From Collinsella sp. AK_207A (GTDB taxonomy: Bacteria > Actinomycetota > Coriobacteriia > Coriobacteriales > Coriobacteriaceae): a stretch of 64,000 nt of DNA. The notes below the pieces were generated by a model. The model saw nothing but the letters and a program-made list of their open reading frames with translations, did not search any database and was not told the origin of the DNA. The stretch covers positions 1-64,000 of the forward strand of contig NZ_CABWID010000020.1 of NCBI RefSeq assembly GCF_902501965.1, read 5' to 3'. Positions within the stretch are counted from its first letter, which is position 1, and the number at the start of each line of letters is the position of its first letter. The translations under genes were made by a program, and so were the position numbers. This document shows, piece after piece, positions 1 through 64,000 of this stretch.

Positions 1-256
1 TTTTTGGCGGTTTTGGTTGGTTTTTGTAGAGCCGACAGGGATTCAAGGGTCCGTTTGGAGCCCGTTTGATTGTCTGCGGGTGCCTCAGGCACTAGAGGGG
101 GGGCGATCCGCTCGTCCGTTTCCTGGGCTTTTGCTGCCATGTGAACGCCATGGGGCACAGCGCCCCGGGCCCGGCTCTACAGAAACCCGCCCGAACCACC
201 GATTTCTGGCATTTTTTTCGAAAAACCGGAAACTGGCACCCAAATCACATCGCTCG
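1..256. repeat. 256-bp direct repeat, left copy (cut by window start)
   Basis: Bases 1-256 read the same as 5052-5307 in the same orientation; I saw no difference over this span, and the copies part after the shared CATCGCTCG. The true left end may lie outside the window. Inside is an inverted pair, GTAGAGCCG near 27 and CGGCTCTAC near 172, so a transcript could fold. No convincing gene lies inside. The two copies bracket the transporter/amidohydrolase block. Confidence 0.9.
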
Positions 257-284
257 GAAGTGAACGAGCGAACCAGACACGTTC

Positions 285-968
285 TTACACCTTAGAATCG
301 CGCGATGCAATGATGCGCGGCTTCAGTGTGCGACCCACCGCCACGCGACAGCCACTCGCCATCTCATGGGCGTGGCTTACGAGCTCTTGCTCCTCCCAGT
401 CCTCTAAACCCATGATGGACATAGATACCATCAGATCGGCCTCAAGAACCTCGGCGATGTCCTTCCCCTCGAGATAGCCGGTATCGATGCAGCGAACGAT
501 CTCGTTGAACACACCCTGCGACAGCGCGACGGCAATATGAACGCGCGATTGCGTATACTCGCCGCCGCGCGAAGAAAAGATGCGCTCAATCTGTTCGTGT
601 TGGACGCGCACCTCTTCATCGGAGGCCTGCGGATACCGAAGGATATCGACGTAGAACCGACGCATATTCGCATTACGATACAAAAGATCGACCAGTAGGT
701 ATTCCAACAGGCAGTAGCCAAGGGCAGGGTCATCGACAGGAAAGCGCCGAGCAACAGCAACCCGAAGCGCGGTAACGTACTCGCGATAGATGGCGGCCAC
801 CAGCCCCCCGCGGTCACCAAAATGGTAGCTCACCAGTCCGCGCTGAACACCGGCCTCGCGGCAGACGGCAGAGTCCGACACGCCATCGACGCCATTGTCA
901 TAGAATAGCCTGCGCGCCGCGTTCTTGATGCTCTCCTTCGTGGCATCTCCCGCCGCATAGGATCCCAC
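285..968 (-). CDS. TetR/AcrR family transcriptional regulator
   Basis: This 227-aa protein has a TetR-type N-terminal helix-turn-helix (about residues 10-57, with the SYHFGDRGGL recognition-helix region) and a long alpha-helical ligand and dimer domain. Such proteins repress nearby genes and release DNA when a small ligand binds. It lies downstream of, and on the same strand as, the half-transporter and amidohydrolase genes, so that set is its likely target. A GC-rich hairpin separates it from the gene at 1090-1542, so it may also have its own promoter. The ligand is unknown. The ATG at 968 follows an AAAGGGGG ribosome-binding sequence. Confidence 0.85.
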   Translation of the reverse strand: MGSYAAGDATKESIKNAARRLFYDNGVDGVSDSAVCREAGVQRGLVSYHFGDRGGLVAAIYREYVTALRVAVARRFPVDDPALGYCLLEYLLVDLLYRNANMRRFYVDILRYPQASDEEVRVQHEQIERIFSSRGGEYTQSRVHIAVALSQGVFNEIVRCIDTGYLEGKDIAEVLEADLMVSMSIMGLEDWEEQELVSHAHEMASGCRVAVGRTLKPRIIASRDSKV

Positions 969-997
969 GGATCCCCCTTTCGCTCTTTACACACAAA

Positions 998-1030
998 GGG
1001 ACGGGGAAGCCTTACAGAATCCCCGTCCCC
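998..1030 (-). terminator. Hairpin between half-transporter gene and TetR gene
   Basis: GGGACGGGGA and TCCCCGTCCC form a 10-bp stem around a 12-nt loop. On the minus strand it follows the stop of the 1090-1542 gene; only a weak T-rich stretch (CCCTTTGTGTG) comes after it, so it may terminate partially. Confidence 0.55.
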
Positions 1031-1089
1031 TCGGTCATGCACGCCCCCATCCTAACAGATTCCCGGGGTCGGCATGTTTTCTCTCTCGC

Positions 1090-1542
1090 TTAGAACATCA
1101 TCAGCAGCACGAGGCCACCGAAGCAAACGAAGCATCCGACGATGCGCGACACGCTCACGCGCTCCTTAAACGCCAGCACTCCGATAATCATCAGGCAGAT
1201 GGCGAGAATGACATAGAGCACCAAGCACGCAATGCTGACATCCCAGCCTGCTCGGTACTGGAGCAGAATCGCCACTTCCATCAGCACGAGCGCAAGGCCC
1301 ATGGCCGGCGCCGACCAGTTGCACTTCTTCAGAGCTCGTGGATAGTTCTTATCTTTGCTCGTCGCGAAGAACAGCACGAACGACGCGATGAAGCATGCAG
1401 AGTAGGACAGGAAAACCGAGGCGAACGAATCGATATCCGCAGGCGTCGATTTGGCCGCCACGTTATAGAGGATATTGACGATGATCATGAGAATGACGGG
1501 GTAATAGAACGCCATTCCCGACTTCTTAGCTGCAGTTGCCAT
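1090..1542 (-). CDS. Half-size DMT (EamA/EmrE-like) membrane transporter, C-half type
   Basis: A 150-aa protein with about five hydrophobic segments and no soluble domain, the size of a single EamA/EmrE repeat. Proteins of this kind work as dimers of two halves and export small cations or metabolites. It matches the second half of the fused transporter at 4061-4981: both share IDxFASV, FKK/LKKxNW and RAGWD at the same spacing. It is therefore probably the partner of the other half at 3288-3764. The start at 1542 has a strong GGGGAGGGG site; only 12 nt separate it from the amidohydrolase stop, so the two are co-transcribed. The substrate is unknown. Confidence 0.75.
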   Translation of the reverse strand: MATAAKKSGMAFYYPVILMIIVNILYNVAAKSTPADIDSFASVFLSYSACFIASFVLFFATSKDKNYPRALKKCNWSAPAMGLALVLMEVAILLQYRAGWDVSIACLVLYVILAICLMIIGVLAFKERVSVSRIVGCFVCFGGLVLLMMF

Positions 1543-1554
1543 GATGCCCCTCCC

Positions 1555-3249
1555 CTAGTCGTGCTTCTCGTAGGCGATACGGCCGTCGATGAGCGTAAGC
1601 ACGGACTCCGTACCCACGATCTCATCCGCATTGCAGGTAAACAGGTTGTGGTCGAGCACGGCGATATCCGCGCGCTTGCCTACCTCAATCGAGCCCTTCA
1701 GCTGCTCCTTGCCAAGCTGATATGCACCGCCCCAGGTGTAAGCCCACAGCGCCTCGGCGACGCTGATCTTCTGCTCGGGATTGATTCCGCCTTCGGGTTT
1801 CCCATCGTTGAAGACGCGCTCGGTGGAACGGAAGATCTGATGGAGCGTGCCTGCGAACCCGACGGGAGAATCACTGCTGAACGAGATATAGTCGCAGTTA
1901 TCGAACATGGCGCGGTTCGCCCAGGAGAGCTTGTAGACTTCCTCGCCAAAGAAGGGGCGGTAGAAGTCCGTCTCGTACGTTGGCGTGGGAGCCATCATAT
2001 CGGGCTGGAGGGCAGCTACGATGCCGAGGGTCCGGAAGCGAGCGAAGTCCTCGGCGTTCACCGTGTCGCAATGCGTGATGACGTTGCGCTCGCCTCGCGT
2101 AAGACCGTGGGCCGTGGCCTCCTCGATGCAATCGAGGGCATGGTGTACCGTCGCCGTTCCACAGGCGTGGATATGGATAGGATGTCCAGTCCCCAGGCAC
2201 TCGAGCACGCGACGCTTCATCTCGTCCGGATCCATGAGGCACGCGCCAAAGCACGTTGGATCGTCCGCATACGGTTCGGTCATCCAAGCCGTATGGGCGC
2301 CGCCCACACCATCGCCCACCACCTTGAATCCCCAGAACGTGATGTAATCCTCGCGGTTAGGATAGCGTTTGGCGAGGTCCAAGCCTTTTTCGATGTAGTC
2401 GTCTACACCATTGATGAGCACCGAGGTGTTCAAGCGGATGTTGAGCAAGCCTTCGGACTTCAGATCCTCGACCGCCTCGTACCAAGTCTGCGGTGTGTCG
2501 AACGCATCGAAAACCTCCGTGACGCCGCGCCGGTTTAGAATCTCGATAGTACGAGCGAGCTTACCCCGGCGCGCCAACGGATCGGAGATCGCACGCTTCA
2601 GCACATCGGGCTCGATACCGATGGCGGCGGATTCCTCCAGATATCCGGACGGCTCACCATTCTCGTAGCGCCAAATCCTACCGCCCTCCGGGTCCGGCGT
2701 TTCGGCGGTAATGCCCATCTCGTCAAAGAACTTCTGGTTCACCCAGGCACAGTGCGTATCGATATCCATAAGGAACGCAGGATTGTCGGGCAGGGCCTCG
2801 GAAAGGAGCTTCTTATCGGGCACCTGGGCACCGGGCCAGTTCGCCTGGTGCCAACCGAATCCTATGACCCAGTACGATTCCGGGTTTTCCTCGTGCCATG
2901 CCTTCGCGTTGGCCACGCATTCCGCCTCGGACGTCACGAATCGCAGCGTGGGACCGCTCTCGCACAGCACCGTGTTCTCAAGATGCAGATGGGCGTCGCA
3001 GATTGCAGGGATGAGAAGTTTATCAGCGCCAAAACGGCGCACATCCGTATTCGAACCGATCAGAGGCTTCAGGTCTTCCTCGGTACCGATTGCGACGATG
3101 GTATCACCGCATATTGCGATACCGCCCGGAACGGGTTCGTCGCCGCGGCCGATTCCACGGTACATGGCATCGGCGATGATAACCCGGTCGATCTTGTTAT
3201 CGATGTCACTCATGATTGCGATGTCACTCATGATTGCGATGTCACCCAT
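1555..3249 (-). CDS. YtcJ-like metal-dependent amidohydrolase
   Basis: A 564-aa protein of the amidohydrolase-3 type, close to the usual 530-560 residues. The HLHLEN sequence near residue 90 supplies the HxH metal pair. ITHCDTV and SSDSPVG near the C-terminus carry further ligands, including the last Asp. These enzymes hydrolyse C-N bonds in the cytoplasm; the substrate cannot be read from sequence. Half-transporter genes lie 38 nt upstream and 12 nt downstream, so an imported or exported amine or amide is a fair guess. The N-terminus begins MGDIAIMSDIAIMSDID, from an 18-bp tandem duplication; the first ATG (3249) has the best ribosome-binding site (GAGGGAG), but Met7 or Met13 could also serve. 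Confidence 0.85.
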   Translation of the reverse strand: MGDIAIMSDIAIMSDIDNKIDRVIIADAMYRGIGRGDEPVPGGIAICGDTIVAIGTEEDLKPLIGSNTDVRRFGADKLLIPAICDAHLHLENTVLCESGPTLRFVTSEAECVANAKAWHEENPESYWVIGFGWHQANWPGAQVPDKKLLSEALPDNPAFLMDIDTHCAWVNQKFFDEMGITAETPDPEGGRIWRYENGEPSGYLEESAAIGIEPDVLKRAISDPLARRGKLARTIEILNRRGVTEVFDAFDTPQTWYEAVEDLKSEGLLNIRLNTSVLINGVDDYIEKGLDLAKRYPNREDYITFWGFKVVGDGVGGAHTAWMTEPYADDPTCFGACLMDPDEMKRRVLECLGTGHPIHIHACGTATVHHALDCIEEATAHGLTRGERNVITHCDTVNAEDFARFRTLGIVAALQPDMMAPTPTYETDFYRPFFGEEVYKLSWANRAMFDNCDYISFSSDSPVGFAGTLHQIFRSTERVFNDGKPEGGINPEQKISVAEALWAYTWGGAYQLGKEQLKGSIEVGKRADIAVLDHNLFTCNADEIVGTESVLTLIDGRIAYEKHD

Positions 3250-3287
3250 AATTGCTCCCTCTCATAGGAGTTGACGGCATGCGAGAT

Positions 3288-3764
3288 TTAGGGCGTAAGC
3301 TCGGTAATTCCCGGTATGCCCTTGTCCTTCTGGGGACGGTTCACTATATAGAGGCCCGCGATGCACACGAGAATGCCGATGACCTTGATGGGGCCGAGTG
3401 ATTCCTGCCAGAACATGACACCGAGGACGGCCAAGCCAAGCGAAACAGAGATGTTGGCTACAAGCGTGCCGACGCTCAGATCCCATCCTGCGCGGTACAA
3501 CAGGATGATGGCCACATCGCAACCAACGATACACAGGCCGAGTGCATAGGATGCCCAGTTGGCCTTTGCAAATTCAGCGATGATATCGCCTCCACCAGTC
3601 GTTGCGAGGTAGAGGACGAACGTTGCGATCATGCCCGCCAGATAGGTGAGCGTGAGCGATGCAAACGTGTTGGCGTCTTCGGGCGTCGCTTTTGCAAAAA
3701 GGTTGTAAAGGATGTTTCCAAGCACACCAACGGCGAGCGGGACGTAGAACAGGATGGTTTCCAT
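3288..3764 (-). CDS. Half-size DMT (EamA/EmrE-like) membrane transporter, N-half type
   Basis: A 158-aa membrane protein from the ATG at 3764, chosen because AAGGAG lies just upstream; a longer reading to 3803 lacks such a site. It has the same fold as the 1090-1542 protein but matches the first half of the 4061-4981 fusion: GNILYN, NWASYALG and SVGTLVxNI occur in both. First gene of a minus-strand operon with the amidohydrolase and the other half-transporter. Together the two halves would make a heterodimeric pump. Substrate unknown. Confidence 0.75.
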   Translation of the reverse strand: METILFYVPLAVGVLGNILYNLFAKATPEDANTFASLTLTYLAGMIATFVLYLATTGGGDIIAEFAKANWASYALGLCIVGCDVAIILLYRAGWDLSVGTLVANISVSLGLAVLGVMFWQESLGPIKVIGILVCIAGLYIVNRPQKDKGIPGITELTP

Positions 3765-4060
3765 GCGTCTCCTTCCATAGCGTGGGAGCAGATGGTAGTG
3801 CACTGGTGCAAGTGTATTTCTGATTTTTGTTGTTGTAAATATTCGTTATTGCTAAATTTTGTAGTTGCATAGTGAACGGTATAAACTAGCCGCTAACATG
3901 ATGTATTAGACCGTTTGCTGATATGCCTTATAAGAGCTTACTGCTTTTCTTTCTAATAATATCAGCGTCGTTTCAACCATCTGCCAGACCAGCCATCGCC
4001 TGCTAGCACAACAACCGAGAAAGGATCCTGAAGAAGCGGAACCGTCCAAGGGAGGGATCT
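3765..4060. promoter_or_regulatory. AT-rich divergent promoter region
   Basis: The gap between the minus-strand operon and the plus-strand fused transporter is much richer in A and T than its surroundings, especially 3810-3960, as expected for back-to-back promoters. I could not fix the -35 and -10 boxes with confidence. The TetR protein at 285-968 is the obvious candidate to bind here. Confidence 0.45.
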
Positions 4061-4981
4061 ATGTCCGAATCCATGCTCTACTACGCTCCGCTCATCCTTA
4101 TCGTTGTTGGCAACGTACTGTACAACGTCGTGGGGAAGGCTGTGCCCGATGAAGCGAATCCCTTCGCAACGCTCATCATCACGTATCTGGTGAGCCTTAT
4201 CGCATCGACGGTCCTCTTCTTTGCCGTGTCCCCTCATGCATCGCTTCTGTCTGCGCTCTCCGGGCTTAACTGGGCATCGTTTGCCCTTGGCATCACTATT
4301 GTGCTCATAGACGTCTCCGTCATCATGGTATACCGCGTTGGCTGGGATATTAGCGTCGGAACACTCGTGGTCAATATCGGTGTCTCGGTGCTCTCCGTTA
4401 TCGCTGGCATCGTTTTCTGGAGTGAGTCTCTCACGTTCGTCATGATCATAGGAATCGTGTTCTGCCTTGCCGGTGTGACAGCAACGAGCATCTCTGAAGA
4501 GCGCAAGCATACCGAAGCTGGAACAGGTCGGATGGGACTCTATGGTCTTCGCAATCGGATCCGATTCTATTCCCCTATACTCATCATGCTCGTTGCGCGA
4601 TTCGTCTATATGCTCGTGCAGAAGGTAACGCCTTTGGAAATTGATCCATTTGCCTCCGTCATGGTCGCCTACGCCTCGTGTCTCTTTTGCGCTGGCGTGG
4701 CGCTTGTATTCAGTGTTCGAGGCAAGGGTATCGGAGCGTCGTTTAAGAAGGTCAACTGGACTGCTGCAGCATTTGGGGCATGCCTGGTGCTGCTCGACGT
4801 CAGCACGCTCTGGCTCTTCCGGGCAGGATGGGATCTTTCACTCGGAACGCTCCTCATGTACGTGCTGCAAGCAATCGCGCTGGTCGCTATAGGCTGCGCG
4901 TTCTATCGTGAGCACATAACGCTCGCGCGCGGCGCGGGCGTTGCCGCATGCATCATCGGTATCATCCTCGTCATGCTCTAG
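4061..4981 (+). CDS. Full-length DMT transporter, fusion of two EamA/EmrE-like halves
   Basis: A 306-aa membrane protein with two repeats: residues 1 to about 145 and about 165 to 306, joined by a hydrophilic linker (SEERKHTEAG). The first repeat resembles the 3288-3764 protein and the second the 1090-1542 protein, better than they resemble each other. It is thus a one-chain version of the two-gene pump transcribed from the other side of the shared promoter region. GGGAGG lies 6 nt before the ATG. Role: export or import of a small, probably cationic or amine compound; substrate not determined. Confidence 0.8.
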   Translation: MSESMLYYAPLILIVVGNVLYNVVGKAVPDEANPFATLIITYLVSLIASTVLFFAVSPHASLLSALSGLNWASFALGITIVLIDVSVIMVYRVGWDISVGTLVVNIGVSVLSVIAGIVFWSESLTFVMIIGIVFCLAGVTATSISEERKHTEAGTGRMGLYGLRNRIRFYSPILIMLVARFVYMLVQKVTPLEIDPFASVMVAYASCLFCAGVALVFSVRGKGIGASFKKVNWTAAAFGACLVLLDVSTLWLFRAGWDLSLGTLLMYVLQAIALVAIGCAFYREHITLARGAGVAACIIGIILVML

Positions 4982-5051
4982 CCGGTGTCAGGGAACCGGG
5001 TTCGATGACACGTTCGGGGTAGCAGAAGCGCTTTTTTCAATTTCAAGCGGT

Positions 5052-5307
5052 TTTTTGGCGGTTTTGGTTGGTTTTTGTAGAGCCGACAGGGATTCAAGGG
5101 TCCGTTTGGAGCCCGTTTGATTGTCTGCGGGTGCCTCAGGCACTAGAGGGGGGGCGATCCGCTCGTCCGTTTCCTGGGCTTTTGCTGCCATGTGAACGCC
5201 ATGGGGCACAGCGCCCCGGGCCCGGCTCTACAGAAACCCGCCCGAACCACCGATTTCTGGCATTTTTTTCGAAAAACCGGAAACTGGCACCCAAATCACA
5301 TCGCTCG
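5052..5307. repeat. 256-bp direct repeat, right copy
   Basis: Same sequence and orientation as 1-256. It starts within about 70 nt of the end of the fused transporter gene and is followed by sequence unrelated to that after the left copy. The GTAGAGCCG/CGGCTCTAC inverted pair is present here too. Confidence 0.9.
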
Positions 5308-5335
5308 TTCACGGCTGCAGCAGAAGCCGGTCCCC

Positions 5336-6721
5336 CTACACCTGGAAGGCGTCTGAGTTCTCTATCCGCAAATCGGCGTTGTAGAAGGCCGTCAGCGCAT
5401 CGATGGCGAGCTGGGCGTCGCGCGCGCCCGCCGTCTCGTAGCTCGAGTGCATGGCGAGCTGCGGGCATCCCACGTCCACAGCGTGCATGCTCACCTGCAT
5501 GTTCGAAAGGTTGCCGAGCGTGGAACCGCCCGCCATATCGCTGCGGTTCGCAAAGGACTGGTGCGGCACGCCAGCGGCATCGAGCACCGCGCAGACAGCC
5601 GCGCGGCTAAAGGCATCCGTGCAGTAGTGCTGGTTCGCCGCTTCCTTGACCGCCAGCCCGCCGTTCAGCACCGGACGGCTGCCCTCGTCGGCGAACTCCG
5701 GATGGTTGGGGTGCACGGCATGTGCGTTATCACAGCTCACGAGCATCGATGCCGCCAGGGCGCGCTGCAGGGCCTCCGGCTCGAAGCCCAGTGAGGCGTT
5801 CACGCGAGAGAGCGCGTCGGCGAGCACCGTGGACATCGCTCCCTGTTTGGTGTTGGAGCCGACCTCCTCGTTGTCGAAGCAGCAGTAGACCGAGATGTCG
5901 TGCGAATTGCCGCTCGCCAGGAACGCCCGGAGCGCGGTATAGGCGCACATAAGGTCGTCCAGCTTGGGCGCAGAAACGAACTCCGGCGCATCCGCGCGAG
6001 CACCCCAGAGCGTCGGCCGCTCCAGGCTCACGAGGAAGAGATCGTGCGCGATAACCTGCTTCGGCTGCACGCCGAGCTCAGCGGCCACCAACGCGTTGAA
6101 CGCGCCTGCCTTGAGGGCGCCGGTGGAGAAGAGCGGGCACAAATCCACTTGTCGGTTGGGCGCAAAGCCCTTGTTGACCTCGCGGTTCATATGGATGGCC
6201 AGGCTCGGTATCAGCGCCACGGGGCGATTGATGGCAAGCAGGCGGCTCTCCACGCGGCCTCCGGCGCAGTCCTCCTCGCCGCCCTCTTCGCGCACGAGTA
6301 CGCGCCCCGCGAGGCCGAGCGGGCGATCAAGCCAGGTGTAATCGATCATGCCACCGTACGCCTCGACGTTCAGACGCAGGTACTCGCCCGGACCGGCGAA
6401 CTCGGGCACCGATTTGACCTTGAAGGTCGGCGAGTCGCCGTGCGCGGCCGCGATCTGGAAATGGTACGGGAGGGCGGCGTCATCAACCCCGCAAACCGCG
6501 GCACCTACCTCCGCGCCGACGACCCACGCGATGACGGTCGAGCCGTTCCGCACCGTGTAATAGGAACCACCGGGGCAAACGTTCCAGGCCACCGTCTCGG
6601 GAAGATAGGTGAAGCCCGCCTCGTCGAGCTCGCGCCTGATCGTCGCCGTCGTATGAAACATGCTCGGACACGCGCCGGTGAAGTCGACCAAGCCGCGCGC
6701 CGCATCAAGATAATCAGCCAT
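5336..6721 (-). CDS. apeB: M18 family aspartyl/aminopeptidase
   Basis: A 461-aa cytosolic zinc aminopeptidase of the M18 (aspartyl aminopeptidase) family, of normal length. The metal ligands and catalytic residues are recognisable: AAHGDSP near 93, KLDD near 255, the FDNEEVGS pair of glutamates near 285, SCDNAHA near 335 and MHSSYE near the C-terminus. The family removes acidic or neutral N-terminal residues from peptides. AAAGGAAC precedes the ATG at 6721. A hairpin at 6771-6797 isolates it from the upstream DXS-like gene, so it is probably a single transcription unit. Confidence 0.9.
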   Translation of the reverse strand: MADYLDAARGLVDFTGACPSMFHTTATIRRELDEAGFTYLPETVAWNVCPGGSYYTVRNGSTVIAWVVGAEVGAAVCGVDDAALPYHFQIAAAHGDSPTFKVKSVPEFAGPGEYLRLNVEAYGGMIDYTWLDRPLGLAGRVLVREEGGEEDCAGGRVESRLLAINRPVALIPSLAIHMNREVNKGFAPNRQVDLCPLFSTGALKAGAFNALVAAELGVQPKQVIAHDLFLVSLERPTLWGARADAPEFVSAPKLDDLMCAYTALRAFLASGNSHDISVYCCFDNEEVGSNTKQGAMSTVLADALSRVNASLGFEPEALQRALAASMLVSCDNAHAVHPNHPEFADEGSRPVLNGGLAVKEAANQHYCTDAFSRAAVCAVLDAAGVPHQSFANRSDMAGGSTLGNLSNMQVSMHAVDVGCPQLAMHSSYETAGARDAQLAIDALTAFYNADLRIENSDAFQV

Positions 6722-6770
6722 GCAAAGTTCCTTTCTCTAGCCCCTCGCTCTCGTTGTTATAGCATCATGT

Positions 6771-6797
6771 CCCCAAACAAAACTGATCTGTTTGGGG
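6771..6797 (-). terminator. Hairpin after DXS-like gene
   Basis: CCCCAAACA and TGTTTGGGG form a 9-bp stem with a short loop between the DXS-like stop and the aminopeptidase start. There is no clear T-tract on the minus strand, so termination is likely but not certain. Confidence 0.55.
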
Positions 6798-6831
6798 GCA
6801 TGGAAGGGAACAGTCGGTCCCGCGAGCGCAG

Positions 6832-8592
6832 CTAGCGAAGCAAAGCCTCCACGTCGGAGACGATGGCCGGCACGGTGATACCGCACGCAGCGAGCAGCTC
6901 ATCTGCCGGAACGCGATTCGGGAAGCTCTTGTCGAGTCCGAAGCAACGCACGCGAACGTCCCGCGAACCCAGGTAGGCGGCTACGCGCTCGCCCCAACCG
7001 CCGGCAAGCGCCCCGTCCTCGAGCGTCACGACCACGCGATGCGAGCAGGCAAGCTCGTCCAGGCACGCCTCGTCCAGATCGGAGGCGGAGCGCGGGTTCA
7101 CGAGCGTCACGCGAATCCCTACCCGGGCTAGGGCATCCGCCACACGCTCACCCAGCTCGAAAAAGGTTCCCAGCGCGAGCAGCGCGACATCGGAACCGGA
7201 GCGAACCACCTGATAGCGAGGGCGCGCAAAGTCCTCCCCCGCCGCCGGTGCCAGATCGAGACGGGAGACCACGCCGTGCGCGGGCACGCGGATGGCAACG
7301 GGTCCGTCGGTATACCCCAGGGACCAGTCGAGCATGGCGAGGTATTCCTCCCGGCACACAGGAGCCAGATAGGTAAGAGCCGGAAGCGCCGCAAGCATGG
7401 GGATGTCGAAGAAGCCCAGGTGCGTGGCATCGTTTGCACCGAAGACGGAACCGCCGAACACGAGCAGCGTAGCCGGCGCCCCGTTCAGGCAGAGGTCGTG
7501 CCACAGCTCATCGTAGGCGCGCTGCAGAAACGTGCCGTAGATGCCGAGCACCGGATGCGCGCCGGCCATGGCGAGACCGGTGGCGAACGTCACGGCATGC
7601 TCCTCGGCAATACCCACGTCCACGAACTGTCTGCCCGCAGCGGCGCGGCGCGCGGGCGTGAACCCCATGATGTAGGGCGTCGCCGCCGAGATGGCCACCA
7701 GCTTTGGGTCCGCCGCCATGCGCTCGAGCAGGTGGGAGCCGGTGATCTCGTCGTAGCCGGGGGCGCCCGCCGCGGCGCGGGGCAGGCCCGTGGCGACGTC
7801 GAACGGCTTGGGATGGTGCCAGGCCTCGGGGTTCGCCTCGGCCGGCTCGTAGCCCCGACCCTTCACCGTGCACACATGCAGCACCACGGGATGGTCGGTC
7901 CCGCGCAGCTCGGAGAACGTCTCCACCAGCGCGGCCACATCGTGCCCGTCTGCCAAGAAGCGGTAGTCGAGCCCCATATCGCGAAAGACATTCCGCTCGG
8001 ATGTGCCCGCGGTGCGCCTGAGTTCGGCCAAGGAGGCGTAGATGCCGCCGTGGTCCTCGGCGATGGACCAGCCGTTGTCGTTCACGATCACGATGACGCC
8101 GGAGCCGAGCTCGGCCAGGTTGTCCAGCCCCTCGAACGCAAGCCCGCCCGAAAGCGAGCCGTCGCCGATGACGGCCACCACGTTGTACGTATCGCCCGCC
8201 AGATCGCGTGCCTTGGCCAAACCGCAGGCCAGACTCACCGAAGTGGACGTATGGCCCACCGAGAAGAGGTCGTGCGGGGACTCCGCCGGATTGCTGAAGC
8301 CTGAAACCTCGCCAGCGCGTGCGGGATCCAGGTAGGCGGCGGCGCGACCGGTCAGCATCTTGTGCGCGTAGCTCTGATGCGAGACGTCGAAGACGATCTT
8401 GTCGACCGGCGAGTTGAAGACGCGATGCAGGGCGACGGTGAGCTCGACCACAGCGAGGTTGGACCCCACGTGTCCGCCCGCCGCAGCAGAGGAGTCGACG
8501 ATGGCGCGGCGAATCTCCGCGCAGAGCGACGGCAGCAACGAGGCGTCGAGTGCCTGCACGTCTGCAGGAGACGAAATTCGTTCCAGGTACAA
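6832..8592 (-). CDS. 1-deoxy-D-xylulose-5-phosphate synthase-like protein
   Basis: A 586-aa thiamine-diphosphate enzyme with the DXS domain order. The SSAAAGGHVGSNLAVVEL start, the GDGSLSGG...N cofactor motif (near 142), the IAEEHAVTF catalytic Glu region and FLQRAYDE are all present. DXS joins pyruvate and glyceraldehyde 3-phosphate at the head of the MEP isoprenoid pathway. Two points are odd: it is shorter than the usual 620-640 residues, and the DRAGxVGADG stretch that binds the phosphate acceptor reads FGGSVFGAND here, without the Arg or the Asp. It may be a paralogue with another acceptor. Translation starts at TTG (8592), with GGAGG at the right distance. Confidence 0.75.
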   Translation of the reverse strand: MYLERISSPADVQALDASLLPSLCAEIRRAIVDSSAAAGGHVGSNLAVVELTVALHRVFNSPVDKIVFDVSHQSYAHKMLTGRAAAYLDPARAGEVSGFSNPAESPHDLFSVGHTSTSVSLACGLAKARDLAGDTYNVVAVIGDGSLSGGLAFEGLDNLAELGSGVIVIVNDNGWSIAEDHGGIYASLAELRRTAGTSERNVFRDMGLDYRFLADGHDVAALVETFSELRGTDHPVVLHVCTVKGRGYEPAEANPEAWHHPKPFDVATGLPRAAAGAPGYDEITGSHLLERMAADPKLVAISAATPYIMGFTPARRAAAGRQFVDVGIAEEHAVTFATGLAMAGAHPVLGIYGTFLQRAYDELWHDLCLNGAPATLLVFGGSVFGANDATHLGFFDIPMLAALPALTYLAPVCREEYLAMLDWSLGYTDGPVAIRVPAHGVVSRLDLAPAAGEDFARPRYQVVRSGSDVALLALGTFFELGERVADALARVGIRVTLVNPRSASDLDEACLDELACSHRVVVTLEDGALAGGWGERVAAYLGSRDVRVRCFGLDKSFPNRVPADELLAACGITVPAIVSDVEALLR

Positions 8593-8689
8593 AGCGACAC
8601 CCTCCGCGCATCCTCAATTGACAGATAATCTTAGTTTGGCGCAAAAGCCGTTCGGCTGCACGCGCGAGCGGTAGATAGCACCGTTTCTC

Positions 8690-8750
8690 CGGCAGGGCGC
8701 GCGCCGCCCGGGCGGTAGCAGCGAGCCACCCGCCCGCGATGACCCTGCCG
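8690..8750 (-). terminator. Weak long-range hairpin after AEC transporter gene
   Basis: CGGCAGGG and CCCTGCCG pair across a 45-nt loop that itself contains GC-rich inverted repeats. It lies just past the stop of the AEC gene on the minus strand; there is no T-tract, so the call is tentative. Confidence 0.3.
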
Positions 8751-8754
8751 CAGC

Positions 8755-9705
8755 CTACTGCGATAGCAGCACGACCAGCGGAATCGTCAGGATGGAGAGG
8801 ATGATGGAGAAGAACGTCCCCTGCATCATGGGCTGGGCGTCCTTGCCGTACTCCAGGCAGTACAGCGCGCCGTTGGAGGCCACGGGCATGGCCATCTGGA
8901 GCACCGCGATCGCGAGCACGTTCGCCGGGCAGGCAAATCCGAGCGATTGCCCCAGCAGGCGGAGCAGCAGCAGCCCGAGCAGAGGCCCCGCCAGCAGGCG
9001 GCCCGCAGCCGCCACGTAGGCCCGCCAGTTGGCGAGCATGGAGAGCGGCTCGTAGCGGGCGATGGAGGAACCCGTGAGCAGCAGGGCCGCCGGCGTGGTC
9101 AGCTCGCCCACGATGGTGAGCGCGTCACTCGCCACGCCAAAGCCCGAGATGCCGAGCGCCACGCACGCCGTTACCACCAAGCTCGAGATGAGCACCGGCG
9201 TCTTGAAGCACGCCGCAACGTCCTTCAGCGTGCGCTTCCATCCCCCGCCCTCGCCCGAGACCATGATCACGCCCGCGGTGAAGATGAGGATGTTGGAGGG
9301 GATGATGCCGATGGCGGCGAGCAGCAGCGAGCCCTTGCCGAGGATGGCCTGGACCACCGGGAAGCCGATGAAGCCGCAGTTGCCGAACATCACGATGAAC
9401 TGGTAGATGCCGCGCTCGTCAACGGGTGCGCGCATCAGGAGCGCCAGCACGTAGCCCAAGAGGCCGGACACCACGAGGATGGTCGCCGTGGCCGCGAGCA
9501 TCCAGAGCATCTCGCCCGTTGAGGGCAGTCCGCCGGCCGATCCCAGCGAAGCCAGGATCATGCACGGCATGCTCACGTTCAAGACCAGCGTGGAGAGGCG
9601 GACGTCGAAATCGTCATCCATAAAGCCGAGCTTGTGCGCCGCCCATCCCACGAGAATGGGCAGTGAAACGGTCACCATCTGCAATGCCACGAACGAGAAA
9701 TTCAT
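8755..9705 (-). CDS. AEC family transporter (auxin efflux carrier type)
   Basis: A 316-aa protein with about ten hydrophobic segments and the AEC-family opening (LPILVGWAAHKLGFMDD) and NCGFIGFPV motif near 135. Bacterial AEC carriers export or exchange organic acids such as malate. The start is set at the ATG at 9705 (MNFSFVAL), preceded by a GGGGG-rich ribosome-binding site; upstream in-frame ATG adds only seven polar residues. It stands alone between hairpins. The substrate is unknown. Confidence 0.85.
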   Translation of the reverse strand: MNFSFVALQMVTVSLPILVGWAAHKLGFMDDDFDVRLSTLVLNVSMPCMILASLGSAGGLPSTGEMLWMLAATATILVVSGLLGYVLALLMRAPVDERGIYQFIVMFGNCGFIGFPVVQAILGKGSLLLAAIGIIPSNILIFTAGVIMVSGEGGGWKRTLKDVAACFKTPVLISSLVVTACVALGISGFGVASDALTIVGELTTPAALLLTGSSIARYEPLSMLANWRAYVAAAGRLLAGPLLGLLLLRLLGQSLGFACPANVLAIAVLQMAMPVASNGALYCLEYGKDAQPMMQGTFFSIILSILTIPLVVLLSQ

Positions 9706-9800
9706 GTAACAAGCCCCCTTGCGCATTTCGGGGGCAAGTCTACACCCGCGGGCGGAACACGCCTGCCGCGGACCCGTTCGTTCACATACGAGCCGATGCA

Positions 9801-9836
9801 GCCGGCCCCCGGGAACCGTAGCTCCCAGGGGCCGGC
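9801..9836 (-). terminator. GC-rich hairpin after MFS gene
   Basis: GCCGGCCCC and GGGGCCGGC pair closely around GGGAACCGTAGCTCCC, giving a long stem just past the MFS stop. No T-tract follows on the minus strand. Confidence 0.5.
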
Positions 9837-9867
9837 CGGACGAGACCTTTCAGCGTCGTCGCGTTGG

Positions 9868-11160
9868 CTACGCCAGGCTCTTGGCGCTGTTCTCGGCGGC
9901 CAGCAGGCCCGCGAGCATCAGCGCGGAGCACACCCCGCAGACGATCCACAGCGGCACGAAACTATGCGCGGAGTCGAAGATGGCACCCGCGAGCAGCGAG
10001 CTCACCACGCCGCCGGCCATCTCGAGGCTCGTGATCCAACCCGAGATCTTACCCAGGTCGCGCATACCGTAGAGCTTGGAGGCAGCGACCGTGGGCGCCA
10101 CCGTGCCCATGCAGGTACCGATGCCGAAGGCGATGCCGCCCACGTAGGGACCCCAATCCGTGGCCGGGAACGAGAGTCCCACGCATGCGATGATGCAGGC
10201 AACGGAACCCAGGATGTTACCGGCCCTCAGGCCGAACTTGTCGTAGATGGCGCCGAGCGAGATCTTGGCGATCACCACCGTCACCATGTAGACGCTCATG
10301 ACGGTACCCGCCCAGGTAAGGCTGTGGCCGCCCGTGACGATCTTCTCGCCGTTGATGGTCACGCCCGTCATGTTGGTCACCTGGTTGCCGAGCACCGCCA
10401 GGTTCACGACGCCCATGAGCACGAAGGCACCCACGAGCAGCCAGAAAGACGGATGACGCTTAACGACGTCCCAGCCGGCACCATCGCGCGCGGCGGCGAA
10501 CTCCTCGGCAGAGGCAGCGTCCTTGGCCGCCTCCTCGGCAATCTTCTTGGCGCCGTAGGGCTCAAGCCCGATGTCCGAGGGACGGGTGTGAAAGGCGAAG
10601 GCGGTGATGGGGAAGCTCGCCACAAAGCAGATGAGCGCGAGCGCAAGGAGCGCCGGACGCCAGCCGTAGCTCATGATGATCGAGCTCACGATGGGCGAGA
10701 GCACCGCGCCGCCAAAGCCGGAGCCCGAGAGCGCGATGGAGATGGCAAGGCCGCGCTTGGCCGTGAACCAGTTGGCCGAGACGAGAGAGATGAGCAGGCG
10801 CGTGCCGGCGACCACCACCACGCCGGCGATGGCGATGAGCACGTAGAGCTGCCACGCCGCGGTGATGAACGAGAGGGCCACGAGCACGAGCGAGGTGATG
10901 GCCACCGAGAGGCAGCCGAGCACCCGGCTCGAGACGCGGTCGGCCAGGATACCCACGGCGGCGGCGCCCACGATGCTCATCAGCGTGGAGATGGAACTCG
11001 AGAGGTTGTACTGCGAGAGGGTGAGGCCCAGGTCCTTGACGATATACGCCTGGAAGAGCGCGATACAGTTGATGAACGTGGTGTAGCAGGTGGCCATGAT
11101 GAGGAAGCCGGCGGCCACCACGAACCAGCCGGGAAAGATCTTGTACGTCTTGGATGCCAT
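9868..11160 (-). CDS. MFS transporter (oxalate/formate antiporter-like)
   Basis: A 430-aa major facilitator with twelve hydrophobic segments, a cytoplasmic loop after TM2 (GILADRVSSR), the usual central loop (about 190-230) rich in Ala and Glu, and RPALLALALI after TM5. The opening FPGWFVVAAG is typical of the oxalate/formate or monocarboxylate branch. The start is at 11160, with AAGGAGG four bases upstream; the longer upstream reading is not needed. It follows the M20 hydrolase gene by 94 nt on the same strand, so it may carry that enzyme's substrate or product. Confidence 0.85.
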   Translation of the reverse strand: MASKTYKIFPGWFVVAAGFLIMATCYTTFINCIALFQAYIVKDLGLTLSQYNLSSSISTLMSIVGAAAVGILADRVSSRVLGCLSVAITSLVLVALSFITAAWQLYVLIAIAGVVVVAGTRLLISLVSANWFTAKRGLAISIALSGSGFGGAVLSPIVSSIIMSYGWRPALLALALICFVASFPITAFAFHTRPSDIGLEPYGAKKIAEEAAKDAASAEEFAAARDGAGWDVVKRHPSFWLLVGAFVLMGVVNLAVLGNQVTNMTGVTINGEKIVTGGHSLTWAGTVMSVYMVTVVIAKISLGAIYDKFGLRAGNILGSVACIIACVGLSFPATDWGPYVGGIAFGIGTCMGTVAPTVAASKLYGMRDLGKISGWITSLEMAGGVVSSLLAGAIFDSAHSFVPLWIVCGVCSALMLAGLLAAENSAKSLA

Positions 11161-11254
11161 GGGTCCTCCTTCTGAGGGCGGGAACAAGAGCGGGCGATGC
11201 CGAGTGGGCACGGCCGGGTGCTGGTGCTGGGCGCTGGGTGCTAGGCGCCAGACG

Positions 11255-12499
11255 CTAGGCGCTCGCCTGGTCGCCGAGCCAGCCCAGGGCCACGGCGGCG
11301 TAGGCGGTGGCAGCGAGCGGCAGTGCCTCGTCGGCAAAGCGAACGCCGGGGTTGTGCTGCGGAAGCCCCTGTTCCACGTCCGTGGGCTGGGCGCCGATCA
11401 TGAAGTATGCGGAGGGCACGCGCTCAGACACGAGCGAGAAGTCCTCGGACGCCATGTTGTGCATGCCGCCCACCTGCGGGGCATCGGGCAGCGCCGCGGC
11501 AACGTAGCCCTCGCACGCCTCCACCATGGCCTCGTCGAGCACCAGCGGCGGCACGTCGTTGATGACCTCGATCTGGGCATCGCAGCGATACGTGGCCGCC
11601 ACGCCCCGGACCAGCTCGCCGATGCGCTCCACCAGATCGCGCATGAGCGCGGGCTCGAACACGCGCATGGTGCCCGCGAGCACGCAGGTGTCGGGAATGA
11701 CATTGGCGGCGGCGCCCGCCTGGAAGGAGCCGATGGTGAGCGCGACCTCCTTCATGGCGCTCACCTCGCGCGCGATGAGCTCCTGCAGCGCCAGGTGCAC
11801 GTGCACGCCCGCGGTGATGGGATCGACACCCGTCTCGGGGGCGGATCCGTGGCAGCCCTTGCCCGTGAGCACGATGCGGAAGCCGTAGACGCCCGAAAGC
11901 ACCGAGATGCCGTGGGCGACGACCCCGAGTGGCATGGCGGCGATCACGTGCGAAGCGTAGGCCACGTCCACCTTCGGGGCCTCGAGCAGGCCGTCCTCGA
12001 TGGCGGCGCGGGCACCGAGGAAGGTCTCCTCACCCGGCTGGAACACGAGCTTGACGGTACCGAGCTTTGCAATCTCGGCCTCGCGGGCCTTGAGCAGGCG
12101 AGCGGCACCCAGCAGCGAGGTGGCGTGCAGGTCGTGCCCGCAGGCGTGCATGCGCCCGCAGGTGGCGGCGAAGGGCTCGCCGGACTCCTCGGCAACGGGC
12201 AGGGCGTCCATGTCCGCGCGAAGCAGGATGGTGGGACCGGCCTCCTCGTCCGTAGCCGTGCCGTCGCCCGCGGCAGCCGCTTGCGCGCCGCGGCCGATGA
12301 GCGCGATCACGCAGGAGCCGTCCACCGCCGTGCGGAAGGGAATCCCCAGCTCCTGCAGGTGCTGCCGCACAAAAGCGCTCGTCTGCGGCAGGCTGAGTGA
12401 AAGCTCGGGAATCCGGTGCAGCTCATGGCGCCAGTCCGCCAGCTCGTCGGAGAAGGCCCGGGCCTCTCCCGCCAGGTCCACAATTCGTAGATCGGTCAC
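11255..12499 (-). CDS. M20 family amidohydrolase (N-acyl amino acid or hippurate hydrolase type)
   Basis: A 414-aa metallo-amidohydrolase. RADMDALPV, GRMHACGHD, the QPGEE catalytic Glu motif and the final HNPGVRF histidine are all in place, as is the mid-chain lid domain (GKGCHGSAPETGVDP). Such enzymes cleave N-acyl amino acids, hippurate or related amides in the cytoplasm. I chose the GTG at 12499 because GGGGGAC lies just before it; upstream in-frame codons have no such site. It is the first gene of a likely two-gene unit with the MFS transporter. Confidence 0.85.
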   Translation of the reverse strand: MTDLRIVDLAGEARAFSDELADWRHELHRIPELSLSLPQTSAFVRQHLQELGIPFRTAVDGSCVIALIGRGAQAAAAGDGTATDEEAGPTILLRADMDALPVAEESGEPFAATCGRMHACGHDLHATSLLGAARLLKAREAEIAKLGTVKLVFQPGEETFLGARAAIEDGLLEAPKVDVAYASHVIAAMPLGVVAHGISVLSGVYGFRIVLTGKGCHGSAPETGVDPITAGVHVHLALQELIAREVSAMKEVALTIGSFQAGAAANVIPDTCVLAGTMRVFEPALMRDLVERIGELVRGVAATYRCDAQIEVINDVPPLVLDEAMVEACEGYVAAALPDAPQVGGMHNMASEDFSLVSERVPSAYFMIGAQPTDVEQGLPQHNPGVRFADEALPLAATAYAAVALGWLGDQASA

Positions 12500-12600
12500 A
12501 TGTCCCCCATCCTCGAGATGCAATATGTCGACTGTAAGCGCTTTGTTGCACTGCGGTGCGTGCACGGGACAACGCAACCGGCTTTTTACAATCGACGAAC

Positions 12601-12680
12601 GCGGGGGCTGCTACGGGGTAGCCCCCCCGCACAGAGAAACCCCCAACCCCAAACGCGTCGGTTCCGTTTGGGATTGGGGG
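12601..12680 (-). terminator. Tandem hairpins downstream of the anti-sigma gene
   Basis: On the minus strand CCCCCAATCCCAAACG pairs with CGTTTGGGGTTGGGGG (bases 12640-12680), followed by TTTCTCTG. A second stem, GGGGGCT with AGCCCCC, follows at 12601-12630. The first is a good intrinsic terminator for the sigma operon; the second could shape the leader of the M20 gene. Confidence 0.75.
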
Positions 12681-12723
12681 CGTTGCGATACAGCCGCGGG
12701 GATGGCCCCTCGGGATCAAGCGA

Positions 12724-14067
12724 CTACTTTGCCATGAGCTCCGTGCCGTTGACGGTCACGCTCGCCACCTGGTCCACGTCGATGATCTGGTCGAAGAAGA
12801 AGCCGCGCTTGATAATCTCCCTGCCGCCGACTTCGTCCCTGTTCATGGAGCTGCTCGCGTTCGACACCTCGGTCTTGCTGCCGTCCTTCATCGTGAAGAC
12901 ATAGTCCTGGTTACAGAAACTCTCCAGCGCGCCTTGCCGTTCTTCGGTCTCCTGGCCGCTTTCCGCGTTCCCGGAATCCTCAAGCAAGCCATTTACCGAG
13001 TACTCGATGGTGAACGCCACGGGGCTGATCGTCGCCTTATCGATGGTGGCATCCATGCCGCCCTGCTTGATCTTGGTTCCCTCGCCGATGGACACGCCCG
13101 CATCCTCGTAGTTCACCTTAAAATCGAGCTTCCACTCACCCTTGGCGAGCAGCTTGCCGGCATTCGCCGCGTTCGCGCTCTGGTCGCCCGAGGTGGCATC
13201 GCCCGCACTCACGCCCTCGTCGGCGCTATACACCTTAAGGTCGCGTAGATCCACGTGGATGGTCTTGCCAATGAGCGATTCGCCGCCATCGACGTCGACG
13301 TTCCACTCCTCAACGTACTGCACCTTGTTGTCGGTGGGATCGGCATCGTAGAAGTACGCACCGCCAGCCATACCGCGGGTGCCGTCGATGAAGCTGCCGG
13401 GGGATTCGAAGCCCATGCTGGTGGCACTGTAATTGCCGCCGGAGAAATCGAAGGGCTTGCCGTCATCGCGCGAGATCGTGTAGACGATCTTTACGTTGGC
13501 GGCATCGCCGATGATGGCGTCCGCGGTGACGGTCACACCGTTCGAGGTTGCGGAAGCGCCCGCGGGACGGCCGACCTTGTCGACGATCTTGGTGTCCGCC
13601 ACGCTGCCGCCGAACAGGTCTTGGACAGCCTGCGAAAGCGGAACCGAGATGACGCCCGAGGCGATCGCCGTGCCGCCGCCACCGAGCAGGAGCGCCGCCA
13701 CCAGACCGGCCGCCACGGCCCAGCGGGTGCGGGGGCGGCGCGCGCTGGGGCGTTGACGGCGCGGCGCGACGGACTGGGAACCCGTTACCGCCATGGCGGG
13801 AGCAGCGTTCGCCGCCACTCGTGCCGGCATCTCGAGCACCTGCGCCGGCACATGGAGGGGCGCCTCTGCATCCTTCGCCGCTGCAGCTTCCTCGGCTGCC
13901 CGCGCCGCGGCCTTCGCTACAACCGCTTGGCGCAACTTGCCCTTGAGACGCGCCTTGGCGTCGTTGGAGAGGCCGGCCCCGGAGAGCTCGCCCTGGTACG
14001 CGGCGAGGAACTCCCGCTCAAAGGCGTTGAACTCGTGCTGGTTCCCGTTCATCTTCTGCTCGCTCAT
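12724..14067 (-). CDS. Membrane anti-sigma-like protein with DUF4179-type ectodomain
   Basis: A 447-aa protein with a cytoplasmic N-terminus of about 115 residues rich in Ala and Glu, one membrane segment (WAVAAGLVAALLLGGGG, about 116-137) and an extracytoplasmic domain of about 300 residues with beta-rich character. Together with the ECF sigma gene just upstream this is the standard layout for a membrane anti-sigma factor that holds the sigma factor until an envelope signal arrives. The ATG at 14067 overlaps the sigma stop as ATGA, so translation is coupled. I name the ectodomain DUF4179-like by general resemblance only; the signal is not known. Confidence 0.65.
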   Translation of the reverse strand: MSEQKMNGNQHEFNAFEREFLAAYQGELSGAGLSNDAKARLKGKLRQAVVAKAAARAAEEAAAAKDAEAPLHVPAQVLEMPARVAANAAPAMAVTGSQSVAPRRQRPSARRPRTRWAVAAGLVAALLLGGGGTAIASGVISVPLSQAVQDLFGGSVADTKIVDKVGRPAGASATSNGVTVTADAIIGDAANVKIVYTISRDDGKPFDFSGGNYSATSMGFESPGSFIDGTRGMAGGAYFYDADPTDNKVQYVEEWNVDVDGGESLIGKTIHVDLRDLKVYSADEGVSAGDATSGDQSANAANAGKLLAKGEWKLDFKVNYEDAGVSIGEGTKIKQGGMDATIDKATISPVAFTIEYSVNGLLEDSGNAESGQETEERQGALESFCNQDYVFTMKDGSKTEVSNASSSMNRDEVGGREIIKRGFFFDQIIDVDQVASVTVNGTELMAK

Positions 14068-14693
14068 CGTGCGTCTCCTTTCAGCATCTCGCGCAGCGTC
14101 TTGCGGCCGCGGCTCAAACGGGCGTTCACGGCAACCTCGCTCGCTCCGGTGATGGTGGAGATCTCGCGCGCCGAATAGCCCTCGTAGTAGTACAGGTAGA
14201 TGGTCTCGCGATAGAGTGCCGGCAAGGCGTTCACCGCGGCGAGCACGGGCGAGTCGCTGCCCGCGATTTCCGCTTCGGGACCCTCGGTCGTAAGCGTCTC
14301 GAGCACCGCCGTCGCCTGCACGCCGGCCTCGTCGTCCAACGTCACCGTGCGCTGCCGGTACGCGCTCTTGAGCACGTCCTTGCACGCGTTGATGGTGGCG
14401 CGGATGATCCAGGCCTTCTCGTGCTCCGCGCTGGTGAACCGGCGGGTGCCGCTGCCCATGAGGTCGAACAGCTTGAGAAAGACCGTCTGGCAGATGTCCT
14501 CCGCGTCCGCGCGCGAGCCCAGGTAGGTGTAGCTCACGCGGGTGATGAGGTCCGCATAGGCCTCGACCAGGCGGTCAATCTCGGACTCGATGAACGCCGG
14601 CGTCGCGGGTGCCGTTCGCTCGCTCCCGGCGGGTGCCGCCGTATCGTCCACGCCCCTCACCCCCTCGTACTTACGCGCCGTTGCATACTGCAT
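14064..14693 (-). CDS. ECF (sigma-70 family) RNA polymerase sigma factor
   Basis: A 209-aa ECF sigma factor. Region 2 is at about 43-110 (YLGSRADAEDICQTVFLKLF) and region 4 at about 150-205 (LPALYRETIYLYYYEGYSA then SEVAVNARLSRGRKTL). It redirects RNA polymerase to a small regulon, often its own operon plus envelope genes. It is transcribed with the membrane protein at 12724-14067, its likely antagonist. A stem-loop (GGAGAGGG/CCCTCTCC, 14718-14738) sits in the leader just before the start and might affect translation. Confidence 0.9.
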   Translation of the reverse strand: MQYATARKYEGVRGVDDTAAPAGSERTAPATPAFIESEIDRLVEAYADLITRVSYTYLGSRADAEDICQTVFLKLFDLMGSGTRRFTSAEHEKAWIIRATINACKDVLKSAYRQRTVTLDDEAGVQATAVLETLTTEGPEAEIAGSDSPVLAAVNALPALYRETIYLYYYEGYSAREISTITGASEVAVNARLSRGRKTLREMLKGDAR

Positions 14694-14931
14694 GGTAGCC
14701 TCGCTCTCGGTTGGATTGGAGAGGGCTCGTCCCTCTCCCCCTTCACCTTCAACACGAGCGAGTCGCTCAGAACCTGACGAGATTGACGGTTTTTCTCGAG
14801 CGGGCGTACCGGAGCGGCGCTGACTGACCGTCTATCCAACCACGCAGAAGTGGCGTCCGCGCCGCATGCTATGCTGCGAACCAGCAGAAGGGCGTTTACA
14901 TAAGCCCTCAACGTCATAAGGAGGTACCGGT

Positions 14932-15012
14932 ATGATTGTTGTTCTCTATACCATTTGGTGCATCATGACGCTGCCGTTCCGCATCGTGTGGTATTTATTC
15001 AGGCTGATGTAA
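14932..15012 (+). CDS. 26-aa hydrophobic peptide, putative small membrane protein
   Basis: ATG at 14932 is preceded at an ideal distance by AAGGAGG and opens 26 codons ending in TAA at 15012. The peptide (MIVVLYTIWC start, IVWYLFRLM end) is hydrophobic with two Arg, enough for one short membrane helix with a positive C-terminus. A perfect 16-bp hairpin follows 25 nt later. The ribosome-binding site, the terminator and the 240-nt space around it make a real small gene likely. I do not recognise the family; its neighbours (ECF operon on one side, YerC on the other) face away from it. Confidence 0.7.
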   Translation: MIVVLYTIWCIMTLPFRIVWYLFRLM

Positions 15013-15037
15013 GCGTCCTGCCCCGCGGCAATGAAGC

Positions 15038-15084
15038 GGCCCCGTGCCTCCAACCATGTCATTCATGCTTGGAGGCACGGGGCC
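15038..15084. terminator. Strong bidirectional hairpin terminator
   Basis: GGCCCCGTGCCTCCAA pairs perfectly with TTGGAGGCACGGGGCC across a 15-nt loop, followed by TTGTTT on the plus strand. It ends the 26-aa peptide gene and also lies past the YerC gene on the minus strand. Confidence 0.85.
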
Positions 15085-15114
15085 TTGTTTGAAACGATAC
15101 GGCTGCAGCCGCGG

Positions 15115-15414
15115 CTACGCGCGGTCGGCGAGTTCTATGAGGACGCGACGGTAACCGCCCCACTCGCCGTTCAGGGCTTTGGAGACGCGGCTGACCGTGG
15201 TGGACGAGGCGCCGGTGCGCGCCTGTACCTCAACATAGGGATCCCCCCCGTCCAGATAGCGCGCCACCTGGAGACGCTGGGCAAAGTCGCAGATCTCGCG
15301 CGGAGTGCAGAGGTCGGTGAGGAACGCGCGAACGTCGTCGGCGTCCTCAAGGGTCAGGAACGCATCGACCAGCTGCTGCACGTCGGCCTGATCAAACATC
15401 TTCTCGATATTCAC
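15115..15414 (-). CDS. YerC/YecD-type TrpR-related DNA-binding protein
   Basis: About 99 aa. The TrpR-like helical domain is clear: LTDLCTPREICDFAQRLQVAR followed by TGASSTTVSRVSKALN, the helix-turn-helix. YerC/YecD proteins are small repressors related to the Trp repressor; their regulons are poorly known. I prefer the GTG at 15414 because the family N-terminus begins near here; no start codon has a perfect ribosome-binding site. The palindrome at 15459-15482 just upstream could be an autoregulatory operator. Confidence 0.8.
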   Translation of the reverse strand: MNIEKMFDQADVQQLVDAFLTLEDADDVRAFLTDLCTPREICDFAQRLQVARYLDGGDPYVEVQARTGASSTTVSRVSKALNGEWGGYRRVLIELADRA

Positions 15415-15458
15415 AAGACACCACCAGACTCCCTCGAAAACGGCAAGACCGATACTCA

Positions 15459-15482
15459 AGAAGACCAGAGAACCGGTCTTCT
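15459..15482. promoter_or_regulatory. Palindrome upstream of the YerC-type gene
   Basis: AGAAGACC and GGTCTTCT form an 8-bp inverted repeat separated by 8 nt, about 45 nt upstream of the YerC start. Position and symmetry fit an operator for the repressor itself, though an RNA hairpin is also possible. Confidence 0.45.
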
Positions 15483-15660
15483 ATTCACTGCCAATCTGCT
15501 CGCGGAAGTGTATCACACCACTACGCTAAAGCGCTCGAGCACACCAAGTCAACAACCGCCGCCGGTTGCGGCGCATCGGCGGATGGGCGGCCCTTGCAGC
15601 AGGCCTGGTTCGGTTGCCGCCCCGCACTAGGCGTGCCGGCCCGCGCAGCCCGACTCGGCG

Positions 15661-16701
15661 CTACAACCGTGGCAGCGTGGGCACGAGCGAGAGCCGCTCC
15701 GCCATCCCCTCGGTCCAGAGCACCTCGTCGCGATCCGTGATGATAACGGCCTCGATCCCGCTGATCCCCTCGATGAAGTCGATCGCCCGCTCGGCGCCCA
15801 GCATGAGCGCGGTGGTGGACCACCCGTCGCAATCAAGCGAGCAAGCGGCCACGATGGTCGCGCTCGCCACGTCCGTCTGCGCGGGCATGCCCGTCTTGGG
15901 GTCGAGGATGTGGTGGTAGGTGACGCCGCCGCGTGTGAAGCGCCGCTCCGCCACGCCGCTCGTCACCACCGAGCCGTCCCGCACTTCCACGATCGCGCGG
16001 CTATGGGCCTCGTCGAGCGGGTTCTGGATGCCGATGCGCCATGGATCGCCAGCGTGCACGGGCGGAAGCGAGGTCTCGTCCGCCGGCCGGCCACCGCGCA
16101 CGAGCACGTTGCCGCCCAAGTTGATAACGAAGCGATCCACCCCGTGCGCCACCAGACCGGCCGCAAGGTCGTCCGCAATGTAGCCCTTGGCCACGCCGCC
16201 CAGGTCGAGCACTGTCTCGGGGTCCGTTATGGCGAGGGTGGGGGCACCGGCGCTAACCCAACCCAGCGCGATATTCCGATATCCCACGTGCGGGAGTGCG
16301 CGGGAGAGGGCCAACTTGCTCGGCACCACCCCCGTATGGAAGTTCCAGAGCGACGTGACCGTGCCCATGGTGATGTCGAACAGCCCCTGGCTCCGCTCGC
16401 AATAGCCCAGGGCCAAGCGCACGAGCTCGGCCGTCTCGGGAGCGATGGCAACCGGCTCCGGCGATGCGGCGTGGGCGCGCGCGATATCGGAATCGGAGCG
16501 TGTGCGCGAAAGCGCGTGCTCAAAGAACACGCACCGGTCCCGCAGCGCCAGCAGGGCCGGGTCGGCAACCTCGGCCGAAGCGTAGGCATGCACGTGCACG
16601 TCGGTGTTGAAGATGAAGAACGAGATGGCCCGCGAACCGTCCGCCGCCGTCCACGGCCGGGCGGTGAGCGGATCGCCGTACGTGTAGCCTTGCTGCGCCA
16701 T
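15661..16701 (-). CDS. apbE: ApbE family FAD:protein FMN transferase
   Basis: A 346-aa protein of normal ApbE length. DLGGVAKGYIADDLA, INLGGNV, VTSGVAERRF and HHILDPKTG are the signature blocks for FAD and Mg2+ binding. ApbE moves FMN from FAD to a Thr in extracytoplasmic flavoproteins such as RnfG, NqrC and FMN-binding reductases. This copy has no signal peptide or lipobox at the chosen start (ATG 16701, with GGGAGG just upstream), so it may act in the cytoplasm or on a protein before export. No flavoprotein partner is adjacent. Confidence 0.9.
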   Translation of the reverse strand: MAQQGYTYGDPLTARPWTAADGSRAISFFIFNTDVHVHAYASAEVADPALLALRDRCVFFEHALSRTRSDSDIARAHAASPEPVAIAPETAELVRLALGYCERSQGLFDITMGTVTSLWNFHTGVVPSKLALSRALPHVGYRNIALGWVSAGAPTLAITDPETVLDLGGVAKGYIADDLAAGLVAHGVDRFVINLGGNVLVRGGRPADETSLPPVHAGDPWRIGIQNPLDEAHSRAIVEVRDGSVVTSGVAERRFTRGGVTYHHILDPKTGMPAQTDVASATIVAACSLDCDGWSTTALMLGAERAIDFIEGISGIEAVIITDRDEVLWTEGMAERLSLVPTLPRL

Positions 16702-16797
16702 AATCCCTCCCAAACAAGGCGCGGGGAAATCCCCGCGCCGCATGGGGAATACTCTCCCCGGTTTGAAGTTCATTATAAGAAGCCTAAGGAGCCTGCC

Positions 16798-17163
16798 ATG
16801 CGCTTTCTGCTCAACTGGATCATGACCGCCATCGCGCTCGCCATCGCCGTCTGGTTCATACCGGGCCTCAGTGCGTTCGGCGCCGAGCCATGGCTCTGCT
16901 TTCTCTTCGTGAGCCTCTTCCTCGGCATCGTCAACACGCTCGTGAAGCCGTTTTTGAGCATCATCTCGCTGCCCATAACCTTCTTCTCGCTCGGCGTGTT
17001 CCAGCTCATCATCAACACGTTCATGCTCGAACTCGCCAGCTGGCTCTCGGTGAGCTTTCTGGGTGCGGGTATCAGCATCGCGAGCTTTGGCTCGGCGTTT
17101 GTCGGCGCGATCATCGTGAGCATCCTCTGCGCCATCCTCGGCGTGACGTACAACGAGGGTTAG
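16798..17163 (+). CDS. Phage-holin-4 / YvlD family membrane protein
   Basis: A 121-aa membrane protein with four hydrophobic segments and the family loop NTLVKPFLSIISLPITFFSLG between TM2 and TM3. Despite the family name these are chromosomal proteins, often in envelope-stress regulons; their biochemical role is unsettled. AAGGAG lies before the ATG at 16798. It is transcribed away from apbE and converges on the deformylase-like gene with only 14 nt between them. Confidence 0.8.
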   Translation: MRFLLNWIMTAIALAIAVWFIPGLSAFGAEPWLCFLFVSLFLGIVNTLVKPFLSIISLPITFFSLGVFQLIINTFMLELASWLSVSFLGAGISIASFGSAFVGAIIVSILCAILGVTYNEG

Positions 17164-17177
17164 CGACGAGGCGAGAC

Positions 17178-17597
17178 CTACACCAGCTTGCCGTTGCAGT
17201 GGTCGATCATGTGCTGGATCATCTGCGCGGTAAAGCCGGCGTACTCGCGACGGCGATGACGGAGCTCGCCGTCGACCAGCTCGTCGAAGTCCACCTTGAT
17301 CTTGATGTGGCGCTTGACGTTCACCACGCCCTCGCGGGTGAGGCAGCTCTCCTGCACGCGCTGCGGACCCAGGCCGAACACGAGCTTGGGGTTCAGCATG
17401 ACGAACGGCTTGCCGTCGTCCCCCTCCACGGCGCAGATCGCCTTCGTCACGCCGATCTGGTTGGCTGCCAGGCACCCGGCGTCGGAAAGCGAGGCCAAGG
17501 TGTCCAGCACATCCTGGATGACCGGGGCGTCCTCCGCCGTAGCGGGCTCGCACGGCGTGGAGAGGATGGCGTCGTCGTGAATCAGTTCGCGAATCAT
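17178..17597 (-). CDS. Peptide deformylase-like protein lacking the catalytic glutamate
   Basis: A 139-aa protein of the short peptide deformylase family. Motif 1 is GCLAANQIG, motif 2 is ESCLTREGV (metal Cys kept) and motif 3 is QHMIDHCNG. In active deformylases motif 3 is HExxH; both metal histidines are kept here but the general-base Glu is Met. The codon is plainly ATG in the sequence. The protein may bind metal and formyl-Met peptides but should hydrolyse poorly, if at all. It begins at ATG 17597 after a GGGACCCCC-type site. A second, active deformylase elsewhere in the genome would be expected. Confidence 0.8.
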   Translation of the reverse strand: MIRELIHDDAILSTPCEPATAEDAPVIQDVLDTLASLSDAGCLAANQIGVTKAICAVEGDDGKPFVMLNPKLVFGLGPQRVQESCLTREGVVNVKRHIKIKVDFDELVDGELRHRRREYAGFTAQMIQHMIDHCNGKLV

Positions 17598-17753
17598 GGG
17601 GGTCCCTTTCAATCGGTTGCGCCCGCTATTGTAGCCCAGGACGGGCGCCCGGCTGCAGCCGCGATGGGTCCAAAAAGTTACCGCTACATGACTTATCTTG
17701 GGCATTTTACGGAGCGACTCCCGCAGGGGCCGGATGTCCGCCCGCGCGCATAC

Positions 17754-17770
17754 ACTGAACGTTGTTCAGT
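17754..17770. promoter_or_regulatory. Palindrome upstream of the rubrerythrin gene
   Basis: ACTGAAC and GTTCAGT form a perfect 7-bp inverted repeat with a 3-nt spacer, about 73 nt before the rubrerythrin ATG. It looks like a dimeric repressor site. It is not a LexA box, whose GAAC and GTTC halves are 4 nt apart rather than 3. Confidence 0.5.
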
Positions 17771-17842
17771 CGCGACAAGTCGGAGAGGGACCCGAACGGG
17801 ACCGGCGCGTCGCGAAAATCGCCTCAAGCGAAGGAGTGCACC

Positions 17843-18403
17843 ATGAAGTTCGTATGCCCCGTGTGCGGTTACGTTGAGGAGTTCGACGGCGACGAGCTGC
17901 CCGCCGACTACAAGTGCCCCCAGTGCGGCTGCCCCGGCTCCAAGTTCACCAAGCAGGAGGAGAGCGCGATGAACTGGGCCGCCGAGCATGTCGTCGGCAT
18001 CGCCCATGAGGGCAACGTCTCCGAGGACATCATCGAGGACCTGCGCGCCAACTTCAACGGCGAGTGCTCCGAGGTCGGCATGTATCTGGCCATGAGCCGC
18101 GTGGCCTTCCGCGAGGGCTACCCCGAGATCGGCCTGTACTGGGAGAAGGCCGCTCACGAGGAGGCCGAGCACGCCGCCAAGTTCGCCGAGCTGCTGGGCG
18201 AGGTCGTGACCGACTCCACCAAGAAGAACCTCGAGATGCGCGTTGAGGCCGAGAACGGCGCCACCGCCGGCAAGACCGACCTCGCCAAGCGCGCCAAGGC
18301 CGCTGGCCTGGACGCCATCCACGACACCGTGCACGAGATGGCGCGTGACGAGGCCCGTCATGGCCGCGCGTTCGCCGGTCTGCTGAAGCGTTACTTCGGC
18401 TAA
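17843..18403 (+). CDS. Rubrerythrin with N-terminal rubredoxin domain
   Basis: A 186-aa non-haem iron peroxidase. Residues 1-35 form a rubredoxin-type Fe site (CPVCGY and CPQCGC). Residues about 45-186 are a ferritin-like four-helix domain with the di-iron ligands in [17 protein letters not shown] and DEARHGRAF. The rubredoxin-first order is that of reverse rubrerythrins. It reduces hydrogen peroxide with electrons from NAD(P)H by way of the rubredoxin site, protecting anaerobes from oxygen. AAGGAG lies before the ATG. An upstream palindrome suggests stress control, and an intrinsic terminator follows. Confidence 0.9.
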
Positions 18404-18434
18404 GCCCCAACTCCCCTCGCCTCAAACAGGCAAC

Positions 18435-18473
18435 AAAATGGACCCGCGACGGCATCGTCTCGGGTCCATTTTT
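18435..18473 (+). terminator. Intrinsic terminator after rubrerythrin
   Basis: AAAATGGACCCG pairs with CGGGTCCATTTTT, closed by GACGGCATCGTC, and ends in a T-run. A classic rho-independent terminator, usable from both strands. Confidence 0.85.
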
Positions 18474-18499
18474 CGTTCTCTCGGGCGACGATCCAGGCG

Positions 18500-19462
18500 C
18501 TAGGACGCCTGCTCCGCGCGCCAACGATGCGCGGTCTCGGCAAAATGCACCTCGTTGCAGAGCAGCTCGTGGCGCACGGCCTCGTAGCCATGCTCGCGCC
18601 CAAGCTTCACGATGTAGCCGTTGATGTAATCCACCTCGGTGGGACGGCCCTTGAACATGTCCTGGCACATGCTGGGATAGTGGTACTTGAGGTCGACGAA
18701 GCTCTGCATAATGGCGTCAACCTCCTGCTCACGGCTGATGCCGAGGTCGATGCCCGCGAGCTCGCAGACGTCGAAGCCCTCGTTCACCAGCTGCGTGCAA
18801 ACGTGGCGCATATGCTCGTCCGCGCCGATCGGGCCCATCTGGATCTCGAACATGGTGCAGAGCGTGTTGCAGACGGAATTGAGCATGACCTTCGCCATGG
18901 ACATGCTCATGATGTCGGGGCTCCACTCCGGACCGAGCTTTGCCGCGGTGAAGTCGGCGAACAGCTCGTCGCCCTTCGCGGTGCGCTCGTTGTCGTAGGC
19001 GCACACGTGCATGTACTCCTTACCGAGGGCACCCATGAAGTCCACGTCGCCGGGACCGGGCAGCACGGTGGCGATGACGGCCGTGCCGCCGAAGAGGTGC
19101 GCAGGATCGAAGTACTTGAGCAGCTTCTCGTAGTGCCCCATGCCGTTCATGGCGGTAAAGCAGAGCTGGCCCTTCTTGAAGAGCGGGGCGCAACGCTCGA
19201 GCATGCCGTCGAGCTGCATCTGCTTCATGAAGACGATCCAGCAATCGGGCTTGCCCGTGTACTCCTCGGGATAGTAGACGTCGATGGGCACCAGATGGCG
19301 GTTCTCGTGGTCGCGGGCAACGTAGACGCCGCCCTGCTCGCGAATCTTCTCGACGTTGGGCTTCCAGGTATCGATGAAGTCGACGTCCTTGCCCGCGTAC
19401 TCCTTCAGGTGCACGCCATAGCGAAGGCCCATAGCACCGGCACCGATCACCGCGTATTTCAT
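18500..19462 (-). CDS. Ketopantoate reductase (PanE/ApbA) family protein
   Basis: A 320-aa NAD(P)H-dependent 2-keto acid reductase. The N-terminal Rossmann motif is VIGAGAMGLRYG; the catalytic Lys lies in SMAKVMLNSV, and the C-terminal substrate block is YHYPSMCQDMFKGRPTEVDY. The best-known member makes pantoate, but relatives reduce other branched 2-keto acids, so I do not assign panE firmly. AGGAAAG-type ribosome-binding site before ATG 19462. It lies downstream of the hydratase gene with a strong hairpin between, so it is probably transcribed separately. Confidence 0.8.
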   Translation of the reverse strand: MKYAVIGAGAMGLRYGVHLKEYAGKDVDFIDTWKPNVEKIREQGGVYVARDHENRHLVPIDVYYPEEYTGKPDCWIVFMKQMQLDGMLERCAPLFKKGQLCFTAMNGMGHYEKLLKYFDPAHLFGGTAVIATVLPGPGDVDFMGALGKEYMHVCAYDNERTAKGDELFADFTAAKLGPEWSPDIMSMSMAKVMLNSVCNTLCTMFEIQMGPIGADEHMRHVCTQLVNEGFDVCELAGIDLGISREQEVDAIMQSFVDLKYHYPSMCQDMFKGRPTEVDYINGYIVKLGREHGYEAVRHELLCNEVHFAETAHRWRAEQAS

Positions 19463-19617
19463 GCGATCTTCCTTTCTCGTACAAAACAGAGGGCTGCGTC
19501 GCGAACGGCGCAGTCCTCATCATATTCCCGTTTGGTGTTTGCCCTATGGCGGGACCAACCAGCAGCTACTCCTTCCGAGCGCGCAGCAAGTACACAGGCG
19601 CGCAGGCGCAAGCAAAA

Positions 19618-19662
19618 GCCCCATGGCCCCAAACCTACCTACTGCGTTTGGGGCCATGGGGC
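19618..19662 (-). terminator. Strong hairpin terminator after hydratase gene
   Basis: GCCCCATGGCCCCAAAC and GTTTGGGGCCATGGGGC form a perfect 17-bp stem; on the minus strand TTTTGCTT follows. It ends the hydratase transcript. Confidence 0.85.
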
Positions 19663-19696
19663 GCATCATCGGCGCGAATGGATGCTGCCGAGAAGG

Positions 19697-20500
19697 CTAC
19701 TCAGCCGTGACCTCGAAGCTGCCGAACGGGCCGTCGAACTCGACCTTCCACGTGCCCTTGGTGAGGTGCACGGGCACGAAGACGGTGCCCACGGAGGCGC
19801 GCATACCGGCGGTGAACTTCTTGCCCTGGCTCTCCAGCTTGCCCACGAGCCACTGGAGCGACTTCACCGGGTTACCGAGGATCTCGGACGTATCCCCCTC
19901 CTTCACGAACTCGCCGTCGTGGAAGCACTTGGCGTGATAGCCCGCGAGACCGTCCACGGTGAGCTCGGAGCCGTCCACCTCCTTGCCGTACACCACGCAG
20001 CCGCCCACGGCGCAGTCGGAGACGACCAGATACTTGGGCAGCGTGGGGAACCAGTCATTAAAGCGGGCGTCGGGCACCTCCATATCGCCGGCAACGGTGC
20101 ACTTGGCGAGCAGCTGCTCCAGCGTGTCCTCGGCGGAGAGGTCCTCCTTGGCCTTGAAGCAGAACTCCACCTCCACCAGCGGCTCGTTCAGACGGCCCAG
20201 GTCCACGGTGTAGGGCGCGGCGTGGAAGCGCTCGGCGAGCTGGGCGCCGTAGAGCGGGCAGTCGGACTCGAACATCTTCTGGGTCTCCTCGCTGGTGAGC
20301 GAGACCTTGTAGCCGCCCACCGCCTTGCCCTTGCTCGCCATGACCTTGTCCTGCACGGCGTAGGCAACCTCGACGTCATCCACGGCATCGGTCCAATCCG
20401 CCATGGTGAGGGGCTCGTTCTCGCCCGCATCGTTCTTGGCATAGGCGTGGTAGAGGGCCTCGGCGAGCTCGTTCTGGCGCGGGGTGAGGGTGAAAGACAT
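19697..20500 (-). CDS. MhpD-like 2-keto-4-pentenoate hydratase / FAH superfamily protein
   Basis: A 267-aa cytosolic protein of the fumarylacetoacetate hydrolase superfamily, hydratase branch. VGGYKVSLTS near residue 55 and VEVEFCFKAKEDL near 110 carry the acidic Mg2+ ligands, and the length matches MhpD-type enzymes. These hydrate 2-hydroxydienoates or decarboxylate 2-oxo acids; no aromatic ring-cleavage genes lie nearby, so the true substrate is open. The start at 20500 has AAAGGAAG. It sits behind an Ile-rich leader peptide and an intrinsic terminator, so expression is probably set by attenuation. Confidence 0.75.
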   Translation of the reverse strand: MSFTLTPRQNELAEALYHAYAKNDAGENEPLTMADWTDAVDDVEVAYAVQDKVMASKGKAVGGYKVSLTSEETQKMFESDCPLYGAQLAERFHAAPYTVDLGRLNEPLVEVEFCFKAKEDLSAEDTLEQLLAKCTVAGDMEVPDARFNDWFPTLPKYLVVSDCAVGGCVVYGKEVDGSELTVDGLAGYHAKCFHDGEFVKEGDTSEILGNPVKSLQWLVGKLESQGKKFTAGMRASVGTVFVPVHLTKGTWKVEFDGPFGSFEVTAE

Positions 20501-20542
20501 GATGTGCTTCCTTTCGTGTTCGGAGAGAACCTCGGCGCGAAT

Positions 20543-20579
20543 AAAAAACCCGGGAGCCGCAGTCGCGACCCCCGGGTTT
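20543..20579 (-). terminator. Leader terminator (attenuator) of the hydratase gene
   Basis: On the minus strand AAACCCGGG pairs with CCCGGGTTT and is followed by a six-T run. It lies between the leader peptide stop and the hydratase start, so transcription must pass it to reach the gene. Just before it two shorter hairpins share a segment (20599-20627 and 20588-20605) and cannot form together, as in translation-coupled attenuators. Confidence 0.85.
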
Positions 20580-20628
20580 CGATGGCCGCTCGCAAAGAAG
20601 CGAGCTGCCAAACATCTGCAGCTCGCTG

Positions 20629-20670
20629 CTAGCTGATAATGCTCGCAATGTTGATGCAGATGGTGCGCAT
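20629..20670 (-). CDS. Ile-rich leader peptide (13 aa)
   Basis: Reads MRTICINIASIIS followed by TAG: five Ile in thirteen residues, two of them adjacent. GGGGGAG lies about seven bases before the ATG at 20670. The stop codon abuts a 10-bp stem (AGCGAGCTGC/GCAGCTCGCT) that begins a set of alternative hairpins ending in an intrinsic terminator. This is the layout of amino-acid attenuators such as those of ilv and trp operons: ribosome stalling at Ile codons would change the fold and let transcription continue into the hydratase gene. Confidence 0.75.
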   Translation of the reverse strand: MRTICINIASIIS

Positions 20671-20724
20671 GAGATACTCCCCCGTTTTGGAGCCGCGGTA
20701 GCGGTTCCCTTGTAGGACGCGACA

Positions 20725-20754
20725 TAGTTTTGCGCTTTAGCAAAGTGAAGTCAA
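20725..20754 (-). promoter_or_regulatory. Probable sigma-70 type promoter of the leader/hydratase transcript
   Basis: On the minus strand TTGACT (20749-20754) is followed after 18-19 bases by AAACTAT (20724-20730). The start point would fall near 20717, leaving about 45 nt before the leader peptide. Confidence 0.5.
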
Positions 20755-20813
20755 CCTGATTTGTTTCCGTTCGGTGACATAGCAGGTAGAGCTAATGAAG
20801 CACTTGGTTCTGG

Positions 20814-21650
20814 TTAGATCTCCATGTTGAAGCAGCCCGCCTGGTCCAAGCTGTTGAAGGCAAGGGGCCGCCCCGCCCGATGAAGGCCGCGCGCCATGCC
20901 CGCCTCGTCTACCAAGGCGGCGAAGATCGTCCCCATCTGCTCCCGGCCGGGGAAGAACTCGGGATGCCACTGCACGCCGACCATGAAGGAGCGCTCAGGC
21001 GCCTCGATGCCCTCGATGAGCCCGTCGGGACTGTACGCGCTCGCAACCAGCAACGGGCTCAGACGCCGCACACCCTGATGGTGCATGGAGTTCACCTCGA
21101 GCACATCCGTGTGAAGGGCACGGTAGAGCCGGGTGCCGTGCTCCAGCCGCACCGTGTGGATGGACGTGCCAAAGTCGGCGGGCTGCGCATGCGTGATGCC
21201 GATAGGCGAACCCGAGACGGGCTGGAACTGGTCGCGCAGGTCCAGGTAGAGCGTACCGCCCAGAAAGACGTTCAGCATCTGCATACCGCGGCAGATGCCG
21301 AGCACCGGCAGGTCGTTCGCGAAAGCATAGGCGAGCACGAGCCGCTCGATGGCGTCGCGGCGGGGCGTGAGGAACGAAAGCTTCTCGTACTCGGCGTCCT
21401 CACCATACTGGGCAGGGTCCACGTCGTTGCCGCCGGAGAGCAGAAAGCCGTCCATCAGGGGCAGGACCGTGCGAAAGACCTCGATGTCATCGACGAGCGG
21501 GAGCATGACGGGGGCGCCGCCCATCGCGGCGATGGCGTTCTCGTAGCGTCCGGCCACGTGGAGCGCGCCATCGTCCGGCCTAAGCGAGGGCATGATGCCG
21601 ATCAGGGGGCGATGCCCTACCTCCTGCATCTGTTGCTCCTCGCGCTTCAT
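20814..21650 (-). CDS. Class I glutamine amidotransferase-like (C26) gamma-glutamyl hydrolase
   Basis: A 278-aa PuuD-type hydrolase. The nucleophile elbow is LGICRGMQ near residue 110 and the catalytic His/Glu pair is in WHPEFF near 240; LSGGNDVDP near 75 is the usual oxyanion-side block. Such enzymes release gamma-linked glutamate, for instance from gamma-glutamyl-GABA. No putrescine pathway genes lie beside it, so the substrate is uncertain. Two starts are possible: ATG 21650 (GGAGGGGG upstream) or a Met seven codons later (GAGGAG upstream). Confidence 0.85.
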   Translation of the reverse strand: MKREEQQMQEVGHRPLIGIMPSLRPDDGALHVAGRYENAIAAMGGAPVMLPLVDDIEVFRTVLPLMDGFLLSGGNDVDPAQYGEDAEYEKLSFLTPRRDAIERLVLAYAFANDLPVLGICRGMQMLNVFLGGTLYLDLRDQFQPVSGSPIGITHAQPADFGTSIHTVRLEHGTRLYRALHTDVLEVNSMHHQGVRRLSPLLVASAYSPDGLIEGIEAPERSFMVGVQWHPEFFPGREQMGTIFAALVDEAGMARGLHRAGRPLAFNSLDQAGCFNMEI

Positions 21651-21760
21651 GGGCCATCCCCCTCCGAGTTCCCGCGAACCGTTGGCGTGTGAGTATAGCC
21701 CAAACGGCACCCGCTGCGGCAAGCGGTCGGGTTCGGCCGGAAGCGTGCGGGCACGCCATC

Positions 21761-23341
21761 CTAGTCCTGATCGTCTCCCACCTCGTAGCTATCGGCGGGA
21801 ACCGCATCCGATCCGTCCGCGGGCTCCACCGCCTCGGGATGCTCGGCGGCCGCTGCCTGCTCGCGCGCCTCGTCGAACTTGGCCTTCATGGTCTTGTTAC
21901 CCCAAGTGAGCCGGCGAATGGTGAGGTCATCTGCCTTGTCGTTCGCCAACCTAAGCTGGTTCTCGGAAGAGACGAGCGCGGCCTTGACCTTTTCCAGATG
22001 ACGGATCGTGGTGTCGATCTCGCTGATGGCCTCGTTGAACTTCTTGCTCGCCGTGGCGTAGTTCTTGGCGAAGCCGGTCTTGAAGTCCTCCATCTTACGC
22101 TCGAAGTTCGTGACGTCGATGTTCTGCTGGCGCATGGCCACGAGCTCCTGCTTGTACGCGAGCGTGCCCAGGGCCGCGTTGCGCAGCAGGGTGATCATGG
22201 GGATGAAGAACTGCGGACGGATGACGTACATCTTGGGGTAGCGGTAGCTCACGTCCACGATGCCCTGGTTGTAGAGCTCGCTCTCCGGCTCGAGCAGCGT
22301 GACCAGCACCGCATACTCGCAGCCCTTGGCGGTGCGGTCGTGATCGAGCTTCTTGAAGAAGTCCTCGTTCTTGTGCTTGGTCGCCGTGGTGTCGTTCTCG
22401 TTCTTCATCTCGAACATGATGGAGATGACCTCGGCGCCGTCGCGCTCCTCGCGGAAGATGAAGTCGCCCTTGCTGCCCTCGCTCGCGTCGTTGTCCTTCT
22501 CAAAGTACGCATTGGGGAACGCCGTCATACGCAGGCGGTTGAACTCCGTCTCGCAGTGCTGCTCGAGCGTCTCGCCCACCATCTTGGTGGAAAGGCGAAC
22601 CTTCATGTCGCGCAGGCGTTCGATCTCCTCGTCCTTGTAGCGGATGAGCTCGTCGCTCGCCTTCTTGGCCTGCTCGAGCTCGAGGGCGTGGCTCGCCGCG
22701 GTCTCCTGCTCGCGCGCCGTGCGCACGGCGATCTCTTGCGCGAGCTTGGAGCGCGCCTCGTCGCGCTCGTGCTCGGCGGCGGCCACGGCGCGCACGCGGG
22801 CGGCCTCCGCGACGCTCTCCTGCTCGCGCAGCTTGAGGCGTAGCTCGTCCGCTTGCCGACGCGCTTCCTCCGCGCGCTCGCGCTCCTCCTGGCGGGCCTC
22901 GAGCACCGTCTTCTCCATGGCGGTACGGAACTCGTTGTCGGCGGCGTCGAGCTGGGCCTTGAGCGCGGCGATCTGGGTATCGCGGGCGGCGAGGTCAGCC
23001 TGGAGCTGCTGCTTGGTCTCGGCAGCGGCTTTCTCGCCCGTAAGGTCGCGCTCGCGCTCGGCGGCATCGAGCCGGGCGGTGAGCTCGGCGATCTTCTGGT
23101 CCCGCGTGGCGGTTGCATCCTTGAGTTCGCGCTCCGCATCCGCCGCGGCCCGCTGGGCGCTCTCTCGCGCGGCGGCGCGGGCGAGCTCGAGCGCCTGCTC
23201 CTTCTCGAGCTTCATATGCTCCTCGCGCTCGTGCAGCTGGCGCGCGAACTCACGGTCGCGGACCTGCTTGGCAATGTCTGCATAGCCGGATTCATCCACC
23301 TGGAACACCTGACCGCAGTGGGGGCATTTAATCTCGTTCAT
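21761..23341 (-). CDS. DUF2130 family coiled-coil protein
   Basis: A 526-aa soluble protein. Residues 1-15 hold a CPHCGQ half zinc-ribbon; about 25-255 is an unbroken coiled coil rich in Ala, Glu and Arg; about 260-440 is the conserved DUF2130 domain ([43 protein letters not shown]), which has the pattern of a restriction-like nuclease fold; the tail is coiled again and acidic. The function of the family is not established; genome maintenance is a guess. AAAGGAAG precedes ATG 23341. Confidence 0.85.
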
Positions 23342-23414
23342 AGAAGCTTCCTTTCAAGCGGCGTTCGTCGCGCAATCCGTATTGGGCAAGCATAACCCCT
23401 CGCACGGACACACA

Positions 23415-23437
23415 GGGGCGCGTCGAAGCGGCGCCCC
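23415..23437 (-). terminator. Hairpin after rsmJ
   Basis: GGGGCGC and GCGCCCC pair around a 9-nt loop between the rsmJ stop and the DUF2130 start region. GC-rich, with no T-tract. Confidence 0.4.
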
Positions 23438-23496
23438 ACGACGGCGCGTTGCTGGACCGGTTCGGCGCCGCCGGGGCGGGAGCTGCGCTGCGGGAG

Positions 23497-24180
23497 CTAG
23501 CAGCACGGTGCGGGCACGATGACGTCGTAGCGCACGGCCTTGCCGGCAACGCTATGACTCGGCTTGACGTTTGCCAGATACGGACCCTTGACCGGGCGTT
23601 TCACCACCACCTTGCGCGGACGGGCGGCGATGGCGGCGGCGAGCAGCTCCTCCCCCTCGCTATCCTCGCACGGCCGCTCCAGGCGGTGGAGCAGCTGGAA
23701 CTTCTTCTTCACCGCCGCGCTCTTTCGGCGCTCGGGGAACATCGGGTCCAGATAGACGACGTCGGGCGGCGTGGCGAGGGCGCGCAGGGCCTCGATGCTA
23801 TCGCCCGCGCGCACGTGCATACGGGCGGCGATATCGGCGAGGTCCGGATCATCGAGCGCGCGGGCGAGCGCGTCTTCCAGCAGAGCGGCGATCACCGGGT
23901 CGCGCTCGCGCAGCGTCACCTCAAAGCCGGCTGCGGCGAGCAAAAATGAGTCCTCCCCCAAGCCCGCCGTGGCGTCCATGCATGTTGGTGCCCCCTCCAG
24001 GCTACGTACCCGCGCCGCACGGACCAGCAGCTCGCGACCAAGGCGGTTCCGCCGAACGCGCGGCAGCATCTCGCGAAAATCCTGACGAAGCTCCATGCCA
24101 GACCCCGCGAGCGTCAGACCGTCTTGCTCGCGTCGGAGCTCCAAGCCTTCTGGCAGGTCAAAGCCACTATCGTTCTGCAT
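23497..24180 (-). CDS. rsmJ: RsmJ-type 16S rRNA guanine-N2 methyltransferase
   Basis: A 227-aa class I SAM-dependent methyltransferase. The SAM motif is DATAGLGEDSFLLA (about 69-82) and the family block VYLDPMFPERRKSAAVKKK follows near 145. In E. coli RsmJ methylates a guanosine near the 3' end of 16S rRNA; the same role is likely here. A GGGGGC site precedes ATG 24180. The ThpR remnant lies just upstream on the same strand. Confidence 0.85.
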   Translation of the reverse strand: MQNDSGFDLPEGLELRREQDGLTLAGSGMELRQDFREMLPRVRRNRLGRELLVRAARVRSLEGAPTCMDATAGLGEDSFLLAAAGFEVTLRERDPVIAALLEDALARALDDPDLADIAARMHVRAGDSIEALRALATPPDVVYLDPMFPERRKSAAVKKKFQLLHRLERPCEDSEGEELLAAAIAARPRKVVVKRPVKGPYLANVKPSHSVAGKAVRYDVIVPAPCC

Positions 24181-24234
24181 TGCGCCCCCGGACCGCTCTC
24201 ATGGAAATATGGACCATCCTAGCAAACGATTCGC

Positions 24235-24788
24235 TCATCTTGGTGCGGGCGCAGCGGGACGTTGCTCCAGCTCCATGGTGTACAGCGGCTTATACAGGGC
24301 GCCGTCCTTGGTTAGCGTGCTCTTGAACAGCATACGCGTGACGCCTTGGCAGGTGCCGGAAACGGCAGGGTGGGCAGTGTTTCCCGCTGGAATCGAACGC
24401 GGCGCGCGAGGGTCACGTGCGGCCGGAAGGGTTTCTCATCGAACGCAAGGCCACGCTGGGAAAGCTGCTCGCGCACACGGCGGGACAGATCGCTGATCTG
24501 CGGCGTTTCTGCGACCCCCATCCAGAGCGTGGCGGTGCGACCATGGCCGAAGCTACCGAGGCCCCGTGGCGTCAGCTCGATGGGAGCGAGCCCCTGGCAG
24601 GCATCGTCCAACGCCGCTACCGCCGCCGCAGCACCCGCCTCGTCCACCTCACCGAGAAAGGCGAGGGTGACGTGGTAGTTCAAGCGGGGCACGAAGCGCC
24701 CCGTCACATATGCAGCCAGCTCGCGGGAGCACGCCGCGAGCTCATCGGTGAGCGACTCGGGTAGCTCGAGTGCTATGAATGCGCGCAT
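24235..24788 (-). pseudogene. thpR: RNA 2',3'-cyclic phosphodiesterase (ThpR), frameshifted near the C-terminus
   Basis: The reading from ATG 24788 gives a good 2H phosphoesterase: MRAFIALELP start, HVTLAF (first HxT) near 42 and RPHVTLAR (second HxT) near 127. It then leaves frame after LPFPAPAK and stops at 24312. In the next frame the expected family ending continues at once (GVTRMLFKSTLTKDGALYKP) to a stop at 24235. A single-base change near 24350 explains both. Both catalytic motifs precede the break, so a shortened protein could still be active, or the shift may be an assembly error. Confidence 0.8.
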
Positions 24789-24950
24789 GAAGGCCACCTT
24801 TCCCGAGTTGAGAGCGGAAGCATCTGGCCTGGTGCTTCCTCAGAATTGTGTGTTTTCCCATAGTCTACCGTTCGGTTTTCGGATGGCGCGCCGTCGTATC
24901 GGAGGGCGATCGAATCGGCCGGGCGCCGTGCGATCGGGCGGCGGGCCGGG

Positions 24951-25208
24951 CGCTATTCCGATGCGAACTTCTGGCTCCCCCTCACCAATCCCTACTTCAT
25001 CTCGCTTTCCAAGCAGATGAGACTGTGCCCTCGCTGCGGTGCGAAGACGCGCATCGACGGCACGCTGAGCGGTGATGTTGCCAAAGAGCTCTGCGACGAA
25101 TGCGGGTACTTCAGAGGCCTCCTCGCCCCCGGATGGGCCATGGGCAAGCGCGTGGAGGAAGCGCGCACGCCATCGCCGTTCACCGTCATCGACGGCGGGG
25201 GGCGGTAG
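24951..25208 (+). pseudogene. Zinc-ribbon protein remnant
   Basis: An open frame without a convincing start reads YSDANFWLPLTNPYF, then MRLCPRCGAKTRIDG and ELCDECGYF, a CxxC...CxxC zinc ribbon, and ends PFTVIDGGGR at 25208. Just upstream another frame looks related in style (GWRAVVSEGDRIG), suggesting a frameshift. A second, more decayed copy of its middle lies at 28268-28392, where two of the cysteines are lost, and its end is copied at 31531-31598. Most likely a broken mobile or restriction-associated gene; I do not recognise the parent. Confidence 0.45.
24984..25108. repeat. 125-bp degenerate repeat, copy 1
   Basis: Matches 28268-28392 in the same orientation with scattered differences; both begin ACCAATCCCTACTT and end near GAATGYGGGTA. 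This copy still encodes the zinc-ribbon remnant. Confidence 0.8.
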
Positions 25209-25241
25209 GTCGAACCGACTCGATGGCCTCCTCAGCTGGGG
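25174..25241. repeat. 68-bp repeat shared with 31531-31598, copy 1
   Basis: From GCCGTTCACCGTCATCGACG through TCGATGGCCTCCTC, nearly identical to 31531-31598. It contains the end of the zinc-ribbon remnant and about 35 bp beyond its stop. Confidence 0.8.
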
Positions 25242-25289
25242 CGCCCCCGGCGCAGAACGCATGAGATTGCGCTGTTCTCGAGCGTGAGC

Positions 25290-25377
25290 GCACCGAGGCG
25301 CCGTTCGACTCCGAGAAGACGGGCTCATGCAGGAAGAAACTCGCCATCTCGTCGTATATGCGCTGCACCCCTCGTCG
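25290..25377 (-). pseudogene. C-terminal remnant resembling AlbA_2-type ATP-binding proteins
   Basis: The minus strand reads RRGVQRIYDEMASFFL then EPVFSESNGASV. The pattern GxGVxRIYDEM...EPxFxExNG is the usual C-terminal block of putative DNA-binding, ATP-binding regulators of the AlbA_2 group. Nothing upstream continues it, so only a tail is left. Confidence 0.35.
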
Positions 25378-25469
25378 AGCTCCCTGGCCTAGCCGAACTC
25401 AACCAGGATGCGCGCGACGCAGTCACCCTCTCCTCGCGAGTTGGTCATGGGGATTCGCACGGGATGGAG

Positions 25470-26249
25470 CTATTCCAAGTCGAGATGTCGATCCAAGACG
25501 TACACCGACATCGCACTGAAGACAACCGTGAATGCCACCTGCACGAGCAGGAGGAGTGTATACGTTGTGGCCAGCACATTTGCCACGAGCAGCCATACGA
25601 GGGCGAGCGTCGCGAAGGCGGCGGCCTTGGCTAGTCCTGGGTGCTTCCTCGCCATGCTGCCCAGTGAAATGCCCGCAAAAAGCCATGACACGGCTGAAGC
25701 GGAGAAGACGAGAAAGGAGATGGCTGCCACGCCGGCGCACTTTGCCACCCCCAGCATCCCCGACTGCGCCGAGAAGACTGATCCGAGCGAGATCGACCCG
25801 AGGCCCTCGAGAAGAGACTGTCTGGCAGCAGGGTTAATGAGGACGACAGTTATGACGACGGTTATGAAGAACATCGCGAACGCGACGATACTCATAAACG
25901 CGGTGAACGTTGCCCAAATGAGCCCGTTGATGGTCTTGTCGGCCACATGTTCAGCAGCACGTGCCGGCAGGACGTTGGTGAGATAGCCACGGCTCCCAAA
26001 GAGCGTGTCGCGGTAGTTGTGCGCCACGAGCATCAGCATTATGACGCTTATCGCCACGAACAGGAGAAGCCAGGCAGTCATCATGACCATCAAGACGACA
26101 GAAAGAGCGTCATCTGCGGTGTAGACCTTGTTTCCCTTCACGCCAAGAAGTGCCCCCATGACAACGGACAGCGCGACAAGCGCGGCATAGAGTGGACCCA
26201 TGGTTCTTCCGACCTCGCGGAAGTCGTACTTGAAGAGTGTGCCTAGCAT
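25470..26249 (-). CDS. ABC transporter membrane protein
   Basis: A 259-aa protein with six hydrophobic segments and few charged loops, as in ABC-2 type permeases encoded next to YtrB-like ATPases. It starts inside the ATPase gene (7-bp overlap) and is therefore co-translated with it. Together with the GntR repressor it forms a three-gene unit resembling ytr operons of Firmicutes, which respond to cell-wall antibiotics. The exported substrate is unknown. Confidence 0.75.
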   Translation of the reverse strand: MLGTLFKYDFREVGRTMGPLYAALVALSVVMGALLGVKGNKVYTADDALSVVLMVMMTAWLLLFVAISVIMLMLVAHNYRDTLFGSRGYLTNVLPARAAEHVADKTINGLIWATFTAFMSIVAFAMFFITVVITVVLINPAARQSLLEGLGSISLGSVFSAQSGMLGVAKCAGVAAISFLVFSASAVSWLFAGISLGSMARKHPGLAKAAAFATLALVWLLVANVLATTYTLLLLVQVAFTVVFSAMSVYVLDRHLDLE

Positions 26250-26938
26250 GCGAATACCTCCCTGAAAAGACTGTCTACGCTCTTGCCGGTGCGCTCGCGC
26301 AGGTCTTCGGCAGACTCGTGAAGCACCACATGACCCTGCTTGAGGAAGACGACGTCGTCGAGCACACTTTCGATGTCGGCGATGAGGTGCGTTGAGATGA
26401 GCACGAGCGAGTCTGGCGAGTAATTGGAGATGATCGTGCGCAGAATGTAGTCGCGCGCCGCGGGGTCGACGCCCGCGATGGGCTCGTCAAGCAGGTATGC
26501 ATGGGCGCGTCGGCTCATCGTGAGGATGAGCTGGACCTTCTCGCGCGTACCCCGGGACAGCTCCTTGAGGCGGCCCGATGCGTCGAGCCCCAGGTCCGCG
26601 AGCATGCCCAGAGCACGCTCGCGGTCAAAGTCCGCGAAGAAGTCCTCGTAGTAGTCGAGCAGCTGCGCTGTGCTCATGTACTCGGGCAAAAAGTCGCGGT
26701 CGGGCAGGTAGGCCACCTTGGCCTTGGTCTTTACGCACGGAGCCATGCCCTCTATGAGGACCTGTCCCGACGTCGGCTTGATAAGGCCGTTTGCAAGCTT
26801 GATGAGTGTCGTCTTGCCTGAGCCGTTCGGCCCCAAAAGGCCAATCACCTTGCCCGCCTCGAGCGAGAGGTCGATGCCGTCGAGCGCCGCAACCTCCCCG
26901 TATCGCTTTGCCAGCGTCTTGCATTCCAGAAGCGCCAT
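26243..26938 (-). CDS. ABC transporter ATP-binding protein (YtrB/CcmA-like)
   Basis: A 231-aa ATPase: Walker A GPNGSGKTT near 37, Walker B AYLLDEP near 155, H-loop ISTHLI near 187. The signature is LSRGTREK instead of LSGGQ, a variant common in this branch. The C-terminus SVDSLFREVF is typical of bacitracin/lantibiotic-type exporters. It follows the GntR stop with a one-base overlap (TAATG). Confidence 0.9.
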   Translation of the reverse strand: MALLECKTLAKRYGEVAALDGIDLSLEAGKVIGLLGPNGSGKTTLIKLANGLIKPTSGQVLIEGMAPCVKTKAKVAYLPDRDFLPEYMSTAQLLDYYEDFFADFDRERALGMLADLGLDASGRLKELSRGTREKVQLILTMSRRAHAYLLDEPIAGVDPAARDYILRTIISNYSPDSLVLISTHLIADIESVLDDVVFLKQGHVVLHESAEDLRERTGKSVDSLFREVFAC

Positions 26939-27303
26939 TATCCTTCATCCTTCCAGGCGGCAACCGCCGCCACAATCTGATCGTCATCCATACCAATCGC
27001 GCGCAGCTTGCAGTAGAGGTCGGCAATGATCCCCGATGCGAGCTGCCCGCGTAGGACCTCGAGCACTGCGGCATCTTCCGTCACGTACCTGCCGCTCGTG
27101 CGCTCGGTGCGCAGGATGCCCTCCTGCTCGAGCTGTGCGAGGGCGCGCTGCATCGTGTTGGGGTTCACCCCCGCTTGAACGGCCAGGTCGCGCACCGAAG
27201 CGATCTTCTCTCCCGGGACGAGTCTGCCGCCCGCAACGTCAGACTTGATGCGCACGGCAATCTGGCGCCAGATGGGCAAACCGTCCGCAAAGTCCCATGG
27301 CAC
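26938..27303 (-). CDS. GntR family regulator (YtrA subfamily)
   Basis: About 121 aa: a winged helix (about 5-75, with PIWRQIAVRIKSDVAGGRL, VRDLAVQAGVNPNTMQRAL) and a short helical tail, the YtrA form without a large ligand domain. Such repressors control their own operon of ABC genes. I set the start at GTG 27303, eight bases after AAGGAGG; an ATG at 27309 is too close to that site. A long palindrome at 27317-27354 overlaps the promoter region and is its probable operator. Confidence 0.85.
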   Translation of the reverse strand: MPWDFADGLPIWRQIAVRIKSDVAGGRLVPGEKIASVRDLAVQAGVNPNTMQRALAQLEQEGILRTERTSGRYVTEDAAVLEVLRGQLASGIIADLYCKLRAIGMDDDQIVAAVAAWKDEG

Positions 27304-27316
27304 AGGCATCACCTCC

Positions 27317-27354
27317 TTGTCTTATTGTATTACTTAGATAGTACAGTAAGACAA
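27317..27354. promoter_or_regulatory. Probable YtrA-type operator
   Basis: TTGTCTTATTGTATTA (27317-27332) and TAGTACAGTAAGACAA (27339-27354) are inverted copies matching at 14 of 16 positions with a 6-bp spacer. It ends right before the GntR ribosome-binding site, so bound repressor would block the operon. Confidence 0.75.
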
Positions 27355-27398
27355 TAGCGGGGCCCGTCAAGCAAATTTCGTTGAGGACTCAGGTTGCC

Positions 27399-27546
27399 AT
27401 CGGGGACGTTCTTAAACGGCTAGCCGTCGGGGACAGTCTTCACAGCCGGGCGAGTGAACTGCGTCCCCAAGTGCCGGCAGGAAAGGAACGTCCCTAAGCG
27501 CCGAAAGAGTGTACCTTTTGATTAGTCGTTAAAAAACATCCCCGAT
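27399..27546. repeat. Small inverted-repeat element (MITE-like), copy 1
   Basis: About 148 bp. The left arm is ATCGGGGACGTTCTTAAACG; the right arm, ending CATCCCCGAT, is its near-inverse. The inside includes GTCCCCAAGTGCCGGCAG. Related copies lie at 28396-28513 and 29391-29480. No gene inside. Confidence 0.75.
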
Positions 27547-27653
27547 GACTAATCGTAAATTCGAACATGTGTTTGTGTTTTTACTCGTTTGGCGCTACAA
27601 TCGAAATAGGGATCATCCTCGATCTAAGGAAACGCAAATACTCTCCCACCTCT

Positions 27654-27699
27654 TTGAAACCGCCAGGGAAAGGAGTATACTTCTGCTTGACAGAAGTAT
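27654..27699 (+). promoter_or_regulatory. higBA promoter with overlapping operator
   Basis: TTGAAA (27654-27659), a 16-bp spacer and TATACT (27676-27681) make a strong sigma-70 promoter. ATACTTCTG and CAGAAGTAT (27677-27699) form a perfect 9-bp inverted repeat with a 5-bp spacer that overlaps the -10 box, a natural HigA binding site. Confidence 0.75.
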
Positions 27700-27707
27700 C
27701 AGATGCC

Positions 27708-27995
27708 ATGAAATTCAAAGACTCCGACATCGAGCTCTTTTGGATAGATCCCGAACGCTTCACTCCTCGTCGCGTCCCGCCAGACTGCCGGAAAGCTCTG
27801 TACAGGAAACTCCAGATCCTTGACGCCGCCTGCGATCTTAGGGATCTCCGAATTCCTCCGAATAACAGGCTGGAGAAGCTGAAGGGCGACCGGGCGGGAC
27901 AGTACAGCATCAGGGTCAACTCTCAATGGCGCCTCTGTTTTGCTTGGACCGATAAAGGACCCGAGAGGATTGAGTTCTGTGACTACCATCAATAG
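27708..27995 (+). CDS. higB: HigB-type toxin (RelE superfamily mRNA interferase)
   Basis: A 95-aa RelE-fold protein with the HigB ending: LEKLKGDRAGQYSIRVNSQWRLCF and FCDYHQ. Such toxins cut mRNA on the ribosome. The antitoxin gene overlaps its end by 17 bp in the usual toxin-first order. The ATG at 27708 has no strong ribosome-binding site; an in-frame TTG at 27687 is better placed after AAAGGAG but lies within the operator. The module sits between two copies of a small inverted-repeat element. Confidence 0.9.
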   Translation: MKFKDSDIELFWIDPERFTPRRVPPDCRKALYRKLQILDAACDLRDLRIPPNNRLEKLKGDRAGQYSIRVNSQWRLCFAWTDKGPERIEFCDYHQ

Positions 27996-28263
27996 CTACA
28001 TCTCCACGCCTGGCGAGATCCTCGTCGAGGAGTTCCTCGAGCCCATGGGGATATCTCAATACCGTCTGGCCAAGGCCATCCATAAGCCACAGTCCGCGAT
28101 TTCGGACATCGTTCACGGTCGTCGCTCCATTACGACCGAAATGGCATGGCTTCTTTCGCAGGCCCTTGGGACCACCCCGGAGTTCTGGCTCAACCTGGAA
28201 ATGACCTACCAGATCAAGACCTTCGACTCGAGCAAACTGCCGCCCGTAGTGGCTTGCTGCTAG
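27979..28263 (+). CDS. higA: HigA-type antitoxin (XRE family)
   Basis: A 94-aa helix-turn-helix antitoxin: TPGEILVEEFLEPMGISQYR then AIHKPQSAISDIVHGRRSIT, the VapI/HigA signature. It neutralises HigB and represses the operon. GTG at 27979, preceded by GAGAGGAT, is the best start and gives the usual 17-bp overlap with higB. An upstream ATG (27940) would add residues not found in the family. Confidence 0.9.
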   Translation: MTTINSYISTPGEILVEEFLEPMGISQYRLAKAIHKPQSAISDIVHGRRSITTEMAWLLSQALGTTPEFWLNLEMTYQIKTFDSSKLPPVVACC

Positions 28264-28267
28264 AAAT

Positions 28268-28392
28268 ACCAATCCCTACTTTATCTCGCTTTCCAAGCAG
28301 GTGAGACTGCGCCTTCGCTGCAGTGCTAGGACGCGCATCGCCGGCACGCTGAGCGGTGATGTCGCCAAAGAGCTCTGCGGCGAATGTGGGTA
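28268..28392. repeat. 125-bp degenerate repeat, copy 2
   Basis: Second copy of 24984-25108. The frame reads TNPYFISLSKQ then RLRLRCSART, so the first CxxC is lost, and a TAG stop follows ECG. It begins four bases after the higA stop and runs into the next inverted-repeat element. Confidence 0.8.
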
Positions 28393-28395
28393 GTC

Positions 28396-28513
28396 GTTGG
28401 ACGTTCTTAAACGACTAGCCGTCGGGGACAGTCTTCGCAGCCAGACGAGTGAACTGCACCCCAAGTGCCGGAAGGGTGTCCCTTTTGGCTAGTCGTTAAA
28501 GAACGTCCCCGAT
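28396..28513. repeat. Small inverted-repeat element (MITE-like), copy 2
   Basis: Left arm GGACGTTCTTAAACGACTAG, right arm CTAGTCGTTAAAGAACGTCC: inverted copies differing at one position. About 30 bp shorter inside than copy 1. Confidence 0.75.
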
Positions 28514-28520
28514 GACTAAT

Positions 28521-28616
28521 TTACGGGTTGATGCTCCCTCGCACCAGGCGGTCCTGGAACATCTTGAGCACCGGCGACTTGCCGCTACGACGCATGCAGA
28601 TCAGGTAGTAGACTTC
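28521..28616 (-). pseudogene. Short C-terminal gene remnant
   Basis: The minus strand reads YYLICMRRSGKSPVLKMFQD then RLVRGSINP and TAA. Its style fits the end of a LysR-type regulator, but 30 residues are too few to be sure. No upstream continuation. Confidence 0.25.
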
Positions 28617-28661
28617 AAGTTAATCGGGGAGTAGCATCTATGTTAATCAGGTAGTAGAGGC

Positions 28662-29213
28662 TGCGGCGTTGACACGAAGACGGCGCGCGACTGGCTCTCG
28701 ATACTCGAGACGAGCCACATCGTCTACCTGCTCGAGCCCTATTTCTCGAATGCGCGAAAGCGGCTCATCAAGACGCCGAAGCTCTACTTCCTCGACACGG
28801 GCCTCGCCTGCAACCTCATAGGCATCGACAGCCCGAAAGAGCTGATGACGAGCCCGCAGTACGGGGCGCTGTTCGAGGCCGCCATCATCGACGAGGCGCT
28901 CAAGACCTTCTATGCGGAAGGCGGGACGCCGCAGCTCTCGTTCTGGCGCGACGGCAATAAGAACGAGATCGACCTCCTCGTCCAGCGCGGTCTCAGGGCC
29001 GTGGAGGCCGTGGAGATCAAATCCTCTGCCACGTACAAGCCGAAGTACTTCGACGCGCTGGCCGGCATATCAGAGCGCGACCTCGGTCTGGACCCCTCTG
29101 CTCGCGCCGTGGTCTACGGCGGGAATGAAAACGCCGAGACGCAGCGCGGCGGGCTCGTGTCGTTTCGGAAGGCGTGGAGGCTCTTCTCCAGCGGCGCACT
29201 GGAGCATTGCTAA
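28662..29213 (+). pseudogene. DUF4143 AAA ATPase, C-terminal part only
   Basis: The open frame begins without a start codon (DTKTARDWLSILETSHIVYL) and runs about 180 residues: LYFLDTGLACNLIGI, FEAAIIDEALKTF and NKNEIDLLVQR, with the D...EIDLL...EIKSS restriction-like core. That is the last 40 percent of a DUF4143 ATPase; the Walker A half is absent. Stop codons lie directly upstream. Function lost. Confidence 0.8.
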
Positions 29214-29259
29214 GAGCTGTCCGCAAGATGGAGAGGGTGCCCTGGCAATATCGACGAAG

Positions 29260-29292
29260 GCCGCGTCTGAGATGCACTCGCCCAGACGCGGC
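29260..29292. terminator. Hairpin terminator beside membrane-protein remnant
   Basis: GCCGCGTCTG and CAGACGCGGC form a 10-bp stem. It lies just beyond the stop of the minus-strand remnant at 29305-29386 and probably once ended that gene. Confidence 0.6.
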
Positions 29293-29304
29293 AAGCCTGC
29301 TCCC

Positions 29305-29386
29305 CTACGCCTCGAACCGATCCGCGACGCGCACGACCGGGACCGCGCACAGCAGCGCGAGGGCGAACGCCAATATGAGTGTAGGC
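29305..29386 (-). pseudogene. C-terminal remnant of a membrane protein
   Basis: The minus strand reads LAFALALLCAVPVVRVADRF then EA and TAG: a last hydrophobic helix and a short tail, followed by a terminator-like hairpin. Upstream it is cut by the third inverted-repeat element. Confidence 0.4.
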
Positions 29387-29390
29387 GGCT

Positions 29391-29480
29391 GTCCCCGAGT
29401 GCCGGCAGAAAAGGAACGTCCCTAAGTACCGAAAGAGTGTCCCTTTTGACTAGTCGATAAAGAACGTCCCCGATGACTAA
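29391..29480. repeat. Small inverted-repeat element (MITE-like), copy 3, left arm missing
   Basis: Starts at GTCCCCGAGTGCCGGCAG, the inner part of copy 1, and ends with the right arm CTAGTCGATAAAGAACGTCC and CCGATGACTAA. The left arm is gone. Confidence 0.7.
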
Positions 29481-29639
29481 AGACTGGGAGTTCGATGCGA
29501 TTTCGTCCGCCTTTGCTCCGATGTCGCTTTCCGTTGCTTGCCGCAACGCCTCGTTGCGGGCAACAATCGGGCCGGGGCCTAGCGAAGGGTCCGCCTGCCG
29601 CTTCTCTTTGCCGGCTTGGCAGAGCTGGGCGAGCGCGAG

Positions 29640-29762
29640 GCAGGCGGCGCCTATGCCGAGCAGGCAAAGGGCGGCAAGCGCCAGGTGCCGTGCCTGTTCA
29701 TTGACGGCAAGCCGCTGTACGAGTCCAGCGACATCATCGCCTGGTTCGAGCAGAACGCATAA
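29640..29762 (+). pseudogene. Glutaredoxin-like C-terminal remnant
   Basis: The frame ending at TAA 29762 reads GGAYAEQAKGGKRQVPCLFI then DGKPLYESSDIIAWFEQNA. KRQVPxLxxDGxxLYESxxII is the GSH-binding half of glutaredoxin-like proteins. The CxxC active-site half is missing. Confidence 0.55.
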
Positions 29763-29872
29763 CAACCCCCGCGCGCCAAGCGTCCATCCAATACGGCACC
29801 ACTAACGCAGCAACGCACGCAAGGCGGCCCCGCTGTTCCAGCTGGGTCGCCTTATTTGTTCGTTACGTCTCC

Positions 29873-31136
29873 CTATGCTCCTAAAGTATCGAAGGGAACA
29901 ACTACAACGCCATCAGATCTCATACGAGCTATCCCACCGACGCCTACAATGACAGCCTTGACTGCCGGGGGCTTTTCTCCGCGCTCCGTCATCTTGCGTT
30001 CAAGCGCTAGAAGACTTGAAGCCGCTTGGTCTTCCTGCATGTAGCCGAGTTTCACCTCAAACGCACCCCAGGCACCGTCTTTACGTTGGACAATCAGATC
30101 GACCTCGAGATTGGAGTCGTCCCGATAATGCATGACCTCGGCGCCCATGAGGCGTGCATATACCAACATGTCATGCGTCACAAGCGATTCAAACATAAAT
30201 CCGAGCGTCTTTAGGTCAGACACAAGGGCTTCCGGCGTCGCTCCCAACGCCGCCGCCGCCAATGATGGATCAACAATGTGGTGCTTCTTTGCCGACCTGA
30301 TTCGTACCGGCGATCTTAGCGCGGGATTCCATGCGGAAATATCATCAACGAAGAATACCCTCGTCAACGCATCGATATAGCTGGAAACCGTTGAAGTAGA
30401 GATCGGCGCCAGTCCAGCCATTCCGGTATCTGCCACCACCGTCCTCTTCGCCGCCAGCGTTGCCTCATTGCGAGCCAGCGCGCTGATGAGCCTCCGGACC
30501 ATCTCTGGTTTGCGCGTCCGACCGTCTATCCGGCTCAAATCCTCGCTCGCCACGGCATCAATATACGATGACGCAATCATCATCGCTTGGCGATCCGTAA
30601 GCCTTGCGGCGACCGGCCATCCACCCCGGCACACCACTGAAGCGATATCCAAAACTGTTCCCGACGAAAGCCCTTCTGGTTTGGCTCCTTCAAACAATGC
30701 ACGTAAAGAAGTGCCCCCGCTGCTTTTTCCAAGCTCGAACTGCGTGAGCGTATCCATCCGCACGCGTCCAATTCTTCCCGCTCCGCTGTGCAATGGCTTA
30801 TTTAGGTCGAGCGGCGTCGCAGAGCCGGTGAGGAGAAATTGACCAGCTTCACCCCGGGCTCTGTCACATTCGTAACGAACGGCATCCCATAGGGACGGCA
30901 CTTCCTGCCATTCATCAATCAAACGCGGGCGCTCTCCCGCCAGCGCAGAAGTAACATCAAGCTCAGCAAGTCGCTTGTTCCGATATCCACCGGTTGGATC
31001 GGCAATATACAATTCCGATTTTGCCGCGCGCGGCAGACGTCGACTTTCCGCACCACTTTGGGCCTTCAACTAAAACGGCACCAAAGGTTTCCAAATTATC
31101 TCGTAGAAGCTTATCTGTCAGTTGTGCAATATACAC
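29873..31136 (-). pseudogene. DUF4143 AAA ATPase, frameshifted at a GC tract after Walker A
   Basis: From GTG 31136 (GAGGAAG upstream) the frame reads VYIAQLTDKLL and ETFGAVLVEGPKWCGKSTSA, containing Walker A. It then breaks at a GCCGCGCGCGGC tract near 31023-31034; the remaining 380 residues (ELYIADPTGGYRNK, RPRLIDEWQEVP with Walker B, LTGSATP, final VDLIVQRKDG nuclease-like core) lie in another frame to 29873. One dinucleotide or one base restores it. Two copies of a CGCGKTTTTCGAATGA motif (31167-31205) precede the start. The shift may be decay, slippage or a sequencing error. Confidence 0.8.
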
Positions 31137-31380
31137 CCTGCGCTTCCTCTAGTTAATTTCATTTTACGCGTTTTTCGAATGATTCGTTACGCGGTTTTCG
31201 AATGACGACGCATGCCGCTTGATATGGAGAGGGTCGGCTTCCAATCTGAACCCGCTACAGCAGATCCCCCAACACCTCTCGCCAACGCCGCCGAAGACGC
31301 TCGAGCGTCCAAGCTGCGTTGACGAGGCGCGTTGGAGAGCCCATCGGCGATGCCGGTGTTGTGCTGGATGTAGCCCTCGA

Positions 31381-31515
31381 CGAGGAGGTTATCTGTTTGA
31401 TGGGATTCGTATACTTCGAGGAGAAGATGGAACCGTTATCAGCGACGACGGCAAACCTATTCTTCAGTATGTATGGGGCAAGTACTGGGTAAACAACCAT
31501 GCACGCATTCTCAAG
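31381..31515 (+). pseudogene. Type I restriction specificity subunit (HsdS) fragment
   Basis: The plus frame reads LFDGIRILRGEDGTVISDDG then QYVWGKYWVNNHARIL. EDGxxI...GKYWVNNHAxxL is a block from the target-recognition domains of HsdS. About 45 codons remain; the frame then runs into the 68-bp repeat. No HsdM or HsdR is present. Confidence 0.55.
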
Positions 31516-31530
31516 GCTTCCTCAATCTAT

Positions 31531-31598
31531 TGCCGTTCACCGTCATCGACGGTGGGGGGCGGTAGGTCGAACCGACTCGATGGCCTCCTCGGCTGGGG
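31531..31598. repeat. 68-bp repeat shared with 25174-25241, copy 2
   Basis: Nearly identical to 25174-25241 in the same orientation. Here it lies between the HsdS fragment and a DUF4143 fragment, so it marks a recombination joint. Confidence 0.8.
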
Positions 31599-31599
31599 A

Positions 31600-31785
31600 A
31601 CGCGCCACCCAGATAGTCAGCCAGGTCTTGCGGATCATCCAACTTCACCGTGTAGGGCAGGCCACCATAGGCAAGGTAGCGGTTGAACAGGCTATCTGCC
31701 GGAACCTCCGGAAACGCCGAACGATATTCCGCAAAGGAGAGGGACAGCACATGAAGCTCAACGTACCTGCCGGTGAGTGCTGATG
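31600..31785 (-). pseudogene. DUF4143 AAA ATPase, middle fragment
   Basis: The minus strand reads ALTGRYVELHVLSLSFAEYR, FPEVPADSLFNRYLAYGGLP and DDPQDLADYLGG: the GRYVE...LSFxEF...YxxxGGLP stretch found in the centre of DUF4143 ATPases. Neither Walker A nor the C-terminal core is attached. Confidence 0.7.
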
Positions 31786-32060
31786 TTCTCCTGCAACGGC
31801 CTGGTGGGCACGAAGAACCGCTTCGGGCGCCACTCCGAGGAGTGCGGGGCCCGCGGCATGCGGCACAACAAGGCGCTGAAGGCCGTAGCCAGGAAGCGTC
31901 TCAAGGCCATCTACTCGATCATGAGGAGGCCGAGACCCTACGAGGAGCGGCCCGGGACATAGCCGGGGCGACGGGGGGGAGTCGGAAGGTGCGCCCGCCG
32001 GACGGGCGAAGCATGCCGCGACGGCGGCCCCGACAATCCAGGCCTTACTTGACAAGGACT
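31777..32060 (+). mobile_element. Transposase C-terminal fragment and IS end (IS110-like)
   Basis: An open frame to 31962 reads GRHSEECGARGMRHNKALKA then VARKRLKAIYSIMR and PYEE. The NKALxAVARKRLxxIYxxMR pattern fits the end of an IS110-type transposase. The sequence after it (CTTGACAAGGACTAAGGAGA, near 32050) looks like the element's tail. The front half is absent. Confidence 0.5.
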
Positions 32061-32090
32061 AAGGAGACACCCCCTCCCGCCACGCGATGA

Positions 32091-32930
32091 CTAGCTCCGC
32101 AAATTGTCCGGCTCGGCACCAGCGTAGAACAACTGCAAGCCAAGAGGATTCGTGAACTCGTTGGCCGACGCCGTCGTCCGCGCCATCTCAAACGAGGCCA
32201 ACGCCGAGTCGAACCCCGTGCAGCCCCAACCGGCAAGGCCCAGCACGAGCCCCGCACCGATCATGACAGCCGCCACGAGGTGCACGAGATTCCAAGTGGG
32301 ATGCATGGAACCCCACTCCCACCGGGGCACCTCGGAGCGAACGAAGGGGGACGCGACGGCGCGAGCGCACCAGACGATTGCCCTGACCAGCAGCTTCGAA
32401 GCGGCAACGGCCAGATGGATGCCGAACACCCCCACGCCGGCAACGGCGACGCCACAGCCAAGCCCCATCAGCGCGCCGGCGACGCTCCCCGCCTTGACGC
32501 CCGCCACAAGGTACAGGAGGCCGATGGGAGCCCCGAGTAGCATCGACGCGGCAATAGCCCATACAGCCACAAGCAGACCGAAGAGGCCAATGAAGCATCC
32601 GATGACCGCTATGATCACGCCGAGGGTCAGGGGAATCCACACGGGCGAACCGATCACGGCGGCCACGACGAACGCCACAAACCACGACCTCGGGGTCTTG
32701 GGCGACCTGAGCCGCGCCGCCGCCCGCGGGACGGCGGGCATCTCGGAGATGATGCGCGCCGCGGCCTCCGCCGGGGGCTCGAGCGACCCAACGGCCTCCT
32801 CCTCGGAGACACCCGCCTCGACGCGATCGTCGACCATCTCCTCGTAGAAGGAGACAGCACGATCAACCTCGTCCTTTGAGAACGCGGCAAGCCCCACCCT
32901 CAGCTCGGAGAGATACTCGTCCTTCGTCAT
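32091..32930 (-). CDS. DUF1700 family membrane protein
   Basis: A 279-aa protein. Residues 1-65 are the cytoplasmic DUF1700 head (MTKDEYLSELRVGLAAFSKD, FYEEMVDDRVEAGVSEEEAV). Four or five hydrophobic segments follow, then a short outer tail. DUF1700 proteins are almost always paired with PadR regulators and probably take part in envelope stress responses; biochemical function unknown. It overlaps the PadR gene by four bases (ATGA), so the two are coupled. Confidence 0.85.
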   Translation of the reverse strand: MTKDEYLSELRVGLAAFSKDEVDRAVSFYEEMVDDRVEAGVSEEEAVGSLEPPAEAAARIISEMPAVPRAAARLRSPKTPRSWFVAFVVAAVIGSPVWIPLTLGVIIAVIGCFIGLFGLLVAVWAIAASMLLGAPIGLLYLVAGVKAGSVAGALMGLGCGVAVAGVGVFGIHLAVAASKLLVRAIVWCARAVASPFVRSEVPRWEWGSMHPTWNLVHLVAAVMIGAGLVLGLAGWGCTGFDSALASFEMARTTASANEFTNPLGLQLFYAGAEPDNLRS

Positions 32931-33262
32931 GATTGCTTCCCCGTTCCATCAGTCGTGATTGCCGTCTCGATGTAGTCGTAGACCGCCCGGACCTCTGCGC
33001 GCTCCGCCCGGAACCGCTCGAGCGCCTCGCGCCCAGCCTCCGTGGCCAGGTAGTACTTGCGGAGCCTCCCGTTGTGCTCAGACGAGCGAACGGATACCTG
33101 GCCGGCCCTCTCAAGGCGCTTGAGCACCGGGTAGAGCGTCGACTCCGTGAGCCCCAGCGCCTGGGGCACGTTACGGATGATCTCGTAGCCGTACGACTCT
33201 CCCCCGCATACCGAGGCAAGCACGCACGCCTCCACGAAGCCGCGCTTCATCTGCGGGTCCAT
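32927..33262 (-). CDS. PadR family transcriptional regulator
   Basis: A 111-aa winged-helix protein of the small PadR subfamily 2: MKRGFVEACVLASVCGGESY, LTESTLYPVLKRLERAG and the GRLRKYYLATEAG wing. It likely represses its own operon with the DUF1700 gene and is released by an inducer. GAGGTGA lies before ATG 33262. A good promoter is found at 33306-33336. Confidence 0.9.
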   Translation of the reverse strand: MDPQMKRGFVEACVLASVCGGESYGYEIIRNVPQALGLTESTLYPVLKRLERAGQVSVRSSEHNGRLRKYYLATEAGREALERFRAERAEVRAVYDYIETAITTDGTGKQS

Positions 33263-33305
33263 CGCGTCACCTCATCTCATTCGCTGTAATACCCGTCGCT
33301 GTCTT

Positions 33306-33336
33306 ATACTATGCGTTATGTAGTGTGTTGTGTCAA
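33306..33336 (-). promoter_or_regulatory. PadR-operon promoter
   Basis: On the minus strand TTGACA (33331-33336) is followed by CATAGT after 17 bases or TAGTAT (33306-33311) after 19. The region between holds imperfect TAC/GTA symmetry that could bind PadR. Confidence 0.55.
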
Positions 33337-33420
33337 CAGGTATATGAGAAAGATGAAAGTCATTAGCTGATTGGGACGCGAACTCTCCCGGGGTCGGAAG
33401 ACGCTGCCCCTACCCCGCTG

Positions 33421-33613
33421 GGAGCTCGAAGGTGAAGGTCGTGAGGCGGCCGGGGTCGCTCTCGCAGGAGATGGAGCCGCCGAGGGCCTCGGCGCGGCGT
33501 CGGGCGATGGAGAGGCCGAGGCCGTAGCCCTCCGCGCCCGAGCCGCCCTCGTCGGCGTACTTGACCGCGTTGGCGAGCAGCTCGCCCAGCACGGCCGAGA
33601 GGTCGCCCACAGC
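33421..33613 (-). pseudogene. Duplicated 3' end of the histidine kinase gene, internally deleted
   Basis: Bases 33421-33544 match 36331-36454 (end of the kinase gene) with one difference seen, and 33545-33610 match 36594-36656 with a few. The 138 bp between are missing, an in-frame loss of 46 codons that includes the G1 box. Encoded peptides: [18 protein letters not shown] joined to [20 protein letters not shown]. No start; it lies on the far side of the hydrolase/TetR/GNAT insertion from the intact kinase. Confidence 0.85.
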
Positions 33614-33614
33614 G

Positions 33615-34751
33615 CTACGGCAGCCGCTCCTCCGTCTCATCCAACCAGTCGCGCACGACGCCGAGGGCAAGCGGGAGGTTTCCGACCTGGCAGTGCTCCG
33701 CCGCGTGCTCGGCATCGGTGAAGACGCGCGTCGTCACGCTGTTGGCGTTCACGAGCTCGCGCGCCACCTGGCCGAGCCGCCGAAGCGGCACGTACTGGTC
33801 GCGCTCGCCCGCGAAGAGCAGCACGTCCTGCCGCACGAGCGGGCCCAGGCCCGCGAAGCTCCAGCGCTCGAGCTCGTAGAGCAGCTCGTGCGGGCTGTCC
33901 GTCCCCGTGATGGCCAGGGCCTGCTGTAGCTTCCATGCCATGTCGTGGTCACGCGCCGCGAGGCGGCTAACGGCAGCATCGAGTACGCCTGAGGCGCGGC
34001 ACCACACGAGGGACTCGAGCGCGACGCCCGCGGGCCGGGGCAGGCGGATCTCCAGCGCGTCAAACATCCGATAGAACACGTCCATCGCCACGGCGCGCGT
34101 GATGCGCGGCTCGAACGCCGCCGCACGCATCACAAGCAGCCCGCCGAGCGACATCCCCATCGCGGCGCAGCGCTCGATCTCCAGCGCGTCAAGCACTGCC
34201 CCCACGGGGCGCTCCCAGGCGAGCGGCATGGCGAGGCCGCGCATGAGCGCCGTCCCCTGGCCGGGCCCGTCGAAGATGACGACGTCGCGCCCGCAGTCGC
34301 CCAGCGCGCGCAACCAGCCCGCCATCTCCTCCATATAGCTGTCGAACCCGCCGAACAGCAGGAGCGGCTCCGCCGAGTGCTCGGCGGCGGTGCGGATTCG
34401 TAAGGCGGGCAGGCTCGACCCCGCGTAGGGGACTTCCAGGCGCTCCAGCTCGGGGCCGTCCCACCCGGCGTAGAACTCGCGGCGGAACCCCGCGACGGCC
34501 GTGCGCTTCGTCTCGGAGTCAAGCGGCTCGTAGAACGCCGCAGCGCCCCAGTAGCCCGAGGCGACGGCGTGGTCGCCGGCTACCTCGCGCCGGCGGGCAA
34601 GCTCCGACCAACAGGGGTACCAGTCCCCGGCGGTGCGGAGCTGGGGGATGACCTCGGCGAGGTCGCCTTTGACCGATGGGTCGAGCTCGGGGTGGGTGAA
34701 GCGGTTGAGCTGCAGATCGAACTGCTCATCCCCGGTGTATGCGTGGAACAT
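33615..34751 (-). CDS. Alpha/beta hydrolase (FrsA/esterase-like)
   Basis: A 378-aa protein with a helical N-terminal domain (about 1-120) and an alpha/beta-hydrolase core. The nucleophile elbow is GMSLGG near 213; [11 protein letters not shown] near 173 and the late [11 protein letters not shown] histidine fit the fold. Related proteins hydrolyse esters, lactones or small peptides in the cytoplasm. GGGAGG precedes ATG 34751. The divergent TetR gene 130 bp away is its likely regulator. The last codons run into the copied kinase tail. Confidence 0.8.
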
Positions 34752-34880
34752 GATGCCTCCCGGCGGTTTCGGTTTCGGGGAGATTCTCGTGCCGGAGTGC
34801 CATGCTGGCCACAAGCAGTATCGTATGGGATGTAGGGTATCGAACAGTTTGTCCGAAATTGGTTGGAATGGGGGCTAGGC

Positions 34881-35444
34881 GTGGGAGACCTAAGGACGGA
34901 GAAGTCGGAGGAGGCCATCCGCGCAGCATTTTTCGAGCTCGTGCGCGAGCGTGGATTCGAGCGCGTGACGGTCGGTGAACTGTGCCGCCGCGCCCGCGTG
35001 GGACGCTCGACGTTCTACGACCACCACGAGGACAAGTATGAGCTGCTCAGCTGCCTGGTCGGGGAGGTCTTGACCCGAGCGCAGGCCATGATGGAGGAAC
35101 GGTTCGCGGCGGCCTCGGACGTAGCGGCGGTGGTCGGCGGGGCGTACGCGTGGTTTGAGAGCGAGCGCGACGAGTTGTCCTGCCTGCTGACCATCCACGT
35201 CCCCGAGGCTGACCTCGCGGCGCAGTTCCGCGCCCTGTTGGAGGAGGGCTTCGAGGAGCGGCTTGTGGGCGGTGGGGGCACCGGGAACGGTACGCCCACC
35301 GTGCCCGTCGAGCTGCTCGCCAAGCTCTACGCCTCAAGCGCGCTCACCATGCTCGAGTGGGTGCTTGTGCATGGGAGCGAGGATGGTGCAGCAGCGACGT
35401 TCGTCGACGAGGCATGGGCGCGGTTGATGCCGTTGCTCGGGTGA
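34881..35444 (+). CDS. TetR family transcriptional regulator
   Basis: A 187-aa TetR protein: HTH about 8-55 (ERVTVGELCRRARVGRSTFY, then DHHEDKYELL), helical C-terminal domain with WFESERDELSCLL. This is the AcrR/FatR form without an obvious ligand signature. GTG 34881, after GGGGGC, gives the family-length N-terminus; a TTG at 34863 is a weaker option. It is divergent to the hydrolase; a CGnACA/TGTnCG symmetric site in the gap (near 34840) may be its operator. The stop codon is part of a palindrome. Confidence 0.85.
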   Translation: MGDLRTEKSEEAIRAAFFELVRERGFERVTVGELCRRARVGRSTFYDHHEDKYELLSCLVGEVLTRAQAMMEERFAAASDVAAVVGGAYAWFESERDELSCLLTIHVPEADLAAQFRALLEEGFEERLVGGGGTGNGTPTVPVELLAKLYASSALTMLEWVLVHGSEDGAAATFVDEAWARLMPLLG

Positions 35445-35469
35445 CAAATCGGTCGGGTCGATTTGTCAC
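35441..35469. repeat. Palindrome bounding the GNAT gene, right-to-left partner 1
   Basis: GTGACAAATCG and CGATTTGTCAC form a perfect 11-bp inverted repeat across 7 nt. Read on the other strand, it is nearly the same as 36295-36323, so the two form a terminal inverted pair around the GNAT gene. It may also end TetR transcripts. Confidence 0.75.
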
Positions 35470-35544
35470 GATCAAGTCGAATTGTCACGGAGTTGCTGGA
35501 ACCAGACGCCGGAAGAAACCAGCCCACTCGCGCTCAACCCGAGG

Positions 35545-36147
35545 CTACCGCACCGAGTCCCACTGGTCCGCGGTGACGAGGCGACAGACAGTGTCGTGCG
35601 ACTCGCCCACGAGCGGGTAAGCCACATCCCTCTGTTCGAACGCCGGTGCCATACCGCACTTTTCCATCACCCGACCAGAACCATCGTTCGAGGCGAAGTG
35701 CAGGCCCCAAACGGCCGGGGCGCCCAAGGTTCCGAATGCGTACTCGAGCACCGCTCCGAGCGACTCCGTCATGTAGCCCCTGCCCCAGAGGGAGCGACCG
35801 ATCCAGTAGCCCACCTCGAGCGCACCCTCGCCCGCGAGCCTGCCGAAGTGCTCCCGGAGCTCGGGAGCAGAGTCAAAGCAGTCCAGGAGCTGCGAGCTGA
35901 ACGGCTTGAGGGCGATGCTGCCGACCGGACCGTCCCCTTCGAACTTCACGATGATCGCCCAGTTGTTCTCAACGGCGAGGACGTCCCGGACGATCCGTGC
36001 ACTCTCATCGACGCTCGCGTGCGGAGGCCAGCCGGCGCGAGGGCCGACCAGAGGATCTGACGCGTATCGGAAGACCGACGCTGCCTCCGTGGCATCGTTC
36101 ACGCGCCACGCCCGCAGCAGCAGGCGAGATGTCTCGATATCCCTCAT
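35545..36147 (-). CDS. GNAT family N-acetyltransferase (RimJ/RimL-like)
   Basis: A 200-aa acetyltransferase: METSRLLLRAWRxxD-type opening (RDIETSRLLLRAW), VGSIAL, the ALEVGYWIGRSLWGRGYMTE acetyl-CoA block near 110 and the NDGSGRVMEKCGM helix. The RimJ/RimL group acetylates protein N-termini, amino sugars or antibiotics; the substrate is not evident. I prefer ATG 36147, preceded by AGAGG. The gene is framed by two matching palindromes (35441-35469, 36295-36323). Confidence 0.85.
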   Translation of the reverse strand: MRDIETSRLLLRAWRVNDATEAASVFRYASDPLVGPRAGWPPHASVDESARIVRDVLAVENNWAIIVKFEGDGPVGSIALKPFSSQLLDCFDSAPELREHFGRLAGEGALEVGYWIGRSLWGRGYMTESLGAVLEYAFGTLGAPAVWGLHFASNDGSGRVMEKCGMAPAFEQRDVAYPLVGESHDTVCRLVTADQWDSVR

Positions 36148-36294
36148 TGGAAACCTCTGTCTCAGGACCTCAAGAGCGATTGCACGTCTCATCGGCAATT
36201 GTAGGGGTGAGCCCAGGCACCTGCCCCCGAGAGCGGCCGCCTACATATCTTCTCAGATTCCGGTCGGACGTCTTCGGCTGCACGTGCACCTTAG

Positions 36295-36323
36295 ATGACA
36301 AATCGACCTGACCGGTTTGTCAC
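36295..36323. repeat. Palindrome bounding the GNAT gene, partner 2
   Basis: ATGACAAATCG...CGGTTTGTCAC. It matches the reverse complement of 35441-35469 at all but a few positions. It overlaps the stop codon of the histidine kinase gene and may serve as its terminator. Confidence 0.7.
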
Positions 36324-37606
36324 CTCGCCGGGAGCTCGAAGGTGAAGGTCGTGAGGCGGCCGGGGTCGCTCTCGCAGGAGATGGAGCCGCCGAGGGCCTC
36401 GGCGCGGCGTCGGGCGATGGAGAGTCCGAGGCCGTAGCCCTCCGCGCCCGAGCCGCGCGTACGAGCGGCGTCGCCGCGCCAGAGGCGGTCGAAGACGCGG
36501 GGCACGTCGGCCGGAGCGATCCCGGGGCCGGTGTTGGACACCGAGACCGCGACGCGCCGCCCACGGCGGGCGGCGGAGACGGCGACCGACCCGCCCTCGT
36601 CGGCGTACTTGACCGCGTTGGCCACGAGCTCACCCAGCACGGCCGAGAGGTCGCCCTCCGCACACGCGACGACCGTGCCGGGGGCGACCGACGCGGAGAG
36701 GGACACCCCGCGCGTCGCCGCGCGGGCGGCGACGCGCCCGACGAGCCCCGAGGCGACCGCGGAGGCGTCGCAGGTGCCGACGCCGTCCGCGGCCGGCCCG
36801 CGCGCCGCGTCGAGCAGCCCGCGCACGAGGCCGTCCATCTCGTCGAGGTCCTGCCTCAGGTAGCCCGTCCAGCGCGCCTGCTCGCCGACGGTGCGGCCGG
36901 GGCTCGCCGTGAGGGCGTCGAGCGTGGCCGACATCGAGGCGAGCGGCGTCTTGAGCTCGTGGGAGGCGTCGGCCACGAAGCGCTCCTGGCGCTCCCAGGC
37001 CTCGGCCGCCGGGACGAGGGCCCGCGAGGCGAGCGCGCGGCACGCGACGGCGGCGAGCGCGGATCCCGCGAGCCACGCCGCGGCGAGCACGAGGCCGAGC
37101 GAGCGCAGCGCGAAGGAGGCCTTGGTCACGTCGACGAGCAGGACGGTGCCGCCCGCGCCGTCCCCGGCGGAGAAGGACTCGGCGCCGGACCCGCCCGCGA
37201 CGGATCCGGTGTCCAGGCGCTCGAAGCGCCACTCCCGGCCCAGGGCCGTGACGGACCCCGAGGCGGCACCCTCCGGCACGGCGGCGGCCAGGGCGGCGGC
37301 GTCCGCGCCGGAAAGGCCCCCCGTCGCGTCGGCAGCCGAGCCGCCCGCCAGCGAGAGGCGCACGACCGGGTAGGGGCCCGCCACCGCCACGGCGGCCGCC
37401 CCGTCCCCGGCGAGCGGGGACTCGCCCGCGGCCTGCTGAAGCGCCGCGTCGGCCTCCGAGGCATACCCGCGCGCCGACCAGAGCCACGCGCCGGCCAATG
37501 ACGCGGCGAGCACGAGGGCCATGAGGGCCGAGGAGGCGAGGGCCATCCGGCGGCGCAGGCGCGCGAGCTCGGGAGGAAGGGCGCGCCGCCCCTCCCGCGC
37601 CCTCAC
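36320..37606 (-). CDS. Sensor histidine kinase (OmpR-type system)
   Basis: A 428-aa kinase. TM1 is near 22-45, an extracytoplasmic Ala/Gly-rich sensor domain runs to about 170, TM2 to about 195, then HisKA with VADASHELKTPLASM and a full HATPase domain ([39 protein letters not shown]). It probably senses an envelope signal and phosphorylates the regulator at 37603-38298, whose stop it overlaps with its GTG start (GTGA). The diverging MacAB-like operon is the likely target. Its 3' end is duplicated at 33421-33613. Confidence 0.9.
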   Translation of the reverse strand: MRAREGRRALPPELARLRRRMALASSALMALVLAASLAGAWLWSARGYASEADAALQQAAGESPLAGDGAAAVAVAGPYPVVRLSLAGGSAADATGGLSGADAAALAAAVPEGAASGSVTALGREWRFERLDTGSVAGGSGAESFSAGDGAGGTVLLVDVTKASFALRSLGLVLAAAWLAGSALAAVACRALASRALVPAAEAWERQERFVADASHELKTPLASMSATLDALTASPGRTVGEQARWTGYLRQDLDEMDGLVRGLLDAARGPAADGVGTCDASAVASGLVGRVAARAATRGVSLSASVAPGTVVACAEGDLSAVLGELVANAVKYADEGGSVAVSAARRGRRVAVSVSNTGPGIAPADVPRVFDRLWRGDAARTRGSGAEGYGLGLSIARRRAEALGGSISCESDPGRLTTFTFELPAR

Positions 37607-38298
37607 CGCGCGCCCCCGGCCGAAGCCTCCCGCAGGGCGTAGCCGGTGCCGCGCACGGTGGCGACCTCCGCTGTGGCCCCCGCCTCGGCGAGGCGCAGGC
37701 GCAGGTCGTGCACGAGCACCTCGAGGCGGTTGCCTCCGCCGGCCGTCCCCGGCCCCCAGACGCGGTCGATGAGGTCGCGCTTGGCGACGACGCGCCCGGG
37801 CCTCGCCATGAGCTCGGCGAGCAGCTGGCACTCGCGCGCCCTGAGCGCGACGGCGGCGCCCCCCGCCGCGCGCAGCTCGAGCGAACCCTCGTCGAGCTCG
37901 AGGCCGAGGGCGTGCAGCGGCCCCGCCTCCTCGATGGCCCGGGGCCGGCGGCAGACGGCCCGGACGCGGGCGAGCAGCTCCTCGGCGTGGAAGGGCTTCA
38001 CGAGGTAGTCGTCGGCTCCGGCGTCGAGCCCGGCCACCCGGTCGGGCACCGCGTCGCGGGCGGTGACGAGAATCACCGGGGTCGCGTCGCCGGCCTCCCG
38101 CATGCCGCGCAGCACGTCAAGGCCGCCCATGACGGGCAGCATGACGTCGAGCAGCACGCAGTCGTAGGCGCCCGCGGCGGCGAGCTCAGCGCCGCGCCCG
38201 CCGTCCGTGGCCACGTCGGCCGACCAACCCTCGCCCCTGAGTATCTCGGCGACCGCCTCGGCGAGCCGCCACGCGTCCTCGACCACGAGAACCCTCAT
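37603..38298 (-). CDS. OmpR family response regulator
   Basis: A 231-aa regulator: receiver domain 1-115 with phospho-Asp51 (CVLLDVMLP), Thr/Lys switch residues in LVTARDA and VKPFHAEELL, and a winged-helix DNA-binding domain about 130-225 (RVVAKRDLIDRVWG, TVRGTGYAL). It is the first gene of a pair with the kinase and diverges from the adaptor/ABC operon; three GCTGAGACG boxes in the gap are its probable binding sites. Confidence 0.95.
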   Translation of the reverse strand: MRVLVVEDAWRLAEAVAEILRGEGWSADVATDGGRGAELAAAGAYDCVLLDVMLPVMGGLDVLRGMREAGDATPVILVTARDAVPDRVAGLDAGADDYLVKPFHAEELLARVRAVCRRPRAIEEAGPLHALGLELDEGSLELRAAGGAAVALRARECQLLAELMARPGRVVAKRDLIDRVWGPGTAGGGNRLEVLVHDLRLRLAEAGATAEVATVRGTGYALREASAGGAR

Positions 38299-38347
38299 GC
38301 CTCCCCCTTCCGCTTGGAACCGCGCGCCCGCGATGCTACGCGGGCTC

Positions 38348-38389
38348 GCTGAGACGGGGCTGAGACGCCCCTCAAAGGTTCGTCTCAGC
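38348..38389. promoter_or_regulatory. GCTGAGACG boxes, probable response-regulator binding site
   Basis: GCTGAGACG occurs at 38348-38356 and 38359-38367, an 11-bp spaced direct repeat as used by OmpR-type dimers, and inverted (CGTCTCAGC) at 38381-38389. The array lies midway between the regulator gene and the MacA-like gene. Confidence 0.6.
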
Positions 38390-38447
38390 TTGCCCGCCCA
38401 TAGTGGCCGCCGTCAACCGAGGCCGAGAGGAAAGGAAGGCGCGGCAC

Positions 38448-39587
38448 ATGGAGCACACGATTCGGAAGGGAGGGGCGGCGGCGCGCGGGCATCGGGCCGC
38501 CCGCGTCGCGGCGTCGCTCGCGCTGGCCGCGGCCGTCGCCGGCGCCTCGGCGTGGCTGTCCGCCACGCTGCTGTTCCCGGCAAGCGACGCCAGCGCGGCG
38601 CCCGACACGAAGGCGGCGAGGAGGGGCTCGCTCACCGAGACGGTGACGGGAACGGGCAAGCTCGCCGCCGCGTCCTCGGCGGCGGTGACGGCGCCCGTGG
38701 ACGGGACGGTCGCCGAGGTGAAGGTGACCGAGGGCCAGCAGGTCTCCGCCGGCGACGTCCTGCTCACCATCGCGAACCCGCAGCTGGACCAGGACGTCGA
38801 CGCCGCGCAGGCTGCGCTCGCCTCGGCCCAGGCCGACCAGCGCGCCGCGGCGGGCGACCTCAAGCGCGCCAGGGCCGCGGCCAAGGACGGGACCGACGAG
38901 TCCGCCGCCGCGCTCGACCAGGCGCGCGCCGCCAGCGAGAAGGCGGACGCCCAGACGACGGCCGCAGAGCAGGCGCTCGAGGCGGCGCGGGCCAAGGCCG
39001 ACGCCCGCACGGTGCGCGCGCCGGCCGCCGGCACCGTGATGTCGCTCGCGGCCTCCCCCGGGACCTCCGTGCAGGCGCAGTCCGGCACGGCCCTCGCCGA
39101 GATCGGCGACCTCACCAAGCTCAGGGTCTCCCTCGCCGTCAACGAGGTGGACGTTCCGGAGGTGGCCGTGGGCCAGAAGGCGGAGGTGACGTTCCCCGCC
39201 ATCGACGGACTCAAGCTCGAGGGCACGGTGACGGACGTGGCGACGCAGGCGACGGCGGGCAAGGAATCGGGCTCGGTCGTCACCTACGACGTGGGGCTGC
39301 TCGTCGACGCTCCCGACCCGCGCCTCAAGCCCGGCATGAGCGCGAGCGCCGACATCGCCGTCCAGACGCTGGAGGACGCGCTCGTCGTCCCCGCGGGCGC
39401 GGTCGGGACCGACGCGGACGGGAACTCGACCGTCGAGGTGTGGGTGCCGGGCAAGGACGGTGCCGAGGGCAGGACCGAGACCCGCAAGGTCAAGGTCCTC
39501 CTGAAGACCGACGACGGCGCGGCCGTCGAGGGCGACCTGACGGAGGGCAACCAGGTGGTCACGTCGGCAGCGAAGGGCGGCGAGTGA
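38448..39587 (+). CDS. MacA-like periplasmic/extracytoplasmic adaptor of an ABC exporter
   Basis: A 379-aa membrane-fusion-type protein: signal-anchor at about 18-45, biotinyl-lipoyl-like halves (VDGTVAEVKVTEGQQVSAGD near 85; TVRAPAAGTVMSL near 190), an Ala-rich coiled hairpin between them, then the beta-barrel domain. It links to the ABC exporter encoded by the next two genes, likely for peptides or antimicrobials. In a one-membrane cell it would act as a substrate-guiding subunit. AAGGAAGG lies before ATG 38448. Divergent to a two-component system that probably controls it. Confidence 0.85.
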   Translation: MEHTIRKGGAAARGHRAARVAASLALAAAVAGASAWLSATLLFPASDASAAPDTKAARRGSLTETVTGTGKLAAASSAAVTAPVDGTVAEVKVTEGQQVSAGDVLLTIANPQLDQDVDAAQAALASAQADQRAAAGDLKRARAAAKDGTDESAAALDQARAASEKADAQTTAAEQALEAARAKADARTVRAPAAGTVMSLAASPGTSVQAQSGTALAEIGDLTKLRVSLAVNEVDVPEVAVGQKAEVTFPAIDGLKLEGTVTDVATQATAGKESGSVVTYDVGLLVDAPDPRLKPGMSASADIAVQTLEDALVVPAGAVGTDADGNSTVEVWVPGKDGAEGRTETRKVKVLLKTDDGAAVEGDLTEGNQVVTSAAKGGE

Positions 39588-39588
39588 G

Positions 39589-40395
39589 GTGGCGCGCCCG
39601 AGCGGCGCGCCCGCCGCAGCGCACCTCCCCGCGCCGGGGGCCGTCCCGGCCATCGAGGCACGCGGCCTGACGCGCTCCTACGCGAGCGCCGCCGGCCCCG
39701 TCCGGGCGCTGCGCGGCGTGGACCTCAGGGTCATGCCCGGCGAGTTCGTGGCGATCATGGGGCCCTCGGGCTCGGGCAAGTCCACCCTCATGAACGTGCT
39801 CGGTCTGCTCGACCGCACGGACGCGGGGACCTACCTGCTGGAGGGTACGGACGTGTCGTCGCTCACGGACGCGGAACTCGCCTGGGTGCGCGCCGGGCGC
39901 ATCGGCTTCGTGTTCCAGAGCTTCAACCTCCTGCCGCGCGAGACCGTCCTCGACAACGTCTGCCTGCCGCTCGCCTACGCCGGGGCGCCCCGGCGGGAGC
40001 GGCGGGAGCGGGCGATGGCCGCGATTGCGGCGGCGGGCCTGCCGGAGGGCTACGCCGGGCATCTCGCCCGCGAGCTCTCGGGCGGCCAGATGCAGCGCGT
40101 CGCCATCGCGCGGGCCCTCGTGGCCGACCCGGCGATCGTGCTCGCCGACGAGCCGACGGGCAACCTCGACTCGGCCACGGGAGACGCCGTCATGCGCACG
40201 TTCAAGGTGCTCTCCGCCACCGGCCGCACCGTCGTGCTCATCACGCACGACGCGGGCGTGGCGGCGCGGGCCGGGCGGGCCCTCACCCTGCGCGACGGCC
40301 TGGTCTCCGAGGGGCTCAGGGGCGCGGACAGCCGCGCGTATGGCAGGGAGGCGCTTCGGGCGCTGCCCTCGCCGGCGGAAAGGGGCCCGCGATGA
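39589..40395 (+). CDS. MacB-type ABC transporter ATP-binding protein
   Basis: A 268-aa ATPase: Walker [10 protein letters not shown] near 57, Q-loop VFQSFNLLP, signature ELSGGQMQR, Walker [14 protein letters not shown]-loop LITHD. LolD/MacB family. Starts at GTG 39589 one base after the adaptor stop; the downstream permease overlaps by four bases (ATGA). Confidence 0.95.
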
Positions 40396-41600
40396 GGCCC
40401 GCGGACGTCTGCCGCGAGTCGGTGCGCGCGCTCGCCCACAACCGGGGCCGCACCGCGCTCACGGCCCTCGGTGTGGTGATCGGCATCGCCGCGGTCATCG
40501 CCATGACGGCGCTCGTCACGGGCGTGCGCTCCGCCATGGCCGAGCGGCTCGGGCTCTCGCAGGCGCGCGCCGCCTCCATCGCCTACGCGGGCGCCGACGC
40601 CCTGGGGCTCACCGAGGCCGACGTGGCCGCCCTCAAGGCGGCGGTACCGGGCTTCGAGATCCTCTCGGGCTCGGTCTCCACGACGACCTCTGCGACGTGG
40701 GGCACCGAGGCCGTGAAGGACATGGGCGTGCTCGGCGTCTCCCCCGACTGGTTTGAGGCCGCCTCGGCGAGGCTCGCCGCGGGCAGGCTCCTCGACGCGG
40801 CGGACGGGGAGTCGGCTTCGCGCGTCGTGGTGCTCACCGACGGCCTGCTCAGACAGCTGGAGGGCGAGTCGGCCGACCCGGTCGCGGCCGTGGGACGCCG
40901 CGTCACCATCGCGGGCACCCCCTTCGAGGTGGTGGGCGTCCTCGCCGACGCCGGCGCGGCCTCGGGGCTCTCGTCGGCGATCATGCCGCTGCGCACCCTG
41001 CGCCAGCGCGTGGGATCGCCCGAAGGTGCCGACCTCTACACCTCCGTCCTCGCCTTCGCGCGGGAGGGCGAGGACGTCGATGGTCTCGCCCGCGAGGCCA
41101 CGTCCGCCATCGAGGCGCGCAAGGGAGGGTCGGGCAAGGCCTCGGTGTGGCCGATGAAGGCGGCCATGGAGCAGTCCGACGCCGTCATGGGCTCCTTCCA
41201 GCTGCTGCTGACCTGCATCGCGGGGGTGTCGCTACTCGTGGGCGGTATCGGAATCATGAACATGATGCTCACGAGCGTGACGGAGCGCACCCGCGAGATA
41301 GGCCTGCGCCGCGCTCTCGGCGCGAGGAGGTCGGACATTGTGGCGCAGTTCCTGCTCGAAGCGGTGCTCGTGTGCCTCGCCGGCGGGGCGGCGGGCATGG
41401 CCGCGGGCTACGCCGCCGCCTGGGGGTTCGCCGGCATGGCGGCCCAGATGGCGGGCTCCGGGGCGATCACGCCACAGGTGCCCGCGGCGGTGGCCGGCAG
41501 CACCGTGGCGGTGTCGGCCGCAGTCGGGGTGGTCTTCGGGCTCTACCCGGCCTGGCGGGCCGCCAGGCTCTCGCCGGTGGAGGCGCTCAGGCACGGGTAG
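40392..41600 (+). CDS. MacB/FtsX-type ABC transporter permease
   Basis: A 402-aa membrane protein with the FtsX topology: TM1 near 22-45 ([15 protein letters not shown]), a MacB-type periplasmic core domain of about 210 residues, then TM2-4 ([53 protein letters not shown]). The coupling helix is [14 protein letters not shown]. With the ATPase and adaptor it makes a mechanotransmission-type exporter for peptides or toxins. Confidence 0.95.
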
Positions 41601-41686
41601 CGCAGCCGGGAAGACGAGCCGGCAGCGCGGCCGGATGACATAGACAGGACAGTTCGGACAAGAACTCACGAGAGAGAGGAAAGGCA

Positions 41687-41941
41687 ATGGAAGAGAGGAC
41701 GAGAAAGTTCAACGCAAAGAGAATCGTGGTCGCGGCGCTGGTCGCCCTGGCGCTCGTCGCCGGGGGTGTCGCCGCGGGATGGTTCATCACCAGCCGGGAC
41801 GCGACGGGATCGGGCGGCGACCAGGTGACCGACACCCAGTCCGTCGGCGGCGGCCCGGACTCCGGGCAGATCCCGCCCGACGCCAAACAGGTACCCGAGG
41901 ACCAGCTCCTGGGCGGCGGGGAGGTGACGTTCTCGAGCTAG
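41687..41941 (+). CDS. Small membrane-anchored protein downstream of the MacAB-like genes
   Basis: An 84-aa protein: a basic start (MEERTRKFNAKR), one membrane helix (about 13-34) and an outer tail of 50 polar residues (PPDAKQVPEDQLLGGGEVTF). GAGGAAAGG precedes the ATG. Last gene of the exporter operon, with its own terminator; perhaps an accessory or sensing subunit. I know no family. Its last 17 codons are found again at 47970-48024, 6 kb away. Confidence 0.75.
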   Translation: MEERTRKFNAKRIVVAALVALALVAGGVAAGWFITSRDATGSGGDQVTDTQSVGGGPDSGQIPPDAKQVPEDQLLGGGEVTFSS

Positions 41942-41960
41942 GGCGTCCAGTTGAAAAAAC

Positions 41961-41993
41961 AGGTCCCATGGCAACATGGTTGCCATGGGACCT
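41961..41993 (+). terminator. Terminator of the MacAB-like operon
   Basis: AGGTCCCATGGCAAC pairs with GTTGCCATGGGACCT around a short loop. A strong stem followed by TCAAAAT; upstream A-run makes it work from the minus strand as well. Confidence 0.8.
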
Positions 41994-41999
41994 TCAAAA

Positions 42000-42431
42000 T
42001 AGACCCAAGCATTCAATCTAAAGCGTCAGTATCTCGAGTGACCATTATGAAACTGAGTGTGTGCAACTCAGAATCTCTATCCCATTCAAATTGAGCCATG
42101 AGTTTTCTTCAGTAGCTTTCGCTCTAAAAGCACCAAGCCAATCGATTCTCCGATTTCAGCGCACCCAAGAGATCTGTCCACCGTATCGGTTAACGCCGAT
42201 TCCGGAAAGAAGCCTGATTCCAATATTGAAGATAGACATAGAAACGCTAATAACATCAAAGCATGAACGAATTTGTACTGTGTTTTTGATATCGAATCGG
42301 AGAAACGATTCTCTACGATGTAATTATCTCCATAGCTAACTAGATATCCACTGCCTACTGCCGCCGGAAAAGCAAATGACCATATTGGGATTCCTTTATA
42401 GCTAGATTCTATGATTAATGAAAAACTCCTT
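42000..42431. other. AT-rich gap with no firm gene; possible membrane-protein remnant
   Basis: This stretch is clearly richer in A and T than its neighbours, as if from another source. The minus strand has an open frame (42086-42475) with two hydrophobic segments (FAFPAAVGSGYLVSYG and FVHALMLLAFLCLSSI), but no good start outside the ATPase gene. It may be a decayed gene brought in together with the ATPase. Confidence 0.35.
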
Positions 42432-43715
42432 CTAGGCCAGTAGTGGCCTTCTTTGCAAAAAGAAATCCATAACATCTAAGATACGAATCCCGTCAATCTC
42501 CCTTGGATAACTCCCCCGGGCAGCAATTACGTATTTCGGATATGCATCCCGTATGGCGCGCAGCGGCCTAAGCTCACGCTCCATGGTGGCCGAGTCAGTC
42601 ATATCCTCGGTTACCTGAATGTACGCACGCCCGTCTGACCCCGACGCCACGAAGTCCACCTCACCTGAGCGCAGCTTTCCAACGCTCACCTCAAAACCCT
42701 CGTGGCGAAGCTGCAAGTAGACCATGTTCTCAAAGACACGCCCCTGATCGGAATCACGGTAGCCCTGCAGATAGTTGCGGATTCCCGTGTCCACGATGTA
42801 ACGCTTTCCACCTGTCTTCAGGAGATCCTTGCCCTTGATGTCATAGCGCCGAACAGGATAGAAGAGATACGCCTCATCAAGCGCCCCCATGTATGCGTCA
42901 ACAGTACCGTTCGCAGCCTTGATGCCGTCAGCTCGCAACGCTCCGGCAATACTGTTGACCGAATTCTCGTTACCGATATTGTCTGCAAGGAAGCGGCATG
43001 TCCGCTCCAGCAAATCAGGGCTTGTGAGCTGTCTGCGGCCACGCCTGCGATCGCGCTCGAGAATATCCCGGATGACGACCGTCTCGTACAGGGATCTACA
43101 GTAGGCCCTATGCGCTGCCTCATCCGGCGCACCCAGGGACAGGTATGGCAGCCCTCCGTAACGACGATAGCGATCGAGCAGGCCGGTAGCCGTGGTAAGC
43201 GTACCATCCGGCAACTCGAAGACATCCATCCCAGCCGCAGCGCGAGAGGACAGTGACGCTCCCTGGAAATCGAGAAACTCCGAGAAGACGAGCGGCAGCA
43301 TCTCGACCTCCACATAACGCCCCGAGAGCAGCGTGGCAAGCTCGCTCGACAGCAGATAGGCGTTGGACCCCGTGATATACATATCGCAATCAAGGTCAAC
43401 GTGCAGGGAATTAATCGCGCGCTCCCAACCCTCGATCTCTTGGAGCTCGTCAAAAAAGAGATAGGGATGGACGATTCCCTCTGTCCGTTTGCGAACAAGC
43501 TGGTAAAGCCCGCGATAATCCAAGCCATCAAACTCCATGGACTCCATCTTGAACGTGAGAAGTCGCTCCCGGGAAACGCCCTCCCTTGCCAGATGCTCGC
43601 GCATCATGTCCAGAAGGGTCGACTTCCCGCAACGACGAACCCCCGTAACGACCTTGACGAGGTCTCGATCCCGAAAGGCGAGAAGCTGGTCAAGGTACTT
43701 TTGACGGATAATCAT
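42432..43715 (-). CDS. Intact DUF4143 AAA ATPase
   Basis: A 427-aa protein with the full domain order: Walker A TGVRRCGKST near 33, Walker B YLFFDELQEI near 88, sensor-1 ITGSNAYLL, LSGRYVEVEMLPLVFSEFL, RRYGGLPYLSLG, and the C-terminal restriction-like core (FENMVYLQLRHEGFEV, GEVDFVA, YIQVTEDM). These ATPases are common in gut anaerobes, occur in many copies, and have no settled role; defence or mobile-element control is suspected. ATG 43715 follows GGAGG. Fragments of other family members lie at 28662, 29873 and 31600. Confidence 0.85.
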   Translation of the reverse strand: MIIRQKYLDQLLAFRDRDLVKVVTGVRRCGKSTLLDMMREHLAREGVSRERLLTFKMESMEFDGLDYRGLYQLVRKRTEGIVHPYLFFDELQEIEGWERAINSLHVDLDCDMYITGSNAYLLSSELATLLSGRYVEVEMLPLVFSEFLDFQGASLSSRAAAGMDVFELPDGTLTTATGLLDRYRRYGGLPYLSLGAPDEAAHRAYCRSLYETVVIRDILERDRRRGRRQLTSPDLLERTCRFLADNIGNENSVNSIAGALRADGIKAANGTVDAYMGALDEAYLFYPVRRYDIKGKDLLKTGGKRYIVDTGIRNYLQGYRDSDQGRVFENMVYLQLRHEGFEVSVGKLRSGEVDFVASGSDGRAYIQVTEDMTDSATMERELRPLRAIRDAYPKYVIAARGSYPREIDGIRILDVMDFFLQRRPLLA

Positions 43716-44027
43716 CACGCCTCCATGTGAAAGATCTTCATCTAATGCAAATTTTTAACATTGTAATCTAGAAGCTCTCAGAATCGAGGGAGATGCGGCG
43801 CGATTCATTTTTCGGCTCCTTCCTCGACGCAGCTTATGACCTCCACTTGCAACTGTATCCCCCACCCACGCTGGTGTGGTGGCACCAGAACCGAGACCGA
43901 GACTGCCATCTGGAGATGGCAACCGACTGGCGCGCGGCGTCGGGGCGCACGGGCGGTGGTTCCATGGGTGGCGTCGAACGGACGAGTCGGTGGGCGCGGA
44001 GCGCCCGCCCGAAGGGAGGTGCCGCGC

Positions 44028-44759
44028 ATGGCTGCGGCGGAGGTGAGGGCCGAGGGCGTCAAGCGCTGGGCCGACACGGGCGAGGAGCGCGTCCCGGTCC
44101 TCAGGGGCTGCTCGCTCGCGGCCGCGGGCGGGCTCACGGCGATCGTGGGGCCGTCGGGGGCGGGCAAGACGAGCCTCCTGTACTGCATGAGCGGGCTGGA
44201 CGCCCCGGACGAGGGTCGTGTGCTGGTCGCGGGCCGCGACCTGTACGCCATGGGCGAGGGCGCCCGCACCCGCTTCCTGCGACAGGCTGCGGCGTTCGTG
44301 TTCCAGAGCTACAACCTCGTCCCCTACCTCACGGTGGAGGAGAACGCGACCCTGCCGATCGCCCTCGCGCGGGGGAAGGTCGACCGCGGGAGGCTCCGCG
44401 ACCTGCTCGGGCGCTTCGGCCTCGCCGACCGCGCGAAGGCGCCCGCGGGAGGGCTGTCCGGCGGCGAGCAGCAGCGCGCCGCCCTGGTGCGCGCCCTGCT
44501 CTCCCGCCCGGCGGTGCTCTTCGCCGACGAGCCGACGGGGGCCCTGGACACGAGGAACACCGCGCTCGTCCTGGGCGTCCTGCGTGAGATGGCAGACGCC
44601 GGCACGACCGTGGTCATGGTCACGCACGACGTGGACGCCGCGGCGACGGCCGACCGCGTGGCGTTCGTCCGCGACGGGCTGGTGACGCGCGTGGCCGGCC
44701 ACTGCACGCCCGAGCAGGTGCTCGCCGGCACGCGGGAAGGGGCGATCGGCCGTGGGTAG
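44028..44759 (+). CDS. LolD/MacB-type ABC transporter ATP-binding protein
   Basis: A 243-aa ATPase: Walker A GPSGAGKTS, Q-loop VFQSYNLVP, signature GLSGGEQQR, Walker B LFADEPTGALDT, H-loop MVTHD. GGGAGG lies before ATG 44028. The FtsX-like permease gene overlaps its end by 8 bp; the kinase and regulator genes follow, so this is a BceAB-like detoxification or sensing unit. Confidence 0.95.
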   Translation: MAAAEVRAEGVKRWADTGEERVPVLRGCSLAAAGGLTAIVGPSGAGKTSLLYCMSGLDAPDEGRVLVAGRDLYAMGEGARTRFLRQAAAFVFQSYNLVPYLTVEENATLPIALARGKVDRGRLRDLLGRFGLADRAKAPAGGLSGGEQQRAALVRALLSRPAVLFADEPTGALDTRNTALVLGVLREMADAGTTVVMVTHDVDAAATADRVAFVRDGLVTRVAGHCTPEQVLAGTREGAIGRG

Positions 44760-46161
44760 GTACGCGCTCAGGATATTCCGCGAGGACCTCGCAAGCTGGG
44801 TCCCGATCGTGCTCGTGATCGCCGCGACCTCCGCCCTCGTGGGCGTGTGCGCGAACCAGTTCGCCTGGACGTCGTCGAAAGCCTTCGGCGCGGCCGCCGG
44901 CGCGGCGGGGCTCTCCGCCTTCGAGTTCCAGGCGGTCTCGGTCACCGTGTACGCCGAGGTGGCACTGCTTGCCCTCTTCTCGCTCTCGGCGGTGGGCGCC
45001 GCGACGGTGGAGCGCTGCCGCCCGACGTTCGCGCTCTGGCGGCTCATGGGCGCCACGCCGGGGCAGGCGGGGCGCGCCGCCCTGCTGCTCGTGGGCATCG
45101 CCTCGGCGGTCGGCTCGCTCGCGGGGAGCCTCGCGTCCGTGCCGCTCTCCGCCCTGCTCGTCCCCGCGTTTGACGGCATGGCGGCGGAGAGCTTCAGCGG
45201 CGGCCTCGGCTCCTTCACGCCTCCGCCGTTCTCCGCCTCCCCGGCCGCGTGGGCCCTCTCCTTCGCACTCAGCGTCGCGACCTGCATGCTCGGCTCCGTC
45301 GCGGCCGCCGTGCGCGCCGCACGGGTGAGGCCCGTGGATTCGCTGCGGGGAGGCCGCGCAGGAAGGCGGGGGCGGGGCGGCCACCCCATCCTCGGGTGGG
45401 CACTCGTCGCCTGCGCCCTCGCAACGCCCCTCGCCGGCCTCCCGGCGGCAGAATCAGCGGGCGGGCAGCTCTCCCAGGCCATGGCGAACCTCGTGGCCCT
45501 CGCCGGGCTCCTCTCGTTGCTGGCGATGGTGGCCTTCGGGGCGCGCGGCGTCCGTGCCGCCCTGCGTGTCGCCGGCGTGCTACCCGCCGCGGTGCGCTCG
45601 CCCGTCGGCCGGCTCGCGGCGCGGGCGGCGACCGAGCTCGCCTCGCGCAACGCCTCGGCCATGGTGCCGCTCGCCGCGGCGGTGGGCGGGGCAGGGGGTA
45701 TCCTGCTCACGACCGCCCGCACCCTCGAGGCCGTCATGCGGCGCCTGGGGTTCTCGGGCTCGTTCGACATGACAGACACCTACGCACTGATCGGCCTCGC
45801 CGCGGGGTTCGCGCTCGCCACCGCGGTCGCCGTACTCGCACTCTCGGCAAGGGACGAGGGGAGGCACCAGGCGCTGCTGCGCACGCTGGGCCTCACGCCC
45901 CGGGGCGTGGCGGCGGCGGTCGCGTGGCAGTCGGCACTCGTCGCCCTGGGCGCCGTGCTGCTCTCGCTCGTGCCCATCGCCTGCTCCTCCTTCGCCGCGT
46001 TTGCCCTCACCTGGATGTTCTGGGGAGCGCCCGCGGCATACGCGCCGCTGCCAGAGGCGCTGGCCGCAGGCGCCGTGGTCTGGGCCGTCCTGCTCGCGGC
46101 GCGCTGGGCGCAAGTCCGCGGGGCCGTCCGCTCCTCGCCGGCGGCGGGCCTGTGCTCATAG
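44752..46161 (+). CDS. FtsX-like ABC transporter permease
   Basis: A 469-aa permease with two FtsX-type modules: TM1 near 17-38, a cluster of three TMs near 65-185, then a second set at 215-260, 335-365 and 385-450, with a short linker (GRRGRGGHP). The large extracellular domain of BceB is absent. It starts at GTG 44752 within the ATPase gene. Together they may export or strip peptide antibiotics from the membrane. Confidence 0.85.
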   Translation: MGRYALRIFREDLASWVPIVLVIAATSALVGVCANQFAWTSSKAFGAAAGAAGLSAFEFQAVSVTVYAEVALLALFSLSAVGAATVERCRPTFALWRLMGATPGQAGRAALLLVGIASAVGSLAGSLASVPLSALLVPAFDGMAAESFSGGLGSFTPPPFSASPAAWALSFALSVATCMLGSVAAAVRAARVRPVDSLRGGRAGRRGRGGHPILGWALVACALATPLAGLPAAESAGGQLSQAMANLVALAGLLSLLAMVAFGARGVRAALRVAGVLPAAVRSPVGRLAARAATELASRNASAMVPLAAAVGGAGGILLTTARTLEAVMRRLGFSGSFDMTDTYALIGLAAGFALATAVAVLALSARDEGRHQALLRTLGLTPRGVAAAVAWQSALVALGAVLLSLVPIACSSFAAFALTWMFWGAPAAYAPLPEALAAGAVVWAVLLAARWAQVRGAVRSSPAAGLCS

Positions 46162-46216
46162 GGCACGGGGGAGCCGGCGGGACGGACCGCGTCCTGCGGA
46201 GACGGGGCTGGACTAC

Positions 46217-46318
46217 GTGCTGTCGCCCGCATGGTGGACGCTCGTCGTCATCGCCTGCACGCTGCTCGTGGTGGCTGGGGTTGCGCCCCTCTCCCACCTC
46301 CTCACCGGCAGGTGGTAG
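46217..46318 (+). CDS. Possible 33-aa single-helix membrane peptide
   Basis: GTG 46217 opens 33 codons ending TAG at 46318: VLSPAWWTLVVIACTLLVVA then GVAPLSHLLTGRW. One hydrophobic helix and a basic end. It lies between permease and kinase genes. It could be a real small subunit or the tail of a lost permease, since the frame stays open upstream without a start. GGAGACGGGG is a loose ribosome-binding site. Confidence 0.35.
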   Translation: MLSPAWWTLVVIACTLLVVAGVAPLSHLLTGRW

Positions 46319-46385
46319 GTCACGGCCCCGCCCCGACGGGTACAAGAACTGGATGCGCGAACGGAGTGACCGAGGGGGCGCGGGA

Positions 46386-47249
46386 ATGAGAGCTGTCGAC
46401 AAGGCCGGGCGGCGCCTCGCGCCGCACCTCGCGCCCCGTCTGCTCGCGGCGCCCCTCGCGTGCCTGCTCTACGGGGAGGCGACCGTCATCACGGCAACGA
46501 TCGCCCCGGCGATACCCGGCGACGTCGTGCAGCGGGCGGCGAGCCCGGCGACCCTCGCGCTCGCCGTGGCGGCCGCGTCCGCAGCCCTGCTCTGGCGGAC
46601 GGCCCTGCCCCTGGGGACGCTCGCGCTCGAGTCGGCCGCCCTCGTCGCCGCCACGGTGGCGGGCCTCGACAGCTACGCGGTGGCCCCGTTCCTCGTGGCG
46701 GCGTTCGCGGCCGGGCGGCACGCGCCCTTCCCGCGCTCGCTCGCCGGGCTCGCAATCGCCTGCGCGGCCATGGCGGTGAGCGCCCTCGTGGCCGCGGACG
46801 GGTCGGGACCCGCCGCGCTGGTGGCCGAGATCGCGGCGCGCGAGCTCACCGCGGGCTCAGCCTTCCTTCTGGGCGGCTCCCTGCGCGGCGCGCACGACGC
46901 CCGGGAGGCCAGGGCGCGCGCCATGGCCGCCGAGGCGCGCCGCGACCAGGCCGAGCGGCAGGCCCGCATGGCCGCCTCGCTCCATGACTCGGTGGGCCAG
47001 CGGCTCACCGCCATCGTGACGCTCTGCGAGGGGCTGGGAGGCGGCACCGGAGACGAGCGGGTCGATGCGGCGGTCGCCGCCATCAACGCGGAGGCGCGTG
47101 CGGGGCTCGCGCAAACCCGCGAGACGGTGCGCGAGCTCGCCGGCCTCGTCGCCGACGCGGAGGAGAGGACGGGCGGCGGGCCGATCGAAGCGGGCTGGGG
47201 CCCGCGGGGGCAGACCCCCGATGATGACGGCGGAGGGAGCCCGGGATGA
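46386..47249 (+). CDS. NarL-type sensor kinase lacking the ATPase domain
   Basis: A 287-aa protein: four to five membrane segments (about 10-170), then a HisKA_3 dimerisation domain with the phospho-His in [17 protein letters not shown] near 200 and the second helix [20 protein letters not shown]. After residue 250 there is only a Gly-rich tail; no N, G1 or G2 box of a HATPase follows. The kinase at 48833-50122, which is closely similar up to this point, has them all. It could act only with an ATPase domain supplied by another kinase. The regulator gene overlaps its stop (ATGA). Confidence 0.8.
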
Positions 47250-47938
47250 TACGCGTGGTGGTCGTTGACGACCAGGCCTCGGCGAGGATGGGCCTATCCA
47301 TGATGGTGGGGCGCGACCCGGGGCTCTCCGTGATCGCCACCGCCGACGACGGAGGGGCGGCGCTTGCGGAGCTCGCGCGCCGGAAGGATGCCGGCGAGCC
47401 CCTGCCCGACGTCGTCGTCTCGGACGTGCGCATGCCCGGGACGGGCGGCGTGACGCTCGCCCGCGAGGTCGCCTCGCGCTTCCCCTCCGTGCGGACGCTT
47501 TTGCTCACGACCTACGACAGGGACGACTACGCGCTGGGCGGGCTCGCCGCCGGCGCGGCCGGGTTCCTGCTCAAGGACGCCACCGCCCGCGAGCTGTGCC
47601 GGGCCGTCCGCGAGCTCGCCGCCGGCGGCGCCGTGCTCACGCCCCGCGTGACGCGGGAGGTCGTCGCCCGCGCCGTCCCAGGTGCCGCCGAGGACCCCGA
47701 GCGGGTCCGCCTCCTGGAGGCGCTCTCCTCGCTATCGCCCCGCGAGCTCGAGACGGCGTCCCTCGTGGCCGAGGGGCTCTCGAACGAGGAGGTCGCCGCG
47801 CGCATGGTGATGGAGCCCGCGAGCGCCCGGAGGAACGTGAGCCGCGTGCTCGCCAAGCTCGGGCTGCGCGACCGCACTCAGCTCGCCGTGGCGTGGTGGA
47901 GGAGCGGGATGGGGTCGCGGGGGTCGCGCGAGGGGTAG
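47246..47938 (+). CDS. NarL/FixJ family response regulator
   Basis: A 230-aa regulator: receiver with phospho-Asp60 ([10 protein letters not shown]), switch [10 protein letters not shown] and [10 protein letters not shown], then a LuxR-type HTH ([40 protein letters not shown]). Close in sequence to the regulator at 48136-48846. It would be paired with the ATPase-less kinase before it, and probably controls the ABC genes upstream. Confidence 0.95.
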
Positions 47939-47969
47939 GCGACGGTGACTCACTCGTGAAACCGCATAT

Positions 47970-48024
47970 CAGGTGCCCGAGGACCAGCTCCAGGGCGGCG
48001 GGGAGGTGACGTTCTCGAGCTAGG
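47970..48024 (+). repeat. Copied 3' end of the small membrane protein gene
   Basis: These 55 bp match 41888-41942 at 53 positions and encode the same ending, QVPEDQLQGGGEVTFSS and TAG. Nothing upstream completes a gene: the response regulator ends 32 bp before. The copy marks the far edge of the 6-kb stretch inserted after the original. Confidence 0.9.
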
Positions 48025-48070
48025 AGCGACGGCTCGAACCCCGCTAAAGAGAGTCGTCCATGACGAGGGG

Positions 48071-48100
48071 CGCCCGCGGCGATTGCCGCGGGCGTTCTTT
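48071..48100 (+). terminator. Intrinsic terminator
   Basis: CGCCCGCGGC and GCCGCGGGCG make a 10-bp stem with loop GATT, followed by TTCTTT. It ends the plus-strand unit and faces the minus-strand regulator gene. Confidence 0.85.
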
Positions 48101-48135
48101 CACGCCTGCACCGCCTTTCGCTTTCAAGCGCCACC

Positions 48136-48846
48136 TCATAGCCCGGCCTGGTACCACTTGACGGCTATCTGGGTGCGGTCGCGCAGGCCCAGTTTGGCGA
48201 GGATACGCGTGACGGCGCGCTTGGCGCTCGCGGGCTGGACGGTGAGGCGCTCGGCGATCTCGGCGTTGGAGAGGCCGTCGGCGACGAGGGCGCAGACCTC
48301 GCGCTCGCGGTCGGTCAGCCGGCGGAACGCGCTGCGCAGCTCGGCCGCGCGCTTATCCTGACCGGAGGCGCGCACGCTCCGGGCGAGGACCTCGCGCGTG
48401 ACGCGGGGCGTGAGCACGGCGTCGCCGTCGGCCACCGAGCGGACGGCGCGGCAGAGCTCGCCCGCGCGGACGTCCTTGAGGAGGAAGCCGGAGGCGCCCG
48501 CCTCGAGCCCGCCGAAGGCGTAGTCGTCCTCGTCGTAGGTGGTAAGCATGAGCACATAGACGTTCGGCCAGCGGCGGGTGATGGCGGCGGTGGCGTCGAT
48601 GCCGTCGAGGACGGGCATGCGCACGTCCATGAGGACGACGCGAGGCAGGTCGCGCCCGAGCTCCTCGGCCCGCTCGATGCGGTCGATGGCCTGACGGCCG
48701 TCCTCCGCCTCGAGCACGATGGCGAGGCCCGGGTCGCGCCGCACCATGAGCGCGAGGCCCAGGCGGGTCTCGGGCTGGTCGTCGACGATCATGACGGGGA
48801 TGCGCGCGGACGCGGCCGCTCCCGCGATGCCGCTATTCGTCGCCAT
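48136..48846 (-). CDS. NarL/FixJ family response regulator
   Basis: A 236-aa regulator: receiver with phospho-Asp74 (VVLMDVRMPV), switch LTTYDEDDYAFGG and LLKDVRAGEL, LuxR HTH (RLTDREREVCALVADGLSNA, ERLTVQPASAKRAVTRILAK). It starts inside the kinase gene (14-bp overlap) with GGGGGAG before ATG 48846. Last gene of the operon ATPase, permease, permease, kinase, regulator, which it most likely controls. Confidence 0.95.
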   Translation of the reverse strand: MATNSGIAGAAASARIPVMIVDDQPETRLGLALMVRRDPGLAIVLEAEDGRQAIDRIERAEELGRDLPRVVLMDVRMPVLDGIDATAAITRRWPNVYVLMLTTYDEDDYAFGGLEAGASGFLLKDVRAGELCRAVRSVADGDAVLTPRVTREVLARSVRASGQDKRAAELRSAFRRLTDREREVCALVADGLSNAEIAERLTVQPASAKRAVTRILAKLGLRDRTQIAVKWYQAGL

Positions 48847-50122
48847 CGGGCTCCCCCTCCCCTTCGCCGGCCCCCACCAATGACGGCAGATGCGCCTTGA
48901 GGCACCAGCCGCCCTCGCCGACCGGACCGGCGGAGAGGGTTCCGCCCGATTCCCCGACCTCTCTGCGCAGGCGGGAGAGGCCCATGCCGGTGCCCGGACC
49001 CCCGGCCCCCTCGCCAGGGGTTCCATCGTCGCGGATTGCGACGTCGGCAGAGCCATCCCCGCCGTGGTCCACCGAGACCGTGAGCCGCGAGAGCCCCGCG
49101 GCGTGGCGCAGCGCGTTCGTGACGCCCTCGCGGCAGACGCGGAAGGCGAGGCCGGCCTGGGAGGGGTCGTCCGGGCGCACGCCCGTCTCCGTGAGGGCGG
49201 CCGTGACGCCGGCGGCGCGGACGGACCCAAGAAGAGCGGCGATCTCGTCCCAGCGATGCCGCTCGGCCGGCTTCTCGGTGGGCGCGGAACCCGGCAGAGC
49301 GGATGGCGCCGCCGTGCTCCTCGCCTCGCCCGCCAGCGCCCGCACGGCGCGGCGCGTGTCGGCGAGCCCCGAGCGCGCCAGCTCGTTGATGCTCGCGATG
49401 GCCCGGTCGAGCTGCTCGTCCCCGGTCGCGCCGGCGAGCCCCTCCGAGAGCGCGACGATGGCCGTGAGGTCGTGTCCCACGGAGTCGTGCAGCTCGGCGG
49501 CGATGCGGCTCTTGGCGAGCGCGCGGTCGCGCTCCGCCTCGGCGCGGGCGGCCGCCTCCGCCTCCCGGAGGCGCTGCAAGCGGAAGCGCGAGAGCAGCGC
49601 CGCCCCGAGCACCAGCATGAGCGGGTACCCGATGCCGGCGAGCGACATCGCAAGCGAGGGGGAGGGCGATGCGGAGGCACCCGCGAACCCGTCGACCACG
49701 GCGGAGAGCGCGACGGTCGCAACGGCGGCGACGCCGCCCGCGGCCGCCTCGCGCCGGGGCGCGCGGGCCACGCAGGCGTAGAGCGCGACGAGCGGGAGGA
49801 AGTACACGTACGCGAGCGCGCCCATCACCGAGGCCAGCAGGCCAACGACCGACTCGAAGAGCACAGAGACGACCGGAAGGCGGTAGCGCAGGAACAGCGC
49901 CGCGCAGCCGACGGCCATGAGGACGAACAGGGCGGCCTGGGACGAGGGCGCCGACAGCGAGGGGTCCGCCCCCGCGAACACCACGCGGGCGAACATCGCC
50001 GCCTCCCACGCCACGCAGAGCACGGGCGCGGCGAGCCGCAGAAGGGGCGCGTCGTCCCACGCGTCCAACGGCGCGGCGGCGCCGGAAAGGCCCGGCCCGC
50101 ATGGCCTCACGTCCAATCCCAT
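48833..50122 (-). CDS. NarL-type sensor histidine kinase (complete)
   Basis: A 429-aa kinase with about six membrane segments to residue 180, a short coiled linker rich in Ala, Glu and Arg, HisKA_3 (AAELHDSVGHDLTAIVALSE, phospho-His near 215) and a HATPase domain (CREGVTNALRHA, IRDDGTPGEG, GTGMGLSRLRREV). It would sense a membrane-active compound and signal to the regulator that follows. The start is uncertain: ATG 50122 or GTG 50143, both near GAGGTG. Partner ABC genes lie upstream in the same operon. Confidence 0.9.
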   Translation of the reverse strand: MGLDVRPCGPGLSGAAAPLDAWDDAPLLRLAAPVLCVAWEAAMFARVVFAGADPSLSAPSSQAALFVLMAVGCAALFLRYRLPVVSVLFESVVGLLASVMGALAYVYFLPLVALYACVARAPRREAAAGGVAAVATVALSAVVDGFAGASASPSPSLAMSLAGIGYPLMLVLGAALLSRFRLQRLREAEAAARAEAERDRALAKSRIAAELHDSVGHDLTAIVALSEGLAGATGDEQLDRAIASINELARSGLADTRRAVRALAGEARSTAAPSALPGSAPTEKPAERHRWDEIAALLGSVRAAGVTAALTETGVRPDDPSQAGLAFRVCREGVTNALRHAAGLSRLTVSVDHGGDGSADVAIRDDGTPGEGAGGPGTGMGLSRLRREVGESGGTLSAGPVGEGGWCLKAHLPSLVGAGEGEGEPDGDE

Positions 50123-50164
50123 CACCTCACATCCCGACACCACATTGTACGAGCACGCCGGGCG

Positions 50165-50905
50165 CTACTTTGCCGCGACGACGTCGCGCGTGCGGAGCCA
50201 GGCCGAAGCGAAGGCGACCGAGCAGGCCACGTAGACGACGCTCAACACGGCGATCTGGGCGATGTGCGGCGCGTCGAGCACCACGAGGGCGTTGCTGTTC
50301 ATCCCGGACTGCATGAGCGCGTACGGGAAGACGTAGCCAAGGCCGCCCATCGCCGCCATGATCCCCAAGATCCCGCCACCCAGCCCGACGCCCACCGGCA
50401 CGGCGAAGTTGCGCACGAGCATGGAAACGACGAGCTGTATGCCGCAGATGGCGAGGCTCCCAATCCAGCCCAGCACCACCTGCTCGGCGAACGACGCCAC
50501 CGGGAAGGCGCCGGGCACGCGCAGGACGATGCCGCTCGCGACGAAGAACGCCGTCATGGCGGCGAACGCGACGAGGTCCAGGAGGGCGAGGACGACGAGC
50601 TTGGCGATGAACACGTCGCGCGCGGGCACCGGGGCGACCATGAGCTCGTTCCAGTTGGAGCCCATGTGCTCGAGCCGCCACAGGTAGCTCGCGCCCGCGC
50701 CGATGAGCGCCGGAAGGAAGAAGTAGCAGATGAACAGGGTGTGCTGGGTCCAGAGGTTCTCCCAGCCGGGCGTGAGGAGGTCGAGGTTGGCCACGTAGTT
50801 GGCGCTCCCGATGAGCGCGGAGACGGCGGGCAGCGCGGCGAAGGCGGCCCAGACGGGCGCCCGGCGCATCTTGATGAACTCGGCGGATATGCAGGATGCA
50901 AGCAT
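50165..50905 (-). CDS. Lantibiotic-protection type ABC permease (LanG-like)
   Basis: A 246-aa protein with six hydrophobic segments and the family opening LASCISAEFIKMRRAPVWAA and WNELMVAPVPARDVF loop. Such permeases pair with a second permease and an ATPase to remove lantibiotics or similar peptides from the membrane. GGGAGG stands before ATG 50905. It follows the sister permease gene by 12 nt. Confidence 0.85.
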   Translation of the reverse strand: MLASCISAEFIKMRRAPVWAAFAALPAVSALIGSANYVANLDLLTPGWENLWTQHTLFICYFFLPALIGAGASYLWRLEHMGSNWNELMVAPVPARDVFIAKLVVLALLDLVAFAAMTAFFVASGIVLRVPGAFPVASFAEQVVLGWIGSLAICGIQLVVSMLVRNFAVPVGVGLGGGILGIMAAMGGLGYVFPYALMQSGMNSNALVVLDAPHIAQIAVLSVVYVACSVAFASAWLRTRDVVAAK

Positions 50906-50917
50906 GATCAAACCTCC

Positions 50918-51697
50918 CTACAGCTCGCGGGCGGCGAAGGCGCGCCTGGAGGCGATGAACGCGGCGACGGTCACGGCGACGCAGACGGCGAGCCCCGCGG
51001 CCGGGAACGGCGCCGCCCAGAACCTCATGTGCTGCGAGGCGTCGTAGGCGCCGTCGACGAGGCGACACACGAAGAAGTACGCGCTCGGCACGAACCAGCT
51101 GAACACCGGAGGCAGGTAGGCGATGAAGAGCCCGAGGAAGCACAGGCCCACGCCCACGATCATCGGCGCGAACTGGTTGGCGGTGGCGAGGCAGACCGCC
51201 TGCACGATGGTGATGAGCATGGCGCACACGACGAACGTGCTGAGCGCGTAGCGGGCGAGCAGGGCCGGCCCCGGCAGGTTCTGTTGGAACCCGATCCCGT
51301 ACGCGACCGCCGCCACGCCCGCCGTCTGGACGCCCACGACCACGGCGAGGATCAGGAGGCACGCCGCCCACTTGGCCGCGACCACGCGCCGGGCGTCCTC
51401 CATGGTGAGCAGCAGCTTCCACATGTTCGCCCGGTTCTCCACGTCGGTGACGGTGGAGGCCACGATGGCGCAGAGCAGCGGCAGGACGATGGCGTTCAGC
51501 TGCGGCAGCATGTAGAGGATGCCGTCGAAGTCAGGGTTGTGGCGCACGGTGTTGGAGGCGCCCGCGACGAGCCAGGCGAACTGGAACGCGAGCAGGCCCA
51601 GGCTCGCCAGCCACAGGTGCTTGCGACGGGCCTTGGCGAACTCGAGCGCGACGGACGCGGCGATGCCGGGCTGGCCGGCGTTGGTGGCGATTCCCAT
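50918..51697 (-). CDS. Lantibiotic-protection type ABC permease (LanE-like)
   Basis: A 259-aa six-helix permease (ALEFAKARRKHLWLASLGLL start, MEDARRVVAAKWAACLLILA in the second third). It is the counterpart of the following permease. Its ATG at 51697 overlaps the ATPase stop (TGATG), so the genes are coupled. Confidence 0.85.
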   Translation of the reverse strand: MGIATNAGQPGIAASVALEFAKARRKHLWLASLGLLAFQFAWLVAGASNTVRHNPDFDGILYMLPQLNAIVLPLLCAIVASTVTDVENRANMWKLLLTMEDARRVVAAKWAACLLILAVVVGVQTAGVAAVAYGIGFQQNLPGPALLARYALSTFVVCAMLITIVQAVCLATANQFAPMIVGVGLCFLGLFIAYLPPVFSWFVPSAYFFVCRLVDGAYDASQHMRFWAAPFPAAGLAVCVAVTVAAFIASRRAFAAREL

Positions 51698-52674
51698 CAG
51701 AGCGTCGCCTCCATCCCCGTGAGCTTGAGGAATATGTCCTCGAGGCTCTCGCTCCGCTCCTCCAGCCGCACGACGCCGATGCCGCGCCTGGCGAGCCCGA
51801 GCGTCACCTGCCCCGCAGTCGCGTCGTCCACGGCCTTTATGCGCAGCCACTCCCCGTCGGCCACCGTGCCCGGCAGCACCCCCGCCGCCGCGGCGTTGTC
51901 CGTGGTGCGCAGCGCGAGCCAGCGCCGCGCGCGGGCGTGCAGGTCGGCCATGCTTCCCTGCCAGACCATGCGCCCCTTGTTGATGATGCCCACGTAGTCG
52001 GCCATCTGGTCTATCTCGGAGAGCAGGTGGCTGCTCACGACGACCGTGCAGCCGAAGCGCTCGGGCATCTCGCGGATGAGCTGGCGTATCTCGTGGATGC
52101 CGGAGGGGTCGAGGCCGTTGGTAGGCTCGTCCAGGAGCAGCAGCCTCGGGCGGCCCATGAGCGCGACGGCGATTCCCAGTCGCTGCTTCATGCCGAGCGA
52201 GAAGTGCCCGACGAGCTTCCCCTGGGTCTTCGCGTCGTCCAGGCGGACGACCGAGAGGGCCTCGTCGATGCAGCTCTCGGGCAGCCCGCGCAGCCGCCGC
52301 ACGATCTCGAGGTTCTCGCGCGCCGTGAGGTGCGGGTAGCAGCTGGGGGCCTCGATGAGCGAGCCCACTTCGCGCAGCACCTCGAGGCGGTTGTCCGGGG
52401 TCATCTCCCGCCCGAGCACGACGGCCTCGCCGCCTGATGCGTGCACGAGCCCGAGCAGCATCTTCATCGTGGTGGACTTGCCCGCCCCGTTGGGGCCGAG
52501 GAAGCCGTACACCGCGCCCTCGGGCACCTCGAGGTCCATGTCGTCCACGACCGTCGCGTCGCCGTAGCGCTTGGTGAGCCCGCGGGTGGATACGGCGAGG
52601 GACTCGCCCGAGGCGGCCGGCGCCGGCGCCCCCTCGACCGTCCCCGCCGGACGTTCCAGTACCTGAGAAGTCAT
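51697..52674 (-). CDS. Lantibiotic-protection type ABC ATP-binding protein (LanF-like)
   Basis: A 325-aa ATPase: Walker A GPNGAGKST near 63, E-loop typical SLIEAPSCYPHLTARENLEI, signature FSLGMKQRLG, Walker B LLLLDEPTNGLDP, and a C-terminal extension. The E-loop and the gene order (ATPase, two permeases, NarL-type kinase and regulator) fit immunity or resistance to lantibiotics. No lantibiotic synthesis genes are present. AAGGGG lies before ATG 52674. Confidence 0.9.
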   Translation of the reverse strand: MTSQVLERPAGTVEGAPAPAASGESLAVSTRGLTKRYGDATVVDDMDLEVPEGAVYGFLGPNGAGKSTTMKMLLGLVHASGGEAVVLGREMTPDNRLEVLREVGSLIEAPSCYPHLTARENLEIVRRLRGLPESCIDEALSVVRLDDAKTQGKLVGHFSLGMKQRLGIAVALMGRPRLLLLDEPTNGLDPSGIHEIRQLIREMPERFGCTVVVSSHLLSEIDQMADYVGIINKGRMVWQGSMADLHARARRWLALRTTDNAAAAGVLPGTVADGEWLRIKAVDDATAGQVTLGLARRGIGVVRLEERSESLEDIFLKLTGMEATL

Positions 52675-52774
52675 ATCGTGTCCCCTTCTTGTGAATGCGT
52701 TCGCACGCGCCGTCTCTGTCGGCGCGGTTACATTCTTTCACGGAAGGGGCACGGAGCCGGCGCCGCTGGGCCGG

Positions 52775-53478
52775 TTGACACCTTAGGGTGACAGCGGATT
52801 TCAGACCTAGCTGTTGCGTGCCATGACGTTGTTTACGCCGTGGATCCGTGACTCGGGGCAGGTCCCCGCAGGCGCCGTGCGGCCTGCCCCAATTGCAGTG
52901 GCCCATGCAGGCCCCCAGAGCCTCCGCCCTGGAGGCCTCGCTCCCCCACGCCCGGGCGTACCGCCACTCCCGCGCGAGCGTCCGGTTCATGCGCTCGACC
53001 CTGCCGTTCTGCCAGGGGCTGAAAGGCCTTGTGTGCTTGTGCCTGACGCCGCGGGCCTCCAGGGACTCGTTGAAGAGGCGGCTGCGGTAGCCGGGCCCGT
53101 TGTCGGCCACGACGCGCTCGACGGCCACCCCGCGCGAGGCGGAGAAGGCGATCGCCGACGCCGCGAGGGCCTCGCAGACCCCGTCCTCGACGTCGGGCGG
53201 GGTGAGCTTCGCCAGCGTGCGGGGGCGGCTCGGGCGGTCGGCCATCGGCTCGCCGGCCCTCGCCCTCGCGAGCCATTTGCCGGCGGTCCGCCTGCTCACG
53301 CCAACCTGGCGCGCGACCTCGGACACCGGCTCGCCGGCCTCGATGCGCTCAACCATGCGCTCCCGCCCCTTGGGCGTGAGCCTTGCGCTGGGATGCTGGG
53401 ACATGGGAGGGTCCCCGCCGTAAGCCTAGACAACTCACAGCTTGGCGGGGCGCTCCCTGTCTGTCACCAGCTTGGCGT
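52775..53478 (-). mobile_element. IS481-type element with internally deleted, frameshifted transposase
   Basis: From ATG 53404 the minus strand encodes the N-terminal HTH of an IS481 transposase (RLTPKGRERMVERIEAGEPV, VSRRTAGKWLARARAG) joined after CEALAAS to the late part of the DDE domain (VVADNGPGYRS, RPFSPWQNGRVERMNRTL, NWGRPHGACG). About 130 residues including the first catalytic Asp are missing. The last codons are out of frame: GVNNVMARNS and TAG (52807) lie in the neighbouring frame. Edges are estimated from similar ends (GGTTG...GGTGACAG) near 52775 and 53478. Not autonomous. Confidence 0.8.
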
Positions 53479-53552
53479 AAACAACCTGTTGGCTTGAGCA
53501 GCTAGGCCCCACGCACAGGAACGGCAGAAGCCTCAAAAATGTCAGGCGTGGC

Positions 53553-53604
53553 CCCGCTCATCCTCTCGCCAAGCGTCGATGATGTCGATGAGGGTCGCGT
53601 CCAG
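53553..53604 (-). repeat. Diverged copy of the 3' end of the histidine kinase gene
   Basis: Roughly 80 percent identical to 54384-54435 in the same orientation. It encodes LDATLIDIIDAWREDERGHA before a stop, against VALIDIISAWQEGER in the kinase. Only the tail is present, on the far side of the YefM-YoeB genes. Confidence 0.65.
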
Positions 53605-53614
53605 CGTCCAACCG

Positions 53615-53911
53615 TTACCGCACCCCGTCATAATGCGTCCACATGCGAACGACCTTGACCGTTCCCTCATAGAGAGTGCCGCCCCTCTCAATCTCCCCTT
53701 TGATCGTCTCGTAAACGAAGCGGTGTTGCAGGCTGATGCGACGGGAGTAGAGGCCAGATAGATTGCCAACGAGGGCCTCATAGCGCGGAGGAACCTTGAA
53801 GGGATCCTCCCGCACCGCCGCGACAAGCGCCTTCGCCTTGCCGGCAAGCCCCGCCGCCTTGAGTTGCCTTGCATCCTTCTGGGCCTGCTTGGTGAACACG
53901 ACAAGCCACAT
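53615..53911 (-). CDS. yoeB: YoeB/Txe-type toxin
   Basis: A 98-aa RelE-fold mRNA interferase: VVFTKQAQKDARQLKAAGL, PPRYEALVGNLSGLYSRRIS, LQHRFVYE and the catalytic end VVRMWTHYDG. It carries about ten extra residues (GEIERGGTLYEG) between the last two strands compared with the usual 85-90. It cuts mRNA at the ribosome when YefM is degraded. Two bases separate it from yefM in the usual antitoxin-first order. Confidence 0.95.
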   Translation of the reverse strand: MWLVVFTKQAQKDARQLKAAGLAGKAKALVAAVREDPFKVPPRYEALVGNLSGLYSRRISLQHRFVYETIKGEIERGGTLYEGTVKVVRMWTHYDGVR

Positions 53912-53913
53912 GG

Positions 53914-54165
53914 CTACCAGTCCAGCGCGTCTTCGGTGGCGCAAATCTCGACCGGCTCCGCCTTCCCCGCAACAATCGACTCGGCAACGCCGGGAATACC
54001 CATGAGATAGAGCGTCTCCTCGATAGAGGCCCACTCATCCTCTCCGACGAGCACAGCACCCTTACCGCGACTGTTCGTGATGACCACCGGAGCGCAGTCC
54101 TCGTTGACGCGCGTGATAACGTTGTACAGGTCCTTGCGTGCCGCCGTTGCCGTAATAGAAGTCAT
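53914..54165 (-). CDS. yefM: YefM/Phd-type antitoxin
   Basis: An 83-aa antitoxin with the standard DNA-binding N-terminus (ITATAARKDLYNVITRVNED, APVVITNSRGKGAVLVGEDE) and an acidic toxin-binding tail (SIEETLYLMGIPG). It represses the operon with YoeB as co-repressor. Two GTAC-centred palindromes lie just upstream (54181-54204). Confidence 0.95.
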   Translation of the reverse strand: MTSITATAARKDLYNVITRVNEDCAPVVITNSRGKGAVLVGEDEWASIEETLYLMGIPGVAESIVAGKAEPVEICATEDALDW

Positions 54166-54180
54166 GCGGCCTCCCTTCCC

Positions 54181-54204
54181 AAAAGCGTACGCTTTTACGT
54201 ACGT
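54181..54204. promoter_or_regulatory. YefM-YoeB operator, long and short palindromes
   Basis: AAAAGCGTACGCTTTT (54181-54196) is a perfect 16-bp palindrome and ACGTACGT (54197-54204) a perfect 8-bp one; the centres are 12 bp apart. The E. coli yefM-yoeB operator has the same long-plus-short design with GTAC cores. Confidence 0.75.
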
Positions 54205-54339
54205 TTATGGTAAGACGGGGAGACAAGGGTGTAAAGTCCCCTCGCTGCGCACACCCACATCCAATATGGATGAAGAGTCGGCTGGGACAGTCAGGCATCC
54301 CCGTCAATTGGTTCTATTTCACTGTTGCGCACTTCGAGC

Positions 54340-55350
54340 TTAGCCTCGCGAATCCGCATCGGGTTCCAACCGCCCCTCGCCGTCCCGCTCACCCTCCTGC
54401 CAGGCGGAGATGATGTCGATGAGGGCCACATCAAGCCGATGCGTGGCATCGAGGATGGCGCGGGCCTCGTCGGCCTGCTCGCCTTGGAGCCTCTCCTCTT
54501 CGAGATCTGCGGCGAGGAGCTCGGCGTTGCCCTGGACGAGGGTGAGCGGGGTCTTGAGCTCGTGGGCGAGCGTCTCTATGCGCTTGTGCCGGGCCTCCTC
54601 AGCCGTCATCTGCTCCTCAAGGGACCGCTTCAGCGAGACTCGCATGCGCTCCATCGCGACGAGCACGTCGTCGACCTCGGCCACGTCGCTCGTGCCGGCG
54701 GGCTTGTCGAGGTCGTCGGCGGCAACGGCATTTGCCGCCGCCACGAGCGGCTCCATCTTGCGCGTGAGCACGCGGGCGGCGCGCAGGGCGACGAGAACGA
54801 CCATGAGAACCGTGCCGATGATGGTCGAGGCGAGCCAGAGGTCCTGGGGGTTCGGCCAGGACGCGTCCCGTGCGCGGTCGGCCCAGTGGGGCATCATGTC
54901 CCAGGAGATTGCCGCCCAGGTACCATCGGCGAGCTTCACGGCCGCCACCTGCTCGTACGAGCCGGACGAGACGTCGGGGCCGGGGCGGGCGGACGTCTCA
55001 CCGGCGGCAGCTGCGGAAGAGACCGACGTCTGGGCGCTGGCGAGTGCCTCCTCCCCCATGTTCGAGAAGAGGACGCTGCCCACGGCCGAAAGCTGCGCCC
55101 CGCGGTATGCGGTGGAGAGCGAGTCGGGATCAAGATGACCCGCCGAAGCGATGTCGCCGACAGTCTCGTCCGCATGGGTCGAGCCCCAGTCCGCCGGGAG
55201 CACCTCGCCGCGCGCCATCGCGCCGAAGAACAGTGCCCAAGGTCCGCCCACGGTCAGCAGCGCCCCGAACAGGACGAGGACGAAGTAGCGACCGACTACG
55301 AGGGCAAGCGGGACGCGAATGCGGCCGTCCAAACCGCGAAGACGGCTCAT
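54340..55350 (-). CDS. Sensor kinase of an OmpR-type pair, ending before the ATPase domain
   Basis: A 336-aa protein: TM1 near 23-45, outer domain to about 170, TM2 near 175-195, HAMP, then HisKA with the phospho-His in TLAHELKTPLTLVQGNAELL. After the second HisKA helix (LDATHRLDVALIDIISAWQE) it ends with a polar tail; no HATPase boxes follow. It thus cannot phosphorylate itself without help. The truncation lies at the junction with the YefM-YoeB insertion, where a copy of this tail occurs. The start at 55350 overlaps the regulator stop (ATGA). Confidence 0.8.
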   Translation of the reverse strand: MSRLRGLDGRIRVPLALVVGRYFVLVLFGALLTVGGPWALFFGAMARGEVLPADWGSTHADETVGDIASAGHLDPDSLSTAYRGAQLSAVGSVLFSNMGEEALASAQTSVSSAAAAGETSARPGPDVSSGSYEQVAAVKLADGTWAAISWDMMPHWADRARDASWPNPQDLWLASTIIGTVLMVVLVALRAARVLTRKMEPLVAAANAVAADDLDKPAGTSDVAEVDDVLVAMERMRVSLKRSLEEQMTAEEARHKRIETLAHELKTPLTLVQGNAELLAADLEEERLQGEQADEARAILDATHRLDVALIDIISAWQEGERDGEGRLEPDADSRG

Positions 55351-56033
55351 CTCCCCGCCTCCCACTTATATCCGACACCCCACACGGTGGCGATGGGGTC
55401 GACGCCCGCAGCCCGGAGCTTGGCACGCGCCTTGCCCACGTGGACCGAGACGGCCGCGTCATCCGCCTCGCTCTCCCAGCCCCGCACCGCCTCGCGAATC
55501 TGCGACCGGCTGTAGGCGCGACCGGGATGCTTGGCGAGAAACTCGCAGATGCCATATTCGGTAGGCGTGAGGGGGACGGGCGCGCCGGTCGAGCCGTCGG
55601 GAGCTGTCACGCTGAGCTCGCGCGCCCCGAGGTCGAAGCGTGCACGTCCGAGGTCGAGCACGCTCCGGCGCACCCGGCGCTCGCGGCGGAGCGACGCCGT
55701 CACCTTCGCGCGCAGCTCCGCCACGCCGAAGGGCTTGCGCACGTAGTCGTCGGCGCCGAGGCCGAGGCCCAGCACCGCGTCGTCCTCGGCGACCTTGGCG
55801 GTGAGGAACATGATGGGCCCGTCGAAGCGCTCCCGGACGAGGCGGACCAGTTCGAAGCCATCGAGACCGGGCATCATCACGTCCGTGAGGATAAAGTCGT
55901 AACGAGAGAGATCCATCGCAGGGACCGAAGTCGGGTCGTCGGCGCACTCGACCTTGTGACCGTCGCGGGAGAGAGCCCGCTCGAGCAGCTGAAGTATGGA
56001 ACGGTCATCGTCGACCGCAAGGATGCGGGCCAT
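55347..56033 (-). CDS. OmpR family response regulator
   Basis: A 228-aa regulator: phospho-Asp51 (FILTDVMMPGLDG), switch FLTAKVAEDD and VRKPFGVAEL, winged helix (LTPTEYGICEFLAKHPGRAY, ATVWGVGYKW). ATG 56033 follows GAGGGGGAG. It lies 112 nt after the ABC permease genes on the same strand and likely controls that operon. Confidence 0.95.
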   Translation of the reverse strand: MARILAVDDDRSILQLLERALSRDGHKVECADDPTSVPAMDLSRYDFILTDVMMPGLDGFELVRLVRERFDGPIMFLTAKVAEDDAVLGLGLGADDYVRKPFGVAELRAKVTASLRRERRVRRSVLDLGRARFDLGARELSVTAPDGSTGAPVPLTPTEYGICEFLAKHPGRAYSRSQIREAVRGWESEADDAAVSVHVGKARAKLRAAGVDPIATVWGVGYKWEAGR

Positions 56034-56145
56034 CACACTCCCCCTCAATAGCGGATTTGCTCGTTCCATCCTAGTTCATGTTACCCGTGCGAGATCGAAC
56101 GATGGCAGACGCGTGGCGAGCGGAACGGCAGGCACCCCCGCGAGC

Positions 56146-56985
56146 TCACTCGCCCTTCCTCCCCTCTTCGAAGAAGCCAATCCAGACGAGAAGGACGACA
56201 AGGCAAATCGCCGTGACCACCAAGGCAAGGACAGAAGTCACCTCGAGCTGCCAAATCACCGCGCGCAAACCAGCATCCGTGGCCAGTCCAAGTTCTACGA
56301 GGAGCGACCCCAACCGCTCCGCCCAGGCGAACGGCACGTAGCCGAGCACGCCCGACGAAGCCGCGGTGAGCTCACCAGTGACGAGCCCGTGCGCAAGACC
56401 GCCCACGGCAAAGAGGGCGCAGGCGAGCCCCGCCGCGCCGACGCCGATGGCGGCGTTCCTGCCGAGGGCGAGCGCGAGCCAGACCGACACGACGTAGAGG
56501 ACGAGTGACCCCGCCGCCATGCCCACGGCAGCGCGGGCGTAGACGCCCGCCGAGAACCCGTCGCGCCCGAAGGCCCCGAGCACCGCCGAGAACGAACCGA
56601 GCGCCACCGCCACGGCGATGAAGCCGAGCAGCCACAGCACGAGCACGCGCGCCGCAAGGGCGATGCGCCTCGACGGCACCGCGAGCAGGTTGGCAAGGCC
56701 GGACGCCTCGCGCTCACCGTCGACATCCAGGCCGCACACGATCGCGACCATGAGGGGCATGAGCGCGCCGATAAGCTGGACGAACGCGTCCGTACCAAGG
56801 CGCGGATCCCACGGCGCCACGCCGAAGTATGCCCCGCAGGCAACGCCGGCGATAAGGCCGCACGCCAGGTGCAGCGCGATCAACGGGGAGCGCCTGAGCC
56901 GCACGCACTCCGAGAGCACGGCGCGCCATAGGGACATCCGGGACGTCTGGCCAACGCTCGAGCCAACATGCCTTCCGCTTCCCAT
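56146..56985 (-). CDS. Lantibiotic-protection type ABC permease (second operon, LanG-like)
   Basis: A 279-aa permease with six or seven hydrophobic segments after a 16-residue polar start; WRAVLSECVRLRRSPLIALH opens TM1. Its ATG overlaps the stop of the previous permease (TGATG). Member of the same family as 50165-50905 but only distantly alike. Confidence 0.8.
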   Translation of the reverse strand: MGSGRHVGSSVGQTSRMSLWRAVLSECVRLRRSPLIALHLACGLIAGVACGAYFGVAPWDPRLGTDAFVQLIGALMPLMVAIVCGLDVDGEREASGLANLLAVPSRRIALAARVLVLWLLGFIAVAVALGSFSAVLGAFGRDGFSAGVYARAAVGMAAGSLVLYVVSVWLALALGRNAAIGVGAAGLACALFAVGGLAHGLVTGELTAASSGVLGYVPFAWAERLGSLLVELGLATDAGLRAVIWQLEVTSVLALVVTAICLVVLLVWIGFFEEGRKGE

Positions 56986-57818
56986 CACAGTTCCTCCGAT
57001 CCCCTGAACCAGACCGCACCGACGACCGTAAGCATGACGAACACCGCCGCGCAAACCGCGAGCGCCGCCGCCTGAACAGGCCCGAAGGACCCAATCGCAG
57101 CCGCGAGCTCGGGCGACGCCGAGAGCGGCTCGGCCGTGGGCAGCACAGGCAAGAAGGCGCTCGGCATGATGACGGAGGCCGCCGGCGGAAGCGCCCACCA
57201 CAGGCCTCCCACCGCGGACCACGCGAAGCCCCCGCCGATCTGCACCGCAAGCGGCGCCAGCACGCCAGCGAGCATCCCGGCCCGGCAGACGAGGAAGAGC
57301 GTCACCGGAATCATCCACGACGTCGCGATGACGCTCGTCACCGCAGCGGACGCCATCGCGGGGACCGATGGCCCGCCCGGGTTTACGACGGCACCCACGA
57401 GGTACACGGCGAGTACGCAAGCGTTCGAGAGCGCCGAGAGCGCGAGGCACCAGAGCGCCTTCGCCCACCAGGCCCGCCCGAGCGGAGCCGGGCTGGAGAG
57501 CGGCACGTGACCGCGCAGCCGCGCATCGTAGTTGGCCACACACGCGGAGATGAGCGTGAGCGCCACGGGCAGGAGCAGCACGTAGTAGTAGTTCCACGCC
57601 GAGAACGAGAGCTCGGCGCTCATGCCGAAGCGCCCTGAGAGCGGGCCGAAGAGCAACGGGAACGGCAGCGCAAGCGCGATGGCGACCTTGACCGGCGCCC
57701 CGTGGGAGCTCTTCAGCGCCTCGGAGCGCAGGGCGCGGAAGAGGCCGGGACGGCGCGCTGACCCCGCCTGCGGCACCGGCCTCGCGACGCGCTCGGACAC
57801 AGCAGCAGACCGGCTCAT
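56985..57818 (-). CDS. Lantibiotic-protection type ABC permease (second operon, LanE-like)
   Basis: A 277-aa permease: LFRALRSEALKSSHGAPVKV start, six hydrophobic segments, NYDARLRGHVPLSSPAPLGR loop between TM2 and TM3. ATG 57818 overlaps the ATPase stop (ATGA), the sign of coupled translation. Confidence 0.8.
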   Translation of the reverse strand: MSRSAAVSERVARPVPQAGSARRPGLFRALRSEALKSSHGAPVKVAIALALPFPLLFGPLSGRFGMSAELSFSAWNYYYVLLLPVALTLISACVANYDARLRGHVPLSSPAPLGRAWWAKALWCLALSALSNACVLAVYLVGAVVNPGGPSVPAMASAAVTSVIATSWMIPVTLFLVCRAGMLAGVLAPLAVQIGGGFAWSAVGGLWWALPPAASVIMPSAFLPVLPTAEPLSASPELAAAIGSFGPVQAAALAVCAAVFVMLTVVGAVWFRGSEEL

Positions 57819-58528
57819 GCGGCCACCCCCGTCCGTCGGCACACATCCATGAACAGGGCCTCGAGGTCCTGGCCGGCCTGCAACGGTGCCTCATACGCAA
57901 GCCGCCCTCCGACGATGATGCCGATGTCGTCGGCCGTCTGCTCCACCTCGCCCAGGATGTGGCTCGACACGATGACCGTGATCCCGCGCGTGGGGAAGCT
58001 CCGGATGAACCCACGCAGTTCCTCGATGCCGATGGGGTCGAGCCCGTTCGTCGGCTCGTCCAGGATGAGAAGCCGCGGGCTCGCAAGCAGCGCGATCGCG
58101 ATGCCGAGCCGCTGCTTCATCCCCAGGCTGAAGCGCCCGGCGCGCTTGGACCCGGTGTCGGTGAGGTCGACCGTCTCGAGCACCTCGTCGATGCGACCCT
58201 CGGGGATGCCCAGCAACGTGGTGCGCACGAGCAGGTTCTCGCGCGCCGTGAGGTTGGGGTAGAGCGGCGGCTGCTCGATGAGCGAGCCGATGGAGTATAG
58301 GTCGCCGCGGCTCCAAGGATGCCCGTCGACCAGGATCTGCCCCGAGGTGGGGCGCAGCATCCCCGTGACCATCTTGAGCGTGGTGGACTTGCCCGCGCCG
58401 TTGGGGCCGAGCAGGCCGTACACGCGCCCCTCCCCCACGTGCAGGCTCACGCCGTCGACCGCCATCTGCGCGCGGCTGCCGCGGCCGAACCGCTTCGTGA
58501 GCCCGCGCGTCTCCAATACGTATGCCAT
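57815..58528 (-). CDS. Lantibiotic-protection type ABC ATP-binding protein (second operon)
   Basis: A 237-aa ATPase: Walker A GPNGAGKST, E-loop SLIEQPPLYPNLTARENLLV, signature FSLGMKQRLG, Walker B LLILDEPTNGLDP, H-loop VSSHIL. First gene of the unit ATPase, permease, permease, regulator, kinase. GGAGG stands before ATG 58528, and a palindrome lies just upstream. It duplicates the function of 51697-52674 in another sequence branch. Confidence 0.95.
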   Translation of the reverse strand: MAYVLETRGLTKRFGRGSRAQMAVDGVSLHVGEGRVYGLLGPNGAGKSTTLKMVTGMLRPTSGQILVDGHPWSRGDLYSIGSLIEQPPLYPNLTARENLLVRTTLLGIPEGRIDEVLETVDLTDTGSKRAGRFSLGMKQRLGIAIALLASPRLLILDEPTNGLDPIGIEELRGFIRSFPTRGITVIVSSHILGEVEQTADDIGIIVGGRLAYEAPLQAGQDLEALFMDVCRRTGVAA

Positions 58529-58540
58529 GAGAGCCTCCAT

Positions 58541-58571
58541 CCCTAGGATTACCTACTTGCAATTCCTAGGG
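58541..58571. promoter_or_regulatory. Palindrome upstream of the second LanF-like gene
   Basis: CCCTAGGA (58541-58548) and TCCTAGGG (58564-58571) are perfect inverted copies 15 bp apart, beginning 13 bases before the start codon. A likely regulator or repressor site. Confidence 0.5.
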
Positions 58572-58638
58572 TGAGGGCCGTTTCTAAAGAAGCGTTAAAG
58601 ACCGGAAGATAAACTCGCGATAGCTGCCCGGGACAAGG

Positions 58639-58737
58639 GTCAACTGCAATTGGGGCAGGCCGCACAGCGCCTGCGGGGGCCTGCCACCGATGTCGCGCAT
58701 CGTCGGCGTCAACAACGTCATGGCACACAGCAGCTAG
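58639..58737 (+). mobile_element. IS481-type transposase, last 32 codons
   Basis: The plus frame reads VNCNWGRPHSACGGLPPMSR then IVGVNNVMAHSS and TAG. It is the same C-terminus as the element at 52775-53478 but on the opposite strand, in frame, and followed at once by the bile salt hydrolase stop. Only the tail remains. Confidence 0.85.
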
Positions 58738-59690
58738 CGCATGGGGCGCGTCTGGATCTCGATGCCATCCTGGTCGAAATCGGACATGGGGAAGGCACGG
58801 ATTGCGAAGTCGTCGTACGAATTGACGTAGTACGTGTTCGTGGAAGATGAATATCCGCTGGTGAACAATGTCTTCTCGAGTCTTCCATCGGATACGGCCG
58901 CCGTTCCCTCCACCATCTGGACGCCGCCCAGGGTGTGGAACAGACGGGAAACGTTCTCGCGCTCGTTATCCTTCACCGGATAGTGCGCGTTCGTGTAAGC
59001 CGCGCGCACGAAACGCGAGGGCGAACAGGCATCTCCGGGGATGCCGCGCATGCTCACGCCCGCGCCCCAAGCGGCAAGCTCCTGTCGGCCCCACGAGACG
59101 GGTGCCGCAAACTCGGGCGCGCTCGTCATGTAGTTGCGCAGGTTCTCCAGATGCCAGCCGAATTCCGGCTGGTTCGCAAGGGTGTCCACCGTGTTGTCGT
59201 ACACGTGCAAGCCCGTCGCGGTGCGTTCGATGACGATGGAACGACTAGCATCGGCGACCATCCAATGCAGGAACGATTCGGGTTTTCCCGGCACCACCAA
59301 AGATACGATGTCGGTATGCTCGAGCGCCGCAGCGAGCTCGTCTACCGTCTCAAAGTTCCGACAAATCCAATACGGGAGCTCGAAGGTGGCGACGCTATCC
59401 ACCCCATCGACGGGCTCATGCGGAAAGTCCGCGTAACCGGGGAAGTTGAGGCCCGCCACGGCGAGACCGCGCTCGTTAGCGCAATCGAAGTACAGGGGGC
59501 GACCCTGGGCGCACACGCCCACGCCCACAACGGCGAAGCCTTCCGCGCGCTGCGGCGCCCCAAGGACCGACCGGTACGGCAAGTTTCGAGGCGAGAAGAC
59601 GATGCTCTCGCCGTACCCGCACACCCAGTCGAGGTTGCGCCCAAAGTACATCGAACCGTCCGCGCCGTTGAATCGAATTGACGTGCACAT
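58734..59690 (-). CDS. bsh: Bile salt hydrolase / choloylglycine hydrolase family
   Basis: A 318-aa N-terminal nucleophile hydrolase. Cys2 becomes the catalytic N-terminus after Met removal. Arg18 and Asp21 (FGRNLDW), Asn82 (GLNFPGY), Asn173 (LANQPEF) and Arg226 (SPSRFVRAAY) match the known catalytic set in position and spacing. The enzyme cleaves glycine or taurine from conjugated bile acids, common in gut bacteria; penicillin V acylase activity is the other option in this family. AAGGAG precedes the ATG. The stop overlaps the IS481 remnant by a few bases, so insertion stopped just short of the gene. Confidence 0.9.
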   Translation of the reverse strand: MCTSIRFNGADGSMYFGRNLDWVCGYGESIVFSPRNLPYRSVLGAPQRAEGFAVVGVGVCAQGRPLYFDCANERGLAVAGLNFPGYADFPHEPVDGVDSVATFELPYWICRNFETVDELAAALEHTDIVSLVVPGKPESFLHWMVADASRSIVIERTATGLHVYDNTVDTLANQPEFGWHLENLRNYMTSAPEFAAPVSWGRQELAAWGAGVSMRGIPGDACSPSRFVRAAYTNAHYPVKDNERENVSRLFHTLGGVQMVEGTAAVSDGRLEKTLFTSGYSSSTNTYYVNSYDDFAIRAFPMSDFDQDGIEIQTRPMR

Positions 59691-59928
59691 GGCAAAGCTC
59701 CTTCTCCTGCATCCTTATTTAGCTTGCTTATACCCGGCACACTTCCAATAATTCTGCAGCAGGTCTTACCCACGCCCATGAGCAGGCTACTCGACGCCAC
59801 ACTCCATCCCGTCCTCACACGTACCCGCGCCCGAACCGCCGATTTCACGTCCAGTCGCAAAGCGGGTCCCATGTCCGTTAGGCTCCTCCAAAGGCCATCT
59901 ACGCGCCGCGCAGTCTCGTGCCCACGCG

Positions 59929-61077
59929 TCACACAGTCGAGCGGCACTCCCCAACTGGAAGCTCCACGCGCATGACAGTGCCGTCCTCAGAGCTCGCCTC
60001 GACCTCCACCGTACCGCTATGAAGTGCGGCAATTTCCCACACGAGCGAAAGCCCCAGCCCAACACCCCCGTACTCCCTGCTACGGGACGAATCAACGCGA
60101 AAGAACGGCTGAAAGACGCTCTTCCTGAACTGATTGGGGATTCCAGGTCCGCAATCCTCGATCCGCAGAACAACGCGCCCGCCCTCCTCGCAGGCGGAGA
60201 CACGAACCACTGTGCCGGGTCGGCTGTACCGAATTGCGTTCTCGACTAGGTTGAACACGAGCCGATACATCAACGTGTCACTGCCGATCAGCAGGGCATC
60301 CCCGCTACGCTCAAGGGAGACATCCTTCGCCTCAGCGAGGGGCGCAAGATCGGCGAGCACCTCCTCGAACATCGGCGCCAACTCAATCCGATCGTCGCAG
60401 GGCACGCTGTGGAGCTCGCTCATCTCGAGCAGCGTCTTCGTCATCTGCGACATCTTCTCGGTCTGCTCCTGCAGAAGCCCGAGGAATGCAGCTTCCTCAA
60501 GCCCCACGTCGGGGTGCTCGGCAGAGAACAGCTCGACCTGCGCCTGCATGAGCGCAAGCGGCGTTCGCAGCTCGTGCGCGGCATTCCCCGTAAACTGCCG
60601 CTGTGCGCTAAAACCTTCGTCAAGGCGGTCGATCATGCTGTTGAACGACTTGCTGAACTGCTTGAACTCAGGCAGCACATCCTCGCTGATCTTCATGTCC
60701 GCAAGGTTGCTCGGCTGCACGCTCTCAACCTGCGACGCGAAAGCCCGCAGCGGCCTGAGCGCACGGCCGCTGACGAAATACGCCAACACGCCTCCAAGCA
60801 ACGTCACCGCAACCGTTATAAGCCAATTGGTCGTGCTGAAGGATTCCTGCGCGTTGCTCACAACAATCGTGAGCTCTTCGTCGAGCTCGCGGTTGTCGGG
60901 ATCGAACGACGCAGCGGCGCCATCGCCGATATCACCGCATGCCGATATGCCGCTGCCGATCGAGTCCATATATCGCATCCCCGAATACCCAATCAGGCAG
61001 TTCATCAGCATGCACATTACGCACACGAGAAGGGCCGTCATCAACGTGATGCGCCACTGCAGCGAGAGCCTTCTCAT
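59929..61077 (-). CDS. Sensor histidine kinase (OmpR-type system, complete)
   Basis: A 382-aa kinase: TM1 about 10-32, an outer loop of about 50 residues, TM2 about 85-103, HAMP, HisKA (TGNAAHELRTPLALMQAQVE, phospho-His near 168) and HATPase with all boxes (NLVENAIRYSRPG, IEDCGPGIPN, YGGVGLGLSLV). ATGA overlap with the regulator before it. It lies between bsh and the divergent Msr operon and could serve either. Confidence 0.95.
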   Translation of the reverse strand: MRRLSLQWRITLMTALLVCVMCMLMNCLIGYSGMRYMDSIGSGISACGDIGDGAAASFDPDNRELDEELTIVVSNAQESFSTTNWLITVAVTLLGGVLAYFVSGRALRPLRAFASQVESVQPSNLADMKISEDVLPEFKQFSKSFNSMIDRLDEGFSAQRQFTGNAAHELRTPLALMQAQVELFSAEHPDVGLEEAAFLGLLQEQTEKMSQMTKTLLEMSELHSVPCDDRIELAPMFEEVLADLAPLAEAKDVSLERSGDALLIGSDTLMYRLVFNLVENAIRYSRPGTVVRVSACEEGGRVVLRIEDCGPGIPNQFRKSVFQPFFRVDSSRSREYGGVGLGLSLVWEIAALHSGTVEVEASSEDGTVMRVELPVGECRSTV

Positions 61078-61748
61078 TCGACCTCCTCCATGACGTAGCC
61101 CTCCCCTATACGATTGCGGATGGGGTCGCGCCCCAAAACGCCGCGCAACTTCTTCCTCAGAGCCGAGATGTGCACCCTGATCGAGTTGCTGAAGTTGTTC
61201 ACGCTGCTATCCCACACGTGTTCGAGCAGCTCCTCCTGGCTGACCGGCCGCCCCTGGTTGAGCATCATGTATTCGAGTATCCCGGTCTCCTTCCGTGTGA
61301 GAGACAAAGCCTCATCGCCTGCAAAAGCCCGACGCGCCTTTGTGTCAAATGTCAGATTTCCGCAGGTCAACAGCACGTCGTTTTGCGTAAAGCGCCTGAG
61401 CGTGAGAGCGCGTATTCTCGCCGCGAGCTCTTCGAGGTGAAACGGCTTCGTTAGGTAGTCGTTGGCTCCCGCATCAAGGCCGGCCACCTTGTCAGCAACC
61501 TCGCTGCGCGCCGAGAGGACGAGCACCTTGGTCTCGCAGTCGGATTCCCTCAGCGTCCTCAGCACCGTCATGCCATCCGCTCCGGGAAGGTTCAAATCGA
61601 GCACGACAAGATCGAAGCTCTCGACGGCAAGCAGATCAAGCGCTTCCCGCCCATCGTGGCAGCAGTCAACGCTGTACGCAAGGCGCCTCAAGCTGCGTGC
61701 GATCGCATCGCACAGCGACCACTCGTCTTCAACAACCAAAATGCGCAT
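61074..61748 (-). CDS. OmpR family response regulator
   Basis: A 224-aa regulator: phospho-Asp51 (VVLDLNLPGADG), VLSARSEV and TKPFHLEEL, winged helix (LTRKETGILEYMMLNQGRPV, NSIRVHISALRKKL). It diverges from the msr operon across a 117-bp promoter region, which makes control of methionine-sulfoxide repair a good guess. Confidence 0.95.
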   Translation of the reverse strand: MRILVVEDEWSLCDAIARSLRRLAYSVDCCHDGREALDLLAVESFDLVVLDLNLPGADGMTVLRTLRESDCETKVLVLSARSEVADKVAGLDAGANDYLTKPFHLEELAARIRALTLRRFTQNDVLLTCGNLTFDTKARRAFAGDEALSLTRKETGILEYMMLNQGRPVSQEELLEHVWDSSVNNFSNSIRVHISALRKKLRGVLGRDPIRNRIGEGYVMEEVE

Positions 61749-61778
61749 GCAGACCTCCTCGCATAGATGCCATCTCTC

Positions 61779-61823
61779 TTAACACGGATCTTATAGGCGA
61801 TATGTTCCAATGGATCGCGGAAC
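61779..61823 (+). promoter_or_regulatory. msrAB promoter and symmetric site
   Basis: TTAACA (61779-61784), 16 bp, TATGTT (61801-61806) resemble a sigma-70 promoter. GTTCC (61804-61808) and GGAAC (61819-61823) form an inverted pair over the start region. Confidence 0.45.
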
Positions 61824-61864
61824 GGAAGGAATAGGCTCATTTCTCCCGAAAGGAGGACAAAACC

Positions 61865-62983
61865 ATGCGTCGAAAAGCACTGCCGTTCCTGCTCGCGGCG
61901 ACATTGGCTCTTGGCGGATACGCCGCCTTTCAGCAGATCGCCTCCAAAGAGAGCGGAGCGAGAAAAACTGATTCGATCGAGCAACCCTCAAATATGGAAG
62001 ATGGGAAAACCATGTACAGGGATACCACGGAAAACGTCATCTACCTGGCAGGAGGATGCTTTTGGGGTATCGAACAGCTGATGCAGTCCATTCCCGGCGT
62101 CCTTGATGCCCAGAACGGCTACGCAAACGGCACCTGCGAGGCGGACGCCAACTACTCGACCGTCTGCAAGGGAAACACCGGCTTTCGGGAAACCGTGCGG
62201 GTGGAATACGACCCCGACCAGGTGAGCCTCGATGCGCTGTTGCTTGCCTATTTCTACGTTATCGACCCTACGGTAGAGAACCGGCAGGGCAACGATCGGG
62301 GCAGCCAGTACCAAACCGGCGTTTACTACACCAACGACAAGGCGAAAGAGACAGTAGAGCGCATTGCGGAAATCGAGCGTGGCCACAACGAGAGCTTCTT
62401 CGTAGAGATCGGGCCGCTGAGAAACTACTTCCCCGCAGAGGAGTACCACCAAGACTACCTCGCAAAAGACCCCGGCGGCTATTGCCATATCCCAAAAGCG
62501 GAGATGGAGCTGTTCTCCAAGCTTCGCATCGATCCTGGCGATTACCGCAAGCCCGCAGCGGAGTCCATTCGGGACAAGCTGACCGCGGAGCAGTACCGCA
62601 TCACCCAGGAAAACGGCACGGAGCGCCCCTTCACTGGCGAGTTCTGGAACCAGTTCGAGAAGGGTATCTACGTGGACATCGTCACGGGTGAGCCGCTCTT
62701 CTCCTCCACGGACAAGTTCGAAAGCGGCTGCGGTTGGCCTGCGTTCACAAAGCCCATCGAGAAGCCCGCCGTGGTGGAGCTTGAGGACAACAGCCTCGGG
62801 ATGCGCCGCACCGAAGTGCGAAGCCGCGCTGGGGATTCCCATCTCGGGCACGTGTTCACCAATGACCCCGAGTCTCCCAACGGTGTGCGCTACTGCATCA
62901 ACAGCGCGTCTTTGCGCTTCGTGCCGTACGCCAAGATGGAAACAGAGGGCTATGGATACCTCCTCGACCTGTTCGATAAGTAA
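61865..62983 (+). CDS. msrAB: Exported MsrA-MsrB fusion, peptide methionine sulfoxide reductase
   Basis: A 372-aa fusion with an N-terminal signal or anchor segment (about 5-24, [17 protein letters not shown]). MsrA is about 55-210, with catalytic Cys in [10 protein letters not shown] and the GYCHIP end. MsrB is about 235-368, with [10 protein letters not shown] and catalytic Cys in [11 protein letters not shown]. The two domains repair S- and R-forms of methionine sulfoxide; the leader places them outside the membrane. Electrons must reach them across the membrane, and the next two genes suggest how. GAAAGGAGG precedes the ATG. Confidence 0.95.
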
Positions 62984-63030
62984 AGATACGCAGGTTAGAA
63001 GATGGGAAACGAACGAAAGGAGAAGTCGGA

Positions 63031-63177
63031 TTGTTCAAAGTGACAAAACCCGCAGTTCAGGTCGCGTTGCTGGCGATCGGGGTGGCCATGGTGTGCTTCG
63101 GTGCCATGCGGGGCGAAGCAAACGCCGTGTTGGCCAAGGCGATAAGACTGTGCTTGGAGTGCATCGGAATTGGATAG
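63031..63177 (+). CDS. CD1871A-type CXXC membrane peptide
   Basis: A 48-aa peptide from TTG 63031 (AAAGGAG nine bases upstream): one membrane helix (VALLAIGVAMVCFGAM), a short loop and the ending RLCLECIGIG, whose CLEC is the CXXC motif. I recognise the small CD1871A family by this ending. The cysteines at the membrane surface could pass electrons or disulfides. It lies between the msrAB and ferredoxin genes and overlaps the latter by 8 bp. Confidence 0.8.
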   Translation: MFKVTKPAVQVALLAIGVAMVCFGAMRGEANAVLAKAIRLCLECIGIG

Positions 63178-64000
63178 GAGAAGAAATCCCGCATCGCAGT
63201 TTTTGAGCCGGTTTCGCGGATGGATCCAGGCGGCTGCGACGCTGCTCACCAATATCCACCTGCCGAACTTCTTCAAGGGCACCATCTATCAGGGCCCGGG
63301 CAAGGCCGTCTGCGTACCTGGCCTGAACTGCTATTCCTGCCCAGCCGCCACAGGCGCCTGCCCCATCGGGTCGTTCCAGGCGATTGTGGGCTCATCGAAG
63401 TTCAGCTTCTCGTACTACGTGACCGGACTCTTAATCCTCATCGGCGTGCTGCTCGGCCGCTTCGTGTGCGGATTCCTTTGCCCGTTCGGCTGGTTGCAGG
63501 AACTGCTCCACAAGATTCCCGGCAAGAAGCTGTCAACGAAGAAACTCAAACCACTTAGGTACCTTAAGTATATCGTGCTGCTGCTCACCGTGATTCTGCT
63601 ACCCGCGCTGCTCGTCAACGACGTCGGGATGGGCGACCCGTACTTTTGCAAGTACCTCTGCCCTCAGGGAGTGCTCGAGGGCGCGATTCCGCTTGCCATC
63701 GTCGATTCCGGCATACGCTCCGCATTGGGAACGCTGTTCACCTGGAAGCTTGCCATCCTGATCGCGGTGGTCGTCTTAAGCGTGTTGTTCTATCGACCTT
63801 TTTGCAAATGGGTTTGCCCGCTCGGCGCGTTCTATGCGCTCATGAACAAGGTATCCCTGCTTGGAATTAAGGTTGACCAGCACCGATGCATCTCGTGCGG
63901 CGCGTGCGCGAAAACGTGCAAGATGGACGTCAAAGTCACGGAATCGCCCAATCACCCCGAGTGCATCCGCTGCGGCAAGTGTATAAGGGTCTGCCCGACC
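63170..64000 (+). CDS. Membrane 4Fe-4S polyferredoxin (NapH/CcoG-like), partial
   Basis: At least 277 codons, open at the window end. It begins at TTG 63170 inside the previous gene's end, with GGAG upstream. CVPGLNCYSCPAATGACPIG and FVCGFLCPFGWLQEL are the NapH-type cysteine blocks between membrane segments (TM near 80-95, 125-145, 175-200); RPFCKWVCPLGAFYAL follows, then two 4Fe-4S motifs (CISCGACAKTC and CIRCGKCIRVC). Such proteins take electrons from quinol or ferredoxin. Here the likely acceptor is the CXXC peptide and the exported Msr enzyme. Confidence 0.85.
   Translation, partial: MDRRRNPASQFLSRFRGWIQAAATLLTNIHLPNFFKGTIYQGPGKAVCVPGLNCYSCPAATGACPIGSFQAIVGSSKFSFSYYVTGLLILIGVLLGRFVCGFLCPFGWLQELLHKIPGKKLSTKKLKPLRYLKYIVLLLTVILLPALLVNDVGMGDPYFCKYLCPQGVLEGAIPLAIVDSGIRSALGTLFTWKLAILIAVVVLSVLFYRPFCKWVCPLGAFYALMNKVSLLGIKVDQHRCISCGACAKTCKMDVKVTESPNHPECIRCGKCIRVCPT

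Follow-up and report, generated by a model that had tools for sequence, protein, structure and literature searches.

Folding, profile searches and comparison of orthologs point to a ribosome-mediated transcription attenuator in front of an MhpD-like hydratase gene in the window, by which we mean the whole 64,000-nucleotide stretch of Collinsella DNA analyzed here. The attenuator would sense charged Ile-tRNA and turn the hydratase on when isoleucine is scarce, a reading to which we assign a probability of about 0.9. It is built on computation: the parts of the leader, their alternative pairings, a pairing order that recurs in leaders of diverged sequence, and sensors at orthologs that are specific for Ile. 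Control of the hydratase by isoleucine is very likely, and it is likewise very likely, or in a more cautious wording probable, that the enzyme serves isoleucine supply. The RNA switch is of a known kind; the hydratase as its target is the unexpected part.

One gene is here found with two unrelated designs of Ile sensor, a tRNA-binding T-box and a translated leader peptide, which have seemingly been exchanged in evolution. This provides a natural case in which an RNA mechanism was exchanged at one gene and then apparently moved with the gene to another lineage, and it turns an uncharacterized enzyme into a testable hypothesis on isoleucine supply in lactic acid bacteria. No Ile control of this hydratase is reported in the literature titles and abstracts listed. 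Table 2 of PMC2494555 gives L. acidophilus LBA1071 as an "Ile related hypothetical" T-box protein, and a published table may already contain the T-box half of the result.

Leader region of the hydratase gene

The region has the parts of an attenuator: an ORF with Ile codons and a ribosome-binding site, predicted to be translated, close to hairpins; a terminator between this ORF and the gene; an antiterminator and a terminator that exclude each other, as computed for the window; and an arrangement that is kept in relatives with changed sequence (Table 1). The ribosome-binding site, the 13-codon Ile-rich peptide, the terminator with its run of six T and then the gene follow one another on the reverse strand just as the original prediction had it. 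The promoter that it also named stands less firmly. TTGACT is present at 20754-20749 (-), but AACTAT is reachable only at 19-nt spacing, and a consensus promoter scan of 19500-23500 lists no promoter because this spacing is poor. The leader terminator is absent from the same consensus scan as well, probably because its stem extends into the U-run. From the end of the six-U run to the hydratase ATG (20500) there are 42 nt.

Table 1 Features of the hydratase leader and the genes downstream of it (window coordinates)
Feature	Coordinates	Strand	Basis
Promoter-like TTGACT ... AACTAT, 19-nt spacer, weak	20724..20754	-	read from sequence
Ribosome-binding site GGGGGAG of leader peptide, 6 bases before ATG	20677..20683	-	sequence
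Leader peptide ORF MRTICINIASIIS, ATG 20670 to TAG 20629	20629..20670	-	sequence
Segment 0, CAUCUGCA; partner in free RNA UGCAGAUG, 20620-20613	20655..20662	-	MFE fold
Segment A, AGCGAGCUGC, directly 3' of stop codon; partner B	20618..20627	-	folds
Segment B, GGCAGCUCGCU; partner A or C	20599..20609	-	folds
Segment C, GCGAGCGGCC; partner B, or D as antiterminator	20584..20593	-	folds
Segment D, terminator arm 1	20565..20580	-	folds
Segment E, terminator arm 2 (20560-20545) and six-U run (20548-20543)	20543..20560	-	sequence, fold
MhpD-like hydratase, FAH fold, 267 aa	19697..20500	-	profile search, alignment, predicted structure
17-bp hairpin followed by UUUU, likely terminator, 3' of hydratase	19614..19662	-	sequence, fold
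PanE-like ketopantoate reductase family protein	18500..19462	-	Pfam ApbA, ApbA_C and TIGR00745 over cut-off

Isoleucine takes up 5 of the 13 codons of MRTICINIASIIS, in the order AUC, AUC, AUU, AUU, AUC. Counting nested starts on both strands, the window has 1,087 short ORFs (8-25 codons), and none but this one has five or more Ile residues and an Ile share of 30% or more. The folding energy of the leader, taken as 20725-20501 (-), lies at z -6.9 relative to 200 shuffles, none of which folds as well (0/200). The G+C content of the window ranges from 57 to 76% across 4-kb blocks. An Rfam search of the window returned no match to an RNA family, including a T-box at gathering score, and at the leader-peptide loci (15 sources searched) Rfam gave nothing except nearby tRNAs. 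A DNA-similarity search of the genome found no further copy of the hydratase attenuator. The gene upstream of the leader, at 20814-21722 (-), encodes a Peptidase_C26 protein of the gamma-glutamyl-GABA hydrolase type.

Alternative pairings and the proposed switch

The helices that folding allows in the window leader are 0:A, A:B, B:C, C:D and D:E. Where the original prediction saw two hairpins that exclude each other, the alternatives are indeed exclusive, but the folds give a chain of alternative helices in place of two hairpins. The free RNA is predicted to form 0:A, B:C and D:E. In the nascent fold just before E has been made, with A free, A:B and C:D appear; on hiding the 10 nt that follow the stop codon (A), B:C appears and D is not paired upstream. 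C:D supplies the antiterminator capturing terminator arm 1 that had earlier been reported missing. Its core pairs 20589-20584 with 20570-20565 (-) and is seen on folding the RNA without terminator arm 2; in all, the window C:D is short, with 6 bp and two 3-bp stretches.

From these pairings we infer the positions of the ribosome, the direction of control and the timing. With Ile-tRNA plentiful, a ribosome that has reached the stop codon would cover A, B:C would form, D:E would follow and transcription would terminate. A ribosome stalled on the Ile codons would leave A free to pair with B, and C:D would then act as antiterminator and permit readthrough into the hydratase. If the window leader is not translated at all it should also terminate, with 0:A, B:C and D:E as in the free RNA. 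The parity of the pairings fits this scheme: a stalled ribosome corresponds to readthrough, a finished one to termination, and an absent one, in the window, to termination.

The chain A:B, B:C, C:D is present in 12 of the 12 leaders tested, which are those of the window, two same-order relatives and nine Lactobacillaceae. When the region from the stop codon to the terminator was shuffled with dinucleotides preserved, the chain score was reached in 0/400 shuffles for eleven leaders and in 1/400 for L088. For the window this test chose a C:D helix (UUGCGA:UCGCGA) different from that of the nascent fold, and it gave an odd C:D in L152. Nascent folding switches cleanly in three of nine leaders folded (window, G205 and L062). 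With A hidden, D is still partly paired upstream in G137; in L153, L152, L093, L174 and L110 it is paired upstream in both nascent states, and L152 with A free does not form A:B. Folded with the full terminator, 8/9 leaders (all except L110) prefer D:E even when A is free, and the switch must accordingly be kinetic. Six Lactobacillaceae leaders have the window pattern of 0:A, B:C and D:E as free RNA, whereas for G137 and G205 A:B and D:E are predicted in place of 0:A and B:C.

A comparison with relatives for covariation and conserved Ile codons, which the original prediction had proposed as a check, came out in part: the Ile codons are kept in two same-order relatives, and covariation is found in the terminator but hardly in the on state. 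Across ten close leaders (alignment A2) the off state has seven covarying pairs, all in the terminator. For the on state (A:B, C:D) covariation is weak, with one compensatory pair and 43/500 shuffles as good, because the ten leaders hardly vary in A, B and C.

Ribosome-mediated attenuators that respond to amino acids are known from the trp, leu and ilv systems, and the his leader is built of six segments. The window leader shares with these the codons of the sensed amino acid, the alternative hairpins and the terminator before the gene, and its pairing order 0:A, A:B, B:C, C:D, D:E matches that of the six-segment his leader. Its target is different, a hydratase instead of a known biosynthetic operon, and the comparison implies no similarity in sequence. 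Closer in base composition are the high-GC leaders of Corynebacterium glutamicum ilvBNC, whose attenuator is described with three hairpins (PMC11857589), and of actinobacterial ilvB (PMC1262725), for which peptides with branched-chain codons and terminators are likewise described. The leaders before ilvB, as presented there, carry codons for Ile, Val and Leu (PMC11857589, PMC1262725). Compared with these accounts, the window leader reads Ile only, has a longer chain and precedes another gene, and at the ilvBNC of its own genome such a leader was not found.

Orthologs in the genus and class

Among the 43 genomes of the genus searched, only the window's own has the hydratase. Matches to it occur in 6 of 396 genomes of the class, and three of these are close (window, G137 and G205). 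The G137 hydratase is 70% identical to that of the window. The G205 gene (L009 2877-3365) is 61% identical over residues 3-149 and is broken, being truncated and having two in-frame TAG codons; its Ile attenuator, with only 3 Ile codons, is still in place before it. The leader peptides are MFNPQDRIITSIIR in G137 (L008) and MRRLFSNTQVIAAIIS in G205 (L009), each followed by a terminator. Both leaders have diverged in sequence and have kept the Ile leader and the pairing order. Six distant MhpD/HpaH-like genes in the window's class (27-29% identity) have neither an Ile-rich ORF nor a T-box within the at most 400 nt upstream that were searched (116 nt at one locus, L050).

Ile sensors at Lactobacillaceae loci

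Of 397 genomes from Lactobacillaceae, the family of Paucilactobacillus kaifaensis (L002), 175 contain the hydratase (E 1e-30). The loci considered are the 150 strongest matches, as listed, from 147 genomes. An Ile sensor is present at 149 of the 150 listed loci: 131 have a T-box and 18 an Ile-rich leader peptide. At the remaining one, L140, neither was recognized, and its arrangement is that of L054, an L. plantarum plasmid likewise without a recognized T-box. At 3700-3990 of L054, the hydratase is preceded by a short ORF, MSDSDISGIINIVKSKIRKWTCQL.

A T-box model built from 59 of these T-boxes matches the 700 nt upstream at 134 of 154 loci (the 150 listed and four named plasmid stretches), compared to 0/154 reversed controls. 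The specifier, read by alignment, is AUC (Ile) in all 134 of these T-boxes (131 at listed loci and three on plasmid stretches). Independent support comes from Rfam (RF00230), which matches 15/30 loci at gathering score and, at E 1e-4, gives seven more T-box matches in a search of 14 loci; the T-box of L002 scores 82 bits, under the gathering score of 93. AUC stands at the same model positions of the Rfam alignments in nine of ten listed and in L002, and the tenth (L035) has an insertion there. Four of 63 T-box "cores" called early on (L052, L054, L055, L088) were false, yet L052 and L053 have real T-boxes. Near the hydratase locus of L036, a TPP riboswitch lies on the opposite strand at 959-1051 (-).

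At 17 of the listed loci without a T-box, an Ile-rich ORF and a U-run stand directly before the hydratase, and the chain of pairings was tested in nine of them. At L102 the Ile-rich ORF heads a two-gene unit of which the hydratase is the last gene.

These loci bear out the predicted control by Ile: the nearest two orthologs keep the Ile leader, and the Lactobacillaceae orthologs have Ile T-boxes or Ile peptides. Relatives that keep the terminator without the peptide had been named as a finding that would speak against it. The T-box relatives are, literally, of that sort, but a different Ile sensor stands where the peptide would be, and they are thus no argument against Ile control. The Lactobacillaceae Ile T-boxes (RF00230) have in common with the window leader the gene family, the amino acid and the logic (on with uncharged tRNA). 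They differ from it in binding the tRNA directly, without a peptide; the window leader is not a T-box.

Evolution of the gene and its sensor

A tree was built from 64 rows. To keep diversity, 40 of the 128 T-box rows were taken, and proteins that are interrupted (three) as well as outgroup loci with no readable ORF (four) were left out. The copies of the window and its two same-order relatives make up a clade (100/97), which is sister to 15 leader-peptide copies. These 18 leader-peptide copies group together (100/99) and nest in a set that also contains T-box copies (98/93). The leader-peptide copies L110 and L119 are placed elsewhere, among T-box copies. The tree needs two changes of sensor type, which suggests that leader peptides probably replaced T-boxes twice. 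The 15 leader-peptide copies may, at a guess, belong to Leuconostoc and Weissella. Most simply, the lineage of the window would have received the gene and its attenuator together, and this is probably what happened.

Fold and possible role of the hydratase

By fold, the assignment of the protein to the FAH superfamily as MhpD-like was right. The predicted model (mean pLDDT 95) matches MhpD, HpcG and NahK over its full length with Z 30-33; for structure 2wqt the values are Z 32.9 and rmsd 1.8 over 252 residues. FAHD1 is a more distant structural match (Z 17). Residues E110, E112 and E141 are invariant in 35 aligned relatives and align with Glu residues of MhpD. The hydratase resembles MhpD, HpaH (HpcG) and the decarboxylase NahK in these respects, but differs from them in regulation and in sequence (~25% identity). 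It also stays below the equivalog cut-offs (TIGR02312, 68.7 vs 351.5 bits; TIGR03220, 62.1 vs 408.8; NF008461, 61.3 vs 350) and is for this reason not called an MhpD.

Ketol-acid reductoisomerase is found in 10 of 20 hand-picked hydratase genomes, including those of the window and G205 and not G137, and no simple tie of the hydratase to Ile prototrophy is seen. In the other ten the ordinary Ile pathway would be closed, unless the drafts are incomplete. Fifteen of the 20 have a branched-chain aminotransferase that scores over its cut-off; five of these fifteen belong to the ten in which no reductoisomerase was found. Salvage of keto or hydroxy acids suggests itself as the simplest role for the enzyme. 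Neither an Ile leader nor a T-box was seen in the ilvBNC region of the window's genome.

A more specific proposal, which we put forward as tentative and on balance doubtful, is that the family carries out an undescribed step of isoleucine supply, available even where reductoisomerase is lacking, and is in its sharpest form a C3-inverting tautomerase of 3-methyl-2-oxopentanoate. FAH-fold enzymes include documented enol-keto tautomerases (PMC10825186) and D-allo-isoleucine is described as made by lactic acid bacteria (PMC6053490), and it is on these two grounds that we infer inversion at C3 of the Ile keto acid. Such an enol-keto tautomerase would lead the 3R keto acid, its 2-hydroxy acid or D-allo-derived material to L-isoleucine, with PanE-like or L-LDH-like 2-hydroxyacid dehydrogenases and a branched-chain aminotransferase as partners. 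Among the branched-chain amino acids only isoleucine has a stereocenter at C3, which would explain why the hydratase sensors read Ile and none reads Leu or Val.

Alternative explanations

If the short ORF were a product of chance and the hairpins a constitutive or upstream terminator, the weak promoter would fit, and hairpins arise easily in high-GC sequence. Yet MRTICINIASIIS is alone of its kind among 1,087 ORFs, the layout is repeated in two same-order orthologs, Ile leader ORFs occur at 18 Lactobacillaceae loci and shuffles rarely match the pairing chain, and we consider chance highly improbable. Only slightly better are the odds for a nascent-chain arrest peptide, or for a general sensor of branched-chain amino acids or ribosome stress, in place of an Ile-tRNA sensor. 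Arrest peptides are also found before alternative hairpins, but the peptides here differ between groups apart from Ile, that of the window has no Leu or Val, and the T-box orthologs read AUC in 134/134. That the window leader is a degenerate T-box is hardly credible: there are T-boxes at orthologs, and GGGAACCGCUACCGCG upstream of the ORF has a faint resemblance to the T-box core motif, but GGGAACCGCUACCGCG stands before both ORF and terminator, and neither the window nor the L001 stretch has an Rfam match at gathering score.

The remaining alternative concerns the enzyme and is the least improbable of them, though still unlikely. The protein could be a 2-oxopent-4-enoate or 2-oxohept-4-enedioate hydratase of the meta-cleavage type, with Ile control incidental, given that MhpD and HpcG/HpaH are its nearest solved structures. 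Its scores, however, are far under the curated equivalog cut-offs (68.7 of 351.5 bits and less), Ile sensors stand at 149/150 listed loci, and its partners are BrnQ, PanE-like and L-LDH-like proteins, though most loci are without a close codirectional partner.

Neighboring genes and the PanE-like reductase

At 20 of the 150 listed loci, the hydratase has a codirectional ORF that starts no more than 130 nt away and is 150 codons or longer, or is truncated by the end of the sequence. These neighbors are nine BrnQ-type transporters (two of them Pfam-checked), five L-LDH-like proteins, two PanE-like proteins and four others. Named plasmids have the orders hydratase-PanE (L. reuteri), permease-hydratase-aminotransferase-PanE (Nicoliella) and MFS-hydratase-L-LDH (L. 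plantarum). Upstream of the Nicoliella aminotransferase (L053, upstream of 5233) there is a weak T-box-like match with AUG, not Ile, in the specifier column. PanE-like genes on Lactobacillaceae plasmids (50-57% identity) match the T-box model in 3 of 4 cases examined. Among L186, L187 and L188, the one readable specifier is GUA (Val; L188, upstream of 2998), which points to a link of the plasmid PanE-like genes to branched-chain amino acids.

In the window, the predicted link between hydratase and PanE-like gene is not reflected in operon structure. The two are separated by a 234-nt gap with the 17-bp hairpin and UUUU of Table 1 in it, which a pattern scan does not list, and a second G+C-rich hairpin is seen just before the PanE start; with hairpins between them, PanE may be a separate unit. 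The link gains support from another place in the genome. At E 1e-40 the window's type of PanE is found in 1/395 genomes of the order, the window's own, in two copies. The paralog (L183, G000:C6:3974-4912) is 57% identical to the PanE-like protein of the window, and examination of its upstream region, not DNA similarity, revealed an Ile attenuator of its own. The peptide there, MLSIRAIKIIGIIEII, has 8 Ile of 16 residues, with the leader ATG at ~C6:5147, and the leader contains the chain A:B, B:C, C:D at a score that 0/400 shuffles reach. This one genome, the ilvBNC region of which shows no such attenuator, has two genes of this module kind behind separate Ile attenuators.
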